Positions 1-42,991 of a stretch of DNA of 42,991 bases are shown here, piece after piece. A program made the position numbers and the translations under genes. Below the pieces are notes generated by a model. That model worked only from the letters and a program-made list of their open reading frames with translations. It searched no databases and was not told the DNA's origin. This stretch comes from Ectothiorhodospiraceae bacterium. GTDB taxonomy: Bacteria > Pseudomonadota > Gammaproteobacteria > XJ16 > Halofilaceae. The stretch is taken from contig SLKC01000077.1 of NCBI GenBank assembly GCA_007134775.1, forward strand, positions 1-42,991. Direction: 5' to 3'. Positions within the stretch are counted from its first letter, which is position 1, and the number at the start of each line of letters is the position of its first letter.

Positions 1-1263
1 AGCCGCCGAGACCACGCCGAGCGCCTGTTCGGGTTCGCCCGCATTGCGCTCGATCTCCGCCTGGGTACGAACCAGTGCCCGTTGGGCCTCATCGCTGTCG
101 TAGGCATGTCGCAGGCGCTCGAAATGGAGCCGCGCCTCGTCGCTGCGACCGACGTCGGCCAGGCAGACCGCGAACCGCTGCTGCGCCTCGAAACCGTGCT
201 GGCGGCCGCTGACGCGGATGTAATGCGACATCGCCTCGTCACAATCCCCCTGCCGTTCGGCGATGCGCCCAAGGTAGTACCGGGCTTCGTCACCGCGACC
301 GTTCATCGCCAGTTGGCGCTGGAAATAGATCCGGGCGTCGTCGAGCACCCCGATGTGCAGCGCCGTCCGCGCCAGTTCATTGACCAACTGGCGATCGTCA
401 CCGAAGGCCTCAAAAACCTCTTGCATCACGCCGATCGCACGCTCGTGCGCGCGTTCGGCCACCAGCAGCCGCACCTCGCCCAGGGCCAGGTCACGGTCGT
501 CGGGTAGGCGCTCGCGGGCCTCCGCCAGCCCCTCGAGCGCGGCCTCACCGTCGCCGCCATCGGCAAGCACTTCGGCACGCAGCAGGTGCGCGCGGCTGTA
601 GTCGGGATCGAGGGCGAGCGCTTCGGCCACGGCATCAAGGGCGCCGTCCGCGTCGCCGGCCTCGGCCGCTTGATGGGCGATTGCGTAGTGCAGGACTGGG
701 CTCTCGGGATGGGATTCGAGTAGACGCTGGAGCGCGGCGCGGGCCGTCTCCGGCTGTTCGACACGGCTGGTCAGCGCGGCGACCTCGCGCAGCCCCAGTT
801 CCCTGTCCTCGCTGACCGCGATGAGCACGTGCATGTGCTCGGCCGCGGCCTGCTCATCCCCGCGTTCGAGATGGACACGGGCAATCATCGCCCGGGCCGA
901 GCGACTGCGCGGCTGCAGGGCCACCCAGCGCTCGGCGGCCTCACGCGCCTCGTCGTTGCGGCCGAGGTAGCGAGCGGTCCGCGCGGCCCGTTCGGCAACG
1001 CGCGGATCCCGGCTCTCGCGCGCGACGGCCAACAACTGCTCGAGCGCGGTGTCGAGATCGCCGCGCCCCCCCGCGAGTTCCGCGACCAGCAGGCCGTAGA
1101 GGCTGTCCGCGGTGAAACTGCGCTTGACCGTCGGGCGCTCGACGGCCTCGTCCGGCAGGGCGGTCGGCTCATCGGCGGGGTCAGGCTCGATGGCCGCACA
1201 CCCCCCGAGCAGGAGGGCGAGCAACAGTGGCAGGGCGAGGCGGGCGGGCCGGGATTGCACCAT
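1..1263 (-). CDS. TPR-repeat lipoprotein, partial (C-terminus outside window)
   Basis: An open frame runs from an ATG at 1263 (complement) to the window edge, so at least 421 codons are present and the 3' end is missing. The N-terminus is a lipoprotein signal: Arg5 and Arg8, a Leu/Ala-rich core and the lipobox LLGGC with Cys22 as the lipidated residue. The rest is Ala/Glu/Arg/Leu-rich helical sequence with repeats of about 34 residues ending in patterns such as YLGRNDEAREAAERWVALQP, typical of tetratricopeptide repeats. TPR lipoproteins usually act as periplasmic scaffolds; the partner is unknown here. The gene diverges from hemA, and the two starts are about 110 bp apart. A GTG at 1260 is an alternative start. 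The identification as a TPR lipoprotein is firm, the specific role is not. Confidence 0.85.
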   Translation of the reverse strand, partial: MVQSRPARLALPLLLALLLGGCAAIEPDPADEPTALPDEAVERPTVKRSFTADSLYGLLVAELAGGRGDLDTALEQLLAVARESRDPRVAERAARTARYLGRNDEAREAAERWVALQPRSRSARAMIARVHLERGDEQAAAEHMHVLIAVSEDRELGLREVAALTSRVEQPETARAALQRLLESHPESPVLHYAIAHQAAEAGDADGALDAVAEALALDPDYSRAHLLRAEVLADGGDGEAALEGLAEARERLPDDRDLALGEVRLLVAERAHERAIGVMQEVFEAFGDDRQLVNELARTALHIGVLDDARIYFQRQLAMNGRGDEARYYLGRIAERQGDCDEAMSHYIRVSGRQHGFEAQQRFAVCLADVGRSDEARLHFERLRHAYDSDEAQRALVRTQAEIERNAGEPEQALGVVSAA

Positions 1264-1310
1264 AATCGGATTCCGTGCCCCGGTGAGAATGCGGGGCGAT
1301 TGCTACCTGC

Positions 1311-1339
1311 TTGTCACGGCATGGGTAGTAACAGACAAT
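1311..1339 (+). promoter_or_regulatory. sigma70-type promoter candidate for hemA
   Basis: TTGTCA at 1311-1316 (5 of 6 matches to the -35 consensus) and GACAAT at 1334-1339 (4 of 6) are separated by 17 bp. They lie about 36 bp upstream of the hemA ATG, in the gap shared with the divergent lipoprotein gene. This is a motif match only. Confidence 0.5.
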
Positions 1340-1375
1340 TGCGCGTTTGCGAATGCTCCCCGCGCATCCCAATTT

Positions 1376-2644
1376 ATGTCGCTGTACTCCCTTGGCCTGA
1401 ACCATACGACCGCGCCGGTCCACGTGCGCGAGCGCGTCGTATTCGAAGCAGCCAGCCTGGGGACGGCGCTGGCCGAACTCGGGCAGATGCCCGGTGTCCA
1501 CGAAGCGGCCATCGTCTCGACCTGCAATCGTACAGAAATCTACTGTGCGGTGGACAGTCCCACGGAACGCCACTCGCAGATCGTCGCCTGGTTCCATCGC
1601 TGGCATGGCGATACACCGGAGCAGGTCGAGGCCTGTCTCTACCACTACGCGCACGATGCAGCGGTACGCCATCTCATGCGGGTCGCCTGCGGCCTCGATT
1701 CGCTGGTCCTGGGTGAGCCCCAGATCACGGGGCAGCTGAAGTCGGCCTGGCGGGCGGCTACGGATGCGGGAATGCTCGGGGTCGAGCTCGGTCGGCTCTT
1801 CCAGCACGCCTTCGCCGTGAGCAAGGCAGTGCGCACCGATACCGGCATCGGGACCAGCCCCGTCTCCGTCGCCTTCGCCGCAGTCACGCTCGCCCGGCAG
1901 ATCTTCGGTGACCTGGGCCCGCGCAAGGCGCTGATGATCGGCGCGGGCGAGACCGTGGAACTCGCGGCCCGCCATCTGCGCGGCGCCGGCCTGGAACAGC
2001 TCATCGTGGCCAATCGCGATGCCCATCGCGCCGCGCGCCTGGCGGGACAGCACGACGGCGAGGGCATCGCCCTGAGCAGCCTTCCGGAACGGCTCCACGA
2101 GGCCGACATCGTCGTGTCGTCGACCGCGAGCAGTCTGCCCATCCTGGGCAAGGGGGCCGTGGAACAGGCATTGCGCCGTCGGCGCTATCAGCCGATGTTC
2201 ATGGTCGATATCGCCGTACCCCGTGATATCGAGCCCGAGATCGGCCGACTCGACGAGATCTTCCTCTATACGGTGGATGATCTCCACAATGTGATCGAGG
2301 AAGGCATGGCGGCTCGTCGCGAGGCAGCCGCAGAGGCCGAGTCGATCATCGAGCGCGAAGTCGCCACCTACACAGCCTGGCAGCGCTCCCTGGACGCCGT
2401 CGACGCGATCCGCAACTACCGCAGCCGGGCCGAGGCGTTGAGCGCGCAGACGCTCGCCGAGGCGCGTCGCGAACTCGAGCGCAGCGGCGACCCCGATGCC
2501 GCCCTTGCGTTCCTCGCCCGCCGCCTGACCCGCCGCCTGACCCACAAGCCCACCGTCGCGCTGCGCCGGGCGGGGCGCGAGGGGCGCCAGACATTCCTCG
2601 CCGACGCCCGCGAACTCCTTGATCTGGACGAGAGCGATCCATGA
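1376..2644 (+). CDS. hemA: glutamyl-tRNA reductase
   Basis: HemA reduces glutamyl-tRNA(Glu) to glutamate-1-semialdehyde with NADPH, the first committed step of C5-pathway tetrapyrrole synthesis. The 422-aa protein begins [19 protein letters not shown], the classical N-terminus. The nucleophilic cysteine is Cys50 in [17 protein letters not shown] follows, then the NADPH-binding [13 protein letters not shown] segment, and a C-terminal helical dimerisation region ending in an [12 protein letters not shown]-type motif. The frame is open upstream of 1376, but the ATG at 1376 matches the family start. The stop overlaps the prfA start by 4 bp (ATGA), which implies translational coupling. The order hemA-prfA-prmC is common in gammaproteobacteria. 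Confidence 0.97.
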
Positions 2645-3729
2645 GAGATTCGATCCGCCGCGAGCTGGAACGCGTCGTCGAGCGCCACGCCGAGGTGGAG
2701 CGGCTGCTCGCGGATCCCGAGACCATTCAGGACCAGGCGCGCTTCCGCGAGCTGTCGCAGGAGTACGCGCACCATGAACGCCTGGTCGAGCGCTTTGGGA
2801 CCTGGCGCGAACACCAGAAGGCGCTCGCCGAGGCGCACACCATGCTCGAGGATCGCGATCCCGAGCTCCATGCCCTCGCCGAAGACGAGATCGCGCGCCT
2901 GAGCGCGGAGCTGGAGACCATCGAGGCCGACCTGCAGCGCCTGCTCGTACCCGAGGACCCCCGCGACGACGCCGACATCTACCTGGAGATCCGCGCCGGC
3001 ACGGGAGGCGACGAGGCAGCGCTGTTCGCCGGCGATCTCCTGCGCATGTACCTGCGCTACGCGGAGCAGCAGGGCTGGAACGCGGAGATCCTCACCGAGC
3101 ATCCGGGAGAACAGGGCGGTTATCGCGAGGTCGTGGTGCGCTTCAGCGGCCGCGGCGTCTTCGCCCGGTTGAAGTTCGAATCGGGCACGCACCGCGTGCA
3201 GCGGGTGCCGGCGACCGAATCCCAGGGGCGGATCCATACATCTGCGGCGACCGTCGCGGTGCTGCCGGTGCCTGATGCGGTCGAAGCCATCGAGGTCAAT
3301 CCGGCCGATCTGCGCGTCGACACCTTCCGCTCCGCGGGGGCGGGGGGCCAGCACGTCAACACGACCGATTCGGCGGTGCGCATCACCCACCTGCCCTCGG
3401 GCATCGTTGTCGAGTGCCAGGACGAGCGCTCCCAGCACAAGAACCGGGCCAAGGCGATGGCCTTCCTCGAGGCGCGCCTGACCGCGGCACGCCAAGCGGA
3501 ACAGGACGCGGAGCAGGACGAGGCACGGCGACTGCAGGTCGGCTCCGGCGATCGCTCCGAGCGCATTCGGACCTACAATTTTCCCCAGGGGCGCCTGACC
3601 GACCACCGGATCAATCTCACGCTCTACCGCCTCGAGGAGATCGTGGCCGGCCAGCTCGACCCGGTGATCGACCCACTGATCGCTGAGCACCAGGCGCGCG
3701 AACTGGCGCGGGTGACGGACGAGCCATGA
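2641..3729 (+). CDS. prfA: peptide chain release factor 1
   Basis: RF1 recognises UAA and UAG stop codons in the ribosomal A site and triggers hydrolysis of peptidyl-tRNA. The 362-aa length is normal for the family. The N-terminal coiled domain is followed by the codon-recognition tripeptide PAT (residues 190-192, PxT type, which marks RF1 rather than RF2). The catalytic GGQ is at residues 235-237 within [18 protein letters not shown]. It overlaps hemA upstream and prmC downstream by 4 bp each. The next gene encodes the methyltransferase that modifies the GGQ glutamine. Confidence 0.98.
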
Positions 3730-4613
3730 CCACCATCGCGGAGACCCTCGCTGCGGCGCGTGAACGCCTGGTCGATTCGCCATCGGCCGCGGCCGATGCC
3801 GAGATCCTGCTCGCGCATGTCCTCGGGCGCGAGCGTACCTGGCTGCGGGCCTGGCCCGAACGGGCGATCGACGCGGGACGCGGCGCCCGCTTCGACGAGT
3901 TAATCGCACGGCGCGCGGGCGGCGAGCCGGTGGCCTACTTGGTCGGCCACCGTGCCTTCCACGACATCGACGTGATGGTCACGCCCGCGGTGCTGATCCC
4001 GCGCCCCGAGACCGAGCTGCTGGTCGAGACCGCACTGGGCGCCCTGCGCGGCCGGGATCCGGAGACACGCGTACTCGATCTCGGCACGGGCAGCGGCTGT
4101 GTCGCACTCGCCATTGCCCGCGCCTGTCCCGACGCCCGGGTGTCCGCCATCGAACGCTCACCCGAGGCGCTCGCGATCGCGCGCGCGAATGCCGAGCGCC
4201 TGGGCCTGGAGCGCGTCGAGATCATCTCGGGCGACTGGCTGCAGGGCCTCGGCGGCCGCCACTTCGACATCATCGTGGCCAACCCGCCCTATGTCGCGGC
4301 GCACGACCCACACCTGCAGCGCGGCGATCTGCGCTTCGAGCCGCGGGCCGCGCTGGTCGGCGGTGGCGACGGCCTCGACGCCCTGCGCGAGATCGCAACC
4401 GGTGTGCTCCCGCATCTCGCACCCGAGGGCGTCGTCGCCGTCGAACACGGCCACGACCAGGGCGCAAGGGTGCGCGAGCTGTTCACGACGGAGGGGCTCG
4501 CGGATGTGGAGACGCTGACCGACTTCGCCGGCCACCCCCGCGTCACCCGCGGGCGTGCACCCGCGCAACGGCCCGCGGGCTGGCCCGGATCCGGCGCACG
4601 CGCCTGGCGTTGA
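3726..4613 (+). CDS. prmC: peptide chain release factor N5-glutamine methyltransferase
   Basis: PrmC (HemK) uses S-adenosylmethionine to methylate the glutamine of the GGQ motif in release factors, raising termination efficiency. The 295-aa protein has an N-terminal helical substrate-binding domain with the [20 protein letters not shown] linker. The SAM-binding DLGTGSG is at residues 118-124 and the catalytic NPPY at 186-189. Its ATG overlaps the prfA stop by 4 bp. The C-terminal tail (about residue 280 on) is Pro/Gly/Arg-rich and probably disordered. It converges with the minus-strand gene at 4638, and GCCCCGCGGGGC at 4621-4632 may form a short hairpin between them. Confidence 0.96.
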
Positions 4614-4637
4614 GTGCGCTGCCCCGCGGGGCCGGGC

Positions 4638-5087
4638 TCAGCTGTTGCGGATCACCAGGCGCTCCAGGCCGTTCTCAAGGAACTCGTTGGCGTACTTCTC
4701 CTCGAGCGGTACGGCGTAGCGGTCGTACTCCTCAGGGGACATGCGCTCGACCTCGGCCTTGCCCGGCATGTTGACGACGTCGCGCTCGGCGAGCCGCACG
4801 ATCAGCTCCTCCCAGAAGGTCGCATCATCGTACTCGTCGAGCACCTGCCAGGCCGTGGTCGACTTCTCCAGCTTCGCGCTCGGCCGGTACTGGTTGTACT
4901 CGGGGTCGACCTCGACGAGATCATCCATCCCGAACTGCGGCGCCAGCGAGAAGAGCTTCTGGGTGAGCATGCGGTAGGATTCCGCCTCGGGCGCATCGCC
5001 CGCGCGGTTGCTGTGGATCACCCAGTCCGCGACCAGGAGGAGATCCAGCAGCAGCCGGTACTCCTGTTGGGTCATGTTGATGCTCAT
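4638..5087 (-). CDS. conserved-looking hypothetical protein, 149 aa
   Basis: I do not recognise this family. The protein is soluble, acidic and probably helical, with no signal peptide or membrane segment. Conspicuous stretches are YRLLLDLLLVADWVIHSNR near the N-terminus, AERDVVNMPGKAEVERMSPE in the middle and LEEKYANEFLENGLERLVI at the end, with many Tyr, Trp and Glu residues. Codon use matches the neighbours, and GAGGTC sits a few bases before the ATG at 5087, so it looks like a real gene. An internal ATG (MTQQEYR, residue 5) is an alternative start. It lies about 80 bp downstream of the gatB stop on the same strand and may be read from the gat transcript. Confidence 0.8.
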   Translation of the reverse strand: MSINMTQQEYRLLLDLLLVADWVIHSNRAGDAPEAESYRMLTQKLFSLAPQFGMDDLVEVDPEYNQYRPSAKLEKSTTAWQVLDEYDDATFWEELIVRLAERDVVNMPGKAEVERMSPEEYDRYAVPLEEKYANEFLENGLERLVIRNS

Positions 5088-5165
5088 CGGGGAGACCTCG
5101 CCACGCGGGCGCCCAAGCGCTCATTGAACCGCCGTCGCTGTTGCCGATCGATCGGGGCCGAGGCG

Positions 5166-6602
5166 TCAGCCATCGAGGCGGTCGCGCAGGAGCTGATTCA
5201 CCTGGTCGGGATTGGCCTTACCGCGCGAGGCCTTCATGACCTGGCCGACGAACCAGCCAAGGACCTTGGTCTTGCCGTTACGGTACTGCTCGACCTGTCC
5301 CGGGTTGTTCGCCAGCACCTCGTCGATCATCGCCTCGATGGCGCTGGTGTCGGTGATCTGCTTGAGCCCGCGCGCCTCGATGATGGCGTCGGCGCTGCCC
5401 TCGCCGGCCACCATCGCCGCGAAGACCTCCTTGGCGATCTTGCCTGAGATGGTCTGGTCCTCGATGCGCCGGATCAGCCCCCCGAGATCCTCGGCCGCGA
5501 CGGGGCTCTCCGTGATATCCAGCCCACGTTCGTTGAGCACGCCGCCGAGTTCCGACATGACCCAATTCGCGGCGAGCTTCGCTTCACCGCCGGCCGCGGT
5601 CACCACGGCCTCATAGTAGTCGGCCAGTTCGCGTGCGGCGGTGAGGACGCCCGCGTCGTAGGCGGGCAGCCCATAGTCGCTGACAAAGCGCGCCTTCTTG
5701 TCATCGGGCAGCTCGGGCAGCCCGGCGCGCACGCGCTCGATGAAGGATGTGTCGACTTCGAGCGGCAGCAGATCCGGATCGGGGAAGTAGCGGTAGTCGT
5801 TCGCCTCCTCCTTGGTGCGCATCGAGCGGGTTTCGCCGCGATCGGGGTCGTAGAGGCGCGTCTCCTGCTCGACCGTGCCGCCATCCTCGATGATCTCGCG
5901 CTGGCGCTCGACCTCGAACTCGATCGCCTTCTCAAGGAAACGGAAGGAATTGACGTTCTTGATCTCGGCGCGCGTGCCGAAAGCGGCCTGGCCAGCCGGG
6001 CGCACCGAGACGTTGACATCGACGCGCAGCGAGCCCTCCTGCATGTTGCCGTCGCAGATACCGAGATAACGCACCACCGTGCGCAGCTTCTTCGCGTAGG
6101 CGACCGCCTCGCGCGGCGAGCGCATGTCGGGCTCCGAGACGATCTCGAGCAGCGGGGTGCCGGCGCGATTGAGATCAACGCCGGTCATGCCGTGAAAATC
6201 CTCGTGCAGCGACTTGCCCGCGTCCTCCTCGAGGTGCGCGCGGGTAATGCCCACGGTCTTCGTCGCCCCGTCGTCGAGTTCGATCACGAGCTGGCCCTGG
6301 CCGATCACGGGCAGTTCATATTGCGAGATCTGATAGCCCTTGGGCAGATCGGGATAGAAGTAATTCTTGCGGGCGAAGACCGATTGCCCAGCGATGTCCG
6401 CGTCGATGGCGAGGCCGAAACGCACGGCCATCTCGACGGCGCCCTGGTTGAGCACGGGCAGTACGCCCGGCATGCCGAGGTCGATCGGGCAGGCCTGGGT
6501 ATTCGGCTCGGAGCCGAAGGCCGTCGAGGCGCCCGAAAAGATCTTCGAATTCGTTGCGAGCTGGGCGTGGACCTCCAGCCCGATGACGGTTTCCCACTGC
6601 AT
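5166..6602 (-). CDS. gatB: Asp-tRNA(Asn)/Glu-tRNA(Gln) amidotransferase subunit B
   Basis: GatB binds misacylated Glu-tRNA(Gln) or Asp-tRNA(Asn) and activates the side chain for amidation with ammonia channelled from GatA. The frame is open further upstream, but [21 protein letters not shown] is the canonical N-terminus, so I place the start at 6602 (478 aa, normal). A GAGGGTGAGG stretch lies just upstream of that ATG as a ribosome binding site. The catalytic cradle region contains DVNVSVRP and the segment [12 protein letters not shown]; the C-terminal YqeY-like tail ends [16 protein letters not shown]. It follows gatA after about 100 bp on the same strand. Confidence 0.97.
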
Positions 6603-6701
6603 GCGAGTCCTCACCCTCTGTACGCCGATGCGCAACGCGTTCCCGGAATCAGCGGCGGCCACGACGCTGGCGTTGCGGCCACCCTCACGCCGAAGCGCCG
6701 G

Positions 6702-8159
6702 TCAGTCGATGCCCGGCGGTGCCTGGCGATGCCAGTCCGTCGCCTGTTGATAGCCGTGGGCCGCGGCAAGCAAGCGGCCCTCGGAGAAATGGTCGCCGAT
6801 GAGCTGAACCCCGACGGGGAGTCCATCCGCAAAGCCGGCCGGCATCGACAGCGCGGGCAGTCCGGCCAGATTGGCCGCAATCGTGTAGACATCCGACAGG
6901 TACATCGCGACCGGATCGTCGGCCCGCTCACCGAGCGGGAAGGCCGTGGTCGGCGACGTCGGCCCGAGGATCAGGTCGACATCACTGAAGGCCTTGCGGA
7001 AGTCGTCGCTGATGAGCTGGCGGATCTGCTGCGCCTTGAGATAGTAGGCGTCGTAGTAGCCCGCCGACAGCGCGTAGGTGCCCACCATGATGCGGCGCTT
7101 GACCTCGTCGCCGAAGCCCTCGGCGCGCGAGCGCTCGTAGAGATCGAGGACATCGCTGGGCTCAGCGCAGCGATGGCCGAAGCGTACCCCGTCGTAGCGC
7201 GACAGGTTCGACGACGCCTCGGCAGGTGCGACGACGTAGTAGGCCGGAATGGAGAGTTCCGTATGCGGCAGCGAGATATCGACGATCTCCGCGCCGAGTT
7301 CGGCGAGCTGCTGGGTAGCGGCGTCAACCGCTTCGCGGACCTCAGCGGCCATGCCGTCACCGAAATACTCCGCCGGCCGGCCGACGCGCATGCCCGCGAG
7401 TGGATAGCTGTCGAGCGCACCGGCGCAATCGTCAACATCACGCTCGATACTGGTGGAGTCGCGCGGATCGAAGCCGGCCATGCCGTCGAGCAGCAGGGCG
7501 CAATCCTCGGCCGTGCGCGCCATCGGTCCGCCCTGATCGAGGCTGGAGGCGAAGGCCACCATGCCGTAGCGCGATACCCGCCCGTAGGTCGGCTTCAGCC
7601 CGGTGATGCCGCACAGCGCCGCCGGCTGGCGGATCGAACCGCCCGTGTCCGTGCCCGTCGCGCCGGGGGCCAGTCGCGCGGCGACAGCCGCCGCGGAGCC
7701 CCCGGAGGAGCCGCCCGGGACCCGCGAGCGGTCCCAGGGATTCTCTACGGGGCCATACCAGCTGGTCTCGTTCGACGACCCCATGGCGAACTCGTCCATG
7801 TTGGTCTTGCCCAGCATGACACAGCCGGCGGCGCGCAGACGCTCGACCACGGTCGCGTCGTAGGGCGCGACGAAGCGGTCGAGCATGTGCGAGCCGCATG
7901 AGGTACGGACGTCGTTGGTGCAGAAGATGTCCTTGTGCGCGATGGGCACCCCGGTCAGCGGCCCGGCCTGGCCTGCCGCCCGTGCCCGATCGGCGGCCTC
8001 CGCCTCGGCGAGCGCCTGCTCGGCGGTAACGGTGATGAAGCTGTTGCCCGCGAGTTCGGGGCGTTCGATCCGTGCGAGCAACCCGCGCGTGAGCTCGACA
8101 CTGGAGACTTCGCCGGCGGCGAGCGCGCGGCTCATTTCGGCAATGGTTTGCTCATGCAT
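6702..8159 (-). CDS. gatA: Asp-tRNA(Asn)/Glu-tRNA(Gln) amidotransferase subunit A
   Basis: GatA is the amidase subunit that releases ammonia from glutamine or asparagine for the transamidation carried out by GatB. With the ATG at 8159 ([13 protein letters not shown]) the protein has 485 aa, the usual length. The amidase-signature Ser-cisSer-Lys triad is visible as Lys76 (AHKD), Ser151 ([11 protein letters not shown]) and Ser175 ([12 protein letters not shown]). Longer starts at residues equivalent to 8171 (MASRMHEQ) or 8210 are possible but add non-conserved sequence. It sits between gatC (63 bp upstream) and gatB. Confidence 0.97.
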
Positions 8160-8222
8160 GCGTGATGCCATCCGTGATCGTGGAACCTGCGCGCGCCGCG
8201 CCCTGGCCAACGGCGCGACTGC

Positions 8223-9723
<1,501 letters not shown>

Positions 9724-9768
9724 TTCCGCGCTGCGGGCCGCGGACCGGCCCTCGCCGGGAGCGCGCTG

Positions 9769-10779
9769 ATGCAGCCGCTGTTCCAAAACGCGGGCGCGAC
9801 CACCCTGCGCTTCCTCCTGCTGGCGGCGCTGTCCATCGCACTCATGGTGGCGGACCACCGTGACCAGTACGTCGAGGCCGTGCGCAGTGCGCTCTTCGCG
9901 GCCATCGCGCCATTGCAGTATGCCGCCGACCTGCCTGTACGCGGCGGCGAATGGGTGGCCGACCAGGTCACGACGCACCAGGCACTGCAGCAGCGTGTCA
10001 CCGAACTCGAACGCGAGAACCTGCGGCTCAGTGCGCGCCAGCAGCAATTCGAGACACTGCGCGCCGAGAATGACCGCTTGCGAAATCTGCTCGATGCAGC
10101 ATCGAAGCGGGACGAGCGGGTGCTGGTCGCCGAGTTGCTGGCGGTCGATCTCGACCCCTTTCGCCAGCAGGCCATAGTCAACCAGGGTAGCCGTGCCGGC
10201 GTCTATGCCGGCCAGCCCGTGATCGACGCCGACGGGGTCATGGGGCAGGTCGTCCATGCCGGCCCCTTCACGGCAACCGTGCTGCTGATATCCGATCCGG
10301 ATCACGCACTGCCCGTACAGCTCAACCGCACCGGTCTGCGGACCGTCGCTTCCGGGCTGGGAGAGGCGGACCGTATTTCCCTGCTTTACATCCCGAACAG
10401 CGCCGATGTCGAAGAGGGGGATCTGGTCGTCACCTCCGGACTGGGCGGCCGATTCCCCGCGAACTATCCCGTCGCCCGCGTCGCGGCATTCAATCCGCGC
10501 CCCGGGGAGGCCTTTGCCGAAGTCATTGCGCAGCCACTGGCCAACCTGGACCGTTCGCGCGAGGTCCTGCTCGTCTGGCCCGATGAGGACGAGGAAGCCG
10601 CACGCCGAGCGTTGGGCGACGAGGCTGGAATCGAACTCGAGGGTGCCCCCACGACGGACGTCCCCGGCGCAGCGCCGGATGCGTCCCCCGGCACGACCGC
10701 GCCTGCCCCGGCCGAGGACCCGGCCACGGCGATCCCAGACGACGAAGCCCCCCCGGCGGCCGAGGAGTTCGAGCCGTGA
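9769..10779 (+). CDS. mreC: rod shape-determining protein MreC
   Basis: MreC is a bitopic inner-membrane protein whose periplasmic part links MreB and the elongation enzymes. The 336-aa sequence has a membrane segment at about residues 11-28. A coiled coil (about 66-115, with TELERENLRLSARQQQFETL) and the two-barrel MreC core follow, with motifs like NQGSRAGVYAGQPVIDADGV and VVTSGLGGRFPANYPVARV. The last 60 or so residues form a Pro/Ala/Asp/Glu-rich tail that lies beyond the core and is probably disordered. The stop overlaps the GTG start of mreD by 4 bp. Confidence 0.96.
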   Translation: MQPLFQNAGATTLRFLLLAALSIALMVADHRDQYVEAVRSALFAAIAPLQYAADLPVRGGEWVADQVTTHQALQQRVTELERENLRLSARQQQFETLRAENDRLRNLLDAASKRDERVLVAELLAVDLDPFRQQAIVNQGSRAGVYAGQPVIDADGVMGQVVHAGPFTATVLLISDPDHALPVQLNRTGLRTVASGLGEADRISLLYIPNSADVEEGDLVVTSGLGGRFPANYPVARVAAFNPRPGEAFAEVIAQPLANLDRSREVLLVWPDEDEEAARRALGDEAGIELEGAPTTDVPGAAPDASPGTTAPAPAEDPATAIPDDEAPPAAEEFEP

Positions 10780-11252
10780 GTCGCTGGCTGCTGCCGCCGC
10801 TGACACTGCTTGCCGGCCTGCTGCTGGTGATGTTGCCGCTACCGAGCGCTGCCGAGCCCTTCCGCCCGGACTGGGTAGCGATGGTCGCACTCTACTGGGC
10901 ATTTGCCCTGCCGCAGCGATTCGGCCTGGTGCTCGCCTGGATGGCAGGCCTGCTACTCGATGTCAGCCAGGGCACGCTGATGGGGCAGCACGCACTCGGC
11001 CTGGCCCTGATCACCGCCATCGCGCTGCACATGCATCAGCGGGTTCGGCTCGCCCCCATTGTCCAGCAGGCGCTATTCGTGATGTCGCTGCTACTGATCA
11101 AACAGGCCCTGGTACTCTGGATCAGCGGCATGATTGCACGCGCCCCCGAGGATTTGTGGCTCTATTTCGCCTCCCCGCTGGTGGCGGTGATCTTCTGGCC
11201 GCTCGTCTTCGTCATCCTGCGCGACCTGCGAAGGCGCTATAACGTCTCCTGA
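10776..11252 (+). CDS. mreD: rod shape-determining protein MreD
   Basis: MreD is the small polytopic inner-membrane partner of MreC in the elongasome. The 158-aa protein is almost entirely hydrophobic with about five predicted membrane segments. It contains the family-typical stretch PDWVAMVALYWAFALPQRFG and LAWMAGLLLDVSQGTLMGQH. Translation starts at GTG (10776), inside the mreC stop region (GTGA overlap). A dehydrogenase gene follows 9 bp after the stop; mrdA/mrdB, often found here, are absent. Confidence 0.95.
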   Translation: MSRWLLPPLTLLAGLLLVMLPLPSAAEPFRPDWVAMVALYWAFALPQRFGLVLAWMAGLLLDVSQGTLMGQHALGLALITAIALHMHQRVRLAPIVQQALFVMSLLLIKQALVLWISGMIARAPEDLWLYFASPLVAVIFWPLVFVILRDLRRRYNVS

Positions 11253-11261
11253 GGGCTGGCC

Positions 11262-12233
11262 ATGGCGACTGCCTGCTTCCTTGACGCCGGCTCCGTGGGC
11301 ACCGACCTCGATTTCGCTGCCCTGACGGCGGCCGCCGATGACTGGTGCTGGCACGAGTCGACGCGACCGGGGGATGTGGCCGCGCGACTCGCCGACGCCG
11401 AGATCGCCGTCACCAACAAGGTCGTAATCGATGCCGCGACCCTGGCCGCCAATCCCCAACTGAAGTTGATCTGCGTGGCCGCCACCGGGGTCAACAATGT
11501 CGATCTGGAGGCGGCCCGCAGACTCGGTATCACCGTGGTGAATGCGGTCGGCTATGCCACGCCGGCGGTGATCCAGCATGTCTTCGCCCTGCTGCTCGCC
11601 CTCGCCACGCGCCTGCCGCAATACAGCGAAGCCGTGCGCGACGGCCGCTGGCAGACCGCACCCCATTTCTGTCTCCTTGACTACCCCATCACCGAACTCG
11701 CCGGGCGCACGCTCGGCATCGTAGGACACGGTGAACTCGGCAGCGCCGTCGCCCGTGTGGCGACAGCGTTCGGCATGGAAATACTGCTTGCTGCGCGCCC
11801 GGGCGTGAACCGTGCAGCGGGCGATCGAATCCCGCTGCCCGAACTCCTCGAACAGGCCGATGCAGTCACGCTCCACTGCCCGTTGACGCCGACAACGCGG
11901 GGGCTGATCGATGCGGATGCGCTCGAGCGAATGCGATCGCAGGCCTTTCTCATCAACACGGCCCGTGGTGGCATCGTCGACGAGGCGGCGCTTGCGCAGG
12001 CGCTGCGCAGCGGCGCGATCGCGGGCGCGGGGGTCGACGTACTCACCCGCGAGCCCCCGCGGAGCGGCAACCCCCTGCTCGCCCCCGACATCCCCAATCT
12101 CGTCGTCACACCGCACGTCGCCTGGGCAAGCCGGGACGCGCGACAGCGCTTGGTCGATCAGGTAGCGGCCAACGTCCGGGCCTACCGGGCCGGCACGCCA
12201 TGCCGCGTTGTCACGGGGGCAGGCACGAATTGA
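11262..12233 (+). CDS. D-2-hydroxyacid dehydrogenase (glycerate dehydrogenase-like)
   Basis: The 323-aa protein belongs to the D-isomer-specific 2-hydroxyacid dehydrogenases, which interconvert 2-oxoacids and D-2-hydroxyacids with NAD(P)H. The Rossmann motif GHGELG is at residues 155-160 after LAGRTLGIV. The catalytic Arg235 (NTARGG), Glu264 (LTREPP) and His285 (TPHVAWAS) are all present, so the enzyme should be active. HVAWAS and the AARPG segment after the second strand resemble glycerate (hydroxypyruvate) dehydrogenases of the HprA type; the substrate is inferred, not proven. It starts 9 bp after mreD and is probably cotranscribed with it. Confidence 0.88.
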   Translation: MATACFLDAGSVGTDLDFAALTAAADDWCWHESTRPGDVAARLADAEIAVTNKVVIDAATLAANPQLKLICVAATGVNNVDLEAARRLGITVVNAVGYATPAVIQHVFALLLALATRLPQYSEAVRDGRWQTAPHFCLLDYPITELAGRTLGIVGHGELGSAVARVATAFGMEILLAARPGVNRAAGDRIPLPELLEQADAVTLHCPLTPTTRGLIDADALERMRSQAFLINTARGGIVDEAALAQALRSGAIAGAGVDVLTREPPRSGNPLLAPDIPNLVVTPHVAWASRDARQRLVDQVAANVRAYRAGTPCRVVTGAGTN

Positions 12234-12249
12234 CGGCACCCGCGGGGCG

Positions 12250-12735
12250 TCATTCACCGAGGATCAACGCGCGCGCCCCGTCATCGACCTGGTACGGCAC
12301 CCGCTGCAGGGGCGGACCGGGCGTCTCGCCGGTCGGGGCGCCGGCCGCGTCGTAGCGTGCCCCACTGCAGGTCTCGCGGAAGTCACTCGCGTCTCGACGC
12401 CAGACCAGCGGACAGCCGTTGCGCGGACCGCGATCATGCACGACCAGCCACTCCGCATCGGCCGACGCGGCCCCTGCGGCCAGGGCTGAGCGCGTGGCCT
12501 CGCTCCGGCGCAGGATCCACACCCCTGTCCCGTCGAACTCGGCGCGGCGGGCGTGATCGGGGGCGAGGCCGTCCACTTCCACCTGCGTGACAACCGCACC
12601 ACCGCCCCCTCGCTCATTGTCAGAGCCGACGTACTGCACAACGACGGACAGCACCACGCCGGCCGCCAGGAGTGTGGTCAACTTCAGCAGCACGCGCAGG
12701 CGAAATCGGGCGGGCGTCTCTGGGATCGGCTGCAT
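12250..12735 (-). CDS. Rieske-fold-like membrane-anchored protein lacking Fe-S ligands
   Basis: The 161-aa protein has one N-terminal membrane segment (about residues 15-36) and a soluble domain that aligns by eye with bc1/b6f Rieske proteins. FDGTGVWILRRSEA resembles the 'WRGKPVFILRRT' segment, and EWLVVHDRGPRNGCPLVW matches 'EYLVVIGxCTHLGC' position by position. TCSGARYDAAG matches 'PCHGSxYDxxG', and a GPPLQRVPY tail follows. The two disulfide cysteines are kept (Cys108, Cys123; 14 residues between, as in b6f Rieske). All four cluster ligands are replaced: Gly103, Arg105, Glu121 and Ser124 in place of Cys, His, Cys, His. It therefore cannot bind a standard Rieske cluster. Function unknown. 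It diverges from rsmJ with 57 bp between the starts and converges on the dehydrogenase gene. Confidence 0.85.
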   Translation of the reverse strand: MQPIPETPARFRLRVLLKLTTLLAAGVVLSVVVQYVGSDNERGGGGAVVTQVEVDGLAPDHARRAEFDGTGVWILRRSEATRSALAAGAASADAEWLVVHDRGPRNGCPLVWRRDASDFRETCSGARYDAAGAPTGETPGPPLQRVPYQVDDGARALILGE

Positions 12736-12792
12736 CGGAATCGGCCTTCGCGAGCGCTGCGTCTCATTGTAACCAGGGGTTATGCTAACGCC

Positions 12793-13632
12793 ATGGAATC
12801 ATCGATTGCGCTGGTCTGTACCGCGCCCGAACGCGAGCCGGAAGCGGCCGCCCTCGCAGATGGGTTCGGCCTGCGGCGGGAGGATCATCCACCGACACAC
12901 GGCGATCGACTCGCACTCGTGCTAACGGCCAACCGCCTCGAACTGCGGGCCGCTGGCCGCGCTGCGCCTGGCCCACTGGCAGTCGACTTCACCGCAGGAC
13001 GGCAGTATCACCGCGGGCGACGGGCAAGCATCCGCGATGAAGCGCTGGCGCGAGCGGCCGGGATCGGCCGCGGCTGGCGCCCCGAAGTGATCGACGCCAC
13101 GGCGGGATTGGGCAGAGACAGTTTCCTGCTGGCAAGCATGGGATGCTCGGTCACGGCCTGCGAACGCAACCCGGTCGTCGCCGCTCTACTGGCCGATGGC
13201 CTGGCCCGGGCGAAGTCGGCCGCCGCCACACGGGACATCGCTCGTCGCATCCATCTGCGGCACTGTGATGCGCTGGCGGTCCTGGCAGAGCGGGCGAGCG
13301 ATGTGATCCTGGTCGATCCGATGCACCCGCCACGGCGCAAGTCAGCGGCCGTCAAAAAGGAGATGCGGCTGCTCCAGCAGCTCGTGGGCGCAGACCCCGA
13401 CAGCACCGCGCTCCTGGCGGCAGCGCTGGGGGCGGCGCGCCATCGTGTTGTCGTCAAGCGCCCCGCCCGCGCAGAGCCATTGCCCGGCCCCGCCCCTTTT
13501 CACACCGTCAGCGGCCGCTCCACGCGGTTCGACGTGTATGCGGGTCACGCCGAAGGCGACGCAGGGGGCGGATCGGCGAATCCAGACGACAGACCCCAGG
13601 GGGGGACGCAAACGCGTCGGCCCCGGAGGTAG
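12793..13632 (+). CDS. rsmJ: 16S rRNA (guanine1516-N2)-methyltransferase
   Basis: RsmJ methylates N2 of G1516 in 16S rRNA using SAM. The 279-aa protein shows the family layout: an N-terminal lobe with LVLTANRLELRAAG, then VDFTAGRQYHRGR, the SAM-binding VIDATAGLGRDSFLLASMG, and the catalytic DPMHPPRRKSAAVKKEMRLL that corresponds to the family DPMYP-type motif. The ATG at 12793 begins MESSIALVCTAP and fits the family length; upstream in-frame sequence overlaps the divergent gene and is not conserved. The C-terminal 35 residues are Gly/Arg/Asp-rich and probably disordered. Confidence 0.92.
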   Translation: MESSIALVCTAPEREPEAAALADGFGLRREDHPPTHGDRLALVLTANRLELRAAGRAAPGPLAVDFTAGRQYHRGRRASIRDEALARAAGIGRGWRPEVIDATAGLGRDSFLLASMGCSVTACERNPVVAALLADGLARAKSAAATRDIARRIHLRHCDALAVLAERASDVILVDPMHPPRRKSAAVKKEMRLLQQLVGADPDSTALLAAALGAARHRVVVKRPARAEPLPGPAPFHTVSGRSTRFDVYAGHAEGDAGGGSANPDDRPQGGTQTRRPRR

Positions 13633-13649
13633 AGGGTCCCCCGGGGCCG
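13618..13649. terminator. hairpin between convergent rsmJ and usp genes
   Basis: CGGCCCCGG at 13618-13626 pairs perfectly with CCGGGGCCG at 13641-13649 around a 14-nt loop. It spans the rsmJ stop and lies between two convergent genes. There is no clear T-run, so termination is inferred from position and stem strength only. Confidence 0.45.
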
Positions 13650-13697
13650 ATCACTGATGCAGGTGCACGGCTATCTAGCGGGATACCCGCCAAACGC

Positions 13698-14183
13698 TCA
13701 CTTGACCGTGATAACGGAGCACTTCGCGAGATTCTGCACCTTGTAGGAGACGCTGCCGGCAAGCAGCCCCTTGAGCCCACCAAGGCCCCGCGAGCCCATG
13801 ACGATCAGGTCGGCATTCGCCTTGTCCGCGTTCTCGAGGATTTCCTCGGCCGCAATGCCACCGGTCTTGGCCTTCTCGATCTCTGTGGCCCCCTCGGCCT
13901 TGGCCGATTCTTCGGCCTTCTCGAGCAGCTTATCGGCGATGTCCTCAAGCACTTCCGGCGGCTCGGAGGGCTCGACGTAACCGGCGCCAACAGCCATCCC
14001 CGGCTCCGGCTTGCTCGGCTTGTCCGAGAGCTTGCGGATATCGTCGGGCAGACGCCCATGGAGGAGCACCTGCAGCAGATGCAGCTTCGCGCCATACTTT
14101 GCCGCAAGGTCGGCTGCGAGCTTGACCGCCTTGTCCGAATGCTTCGAGCCGTCAATCGGTACCAGGATATTCTTGACTTCCAT
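13698..14183 (-). CDS. universal stress protein, UspA family
   Basis: The 161-aa protein has the single-domain UspA fold: start MEVKNILVPIDGSKHSDKAV, middle IAAEEILENADKANADLIVMG, and the ATP-binding signature G-x2-G-x9-G-S in MGSRGLGGLKGLLAGSVS, so it is of the nucleotide-binding type. An insertion between strands 2 and 3 (SDKPSKPEPGMAVGAGYVEP) is shared in outline with the next Usp gene, so the pair probably arose by duplication. A good ribosome binding site (GGAG, 8 nt before ATG) is present. Such proteins support survival in stress and growth arrest; the trigger is not known here. Confidence 0.93.
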   Translation of the reverse strand: MEVKNILVPIDGSKHSDKAVKLAADLAAKYGAKLHLLQVLLHGRLPDDIRKLSDKPSKPEPGMAVGAGYVEPSEPPEVLEDIADKLLEKAEESAKAEGATEIEKAKTGGIAAEEILENADKANADLIVMGSRGLGGLKGLLAGSVSYKVQNLAKCSVITVK

Positions 14184-14231
14184 CAGTTATTCTCCTGCTC
14201 TTGTGTGTGAAATGGGAGAGCCGGACCACAA

Positions 14232-14260
14232 GATATGCGGACCGTCCCCGTAGCCGTCAA
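14232..14260 (-). promoter_or_regulatory. promoter candidate for the first usp gene
   Basis: On the minus strand TTGACG (14260-14255) is followed after 17 bp by CATATC (14237-14232). The -35 is good and the -10 is weak. An interrupted palindrome CCACGTGTCGTGG at 14261-14273 sits directly upstream of the -35 and could be an activator site. Confidence 0.35.
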
Positions 14261-14294
14261 CCACGTGTCGTGGTCTCCGGCCGCCCTCCCCGAT

Positions 14295-14765
14295 TCAGCG
14301 CACGGTAATCACGGTGCAATTCGCCATCGTCTGCACCTTGTGCGAAACGCTGCCGACGAGTAGGCCGGCCAGTGTACCCAAGCCCCGAGCACCCATCACG
14401 ATGCAATCGATGCCGTTGCGCTTGGCATATCCGAGGATCTGATGCGCCGCCGGGCCGATCTCCCAGGAGCCGTAGACGCGCTCGATACCGGCCCGCTCGG
14501 CCTTGCGTCGGGCATCGGCCACCAGGGCCTCGGCGACATCCTTGGCAATTTCCCGCTCATAGACGGGCGCCGCATTGGGTGAAGCCGACGCCGGCAGCGA
14601 CGGCCGATCCGACAAATAGCGCAGCTCCGGTGGCACTTCCCCCGCGCCCACAATATGCAGGACGTGGAGGTCAGCATCGTGGACTAGCGCGAGTTCGATC
14701 GCGCTGTGCAGCGCGCGCTCGGCATGTTGCGAGCCGTCCACCGGAACCAATATGCGATTGAACAT
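14295..14765 (-). CDS. universal stress protein, UspA family, behind an FNR-type box
   Basis: The 156-aa protein begins MFNRILVPVDGSQHAERALH and ends with the ATP-binding motif MGARGLGTLAGLLVGSVS (G-x2-G-x9-G-S). It resembles the neighbouring Usp, including the linker LSDRPSLPASASPNAAP between strands. A purine-rich GAGGGGGCTAGGG precedes the ATG. The upstream gap holds an FNR/ANR-like box (14883-14896), which suggests induction at low oxygen, as known for several Pseudomonas usp genes. The Usp call rests on motifs; the regulation is inference. Confidence 0.93.
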   Translation of the reverse strand: MFNRILVPVDGSQHAERALHSAIELALVHDADLHVLHIVGAGEVPPELRYLSDRPSLPASASPNAAPVYEREIAKDVAEALVADARRKAERAGIERVYGSWEIGPAAHQILGYAKRNGIDCIVMGARGLGTLAGLLVGSVSHKVQTMANCTVITVR

Positions 14766-14854
14766 CCCTAGCCCCCTCGTTCTTGCCGGCCGGTCGGCAT
14801 CTGCGAGATGGTGCTCCTCACCTGCCCCCGGATCAACACAATCAGCCCGTCATT

Positions 14855-14896
14855 ATGCTACCGCACGACTATCGCCCGGATGTTGACGCAGATCAA
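14855..14896 (-). promoter_or_regulatory. FNR/ANR-type promoter candidate for the second usp gene
   Basis: On the minus strand TTGATCTGCGTCAA (14896-14883) matches the FNR/ANR consensus TTGAT-N4-ATCAA at 9 of 10 fixed positions. Twenty-two bases downstream comes TAGCAT (14860-14855), overlapping CATAAT (14857-14852). A 22-bp gap places the box at about -41.5, the class II activation position, and there is no obvious -35. The site lies in the 165-bp gap between the usp and DUF3301 genes, which otherwise holds nothing I recognise. Confidence 0.55.
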
Positions 14897-14930
14897 GCAG
14901 CAGGACCAATCTCAGCGCACCCCAGCTTCA

Positions 14931-15281
14931 CTACGGGTCACGCGAGTCACCGAGACCCGGTACGGGCGAGGCAGGCGGGTGCTCCGCGGCATCGAGATGC
15001 ACATCCACCACACGGCGCCCTAGAAGGCGCGCGTAACCAGCCTGCCTCCCGTCTCCGGTCTGACTGAACTCGAAGTGGTAGAGCCGGGCGAGGCACAAGC
15101 CGCCCCCGCTATCACGCTGGACGCGCAATCGCCGCAAGACCACGCTGTCGTCGAGGAATTGCGCGCCGAAGGCACGGCATGCCCGCCGACACGCCCCGAC
15201 CGCGGCCTCCCGAGCGCGCATCGAGTCCCACCACCAGAGCAAGGCGAGTCCAAGCACCAAGAACGGCAGCAGTTGGCTCAT
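14931..15281 (-). CDS. DUF3301 family membrane-anchored protein
   Basis: The 116-aa protein begins MSQLLPFLVLGLALLWWWDS, a single N-terminal membrane segment. It continues REAAVGACRRACRAFGAQFLDDSVVLRRLRVQRDSGG, LCLARLYHFEFSQTGDGRQAGYARLLGRRVVDVHLD. The 'WWDSMRARE', 'LDDSV.LRRLR' and 'YHFEFS.TGD.R..GY' pattern is that of the DUF3301 family of gammaproteobacteria. Function is unknown. The last 20 residues are proline-rich. It is transcribed away from the DUF1244 gene, and on the same strand as the usp genes. Confidence 0.85.
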   Translation of the reverse strand: MSQLLPFLVLGLALLWWWDSMRAREAAVGACRRACRAFGAQFLDDSVVLRRLRVQRDSGGGLCLARLYHFEFSQTGDGRQAGYARLLGRRVVDVHLDAAEHPPASPVPGLGDSRDP

Positions 15282-15292
15282 GCCCCCCCGCG

Positions 15293-15321
15293 TCGAGAAT
15301 CGCTGTCTCCTCCCCTATAAT
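15293..15321 (+). promoter_or_regulatory. sigma70-type promoter candidate for the DUF1244-dehydrogenase operon
   Basis: A perfect TATAAT lies at 15316-15321, with TCGAGA (4 of 6) 17 bp upstream at 15293-15298. It is the best -10 hexamer in the window and lies about 75 bp before the first gene of the operon. Confidence 0.6.
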
Positions 15322-15329
15322 GACCAGCC

Positions 15330-15359
15330 GGCACGGCCCTGTCACGGGGCCGGCGTGCC
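15330..15359 (+). other. strong hairpin at the predicted 5' end of the mRNA
   Basis: GGCAC+GGCCC (15330-15339) pairs with GGGCC (15347-15351) and GTGCC (15355-15359), leaving a 3-nt bulge (GGC) and a 7-nt loop. It starts almost exactly at the transcription start predicted from the TATAAT at 15316. It could stabilise the 5' end or be regulatory; no T-run follows. Confidence 0.5.
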
Positions 15360-15398
15360 ACCGACGCAGCTTGCAATACAGCAGGGGCTAGATACGTG

Positions 15399-15665
15399 AT
15401 GGATGAAACGACCCGCGCCGCGATCGAAGCCGCGGCCTTTCGGCGCCTGGTTGAACACCTCCAGACGCACACCGAGGTCCAGAACATCGACCTGATGGAA
15501 CTCGCGGGCTTCTGCCGCAACTGCCTCGCCAAATGGTACAGCGCAGCCGCAGTGGAGCACGGTGTCGACATCGACTATGAGACCGCTCGCGAGGCGATCT
15601 ACGGCATGCCCTACGACGAGTGGAAGGCTCGGTACCAGACACCGCGCACGGGAGAAACGACATGA
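15399..15665 (+). CDS. DUF1244 family protein
   Basis: The protein of about 88 aa contains the DUF1244 signature: EAAAFRRLVEHLQTHTEVQN, IDLMELAGFCRNCLAKWY with two cysteines in FCRNC, and AREAIYGMPYDEWKARYQ at the C-terminus. The role of the family is unknown; it is small, helical and cytosolic. I chose the ATG at 15399 (MDETTR); a GTG directly before it at 15396 is equally placed relative to AGGGG. The stop overlaps the next gene start by 4 bp, so translation is coupled to the dehydrogenase. Confidence 0.88.
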   Translation: MDETTRAAIEAAAFRRLVEHLQTHTEVQNIDLMELAGFCRNCLAKWYSAAAVEHGVDIDYETAREAIYGMPYDEWKARYQTPRTGETT

Positions 15666-16714
15666 ACACACCCAAGCCGTCGGGCCGGGAGGCTCAGCCG
15701 ATCGAGATCGTGGAGCTGGAGGGCGACGGCATCGGCCCCGAGCTTGCGACGGCCGTGCACCGTGTGGCCGAGGCCCTGCCCATCGAGCTGCGGTTCCGCC
15801 CCGTCGACTGGTCCCTCGAACGGCGGGAACGGGATGGCGAAGCGGCGGTCGACGAGGCCGAACGGGCGATGCGAAGCACGCGCCTCGCCCTCAAATATCC
15901 CACGGTCACCGGCTCGGTCAGCCCGAATGCATTGATCCGGCGGCGCATCGGCTTTTCCGTGATCTACCGGCCGGCGATCTCGATCCGCGGCATCTCGTCG
16001 AATTTCAAGTCGGACGTCAACCTCCACATCGTGCGCGTCGCCACGGGCGGCACCTACGACGACCCGGGTCAGTTCGTCGGTCGCAACGCCGCGGTATCGC
16101 TGCGCATGGTCGAGCGCGAGCCCTGTGCCCAGGCGGCCAAGTTTGCCTTCGAACTCGCGCGCAAGAAGGGCTTCACGATGACCTCCTCGTCGAAGCACAC
16201 GATCCAGCGCGTCACCGACGGACTCTTCGAATCGGTGGTTTCCGAGGTGCATGACCAAGGTTACGAGGACGTGCCGCACCACCGCGAACTGTTCGACGCC
16301 TTGCTTGCCAAGGTCATCCTGCAGCCCCAGGATTTCGAGGTGGTACTGGTCCTCAACGAGTATGGCGACTTCCTCTCCGACATGGCGTCAGGTCTCGTCG
16401 GCAGTCTCGGCACAGGAGCCAGCGGGAACTTCTCGTTCAACGACGACCACGAGGTCGACATCGCAATGTTCGACCCCGCTGGTGGCACGGCCCCCGACAT
16501 TGCGGGGCAGAATGTGTGCAACCCCAGTGCGATGCTGCTCGCGTTCGGCATGCTCCTTGACCACATCGATCGCTACGACCTGGGACACGCCTTGCGCCTC
16601 GCCCTGCTGGCCGCGATCGAGGCCGGGGAGACCACCGGCGACCTGGGCGGGAATCTCTCGACGAGCGCTTTCACGGAGCACGTGATCGCAAGACTTGCCG
16701 ACCACCTCCCCTGA
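15662..16714 (+). CDS. isocitrate/isopropylmalate-family dehydrogenase, NAD-type signature
   Basis: The 350-aa protein is a metal-dependent decarboxylating dehydrogenase. Substrate residues of isocitrate dehydrogenase are recognisable: Ser87, Asn89 and Arg93 (SPNALIR), Arg103 (YRP), Arg125, Tyr132, Lys178, and the metal-binding Asp236 and Asp240 (GDFLSD). The cofactor loop reads GGTAPDIAG (274-282). Asp279 and Ile280 are the pair that marks NAD use, where E. coli NADP enzyme has Lys344 and Tyr345. The usual His of HGxAP is Gly274. The segment RVATGGTYDD replaces the common REN(T/S)E motif, so this is a divergent branch. Genomic context (upstream of sucAB-lpd-sucCD) supports isocitrate as substrate; 3-isopropylmalate or a related acid cannot be excluded. 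Start at 15662 overlaps the DUF1244 stop (ATGA). Confidence 0.85.
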   Translation: MNTPKPSGREAQPIEIVELEGDGIGPELATAVHRVAEALPIELRFRPVDWSLERRERDGEAAVDEAERAMRSTRLALKYPTVTGSVSPNALIRRRIGFSVIYRPAISIRGISSNFKSDVNLHIVRVATGGTYDDPGQFVGRNAAVSLRMVEREPCAQAAKFAFELARKKGFTMTSSSKHTIQRVTDGLFESVVSEVHDQGYEDVPHHRELFDALLAKVILQPQDFEVVLVLNEYGDFLSDMASGLVGSLGTGASGNFSFNDDHEVDIAMFDPAGGTAPDIAGQNVCNPSAMLLAFGMLLDHIDRYDLGHALRLALLAAIEAGETTGDLGGNLSTSAFTEHVIARLADHLP

Positions 16715-17049
16715 GTCGCGGACCTCCAGGGGCATTTGAACCACCGCGCCCCTTGAGGAATGGTATGATCCCCGTTAACGTCGCAGATCACCAGAACATC
16801 ATGCTGCGGATCGAGGTCGCCTGGCCCGATCCCACCTTGCAATCGGAGCCCTGACACGATTCAATGTTCCGAAAGGGTGGGCTCTGCCGACGGATGGGGT
16901 GGCAGACGACCCTTCGGGGATCCGTGCGCGACGAATGCTGGTTGATCTGGCGTGCTGGCGGACCCGCCGCCCAGCGGCGCCGGGGGCGATGCCTCTAACC
17001 CCGCGCGATCCCGATCAATGCAGCTCCCTGATCCGCCTGGTGACCGGCC
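16715..17049 (+). other. 335-bp gap: promoter and structured leader of sucA
   Basis: No credible gene lies here. An extended -10 (TGG-TATGAT, 16761-16769) would give a sucA leader of about 270 nt. That leader can fold into consecutive hairpins. CCCACC (16831-16836) pairs with GGTGGG (16876-16881), with CGGA/TCCG inside. TCTGCC (16883-16888) pairs with GGCAGA (16901-16906). A UUCG-capped CCC/GGG stem follows at about 16910-16919, and GCCGC/GCGGC further on. The length and folding suggest post-transcriptional control; pairings were found by eye. Confidence 0.5.
16761..16769 (+). promoter_or_regulatory. extended -10 promoter candidate for the suc operon
   Basis: TGG followed by TATGAT (5 of 6 matches) at 16764-16769. 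No good -35 at 16-18 bp; TTGAAC at 16736-16741 is too far (22 bp). Extended -10 promoters can work without a -35. Confidence 0.4.
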
Positions 17050-19902
<2,853 letters not shown>

Positions 19903-19917
19903 CGACTGATGGGCCTA

Positions 19918-19932
19918 CCTTGCGTTGCAAGG
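19918..19932 (+). other. short hairpin in the sucA-sucB gap
   Basis: CCTTGC and GCAAGG form a 6-bp stem with a 3-nt loop 15 bases after the sucA stop, in the 82-bp gap before sucB. It has no T-run and may act as an mRNA processing or stability element. Low certainty. Confidence 0.3.
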
Positions 19933-19984
19933 CGAGAGGTGAAGGCGGTCACACGAACCAACATTACCCATAAGGAAGCCAGCG

Positions 19985-21292
19985 ATGAGCACCGATATCA
20001 CCGTCCCTCAGCTGCCGGAGTCCGTTTCCGACGCGACCATCGCAAGCTGGACCAAGAAGCCCGGCGACCCCGTCAAGCGTGACGAAGTGCTCGTGGAACT
20101 GGAAACGGACAAGGTGGTGCTGGAGGTGCCCGCGCCAGCCGATGGTGTCCTCACGGAGATCCTCCATGACGAGGGGGCGACCGTAACCGCCGACACGGTG
20201 CTCGGCAGGGTCAGCGAAGGCGCCGAGGCAGCGGCCGAATCTCCGGCGCCCGCGGCGACCGAGGCCGAGAAGTCCAAGGCGTCGGCGAGCGCACCCGCGG
20301 AGACCGAGGATTCCGCCGACCACGGCGAGTCCCGCATGGGTCCGGCAGCGCGCAAGCTCATCGAGGAGCACGGTCTCGATCCTGCCGGGATCAAGGGCAC
20401 GGGCAAGGACGGCCGGATCCTCAAGGAAGACGTTCAGCGCCACCTGGACAGCGGGGCCGCGCAAGAGAAGAAGCCGGCCGAACAGCCCGCTTCGAAGCCC
20501 GCCGAAGCGGCGGCGACGCCCTCGCCCGCTGCCGAGGCACCCCGCCCCGAGGAGACGGCGAGCGCCGCCGGCGTCGGTTTCGCCCCGGGTGAGCGTCCGG
20601 AGAAACGGGTTCCCATGACGCGCCTGCGGGCGCGCATCGCCGAGCGGCTACTGCAGGCCACGCAGCAGACGGCCATGTTGACCACATTCAACGAGGTCAA
20701 CATGCAGCCCATCATGGAGCTGAGGGAGCGTTACAAGGACCCATTCGAGAAGAGCCATGGCACCAAGCTGGGCTTCATGTCGTTCTTCGTGACGGCGGCC
20801 GCGGAGGCGCTGAAACGCTTCCCCGACATCAATGCCTCGATCGACGGACAGGACATCGTTTATCACGGCTACTGCGACATCGGCATCGCGGTGTCATCGG
20901 AGCGCGGGCTCGTCGTCCCGATCCTGCGCGACGCCGAAACGCTCTCGATGGCCGAGATCGAACGCCGGATCCGCGATTTCGGCGGGCGCGCTCAGGAAGG
21001 CAAGATCGGCATGGAGGAGATGACCGGCGGCACGTTCACCATCACCAACGGCGGCGTGTTCGGATCACTGGTTTCCACACCGATCCTCAACATGCCGCAG
21101 AGCGCGATCCTGGGCATGCACAAGATCCAGGAACGCCCGGTTGCGGAGAACGGGGAAGTGGTCATCCGTCCCATGATGTACCTGGCCCTCTCCTACGACC
21201 ACCGCATCGTCGACGGCAAGGATTCGGTGCAGTTCCTGGTCGCGATCAAGAACCTGCTCGAGGATCCAGCACGGCTACTGCTGGACCTTTGA
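19985..21292 (+). CDS. sucB: dihydrolipoyllysine succinyltransferase (2-oxoglutarate dehydrogenase E2)
   Basis: SucB forms the core of the complex and transfers the succinyl group from its lipoyl arm to CoA. The 435-aa protein has one lipoyl domain with Lys43 in [14 protein letters not shown], then an Ala/Pro/Glu-rich linker. The E3/E1-binding domain is [19 protein letters not shown]...[13 protein letters not shown] second Ala/Pro linker leads to the acyltransferase domain, which ends with catalytic His406 and Asp410 in [16 protein letters not shown] precedes the ATG. It sits between sucA and lpd. Confidence 0.98.
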
Positions 21293-21384
21293 GCGACAAC
21301 CACCCTGCGGGGCTGGACCGAGTGGGTAACACGATCCCGGGTCGTTACGGCTCCGCCAACGGTCCTGAATAAGGAGAGGCGGCA

Positions 21385-22836
21385 ATGGCCAAATCATATG
21401 ATGTCGTCGTAGTGGGTGCCGGGCCGGCTGGCTACGTCTGCGCGATCCGTTGTGCCCAGCTCGGCTTTTCGACGGCCTGTGTCGACGACTGGATCAACAA
21501 ACAGGGCAAACCGGCGCTCGGTGGGACCTGTCTCAACGTGGGCTGCATCCCCTCGAAGGAATTGCTGGAGAGTTCACACCACTTCGCCAACATCCGCGAT
21601 CATGGCGAGCACTATGGGATCAGCAGCCGAAGCCTGGAAATGGACATCCCCGGCCTGATTCGAAGCAAGGACGAGACGGTGGCCGAGCTCACACAGGGCA
21701 TCGAGGGGCTGTTCCGCGCCAACAAGGTGGAATGGCTCACCGGTCGCGGCCAGCTCCAAGCCGACCGCCAGGTACTGGTTACGCCGCACCAGGGTGACGC
21801 CTACCACATCCAGGGCGACCATGTTGTGCTCGCCCCGGGCTCGGTGCCGATCGAGATCGGCGCGGCCCCATTGCAGGGTGATATCATCGTGGATAACGCG
21901 GGCGCTCTGAACTGGGAGACCTGTCCTGAACATCTCGGCGTGATCGGCGCGGGCGTGATCGGCGTGGAAATGAGCAGTGTGTGGCGCCGGCTGGGTGCCG
22001 AGGTCACCATCCTCGAGGCGATGGACGATTTCCTGCACACCGTCGATCAGGAGATCGCGCAATCGGCGCTCAAGTCGTTCCAGCGCCAGGGACTTCAGAT
22101 TCAGCTTGGCGCGCGGGTGACGGCCACCCGGGTCAAGGACGACAAGCAGCAATCCCGAGTCGAGATCGAGTACGAGGACAGCGACGGCAAACACAGCATC
22201 ACCGTGGACCGGCTCATCGTCTCGGTCGGACGCCGCCCCAACACCGATGCCATCGCCGCCGACGATGTCGAGCTTACCTTCGACGAGCGCGGCTTTATCC
22301 ACGTCGGCGACCATTGCGAGACGAGCCTGCCGGGCGTGTACGCAATCGGCGACTGCGTGCGCGGGCCCATGCTCGCGCACAAGGGCTCGGAGGAAGGCGT
22401 GATGGTCGCCGAGCGCCTGGCGGGACAGGCGAGCCACATCCATTACGAGGCGATCCCCTGGGTCATCTACACCCATCCGGAGATCGCTTGGGTAGGGCAA
22501 ACCGAAGAAGAACTCAAGCACGCCGGGGAGCCCTACCGCAGCGGCACGTTCCCGTTCATGGCCAGTGGCCGGGCCAAGGCGATGAATGATACCGACGGTC
22601 TCGTGAAAGTCCTCGCGCACGCCGAGACCGATCGTGTGCTCGGCGTACACATGGTCGGCCCGCTGACCTCGGAGCTGATCGGGCAGGCGGTGATGGCGAT
22701 GGAGTTCGAGGGCTCTGCGGAGGACATCATGCGTACGGTCTTCGCCCATCCGACGCTGTCGGAGGCGCTGCACGAGGCCGCCCTGGCCGTTGACGGCCGT
22801 CCGCTGCATATTCCGCCACCGCGCAAGAAGAAGTAG
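21385..22836 (+). CDS. lpd: dihydrolipoyl dehydrogenase (E3)
   Basis: E3 reoxidises the dihydrolipoyl group of SucB with FAD and NAD+. The 483-aa protein has the FAD-binding [13 protein letters not shown] at the N-terminus and the redox-active disulfide Cys49/Cys54 in [16 protein letters not shown]. The NAD-binding [32 protein letters not shown] and the C-terminal active-site [11 protein letters not shown] (His-Glu dyad) complete the enzyme. AAGGAGAGG precedes the ATG. Because it lies inside the suc block it is probably the E3 dedicated to 2-oxoglutarate dehydrogenase. Confidence 0.98.
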
Positions 22837-22987
22837 CGGCAGCGCACAGGCGGCACGCGACAGTGGCGCTCTGCGATCGGGGCGCGGGCGCGATGCACGC
22901 CGTATCGGACAACGGAGGCAAGCCGCACCGCGGTGCCGGGCGCAAGGGCCGCGCTGGCGTTCACGAGCAACCAAGAGGCGAACAACC

Positions 22988-24154
22988 ATGAATCTGCATG
23001 AATACCAGGCAAAGGAGCTGTTCCGGCGCTACGGGCTGCCCGTACCGAACGGCATCGTCATCCAGGACAAGTCGGAGGCCGCCAACGCAACGCGCGAACT
23101 CGCGGGCAATCGCTGGGTCGCCAAGGCCCAGGTCCATGCCGGCGGCCGTGGCAAGGCGGGAGGTGTGGAACTGGTCGATACCGCCGACGAGGCGACGCAG
23201 TTCGCTGCCCGCCTACTCGGCAAGAATCTCGTCACCTTCCAGACGGACGAGCGCGGCCAACCCGTCCGGCGCATTCTGATCGAGGAAACCAGTGACATCT
23301 CCAGCGAGCTCTACCTCGGCGCGGTGGTCGACCGTGGCAGCCAGCGGGTCACGTTCATGGCCTCGACCGAAGGCGGCGTCGAGATCGAGAAAGTGGCTGA
23401 GGAGACCCCGGAGAAGATTCACCGGATCACCGTCAACCCGATGCTCGGCGTCATGCCGTATCAGGCGCGCAAGCTCGCCTTTGCCCTGGAACTCAATCCG
23501 GACCAAGTCAAGCAGTTTGCCAAGCTGCTCACCGGCCTCGGCCGCCTGTTCGTCGAAAAGGATCTCAGCCTGGTCGAGGTGAATCCGCTGGTCATCACGG
23601 CCAAGGGCGACCTGGTCTGTCTCGATGGCAAGATCAACGTCGATGACAACGCCGTCTATCGCCATAGCGACATCGCCGAGCTGCGCGATCAATCACAAGA
23701 GGACGAGCGGGAGAACCGGGCGAAGGAGTGGGACCTGAACTACATCGCTCTGGACGGCAAGATCGGGTGCATGGTCAACGGTGCCGGCCTGGCCATGGCG
23801 ACGATGGACGTGATCACCCTGCACGGCGGCCAGCCGGCGAACTTCCTCGACGTCGGCGGCGGTGCCACGAAGGAGCGGGTGGCGGAAGCGCTCAAGATCA
23901 TCCTCTCCGATGAACACGTCAAGGGAATCCTGGTGAACATCTTTGGCGGCATCGTCCGCTGCGACTTGATCGCAGAGGGCATCATCGCCGCCGTCGAAGA
24001 GGTCGGCATCACGATCCCCGTCGTGGTCCGACTCGAGGGCAACAACGCCGACCGCGGCGCGCAGCTACTCGACGAGAGCTCGCTGAACCTGATCGCGGCC
24101 AGCGACCTCAACGATGCAGCCCAGCGGATCATCGCCGAAGTGGAGGACAAGTAA
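22988..24154 (+). CDS. sucC: succinate-CoA ligase, beta subunit
   Basis: SucC with SucD converts succinyl-CoA to succinate with formation of ATP or GTP. The ATG at 22988 gives [20 protein letters not shown] and a 388-aa protein, identical in length to the E. coli subunit. The ATP-grasp domain shows [18 protein letters not shown] and [17 protein letters not shown]; the C-terminal CoA-ligase-type domain has [15 protein letters not shown] and NFLDVGGGA. The frame is open upstream into the lpd end, but that part is not SucC-like. The stop abuts the sucD ATG directly. Confidence 0.98.
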
Positions 24155-25027
24155 ATGAGTGTACTCGTCGACAGCAGCACCCGCGTGATCTGCCAGGGCT
24201 TCACCGGCAAGCAGGGCACCTTCCACTGCGAGCAGGCGATTGCGTACGGCACGAAGATGGTGGGGGGTGTCACCCCGGGCAAGGGCGGGAGCGAGCATCT
24301 CGGACTGCCCGTCTTCAACACCGTCGAGGACGCAGTGGCCGCCACCGGTGCCGACGCCAGTGTTATCTATGTGCCTGCGCCCTTCTGCAAGGACTCGATC
24401 GTGGAGGCCGCCGATGCCGGTGTGCCGCTGATCGTCTGTATCACCGAGGGCATCCCGACGCTGGACATGCTCCAGGCGAAGGCCTATGTGGACCAGACGG
24501 AGTCGCGTCTGATCGGACCGAACTGCCCCGGCATCATCACCCCCGAGGCCTGCAAGATCGGGATCATGCCGGGGGCCATCCACAAGGCCGGCCGCGTCGG
24601 GATCGTGTCGCGCTCGGGCACGCTCACCTACGAAGCGGTAAAGCAGACGACGGACCGCGGATTCGGCCAGACGACCTGTATTGGCATTGGCGGTGATCCG
24701 ATCCCGGGCACCAGTTTCCTCGACGCCCTCGAGCTATTCGAGGCGGACCCGGCCACCGAGGCAATCGTGATGGTCGGCGAGATCGGCGGCACGGCCGAGG
24801 AAGAGGCCGCAGAGTTCATCGCTGCGAACGTCACCAAACCGGTCGTGGGCTACATCGCGGGGGTCTCCGCCCCGCCCGGCAAGCGGATGGGGCACGCCGG
24901 TGCGATCATCGCGGGAGGTAAAGGCACGGCCGCGGAAAAGTATACCGCACTGGAGAAGGCGGGCGTGCACACCGTACGATCACCGGCGGATATCGGTCAG
25001 GGCGTGGCCGATGCCACCGGCTGGTAA
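24155..25027 (+). CDS. sucD: succinate-CoA ligase, alpha subunit
   Basis: SucD binds CoA and carries the phosphohistidine intermediate. The 290-aa protein starts [20 protein letters not shown] with a Rossmann-type CoA-binding domain. Family landmarks are [30 protein letters not shown] and the phosphorylated His247 in [21 protein letters not shown]. It begins immediately after the sucC stop and ends the TCA block. Confidence 0.98.
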
Positions 25028-25074
25028 ACGAACCGCAGCTGCATGTTGCACCCGATGTCGGCCTGGATTCAACG

Positions 25075-25608
25075 ATGAGCCGCTCGCTTCAAGATCAGCT
25101 GGTACAAGCCGGTCTCGCCACGAAGGATCAGACCCACAAGGGCGGCGGGCGGGGCAAGAAGCCCCGTAAGCCCCAGCGATCATCCGGTAGGGGGAAGCGC
25201 AAGGACGGTGGTGCCGACTCCGCGCCGCAACAAGCAACGCAGCCGAGTGATGGGCGTCCGCCCGAGGCGGCCAAGAGCAAACGCCAGCAGAAGCGTGAGC
25301 ATCGCGAACGCCTCGCTCGCGTCGTCAAGGAGCACGAGCAGCCGCGACAGAAGGGCGAAGTGCCCTATCGCTTTACGCGCGGCCGCCACATCAAGGAAAC
25401 CTGGGTCAGCGCGGCCGAGCAGCGCGCGCTGGCCCGGGGCGAGGCCGCCCTCGTCGCCGCCGATCGGCGGTATGCACTGGTCCCCGCGGCCAGTATCGCG
25501 GCCATCCGCGCGGTTGACCCCAATGCCGTGCTCGTCTTCATCGAGCAGGGGGAGGGCGACCGCGACATCGAGTACGGCCCACCTGTACCCGATGACATGA
25601 TGTGGTAA
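25075..25608 (+). CDS. DUF2058 family protein
   Basis: The 177-aa protein starts MSRSLQDQLVQAGLATKDQ and has a long Lys/Arg/Gly/Gln-rich region (residues 20-105), strongly basic and probably disordered and nucleic-acid-binding. The C-terminal half IKETWVSAAEQRALARGEAALV...YALVPAASIAAI is typical of DUF2058 (YaiL-like) proteins. Function is unknown. It follows sucD after 47 bp on the same strand and may be read through from it, and converges with the next gene, with a 12-bp palindrome (CGGTGGCCACCG, 25609-25620) just past the stop. Confidence 0.85.
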   Translation: MSRSLQDQLVQAGLATKDQTHKGGGRGKKPRKPQRSSGRGKRKDGGADSAPQQATQPSDGRPPEAAKSKRQQKREHRERLARVVKEHEQPRQKGEVPYRFTRGRHIKETWVSAAEQRALARGEAALVAADRRYALVPAASIAAIRAVDPNAVLVFIEQGEGDRDIEYGPPVPDDMMW

Positions 25609-25629
25609 CGGTGGCCACCGACCCCGGCG

Positions 25630-26169
25630 CTAGGCGTGGGGGTCGCGGCGTTTGGCGCTGTCGTAGGCAACGGCCCGAGCGCCTGCCCGCGAGGCAGCGG
25701 TTTCGCCCGGCTCAGACCCTGCGGCTGTTTCGGCATCAGCGTCGGCCTCTGCTGCCTGCTGGCGCTCGAAGCGCAGGATCAGCAGGGCGGTCACGCCGGT
25801 TGCCAGAATACCGAAGACGAACACCATGGCCCCGTACCATTGGCCGACACCGAGTTGCAGCACGGCGACAACGGCGCAGATTGCGATGATCAGCCCCGCC
25901 GTCACTTGGACCGTCCGGATTTTCGCATAGGGAGCGGTCAGCCAGGCCGCGAGCACCACGACGACGAGCAGCGGTGCGAGCACCAGCAGCGCATCCACTG
26001 TCAGCACGCCGATCTGCGACACCGTACCGCCGTCGGCGGGCCAGAGCCCCTCCTGCATGAGGCGAAACGGTGCAACGAAGTTGAAGGCGATGACGGCGGC
26101 CACAACCGCCACCGGCGGTAGGGCGAGCCAGCGCAACACCGCGCGATGGCGCAGATTCTCGAACAACAT
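25630..26169 (-). CDS. four-helix membrane protein of unknown function
   Basis: With the ATG at 26169 the protein has 179 aa. A strong ribosome binding site (GGGAGGGAAGG) directly precedes this ATG, while longer in-frame sequence upstream is unlike protein. It has about four membrane segments (roughly residues 14-34, 58-78, 88-108, 111-130) and a 45-residue Ala/Glu/Arg-rich cytosolic-looking tail. I do not recognise the family. It is divergent from the next small membrane gene with a 148-bp gap. Confidence 0.75.
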   Translation of the reverse strand: MLFENLRHRAVLRWLALPPVAVVAAVIAFNFVAPFRLMQEGLWPADGGTVSQIGVLTVDALLVLAPLLVVVVLAAWLTAPYAKIRTVQVTAGLIIAICAVVAVLQLGVGQWYGAMVFVFGILATGVTALLILRFERQQAAEADADAETAAGSEPGETAASRAGARAVAYDSAKRRDPHA

Positions 26170-26317
26170 GGCCTTCCCTCCCGAGCCCTCGACGACCGGC
26201 CATTGTAGCGCTTTCGTGCGTCCACCGCGCGCAGCGTAGCACCCCGGACTCGCGCGCGGGCAACAGGTGGCCCATAATCCCCCTGCGTCCGAACGTTGGA
26301 ACACAAGGGGGATAGAG

Positions 26318-26707
26318 ATGGCGACAACAGCACATCCCGAGCCATCGCAGGCCAGCGGGCACCGGCCCACTGGCCGCAGCGGCCTGCTCGACTTTCTCGG
26401 CTATTATGCCGAAGGGCACGCGCCACTGTGGAAGGCGTTCTGGTTATGGGGCGTGGTACTCAGCTGGATCCTGTTCGGGGCATTCGCCGGCCTGGCCAAC
26501 CTGATCGGGCTCAACTGGGGCCTGTTCCTATTAGCCACCATCGTGATGGTTCCCTATAGCGCCTGGATCCTGGTCTCCGTCTGGCTGTGCGCCGACAACG
26601 TCACCAATGTTCTCTGGTCCTACGTCGCGCGCTTCCTGACCGTGATCTGGGCGCTGAACATTGGCGTCGCCGCCGGCCTGCTGCTACTCGAGATCGCTCT
26701 GCCCTGA
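26318..26707 (+). CDS. small membrane protein of unknown function
   Basis: The ATG at 26318 follows AAGGGGGATAGAG, a good ribosome binding site, and gives 129 aa. A 30-residue polar N-terminus is followed by three membrane segments. The stretch HAPLWKAFWLWGVVLSWILF resembles the 'PLWKAFWLWGV' start seen in a widespread group of small proteobacterial membrane proteins. WILVSVWLCADNVTNVLWSYVARF is the other conserved-looking part. No function can be assigned. The Nudix gene follows within 45 bp, so the two are probably cotranscribed. Confidence 0.75.
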   Translation: MATTAHPEPSQASGHRPTGRSGLLDFLGYYAEGHAPLWKAFWLWGVVLSWILFGAFAGLANLIGLNWGLFLLATIVMVPYSAWILVSVWLCADNVTNVLWSYVARFLTVIWALNIGVAAGLLLLEIALP

Positions 26708-26752
26708 GGGCGGAGCGATCCACCTCAGCCGAGCGCGCGCCCCGTGGACCCC

Positions 26753-27385
26753 ATGCGCGAAGCCCGCACGCGGCCGGGGGCCGCCAGCCGCCCGGCTGCG
26801 GTCCTCGTGCCGATCTACTGGAGCGGGTCGGAGGGCTGGCGCTTCGTACTCGTGCGTCGAGGTCCCCGCGGCGCGCATGCCGGCGAGATCGCTTTCCCGG
26901 GCGGGAAGCCGGAACGCTCGGATCCGGACCTCGCTGCGACGGCGGTACGGGAGGCCGCGGAGGAAACGGGCGTTCGCCCGAGTGGCGTAGAACTCCTCAC
27001 GTCGCTACCGATCGTACAGACTCGCCAATCGGGCTTCAGCATCCACCCCTACCTCGCACGGATCACTCCCCCTACGCGCTGGGCACCCGATGCGCGCGAG
27101 ATCGATGCCGTGGTCCCTGTCGCCGCCAGCGCGCTCACTGATTGTGCGGTGCGCCTGCCTCACCACCGCGCTCCGATTCCAGCCAAGCCTGCCGAAGCCG
27201 ATGTTCCCTGCTTCCAGCTGGACGATTCCATAATCTGGGGGGCGACCTACCGCATCCTTGCGCCACTGGTATCGTTGCTGGCGACGCCTACCCTACGATG
27301 GACCGTCCTCGCAGGCCCGCCTCCGCACGGGCCGATGGCGCGCCGGAACCGCCGCGGCCACGCTGCCTCGCTTCCGAATGGATAA
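26753..27385 (+). CDS. Nudix hydrolase, CoA pyrophosphatase-like
   Basis: The protein of about 210 aa contains FVLVRRGPRGAHAGEIAFPGGKPERSD, similar to the UPF0035 signature of NudL-type CoA diphosphatases, followed by AATAVREAAEETGV, the helix of the Nudix box with the metal-binding EE. Such enzymes cleave CoA and its derivatives to phosphopantetheine and 3',5'-ADP; the exact substrate is inferred. The first Glu of the classical box is not obvious in the expected place. Start is the ATG at 26753; GTG at 26744 is an alternative. The C-terminal 25 residues are Arg/Pro-rich. Confidence 0.85.
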   Translation: MREARTRPGAASRPAAVLVPIYWSGSEGWRFVLVRRGPRGAHAGEIAFPGGKPERSDPDLAATAVREAAEETGVRPSGVELLTSLPIVQTRQSGFSIHPYLARITPPTRWAPDAREIDAVVPVAASALTDCAVRLPHHRAPIPAKPAEADVPCFQLDDSIIWGATYRILAPLVSLLATPTLRWTVLAGPPPHGPMARRNRRGHAASLPNG

Positions 27386-27505
27386 AGCGTAATGGGGCGG
27401 ACAGGACAGATCCACCCGTTCTTCCCTATCATTCCTTTGTCGACGTTGGGTGCCCCCCTACCCGCGTCGGCAGTCATGGGAAGTGTTCCCCCCTTCGTGT
27501 GACTG

Positions 27506-27544
27506 GGCTGCCGGCTTCGCCCTCCCCCCGCGAGGTCGGCAGCC
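27506..27544 (+). terminator. hairpin downstream of the Nudix gene
   Basis: GGCTGCCG (27506-27513) pairs with CGGCAGCC (27537-27544) around a 23-nt loop. It stands in the 280-bp gap between the Nudix gene and the ABC transporter operon and may end the upstream transcript. No T-run, so uncertain. Confidence 0.35.
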
Positions 27545-27618
27545 TCTCTGTGCTTGCCCCGAGTTCCCAGCCAACGCGCGCGTTCGATTGCTCACGATTG
27601 AGGCGTACGCCGACAAGA

Positions 27619-27641
27619 TGAATGATATGGTATAACACTGC
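27619..27641. promoter_or_regulatory. candidate Zur operator overlapping an extended -10 promoter
   Basis: The 23-bp stretch matches the gammaproteobacterial Zur box (GAAATGTTATA-N-TATAACATTTC, recalled from memory) at 16 of 22 fixed positions. One half-site, TATAAC at 27631-27636, is perfect. The extended -10 TGG-TATAAC (27628-27636) lies within it, so a bound repressor would block transcription. It is 25 bp before the ABC ATPase ATG. The metal-binding nature of the downstream proteins supports the idea, but binding is inference. Confidence 0.45.
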
Positions 27642-27665
27642 CGTCGGCACTCAGGAGACGCGACC

Positions 27666-28336
27666 ATGACCACCGCTGCCGCCGCTGCTAGCGCAACTGC
27701 CGCCATCGATGCCCAGGGGGTTTCGCTTGAGCGTGGCGGGAGCGCTGTGCTCGAAGTCCCCGCCTGGTTCCTGCCTCAAGGGGAGCACGTACTGATTCGC
27801 GGCGCCTCGGGCAGTGGCAAGACCACACTACTCCATCTCGTTGCGGGGCTGGAGCCCGTCGGCACCGGCACCATCCGGGTACTCGGTACGCCCGTATCCG
27901 AACTCGACCATCGCGCTCGCGACCGTTTCCGCGCGCGCAACATCGGCCTGGTTTTCCAAGATTTCCATCTGCTCACGGGGCTCACTGTCGAGGAGAACCT
28001 CCGGCTGCCACTCTGGTTTTCCGGTTGCTCGATCGGAGCGGATGAGATCGGCAATCTACTCGATCGACTCGGAATCGACGGCCTGCTACGGCGCCACCCC
28101 CATCAACTCAGTCAGGGTGAGAAGCAGCGCGTCGCCATCGCCCGCGCGGTGGTCCACCGCCCACGGCTCATCCTCGCAGATGAGCCCACCTCGGCCCTGG
28201 ATGATCGCAATGCCGAAGGCGTGCTGGACCTGCTTCGCGCCGAGGCCCGAGCCTCGGGAGCGAGCCTTGTCACCGCGTCGCACGACAGCCGGCTCAAGAG
28301 CCACTTCGAGTACCATCTCGCGCTGGAAGCTCCGTC

Positions 28337-28340
<4 letters not shown>
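27666..28340 (+). CDS. ABC transporter ATPase, LolD/MacB family (probable zinc-linked system)
   Basis: The 224-aa ATPase has Walker A GASGSGKTT (residues 46-54), Q-loop Gln98, signature LSQGE (148-152), Walker B LILADE with catalytic Glu173, and the H-loop His206. GLVFQDFHLLTGLTVEENL is typical of the LolD/MacB/FtsE group that works with FtsX-type permeases. Its stop overlaps the permease ATG by 4 bp. Such pairs use ATP hydrolysis to drive periplasmic movements of the permease (mechanotransmission) rather than to move a solute through a channel. The His-rich permease and the Zur-like operator suggest a zinc role by analogy with ZrgBC-type systems. An Ala-rich N-terminus is unremarkable. Confidence 0.9.
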
Positions 28341-29737
<1,397 letters not shown>

Positions 29738-29942
29738 CGACGCCGAATCAGCGGTTGCGTTCGCTGCAATAGGGGATGGGAACCCGCAATCGGGCCGGAG
29801 TGTCGTAGGGGCCAAGCGCGCCGCAACCGACCGGGAGCGACCGCCCGGCGCTCGATGAGGTGGCCAGGAATGCGTATGCTCGCAGGGTCGGGGGCTCTTG
29901 TTGCTCCGCTCATGTACCGCCATTCTGGAGGTCCTTTCGGCC

Positions 29943-30497
29943 ATGTGGAGACACCCGCACACTCCTGTCGTACTGGTGCTGGCACTCACACTCTCGGTCC
30001 TGCCCTCTGTGGCACCCGCAGAGCCAGCCGGTGCCGACGAATTTGAGCCTGGCAATATGGCCGAGGAGCCACCGCCCGAGGACGCGAGCTTCGAGGATTA
30101 TCACCATCTTGTCCCGGAGACCCCGGAAGGCGGGGTATCGTGGGACAAGCTGGGCGCGACCGAGGAGCGCGTCGAGGTCATCGATGGCTTCAGTCACGTT
30201 CGACCGGTCTTTTCCGACGAGGTCGAGGCGCTGGACGGTAAGACGGTCAGAATTCGCGGATTCATGTACCCGCTTGAACAGGAGGCCCGACAGCGCGAGT
30301 TCCTTTTCACTGCGCTGCCGCCGAGCTGCCCGTACTGTCTTCCCGCCGGGCCCGGCTATATCATCGAAACGCACGCCACTGAGCCGATTGAGTTCACCTG
30401 GGACGCGGTTTTGCTTGAAGGCACGCTCGAACTCGAGGAGGAACATCCGCACGGACTGTTTTTCCGCCTCACTTCGGCTCGGAAGTCGGACGCCTGA
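29943..30497 (+). CDS. exported DUF3299-like protein with a CxxC motif
   Basis: The 184-aa protein starts at the ATG at 29943, 10 bp after GGAGGT. A signal peptide (hydrophobic core VVLVLALTLSVLPSVA, likely cleavage after APA near residue 26) sends it to the periplasm. An acidic linker is followed by LDGKTVRIRGFMYPLE, typical of DUF3299-like domains, and by PPSCPYCLPAGPGYIIETHA with Cys129-x2-Cys132, which could bind a metal or form a disulfide. HPHGLFFRL closes the domain. It is 205 bp downstream of the permease on the same strand; that gap has a possible -10 (TATGCT near 29873) but no clear terminator. A role as periplasmic partner of the ABC system is inferred from position. Confidence 0.75.
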   Translation: MWRHPHTPVVLVLALTLSVLPSVAPAEPAGADEFEPGNMAEEPPPEDASFEDYHHLVPETPEGGVSWDKLGATEERVEVIDGFSHVRPVFSDEVEALDGKTVRIRGFMYPLEQEARQREFLFTALPPSCPYCLPAGPGYIIETHATEPIEFTWDAVLLEGTLELEEEHPHGLFFRLTSARKSDA

Positions 30498-30511
30498 CCG
30501 CAGGAGGGCTC

Positions 30512-31021
30512 ATGGCGTCAGTGGAGATCCGATGTGACTCAACGGCTGACATTGCCCAGCCCATCGATGTCGTTTGGCAGTTCGTCGTGGTGAATTTCTT
30601 TGACAATTATCCTCGCTGGTCACCACAGGTCCGGTCGGTCCGCAAGCTCACGGACGGACCCATCGCCATTGGAACCAGGGGCCACCAGGAGCGCATCGAT
30701 CACGGTCGGCGCACCGAAAGCTATTTCGTGGTCAGTTCGTTCGTTCCTCGCGAGCAGATCTGTTTCGAAGGGGAAGACTACCCCTACCGCATCCGCTACG
30801 CCCTTGAACCGGTCGACTACGGCACCCATCTTACGTTCTGCTTCGAACTGACGTCTCTGCCTGGAGCGGTACGGCCCTTCCGCTCGCTGGTCCAGCGCGT
30901 GGTCGAACGGACCACCGCATCGGTTGCCGAGGATATCCGTGAGCTGGTCGAGCGGAGAGGCAGCGGTGGGGTCGAGCCGGCTACGGCGCCTTATCCCGAC
31001 GGAGGAACGCGCTCCGGCTGA
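30512..31021 (+). CDS. SRPBCC (START-like) family protein
   Basis: The 169-aa protein begins with the typical SRPBCC opening: VEIRCDSTADIAQPIDVVWQFV, then FDNYPRWSPQVRSVRKL, the middle strand YALEPVDYGTHLTFCFELT, and a long C-terminal helix VVERTTASVAEDIRELVERR. The fold binds hydrophobic ligands in a deep cavity; the ligand is unknown. AGGAGGG precedes the ATG. It begins 14 bp after the DUF3299-like gene, so the two are almost certainly cotranscribed. Confidence 0.82.
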   Translation: MASVEIRCDSTADIAQPIDVVWQFVVVNFFDNYPRWSPQVRSVRKLTDGPIAIGTRGHQERIDHGRRTESYFVVSSFVPREQICFEGEDYPYRIRYALEPVDYGTHLTFCFELTSLPGAVRPFRSLVQRVVERTTASVAEDIRELVERRGSGGVEPATAPYPDGGTRSG

Positions 31022-31196
31022 GCGCACCGTAATGGAGAGGGACCGGCTCGCTGGCGCCCGTGAGGGCCTTCTGATCGGTGATCTTACCAAACAGTAATGG
31101 ATGCGACAGTGGCTGGTAACACCCGCAGGCGCAAAATGGCGCGCAAATGTGAGAGTGACTGGTAGCCTGTCGCCAACGAATGTCGTACGAGTAGCC

Positions 31197-32645
31197 ATGA
31201 TGCAAAGAACTTCGCAACTCCTGCTGTTCATCCTGAGTATGGCCGTCTACGCTGCTGCCGGCGCCGCAGGCGCAGGCCAGCAACCTCTAGCGGATTTCAC
31301 CACGATCGTCGAGGAAAACCGTTCGGCTGTGGTGAATATCGCGACCACTCAGCAGGTCGAGGCCCCGGGCCATCGCGGTGTGCCCGACGATTTCCTCGAT
31401 CGACTTCCAGAAGACAGCCCTTTCCACGAGTTCTTCCGCCGCTTCGAGCGGGGTGGGCCCGAACAGGTCCCGCGTGAGCGCAGCTCGCTCGGGTCCGGTT
31501 TCGTCATCGACCCTGACGGCTACATCCTTACGAATACCCACGTCGTTGCCGATGCCGACGAGATTCTCGTCAAGCTCGACGACAACCGCGAGTTCGAAGC
31601 GCGTGTCGTCGGCATGGATGAACCGAGCGATGTCGCCCTGCTCAAGGTAGAAGCGGAGGCGCTGCCGACGGTCACCTTCGGCGATTCCGACGAACTCAAA
31701 GTCGGCCAGTGGGTGCTGGCTATTGGGTCCCCCTTCGGTCTTGAGCACACGGCGACCCAGGGCATCGTGAGTGCACTCAATCGGCAACTGCCCGCCGACA
31801 CCTATACACCCTTTATTCAGACCGATGTAGCCGTGAACCCGGGCAATTCCGGGGGACCACTGTTCAATACGGCCGGCGAGGTTGTCGGGATCAATGCCCA
31901 GATCTTCAGTCGCACGGGCGGTTTCATGGGGCTCTCCTTCGCTGTCCCGATCAACGTGGCGCGCGATATCGCCCAACAGTTGCGTGAAACCGGGGCCGTC
32001 CAGCGCGGCTTCCTCGGAGTGACCATCCAGACCGTGGACCGCGACCTGGCGCAATCATTCGGCCTTGACAGGCCGCGCGGCGCTCTCGTCGCCGACGTCC
32101 AGCCCGACAGCCCGGCGGCACAGGCGGGGCTAGAATCGGGTGACGTGATCCTGTCGTTCGATGGCCGTGAGGTGCCCGATGCGGGGAGCTTGCCCCCGAT
32201 GGTGGGCCAGACCCGACCGGGCACCGAGGCGGAAATCCGCTTCATCCGTGAGGGCGAACCACTGACCCTGACCGTCGAACTCGCAACGCTCGAGCGTGAA
32301 GAACAGCCCTCCCCGCGGGCACCGGAAGAGGAGGCCGAGCCCGACGAGGCGGCAGGGGCTGCGCTTGATATCGCCGTTCGCGAGCTGACCCAATCGGAGC
32401 GCTCCGATCTCGGACTCGGCTCTCGCGGGTTGCTCGTCGAGCGCGTCGCTGCGGGTGCAGCTGCTCGGGCCGGCGTCCGGCCTGGCGACATCCTGCTTCG
32501 ACTCGGCCCACAGCAGCTCGAGGAGATCGAAGATCTCAAAGCCGCGATTGAGGCTATCCCGCGCGGCGAGCCCGTCGCTGTTCAGCTTCGACGTGGCGAC
32601 GGCACCCTCTTTGTCTCCCTCACACTGCCGCCCGAGGGGGAGTGA
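31197..32645 (+). CDS. DegP/MucD-type periplasmic serine endoprotease
   Basis: The 482-aa protein degrades or refolds damaged envelope proteins. It has a signal peptide (LLLFILSMAVYAAAGAAGA), a trypsin-like domain with the triad His115 (TNTHVV), Asp145 (EPSDVALLKV) and Ser218 (NPGNSGGP), and two PDZ domains (about 270-370 and 390-480), the HtrA/DegP layout. Two adjacent ATGs (31197, 31200) could start translation; upstream in-frame sequence is not signal-like. A response regulator and histidine kinase follow after 61 bp on the same strand and may be cotranscribed. degP, degQ or mucD are all possible names. Confidence 0.93.
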   Translation: MMQRTSQLLLFILSMAVYAAAGAAGAGQQPLADFTTIVEENRSAVVNIATTQQVEAPGHRGVPDDFLDRLPEDSPFHEFFRRFERGGPEQVPRERSSLGSGFVIDPDGYILTNTHVVADADEILVKLDDNREFEARVVGMDEPSDVALLKVEAEALPTVTFGDSDELKVGQWVLAIGSPFGLEHTATQGIVSALNRQLPADTYTPFIQTDVAVNPGNSGGPLFNTAGEVVGINAQIFSRTGGFMGLSFAVPINVARDIAQQLRETGAVQRGFLGVTIQTVDRDLAQSFGLDRPRGALVADVQPDSPAAQAGLESGDVILSFDGREVPDAGSLPPMVGQTRPGTEAEIRFIREGEPLTLTVELATLEREEQPSPRAPEEEAEPDEAAGAALDIAVRELTQSERSDLGLGSRGLLVERVAAGAAARAGVRPGDILLRLGPQQLEEIEDLKAAIEAIPRGEPVAVQLRRGDGTLFVSLTLPPEGE

Positions 32646-32706
32646 TCCGGGGCTGGCCGCGGTCGCCTCCCGTGGATGAGGGGTCGACGCCGACGGGGAG
32701 CACGTT

Positions 32707-33402
32707 ATGCGTATTCTGGTAGTCGAAGACGACAAGGAGGTCGCTTCCTATCTCACCAAGGGACTCAAAGAGCACAACCATGTGGTCGATGAGGCCCGTC
32801 ATGGCAAGGACGGGCTGTTCCTCGCGCTGTCCGAGCGCTTTGATGCAATGATCATCGATCGCATGCTTCCGGGCGTTGACGGCATGACGATTGTGCGCTC
32901 GGTCCGCCAGGCCGATATCAAGACGCCGGTGCTCATACTGTCTGCGCTTGGTCAGGTGGACGATCGTGTCACGGGATTGCGCGAGGGCGGTGACGACTAT
33001 CTCGTCAAGCCATTTGCGTTTTCCGAACTCATTGCACGGCTTGACGCGCTGATGCGTCGTCAGGCGCCCGAATCCGGACACGAGGTCACCCGGCTCGTCG
33101 TGGGCGGCCTCGAGATGGACCTGCTCAGTCGCACGGTCCGCCGCGACGGCCGCACCATCGATCTGCAGCCCCGCGAGTTCGCGCTGCTCGAATTCCTGAT
33201 GCGCCATGCCGGGCAGGTGGTCACCCGTACGATGCTCTTGGAGAATGTATGGGACTACAACTTCGATCCGCAAACCAACGTGATCGACGTCCACGTCAGC
33301 CGGCTACGGCAAAAGATCGACCGCGGGTTCGACGGGGAGATGCTGCAAACGGTCCGCGGGGCGGGGTATACACTGCGTGAGCCGGATCCGGACCCTTCCT
33401 GA
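32707..33402 (+). CDS. response regulator, OmpR/PhoB family
   Basis: The 231-aa protein has a receiver domain with the acidic pair Asp8/Asp9, phosphorylation site Asp51 (IIDRMLPGVDG), Ser79 and Lys101. A winged-helix DNA-binding domain follows: LQPREFALLEFLMRHAGQVVTRTMLLENVWDY...TNVIDVHVSRLRQKID. The sequence around the phosphorylation site and 'GGDDYLVKPF' resembles CusR/CopR-type regulators, which often sense metals, but the signal here is unknown. The kinase gene starts inside its 3' end (26-bp overlap). Confidence 0.95.
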   Translation: MRILVVEDDKEVASYLTKGLKEHNHVVDEARHGKDGLFLALSERFDAMIIDRMLPGVDGMTIVRSVRQADIKTPVLILSALGQVDDRVTGLREGGDDYLVKPFAFSELIARLDALMRRQAPESGHEVTRLVVGGLEMDLLSRTVRRDGRTIDLQPREFALLEFLMRHAGQVVTRTMLLENVWDYNFDPQTNVIDVHVSRLRQKIDRGFDGEMLQTVRGAGYTLREPDPDPS

Positions 33403-34738
33403 AAGTACCACGCTACGAATTGCCCTGCTCTACATGGTGCTGTTTGCCGGCTCCATGGCCATGCTGCTCGGCTTCCTCCACTATTCCACGGCGGGCTATC
33501 TCCAGCGCCAAGCGGACGCGGAGATCAGTGCCGAGGCAGCGGACCTCGCCACGCACTACCGCCAGGGCGGAATTGGTGCGTTGGCGCGGGAAGTCAGCAA
33601 CAAGGCTGCCGCGAATGTCGGCCGACGATCGATCTATCTGCTCGCCGATGGCGACCAGAACCCGATGGCGGGGAATATCAACCGTTGGCCCGAAGACGCG
33701 GTACCGGACGATGATAGCTGGATCGAATTCAACCTGACCGGCCCCCCGGGCGACCCCGATCCAATCCGGGCCCGTGTGTACCGGCCCGGTGGCCAGCTCT
33801 TCCTGTTGATTGGTCGGAATGTAGCGGATGAGCGATCGTTCACCCAGCTGATCGTCACCGCGCTGGGTTGGGGGCTTCTACTGACGCTGGCGCTCGCCGT
33901 CGCCGGTGGCCTGGCCACGGCACGCCTGATCGCACGCCGCCTTGAACGGATCAACTCGACGGCCCGTGAAGTCATGGCCGGCGACCTGCGCCAGCGGGTT
34001 CCGCGCCGCGGTGCGAACGACCAATTTGATCACCTCGCCGACAACCTCAACAACATGCTCGATCGCATCGAGTATCTCATGGCTGGCGTGCGCCAGGTCT
34101 CGGACAACATCGCCCACGACCTTCGCACCCCGCTGACCCGGTTGCGTTGGCGCCTCGAGAAGCTTCGTGAGGAGCCGAATCCCGAGCTACTGGAGCAATC
34201 GATTCAGGAGGCGGACGCCCTCCTTCAGACCTTCCATGCACTACTACGGATCGCGGAGATCGAGTCGGGGAGTCGCCACCGCTTCCAGTGCGTGGACCTG
34301 AGCGCGCTCGTTCAGGATGTCGGTGAGCTCTATGAGCCAGTGGCCGCCGAGGCGGGTATCGAATTGCATGCGGGGTCGCCGCCGGCCCCCGACAGCCCTG
34401 TCCAGGCGACGGGTGACCGCGACATGCTCTTCCAGGCACTGACGAATCTGGTCGATAACGCGGTGAAGTACGCACCGCACGGCGGCGAAGTCAAACTGGA
34501 TGTCGTCGATCACCCCAGCCATGTCGAGCTTCGCGTCGCCGATACGGGGCCAGGCATCCCGGCGGATAAGCGCGGCGAGGTCCTCAAGCGCTTCTATCGG
34601 CTTGAGGAGAGCCGTGGATCTCCCGGCAGTGGCCTCGGACTGAGCCTAGTGGCAGCGGTGGCGCAACTCCATGGGGGGCAACTGCACCTCGATGACAACG
34701 ATCCCGGCCTGCTCGCGCGACTGATCCTCGCCAAGTGA
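33377..34738 (+). CDS. sensor histidine kinase, EnvZ/CusS type
   Basis: The 453-aa membrane kinase pairs with the regulator in front of it. It has a first membrane helix at about 12-32, a periplasmic sensor of about 120 residues, a second helix at about 156-178 and a HAMP domain. The phosphorylated His247 is in SDNIAHDLRTPLTRLR. The ATPase domain carries the N-box LTNLVDNAVKYAPHG, G1 VADTGPGIP and G2 GSGLGLSLV. The start is GTG at 33377. The sensor domain has no His- or Cys-rich cluster, so I see no direct metal site. Confidence 0.95.
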   Translation: MSRIRTLPESTTLRIALLYMVLFAGSMAMLLGFLHYSTAGYLQRQADAEISAEAADLATHYRQGGIGALAREVSNKAAANVGRRSIYLLADGDQNPMAGNINRWPEDAVPDDDSWIEFNLTGPPGDPDPIRARVYRPGGQLFLLIGRNVADERSFTQLIVTALGWGLLLTLALAVAGGLATARLIARRLERINSTAREVMAGDLRQRVPRRGANDQFDHLADNLNNMLDRIEYLMAGVRQVSDNIAHDLRTPLTRLRWRLEKLREEPNPELLEQSIQEADALLQTFHALLRIAEIESGSRHRFQCVDLSALVQDVGELYEPVAAEAGIELHAGSPPAPDSPVQATGDRDMLFQALTNLVDNAVKYAPHGGEVKLDVVDHPSHVELRVADTGPGIPADKRGEVLKRFYRLEESRGSPGSGLGLSLVAAVAQLHGGQLHLDDNDPGLLARLILAK

Positions 34739-34785
34739 ACCGTGGGCTGGCAACACCGGCAGCGGCTGCCGCCACCGCTCGAGGA

Positions 34786-37518
34786 TCAACCGCTTTGTTG
34801 CATACCGTGCGCAATGCCGTTCACCGTTGCCAGCAGCGCCTGGAACAGAGACTCGTCCTCACGATCCGCCGCCCGCCAGCGGGCGAGCAATTCGACCTGC
34901 ATCAGACTCATCGGATCCATGTAGGGGTTGCGCAGTGCAATTGAGCGCTTCAATACGGGCTCGTCGTCGAGGAGTTCGCTGTTTCCCTTCAATCGCAGTA
35001 CCCAGTGCACCGTGCGCTCGTACTCGTCACGGATGACGTCGAACACGCCACGAACCGCTGAGGGCGCAAGGTGGGCGTAATGCTCGCCAATCCCGAAATC
35101 GACCTTGGCGAGGACCATTTCCGTATCGTTGACAACGGTCGACAGGAACCGCCAGTCGCTCAGCATTTCAGCAACGAAATCCTCACCGTGGCGCTCGACC
35201 GCCGCGGCAAGACCCGATCCCACACCGAACCAGCCGGGCAGGATCTGGCGCGTCTGCGTCCAGGCGAAGACCCAGGGAATCGCGCGCAGGTTCTCGATGC
35301 TCTGGCCGGCCTTGCGTGATGACGGCCGCGATCCGATCGCCATGCGTTCGATGACATCGATCGGGGTCGCGGAACGGAAATAGTCGTAAAAGCGATCATC
35401 GCCGTAGACCAAGCCCCGATAGGCCGCGCGGCTGGCACAGGCGATCTCCGCCATGACCGCTTCCCATTCCCCCTCGCGCGTGTCCTGGGGCTTGGGTACG
35501 CCCGTCGCTTGCAGGACCGGCGCCAGGCTCGTCTCCAGTGTTCGCATCGCCGTAGAGCGCACGCCATATTTGGTGTGGATCACCTCCCCCTGCTCGGTCA
35601 CCCGCAACCGACCGCGCACCGAGCCGCGAGGCGCCGCGAGCACAGCCTGGTGGATACGCCCCCCGCCCCGGCTCGTGGTGCCCCCGCGTCCGTGGAAGAA
35701 GGTGACATCGATACCGTAACGCTCGGTGACTTCGACCAGTGCCGTCTGCGCGCACTGCAAAGCCCAGCGTGAAGCGACCAGGCCGCCATCCTTGCTCGAG
35801 TCGGAATACCCCACCATGATGACCTGGCGATCCCCCCGCGCCGCGAGGTGGGCCCGGTAACGCTCATCCCCCAGCATCTGCTCCATGATGCGTGGCGCGG
35901 TTTCGAGGTCTCCTACGGTTTCGAACAGCGGGGCGATATCGAGGTCCACCCGGCCCGCCTCGTCGATCAGTCCGGCCCAACGTGCGAGCAGCAGTACGCT
36001 CAGGATGTCGTCGCGAGCTCGCGTCATGCTGATGATGTAGCAGCCGATGGCTCGATCGCCGTGCGCGGCGCGGAGTTCCCGAATCGCGCGGAAGACGTCG
36101 AACACGGCCTCGGACTGCGCATCGCTGACACTGGCCGGCACTCGCTGCTCGGCGATTGCGGCCTCAAGGATGCGGGCACGCTCCTCGGTGTCGCGGTCGA
36201 GCCAGGACGGATCGCCCAGGCAACGCCCCACGACTTCGCGGTGGACCCCCGCATCCTGGCGCACATCGACCGTCGCCAGATGGAAGCCGAAGGTCTCGGC
36301 CCGCCGCAGGAAACGGCGCAGACTGAACCATCCAGCATCCTCGCCGCGGTTGTTCAGTAGACTGGTCTCCATCAGGCGCAGATCACCGATGAAGGTCTCG
36401 GGGTCATCATAACCATTGGCCTCATCGCGAGCGGTCGCCGCCAGGCGCGCCGAGATCAGGGGCAACAGCTCGCGATAGGGCATGCCGCGGTGACGCGGCG
36501 GGATCCGCGAGGCGGCCTCCGGGAACAGCGCTTCGTACTCCTGGATGCGACCGAGGAGCGCCTCGTCGACCCCGACACGGCTTAGGGACTGAGACAGGCC
36601 CCGCGCGAGCTCCCGGCACTCGCTGCGATAACGTTCGAGGATCGCATGACGCTGTTCACGCAAGGCCCGGCGCAGCGTATCCGCAGTCACATTCGGATTG
36701 CCGTCCATGTCGCCGCCGACCCAGGAGGCGAACCGGAGCAATGATGGAACCCGAATCCCGCGGGCCTCTTCGCCGTAGACGTGCTCAAGGCTCGTCTCCA
36801 CCTCCTCGTAGAAGGCAGGGACGATCCGATACACGATATCCGTGAGATAGAACAGGACATGCTCGAGTTCATCGGCCACGCTCGGGCGCAGATTCGGGTG
36901 CTCCTCGGTCTGCCACGCAGAAGCCACCTGTGTGCGCACGACAGCGAGTGCGGCCCGCTCTTCGGCCGGGGTCAGCGAAGTATCGAGGCGATCCGTGAGG
37001 GCCCGAATGATACGCTGCTGCTTCTCCAGAATCGTGCGGCGCGTGGCCTCGGTGGGGTGTGCCGTGAATACCGGTTCGATCCGCACGTCCTCCAGCAGGG
37101 CGCCAAGCTCCGTTACGCCGAATCCGGAGCTGTGCAACTGGTTGAAGGCCTCGACCAGACCCTCCATCTCGGGTGACTCGCCCGAACGCTGGCGCTCGCG
37201 CAGGCGCCGGATCCGGTGCACCTCCTCAGCGAGATTCACGACCTGAAAGTAGGTTGCAAACGCCCGGACGAGTTCGCCCGCCGCTGCGCTGTCCAGACGG
37301 TGCAGGTGCCCGGTGAGCTCGCCTGCGGCGCCCTCCTGCCCGCGGCGGCGGGCGATGGCGGCTCGCCGGACCGATTCGACCGTGCCATAGAACTCGTCGC
37401 CGCACTGACGTGCGATCACCTCTCCGACCAGCGCCCCGACTGCCCGTACGTCCGCACGCAGCGGTGCATCTTCAGGTGCGGCGGCCAGGCGCTCGCGTGC
37501 TGTTGCGGTCTCGCTCAC
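34786..37518 (-). CDS. ppc: phosphoenolpyruvate carboxylase
   Basis: PEP carboxylase makes oxaloacetate from PEP and bicarbonate, refilling the TCA cycle. I place the start at the GTG at 37518, which follows GGAGGGAAG at ideal distance and gives 910 aa; a GTG at 37548 would add ten unconserved residues. The catalytic His154 is in EPVFTAHPTEATRR. Further on come GYSDSSKDGG and FHGRGGTTSRGGG, and the C-terminus ends NGIAHGMQQSG, the expected glycine-terminated tail. Length and motifs are normal, so the enzyme should be active. Confidence 0.98.
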   Translation of the reverse strand: MSETATARERLAAAPEDAPLRADVRAVGALVGEVIARQCGDEFYGTVESVRRAAIARRRGQEGAAGELTGHLHRLDSAAAGELVRAFATYFQVVNLAEEVHRIRRLRERQRSGESPEMEGLVEAFNQLHSSGFGVTELGALLEDVRIEPVFTAHPTEATRRTILEKQQRIIRALTDRLDTSLTPAEERAALAVVRTQVASAWQTEEHPNLRPSVADELEHVLFYLTDIVYRIVPAFYEEVETSLEHVYGEEARGIRVPSLLRFASWVGGDMDGNPNVTADTLRRALREQRHAILERYRSECRELARGLSQSLSRVGVDEALLGRIQEYEALFPEAASRIPPRHRGMPYRELLPLISARLAATARDEANGYDDPETFIGDLRLMETSLLNNRGEDAGWFSLRRFLRRAETFGFHLATVDVRQDAGVHREVVGRCLGDPSWLDRDTEERARILEAAIAEQRVPASVSDAQSEAVFDVFRAIRELRAAHGDRAIGCYIISMTRARDDILSVLLLARWAGLIDEAGRVDLDIAPLFETVGDLETAPRIMEQMLGDERYRAHLAARGDRQVIMVGYSDSSKDGGLVASRWALQCAQTALVEVTERYGIDVTFFHGRGGTTSRGGGRIHQAVLAAPRGSVRGRLRVTEQGEVIHTKYGVRSTAMRTLETSLAPVLQATGVPKPQDTREGEWEAVMAEIACASRAAYRGLVYGDDRFYDYFRSATPIDVIERMAIGSRPSSRKAGQSIENLRAIPWVFAWTQTRQILPGWFGVGSGLAAAVERHGEDFVAEMLSDWRFLSTVVNDTEMVLAKVDFGIGEHYAHLAPSAVRGVFDVIRDEYERTVHWVLRLKGNSELLDDEPVLKRSIALRNPYMDPMSLMQVELLARWRAADREDESLFQALLATVNGIAHGMQQSG

Positions 37519-37577
37519 TTTACTTCCCTCCGTCCATGTTGGGTCCACGGTGGCCCGCCCTCGACAACGCGGTGCGC

Positions 37578-37607
37578 CTTTTACTGTACCGGAGCCTACG
37601 GTGTCAA
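37578..37607 (-). promoter_or_regulatory. sigma70-type promoter candidate for ppc
   Basis: On the minus strand a perfect TTGACA (37607-37602) is followed after 18 bp by TAAAAG (37583-37578, 4 of 6). It is about 60 bp before the ppc GTG. The other half of the same 176-bp gap may hold a weak plus-strand promoter for the secreted protein (TATGAT at 37669-37674, TTGCCC 19 bp before). Confidence 0.5.
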
Positions 37608-37724
37608 ACCGCGATCAACGAGCGTCTCCCCATCGGTCTTTGGTTGCCCGCGAGGGGAGCCTGCGGGGTATGATGTCGCCGAGGGCACCGATTAGGCAAT
37701 CGCAATGGCCAGCGTGGAGAAACT

Positions 37725-38042
37725 ATGAGAGATTGCGCGGCTGTAGGCGCGATGGCACTGCTCTTGCTCGCCGGGGGCACCGCCAGCGCCGACTACGAAA
37801 CACTCGGTGGACACCCTGCCTGCGGGCAGCCGCACTGGCTCGAAGCGGCCATCCTGTACGCCGAAGAGGGTGACGCACGGTACGAGCGCTACATCGACAC
37901 GGGGCGCTGCATCGAAACCCGTGAGGGCATGTCGGTCTCCGTCATCGGCCAGTACGGTGACGGCGATGCCGACCGGCTGGAGATCGAGTTCCGGGGCATT
38001 CGCTTCTATACGCTTGCGGAGGCCGTTGGCTCCGCCTTGTAA
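37725..38042 (+). CDS. small secreted protein of unknown function, 105 aa
   Basis: The protein has a signal peptide (MRDCAAVGAMALLLLAGGTA, probable cleavage after ASA near residue 22). The mature chain of about 83 residues has two cysteines, Cys33 and Cys62, that could form a disulfide. ACGQPHWLEAAILYAEEGDARYERYIDTGRCIETREG and the C-terminal IEFRGIRFYTLAEAVG are the notable stretches; I do not recognise a family. GGAG lies close before the ATG. It is transcribed away from ppc and converges with the AmpE-like gene. Confidence 0.75.
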   Translation: MRDCAAVGAMALLLLAGGTASADYETLGGHPACGQPHWLEAAILYAEEGDARYERYIDTGRCIETREGMSVSVIGQYGDGDADRLEIEFRGIRFYTLAEAVGSAL

Positions 38043-38086
38043 ACCCCGTGAGCTGCACCACGGCTCCGGCTGCGCATTCGGCGCGA

Positions 38087-38989
38087 TCAGGTAAGCCACC
38101 CCACCAATGTGAGCAGCGCGAGCACGGCCAGCCAGAGGATGACCGTGCGCATCACCAGAGCGCGTGCCGCGGCTACCTGGCTAGCGGCGGTAACGCCCGC
38201 ATGTCCGGATTCTTGGGTACCATCCGCTGTCCGCTCAGCGTCCTCGGGAGCGAGTGCAGCGCTGCCCGTGGCTGCCAGCAACTCCTGATTGTTCGTGAGC
38301 CAGTCGCCCGCGGGCTGTGGGTGCATGCGCAGCCGTTGCATCGCCGCCTCGAAGCTACCGGTGAGCGCGTACCCGAGCGCGAGGAGCCGCGCCGGTATCC
38401 AGCCCAGCACGCCAGCGGCATCACGGGCCGCGCGCGCCAGTGCCGGGCGGCTCGCAATGGATTCCGGCGGTTGGAGAGCCGCTTCCGCGCTCAGGCGATA
38501 CAGCGCCGCTCCCAACGGTCCCAGGACGCAGAACCAGAATACCGTTGCGAAAAAATGATCGTGGACCTGGTGCAGAATCGCTCCGACAATCCGATCCCCA
38601 TCCCGACCGGTTGTGGTGCGCGTCTCGCCGGTCAGGCTTGCATAATGGAAGTCGCTGCGCTCGGTGTCATTCTTGTCGCGTGCCTCGATGTACTCGTCCA
38701 CGCTCGAAACGACATCGAGGGGCCCGAGGGCGAAAAGGAGTACCACGACGCCGAGAATCAGGCTGAGGAGCCCGAAGAGCCAGCCCGAAACCAGCCATTG
38801 CAGCAGGGCCACGACCAGGGCGCCCGGCAGTATGATCGCGATGACTGCGCCCATTCCCTCCCAACCGGTTGGCAGGCGGCGCGCGATCGCATCGACTAGC
38901 CAGCGCCAAGCGCGGGCGACCGGTGCATCGCGGTGCCAAAGCAGGATACGGTCCAGGGCCAGTGCGATCAGTATGCTCACGAGAGTCAT
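38087..38989 (-). CDS. AmpE/CobD-like membrane protein
   Basis: The 300-aa protein has about five hydrophobic segments. It resembles AmpE in overall plan: an N-terminal MTLVSILIALALDRIL helix, LDVVSSVDEYIEARDKNDTERS after the second or third helix, then GAILHQVHDHFFATVFWFCVLGPLGAALYRL, a segment typical of the AmpE/CobD superfamily, and a final single helix. AmpE is described as a signalling partner of AmpD in cell-wall recycling and beta-lactamase control; no ampD lies in the window. GAGGAG precedes the ATG. Confidence 0.82.
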   Translation of the reverse strand: MTLVSILIALALDRILLWHRDAPVARAWRWLVDAIARRLPTGWEGMGAVIAIILPGALVVALLQWLVSGWLFGLLSLILGVVVLLFALGPLDVVSSVDEYIEARDKNDTERSDFHYASLTGETRTTTGRDGDRIVGAILHQVHDHFFATVFWFCVLGPLGAALYRLSAEAALQPPESIASRPALARAARDAAGVLGWIPARLLALGYALTGSFEAAMQRLRMHPQPAGDWLTNNQELLAATGSAALAPEDAERTADGTQESGHAGVTAASQVAAARALVMRTVILWLAVLALLTLVGWLT

Positions 38990-39092
38990 CGCGGCGCTCC
39001 TCTGTGCAGGCCGGACCGTTGTGGGCTCCGGCGAATGGGGGGCGGCAGACCTCCTGCCTCGTGACGATCAAGCCGCGCCCACGGCTGCTGGC

Positions 39093-39121
39093 AGGATACG
39101 ACGTCGCAGCGCGGCGGACAA
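39093..39121 (-). promoter_or_regulatory. sigma70-type promoter candidate for the AmpE-like gene
   Basis: On the minus strand TTGTCC (39121-39116) and TATCCT (39098-39093) are 17 bp apart, each with 4 of 6 matches, about 100 bp before the ATG. A short hairpin CCCGG-CCTAT-CCGGG (39147-39161) just after the SPOR gene stop may end the upstream transcript. Confidence 0.45.
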
Positions 39122-39165
39122 ACAGCGGCGTGTTGCAGACGTTGGGCCCGGCCTATCCGGGTCAC

Positions 39166-39792
39166 TCAATCGCACCCACGCGGCAGCCGCTGCAGCGGCC
39201 CTTCACCTGCCCACGCTTCGAGCTGGGCGACGTCGACAAGGCCACCGGGGTCACGATAATCCTGCCAATAGCGCTCGCGCTCGCGGGTGCGCAGGCGCAG
39301 CTCCGGCTCGAAGCCCTGTTCCTCAAGATGGGCCTGATGGTCGAGGGCGAAGTCGCGCTCGCTGAACATGCCGAGCGAGATCGCATTGTCGTACTCACCC
39401 TCTTCAGTAATGATGAAATAGTCCTGGATTCCCTCGCGCTCAAGTTCGCGCGTGGCCTCCTGGGCGTCCGCGATCGAGGGAAACGGGGGCAGAATGACCT
39501 GGTAACCCGTGGTTTCCTGATCGGTCAGCAGGCGACGCTCGGGCTCGGTCCCCAGCTCAGTCAAATACTCACCGGCCTGCTTGGCGGCGGTCTCATCGGA
39601 GAAAGGCCCGATCGAATAACACTCGTCGTCCTCGACGTCGTCGGGCTCGTCGGCTGGCTCCCGCAACAGGGCGAGCTGCCCCACCTCGGGCGGCGGCACC
39701 ACCTCGTCGCCCGGTGCGCCGGGCGCTCCCCCAAGCTGCCATACGATCAGCCCAGCGTTGACCGCTAGGAGGAAGAGGGCGATCCAGCGCAT
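39166..39792 (-). CDS. SPOR-domain-like membrane protein
   Basis: The 208-aa protein has one N-terminal membrane helix (MRWIALFLLAVNAGLIVWQL), a Pro/acid-rich linker, and a C-terminal region with the SPOR-like pattern of repeats. CYSIGPFSDETAAKQAGEYL and YQVILPPFPSIADAQEATREL come first, then DYFIITEEGEYDNAISLGMFSERDFALDHQAHLEEQGF. SPOR domains bind denuded peptidoglycan glycans, usually at division sites. Its start overlaps the coaX 3' end by 28 bp, so it belongs to the birA-coaX operon. Confidence 0.85.
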   Translation of the reverse strand: MRWIALFLLAVNAGLIVWQLGGAPGAPGDEVVPPPEVGQLALLREPADEPDDVEDDECYSIGPFSDETAAKQAGEYLTELGTEPERRLLTDQETTGYQVILPPFPSIADAQEATRELEREGIQDYFIITEEGEYDNAISLGMFSERDFALDHQAHLEEQGFEPELRLRTRERERYWQDYRDPGGLVDVAQLEAWAGEGPLQRLPRGCD

Positions 39793-40496
39793 TCATGTTC
39801 CTCCGCGATCAATAGCCCGCGCAAAGTCAAAAGCGGATCGTGTCGCCAGCGTTGGCTGAGCCAGGGACGCAGTGCCGCCGCATCGCCCCCAGTAAGCAAG
39901 AAGGCACTATCGGCCTGCGGGTCGGTGAGCGCGTTTGCCACATGCTCGATCCCGCCGGCAAGGCCGATCCATGCGCCGCTCGCAAGGGCATCGCTGGTAC
40001 CGCGGGCGGGCAACCCGGGCTTCCCCCCGACCGCCGGCAGGCCGGGCGCGAGCGCGGCCAGGCCACTGCGCTGTGCCGCGGGACCGGCAAGGATTGCGCC
40101 GCCGTGATGGCGACCGGAGCAATCCATCGAATCCAGGGTAACGGCCGTACCGGCATCAGCGATGATGACGTGCCGCTCGGGCTCCACCGACCGAGCCGCC
40201 AGCAGCGCCGCCCATCGATCATCGCCGAGTCGCTCGGGCCGCTCGTAGCCATTGATCACGCCCCCACAGCGCTGCCGTGCCATGACCCGTCGACACGGTA
40301 TGTTGGCCAATGCCGCCAATACGAGCTCGCAGCGCGCCGCGGGCGCCACACTACAATACAGCGCGTTTTCGACGGGGAGGCCAGACCAAGCACTAGCGCA
40401 TTCCTCATGGCGGGAACTCCGCACCCCGCCGATCACGCCCTCGCGGAAGACCGCCCAGCGCACGCGGGTATTGCCGATATCGACCAGGAGTTTCAT
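39765..40496 (-). CDS. coaX: type III pantothenate kinase
   Basis: CoaX phosphorylates pantothenate, the first step of CoA synthesis. The 243-aa protein shows the family motifs: LLVDIGNTRVRWAVF (phosphate-binding), RLGDDRWAALLAARS, and VIIADAGTAVTLD, followed by GGAILAGPAAQRSGLAALAPGLP. The ATG at 40496 overlaps the birA stop by one base (TGATG). The second Met of MMK is the ATG; the codon before it is TTG. The pair birA-coaX is common in bacteria. Confidence 0.96.
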   Translation of the reverse strand: MKLLVDIGNTRVRWAVFREGVIGGVRSSRHEECASAWSGLPVENALYCSVAPAARCELVLAALANIPCRRVMARQRCGGVINGYERPERLGDDRWAALLAARSVEPERHVIIADAGTAVTLDSMDCSGRHHGGAILAGPAAQRSGLAALAPGLPAVGGKPGLPARGTSDALASGAWIGLAGGIEHVANALTDPQADSAFLLTGGDAAALRPWLSQRWRHDPLLTLRGLLIAEEHECAGSPSSS

Positions 40497-41473
40497 CAAA
40501 CGGCTCGCACGCTGACCTCGCCCGCGAGGCAGCGCTGCAACTTCGCCTTTGTCTCCAGCAAGAGGGCACCATCATCATCGATGCCCACCGCCCGGCCGAC
40601 CTCCGTGTGACCGTTGCCAAAATCCAGTGTAACCGGCCGCCCTGCAAGACTGTCCCGTTGCGCCCAACGCGCCTTCAAATCGACGGCCCCGTCGGCTGCA
40701 AACCCTTCGCAAGCGGCCGCAACTGCGCACGCGACGCGTCCGGCGATAATGTCACGTGCTGGCGCGTGCGGCCAGTGCTCCCTGATCGCGGTCACGGCTC
40801 GTCCCCCAATGTCCCTGATTCGATGGGGGAGGTCATGATTGATCCCGATTCCGGTGACCACGCGTGCGGAGCCAACCGCCTCTCCCGTAACATCCAGCAG
40901 GATTCCCCCCAGTTTCGCCCCATTACACTCCAGATCGTTGGGCCACTTGAGTTGAATCCCGGTGATGCCCGCCCGTTCCAGCGTCTCGGCGGTTGCAAGC
41001 GCGACCACCAGACCCAGCGACGTCAACGCGGCCGGTGCGACCCCCAGGACCTGATCCAATGACTGCGTGATGCTCTGCCCCGGGTGTGCGCGCCAACCTC
41101 GCCCGCGGCGCCCCCGGCCCGCGGTCTGCAATTCCGCCACGCAAACATGCACGCATCCCGGCGCCGGAGGCGTTTGCCCCCGCAAATGGTCGCTAGTCGA
41201 CGCAACGGTATCGAGGATTTCGAGCGACGCGAGTCGCTCACCGAGTGGTGTCAATTCCTGCTCGATCAGCCGACGGCGCAGGGGCGTCCCAGGGCCGCAG
41301 AGACAGTACCCGCCACCCGCGCGCCCTTCGATCACCCAACCGTCGTCCCGAAGGCGTTCAATGTGTTGACCGAGCGCCGCACGAGTCACGCCGAGTTCAC
41401 GCGCAAGCGCAGCACCGGCGTGGCGCCGGCCATCCGCCAACATTTCCAGAATCCAGCGTCGGGTCACACCCAT
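40496..41473 (-). CDS. birA: biotin-[acetyl-CoA-carboxylase] ligase / biotin operon repressor
   Basis: BirA makes biotinyl-AMP and attaches biotin to the carrier protein of acetyl-CoA carboxylase. The 325-aa protein has an N-terminal winged helix (ILEMLADGRRHAGAALARELGVTRAALGQHIERL), so it is of the regulatory type. The ligase domain has GRGRRGRG at residues 119-126 and KWPND at 176-180, and a C-terminal SH3-like domain follows. The ATG at 41473 with a close GGAG site fits; the frame stays open upstream without homology. It heads the operon with coaX and the SPOR gene. Confidence 0.96.
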   Translation of the reverse strand: MGVTRRWILEMLADGRRHAGAALARELGVTRAALGQHIERLRDDGWVIEGRAGGGYCLCGPGTPLRRRLIEQELTPLGERLASLEILDTVASTSDHLRGQTPPAPGCVHVCVAELQTAGRGRRGRGWRAHPGQSITQSLDQVLGVAPAALTSLGLVVALATAETLERAGITGIQLKWPNDLECNGAKLGGILLDVTGEAVGSARVVTGIGINHDLPHRIRDIGGRAVTAIREHWPHAPARDIIAGRVACAVAAACEGFAADGAVDLKARWAQRDSLAGRPVTLDFGNGHTEVGRAVGIDDDGALLLETKAKLQRCLAGEVSVRAV

Positions 41474-41566
41474 CTCCGCTCCAGGACTTGCCAAGCCCGT
41501 GCGTCGGGCAATCGGTTGACGTTCGTGGTATGTGGAACGCGGGGGCCAGAAACGTTGCGGATCCAC

Positions 41567-41575
41567 TGCTACAAT
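41567..41575 (+). promoter_or_regulatory. extended -10 promoter candidate for the lytic transglycosylase
   Basis: TGC-TACAAT (5 of 6 for the -10) lies 57 bp before the ATG; no fitting -35 is seen. The same TGCTACA core occurs at the gatC and mreB promoters. Confidence 0.45.
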
Positions 41576-41632
41576 ACAGCCGGTGTTGCCCTACCACGGC
41601 TGGCCCAATAGCCCGTGCAACGGGGGGAAACA

Positions 41633-42256
41633 ATGCGTCGGATAGCCTGTCCATGGGTGCTCGTCCTGCTACTCTACCCCGCAGTCTCGCCGGCCGACGG
41701 TACCACGTACAAGTATCGCGACTCCGATGGCACCCTCTGGTTGACGGATCGGCCGGCGAGTGGCGCCCAACTCCATGACCTCGAATTCGTGGGCTACCAC
41801 GGTCGCCCTCCTGCCCGATTGGATTGCGCCCGTCTCTCACACGACGAGCTGGATCAAAGGGCCGACGCCATCTCACAGCCCTTGCGCGAGCACGCCCGCC
41901 GAATCGGCGTCGAGTATGAACTCGCGCGCGCCATAGTGGCCGCTGAATCCTGCTTCGATCCCGAAGCAGTCTCTGTCGTAGGCGCTCAGGGGTTGATGCA
42001 ACTGATGCCGAGCACCGCAGATGAACTCGGCGTCGAGGACGCCTTCAACATCCACGAAAACCTCCGTGCAGGTATCGAGTACTTCGACCACCTTCGCGAA
42101 CGCTATAATGGTGACGTCATGCTTGCCCTTGCCGCCTACAACGCGGGTCCGGGCGCCGTCGACCGTTACGGCGGGGTCCCTCCTTTCGAGGAGACCGAAA
42201 CCTATGTCGACCGCGTCCTCGATTACTGGGGGGAGTTTCGGCGCCAGAATCACTGA
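41633..42256 (+). CDS. lytic transglycosylase (SLT domain) with DUF4124-like N-terminus
   Basis: The 207-aa protein has a signal peptide (MRRIACPWVLVLLLYPAVSPA). The short YKYRDSDGTLWLTDRP segment is typical of DUF4124, and a Slt-type domain follows. Catalytic Glu105 is in AIVAAESCFDPEAVS, followed by GAQGLMQLMPSTADELGV and AAYNAGPGAV. It cleaves the glycan strands of peptidoglycan to 1,6-anhydro ends. ATG at 41633 follows CGGGGGGAAACA; a GTG at 41615 is less likely. It is followed by the convergent rRNA operon. Confidence 0.93.
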   Translation: MRRIACPWVLVLLLYPAVSPADGTTYKYRDSDGTLWLTDRPASGAQLHDLEFVGYHGRPPARLDCARLSHDELDQRADAISQPLREHARRIGVEYELARAIVAAESCFDPEAVSVVGAQGLMQLMPSTADELGVEDAFNIHENLRAGIEYFDHLRERYNGDVMLALAAYNAGPGAVDRYGGVPPFEETETYVDRVLDYWGEFRRQNH

Positions 42257-42384
42257 GCAAGCGCCACAGCTCGGTTCCCCCGCGAAACCGCGCACACGGC
42301 AACACGCACCCCACCACCCGCGCGCATGGCCCACTAGGCAACGCCCGCGCCCTCCCTTGGCAATTCGATAAAGGCCACACACAC

Positions 42385-42418
42385 AAAAAACCCCGGCCAG
42401 AATAACTCCTGACCGGGG
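42385..42418 (-). terminator. rho-independent terminator of the rRNA operon
   Basis: On the minus strand a 10-bp stem (CCCCGGTCAG pairing with CTGGCCGGGG, one U-G pair; 42418-42391) with an 8-nt loop is followed by six T (42390-42385). It lies just past the 5S rRNA. Classical intrinsic terminator. Confidence 0.93.
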
Positions 42419-42429
42419 TCGCGCATTGA

Positions 42430-42545
42430 GCCTGGCGGTGACCTACTCTCGCATGGCGAAACACCACACTACCATCGGCGCTGAGCGGTTTCACTTCCGA
42501 GTTCGGAATGGAGTCGGGTGGTTCCCGCTCGCTATGGCCGCCAGA
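42430..42545 (-). rRNA. 5S ribosomal RNA
   Basis: Read on the minus strand the sequence begins CTGGCGGCCATAGCGAGCGG, contains CCATTCCGAACTCGGAAGTG and the CATGCGAGAGTAGGTC region, and ends CACCGCCAGGC, pairing with the start. This is the standard gammaproteobacterial 5S. Ends are accurate to a few bases. Confidence 0.96.
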
Positions 42546-42647
42546 CAAACTGGTCGCCTCGACACCCTAGGTGTCGAAGCCGATTCGGGAAGTCAGGACG
42601 CAACAGGAGGTGCGGTTCGATGCACACTCCAACTGCTTGGGTGTTAT

Positions 42648-42991
<344 letters not shown>

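Follow-up and report, generated by a model that had tools for sequence, protein, structure and literature searches.

A predicted class II FNR/ANR promoter ahead of two adjacent universal stress genes in an Ectothiorhodospiraceae bacterium

Why should only one of two neighboring universal stress protein (usp) genes be preceded by an FNR/ANR box? The window analyzed here, a stretch of 42,991 nucleotides (contig SLKC01000077.1), carries two usp genes in tandem, which we call uspA and uspB, with the box upstream of uspA. A preliminary description of this DNA read the box as part of a class II promoter and proposed that its presence before one gene only implies divided roles for the pair. The analysis presented here argues for the promoter and against the division of roles.

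The box, its -10 element and the two usp genes

The features of the locus, from the upstream neighbor to the promoter-distal gene, are as follows.

14931 to 15281, minus strand: DUF3301 gene, upstream synteny marker (PF11743, tblastn); ends 35 bp before the box
14883 to 14896, minus strand: FNR/ANR box TTGATCTGCGTCAA, 9 of 10 positions of TTGAT-N4-ATCAA, one position off
14860 to 14855, minus strand: -10 element TAGCAT, separated from the box by a spacer of exactly 22 nt
14848, minus strand: predicted +1, placed from the -41.5 geometry only (box center 14889.5)
83 nt, minus strand: predicted uspA leader, between the predicted +1 and uspA
14295 to 14765, minus strand: uspA, box-proximal universal stress protein of 156 aa (PF00582, 103 bits)
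14184 to 14294, minus strand: uspA-uspB spacer of 111 bp, with strongly folded RNA and a weak sigma70-like TTGACG-17-CATATC
13698 to 14183, minus strand: uspB, promoter-distal universal stress protein of 161 aa (PF00582, 106.5 bits)

Both proteins score above the PF00582 gathering score of 24. The Usp ATP-binding motif is G2xG9xG(S/T), and by eye it can be read as GARGLGTLAGLLVGS in uspA and GSRGLGGLKGLLAGS in uspB.

The strand of the box, its match to the consensus and the position of TAGCAT are exactly as the preliminary description gave them. The 22 nt between box and TAGCAT correspond to the class II layout (-41.5), and setting the box center at this distance gives 14848, in keeping with the start that had been predicted near there. 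How exceptional is such a box? The window contains a single copy of the relaxed form, TTGAYN4RTCAA, where 0.05 would be expected. When up to two mismatches to TTGATN4ATCAA are allowed, 16 matches are found against 5.8 expected, which makes looser matches no rarity; of the 16, the box at 14883-14896 alone has just one mismatch. The claim that just one of the two genes has a box also held, the best match before uspB reaching 5 of 10 positions (250 bp; 300 bp). A match with two mismatches at 14173-14186 was considered as a second box and rejected: sharing bases with the uspB start codon, it cannot be a class II site for that gene. Service to a gene on the right of the box was likewise rejected, as the DUF3301 gene on that side lies on the minus strand and ends before the box.

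Box spacing across the genus

Is the 22-nt spacing peculiar to this promoter? Three congeneric genomes were compared, the window's own (G000) and two others (G001 and G002). The relaxed box occurs 26 times in G000 versus 2 occurrences of the reversed pattern, and 24 versus 2 and 23 versus 3 times in the two congeners; two of the 26 appear to be double-counted through contig overlap (identical pairs on C11 and C119). All 73 boxes (26+24+23) were taken in both directions with no selection by gene, giving 146 flanks, of which 142 were used once short and repeated ones had been dropped. TANNNT stands at spacer 22 in 20 of these 142 flanks, the uspA promoter among them, and at spacer 21 in 11, whereas each of the 28 other spacers in the range from 8 to 37 has it once or not at all. 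With this peak, the spacing named by the preliminary description becomes a measurable rule in the genus, usable in the form box, 21-22 nt, TANNNT.

Genes adjoining the boxes in the genus include, by Pfam, those for HemN (the G001 copy), cytochrome bd subunit I (CydA), an MFS transporter, a multicopper oxidase/cupredoxin protein, an Fe-S protein and a CBS protein; others we take from their translations to be NnrS-, ccoN-, narK- and nirK-like. Many boxes fall within open frames of a simple gene caller, some of which are probably not genes. Two glyceraldehyde-3-phosphate dehydrogenase genes of G000 (on C138 and C139, the first identified by Pfam, the second by its translation) each lie behind TTGACCGGCGTCAA (L099:912-925 and L100:1351-1364), with TAGCTT exactly 22 nt on. 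Judged from this arrangement, FNR/ANR control of both looks possible.

Synteny and orthology of the usp genes

The window, G001 and G002 share one gene order: 2-hydroxyacid dehydrogenase, SAM methyltransferase, usp, box, DUF3301 and isocitrate-type dehydrogenase. It was read by Pfam on the window and G001 and by tblastn on both congeners. At the usp position there is a single gene in each congener versus two in the window, and in both congeners the box starts 77 bp before that gene. Conservation of the box in relatives, which had been proposed as a check, thus holds for the syntenic locus of each congener. G001 has GATCAT, a poor -10, at spacer 22. When the three upstream regions were aligned freely with MAFFT, the boxes did not fall into one column and little other likeness appeared, so the conserved place rests on synteny and on the box-anchored comparison.

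The surroundings vary in detail. In both congeners a YchJ-like gene (L119:1980-2477 and L139:1897-2394) separates DUF3301 from the box; the window has none at that place. A further neighbor, presumably mreD, was found in G001, and the G002 stretch ends short of it. By tblastn at E 1e-4, G002 has the small gene at 15400, whereas G001 gave no match.

Could the box be a chance match without function? Such palindromes did arise in 5 of 100 shuffles of the window, but the box stands at one intergenic place that is also boxed in both congeners, with a -10 at the spacing typical of the genus, and we find an accidental origin hardly credible.

Which of the two window genes corresponds to the single gene of the congeners? 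The latter shares 61% identity with uspB versus 39-44% with uspA (tblastn; alignment). A 12-row tree groups uspB with the congeners' single usp (94/94) and leaves uspA outside (84/89), both values falling just under the 95/80 mark; a 25-row tree settled neither the placement of uspB or uspA nor the origin of uspA. From these comparisons the single gene is likely the orthologue of the box-less uspB and not of uspA. Since the box stands before that gene, it is probably part of the uspB lineage. Most simply, the promoter would be an ancestral feature of this lineage, with uspA now sitting between it and uspB in this genome.

A candidate regulator

Which protein would read the box? FNR and ANR are marked by an N-terminal CxxCx5C cluster together with further Cys and by an ExxSR recognition helix. 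A Crp/Fnr-type protein of G000, L050 (on C132), has the CxxCx5C cluster CQDCSLRGLC, an ETVSR helix read from the translation, and further Cys at 121 and 132 of the open frame. Among NCBIfam models it scores best with Fnr NF008365, at 222.1 bits, just below that model's cut-off of 228 bits; the next model reaches 108 bits. Its best solved relative is the FNR-type regulator 5cvr. Close counterparts are present in both congeners (L048 and L051), and G002 has a second cluster-bearing protein, L058.

The same half-site might instead be read mainly by another Crp/Fnr protein, FixK-like or Dnr-like, in which case the signal would be an O2-sensing kinase or NO and not O2 sensed directly. G000 has nine PF13545 matches, seven of them above cut-off, and encodes FtrB-like proteins and a FixK-like protein, L054, so L050 is the likely rather than the certain regulator. 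Among the seven, however, L050 alone combines the CxxCx5C cluster with an ExxSR helix; L054, encoded near a response-regulator-like gene, lacks the Cys cluster and has ETLCR in place of the recognition motif. Boxes preceding cydA and hemN in the genus also speak against a different reader, which we consider unlikely. At L093:300-1630 (G000, C39), the gene for a FixK-like Crp/Fnr protein lies close to one resembling response regulators, a possible second pathway for the same half-site.

With the spacing rule of the genus, a regulator of FNR type and a syntenic box in both congeners, the site is very probably a class II FNR/ANR-activated promoter, as the preliminary description had it. At low oxygen, the FNR/ANR protein with its iron-sulphur cluster intact would dimerize, bind the box centered at -41.5 and recruit RNA polymerase to the TAGCAT -10, which has no -35. 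These steps of activation are established for FNR. Transcription would then start near 14848 and read uspA, most likely continuing into uspB as one mRNA.

One operon or divided control

Does the missing box set uspB apart? The proposal of divided roles finds no support in the comparison with the congeners, in which the likely orthologue of the box-less gene is itself box-bearing. The two genes also run in the same direction 111 bp apart, and no intrinsic terminator was found in 13500-15300, where 1.0 was expected by chance. If uspA lies between the ancestral promoter and uspB, the missing box is no sign of a separate role. More generally, scoring boxes gene by gene says little about function where a second copy stands between a promoter and the gene that it served.

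The spacer itself deserves attention. RNA from 14184-14297 folds to -50.9 kcal/mol (z -4.55), with 0 of 200 shuffles as good, and a looser look for promoters finds TTGACG-17-CATATC (5/6 and 3/6). Searched in the genus as a repeat element, the spacer DNA gave no significant second copy, the best E beyond itself being 0.053 over 27 bases. Because of the strong hairpin and the weak promoter match, uspB could have its own start. Only uspA would then be under FNR/ANR, and uspB, which has no box of its own, would be served by a constitutive promoter in the spacer. Against this stand the likely uspB orthologues, box-controlled in both congeners, the lack of a terminator and a stricter sigma70-type scan of 13500-15300 that returned 0 sites (0.4 expected by chance, hence weak evidence). 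We regard a separate uspB promoter as rather doubtful, a reading whose probability overlaps that of the preferred one. The preferred reading, a two-gene uspA-uspB operon under the box promoter, is probable: with no terminator or strict sigma70 site, and a folded spacer containing a loose promoter match, co-transcription is likely, not proven.

What might such an arrangement achieve? One could speculate that a diverged extra usp copy now separates an ancestral FNR/ANR promoter from its usp gene, giving a bicistronic anaerobic operon in which the strong folding of the spacer determines the proportion of two Usp proteins, which may form a mixed dimer; as a whole this scenario is decidedly improbable.

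Other usp genes within and outside the genus

Is the box confined to this locus? A second usp lineage, of 176 aa (G000 C144, G001 C27 and G002 C8), has retained both box and -10 throughout the three genomes; its boxes match at 10, 9 and 8 of 10 positions and are followed by TAAGCT, TAGGCT and TAGACT at spacer 22. The 149-aa lineage (C180/C18/C16) and the C8a/C4 lineage gave no match of at least 8 of 10. A usp census of the three genomes started from 33 match rows and, with domain pairs merged and the contig-edge fragment C58 left out, yielded 25 gene starts. All but one, at a contig end, were judged; one of these 24 is preceded by no more than 196 bp of sequence, and in at least two cases the match does not begin where the gene does (G002:C7 75595 and G001:C6 100572). 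A box match of at least 8 of 10 within 300 bp was found at 7 of the 24, five of them with [TC]ANNNT at spacer 22; the remaining two are G001:C14, with a perfect box but GATCAT, and G001:C17, with 8 of 10 and no -10. Given the layout kept in all three genomes by the 176-aa lineage and the share of boxed usp starts, it looks as though the genus has durably kept some usp genes under FNR/ANR control.

Outside the genus, 27 usp loci were sampled from a search matching 249 of 369 genomes; several are partial-domain matches whose upstream DNA may be coding. An exact box lies within 400 bp at 2 of the 27, with none for the reversed control, and two more loci have 9/10 matches at -302 and -322. The two with exact boxes, L161 and L171, belong to other families of the class and have CATGCT and TAGAGT at spacer 22. 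The closest homologue outside the genus, L153, is without a box. A wide distribution of the boxed pair was considered and rejected, as the 12 contig loci are all only remotely similar (at best 33% over the full length and 47% over residues 110-152).

Comparison with known systems

That FNR/ANR can place usp genes under oxygen control is well grounded in published work, and the locus described here is an ordinary case of it. The published cases support the link between anaerobic usp genes and FNR/ANR drawn in the preliminary description, although cited work describes usp genes up-regulated in anr mutants in a stringent-response-dependent manner, an observation at odds with simple activation as a universal rule (PMC8087004). 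In Burkholderia cenocepacia, the usp genes of the lxa locus and the uspA beside anr2 are reported to be raised at low oxygen, and uspA to be required for anoxic survival; the term 'anr box' is absent from the main text of that report (PMC9104464). Unlike the pair in the window, six usp genes are placed at one low-oxygen locus there (PMC9104464). Three usp genes of Dinoroseobacter shibae are reported to be activated by direct interaction with FnrL, in a regulator set that, unlike the one here, consists of FnrL plus three Dnr (PMC5398030).

For Pseudomonas aeruginosa, a review lists Anr-dependent uspK (PA3309), uspN (PA4352) and uspL/M/O (PMC8509486). As proposed here, several usp genes are induced there without oxygen via Anr, but they are separately numbered loci, with distinct uspK and uspN phenotypes, whereas the window has two adjacent genes on one strand and one box (PMC8509486). 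In Sphingopyxis granuli, uspA (SGRAN_3353) has an Fnr box at -41.5, so that a usp gene again stands behind a class II Fnr promoter, and ccoN and hemN appear in the same list of Fnr-box operons (PMC7713065). Unlike the arrangement here, that uspA is reported as monocistronic, in a strain with two fnr genes (PMC7713065). To this known theme of anaerobic usp genes under FNR/ANR, the present locus adds one well-supported promoter.
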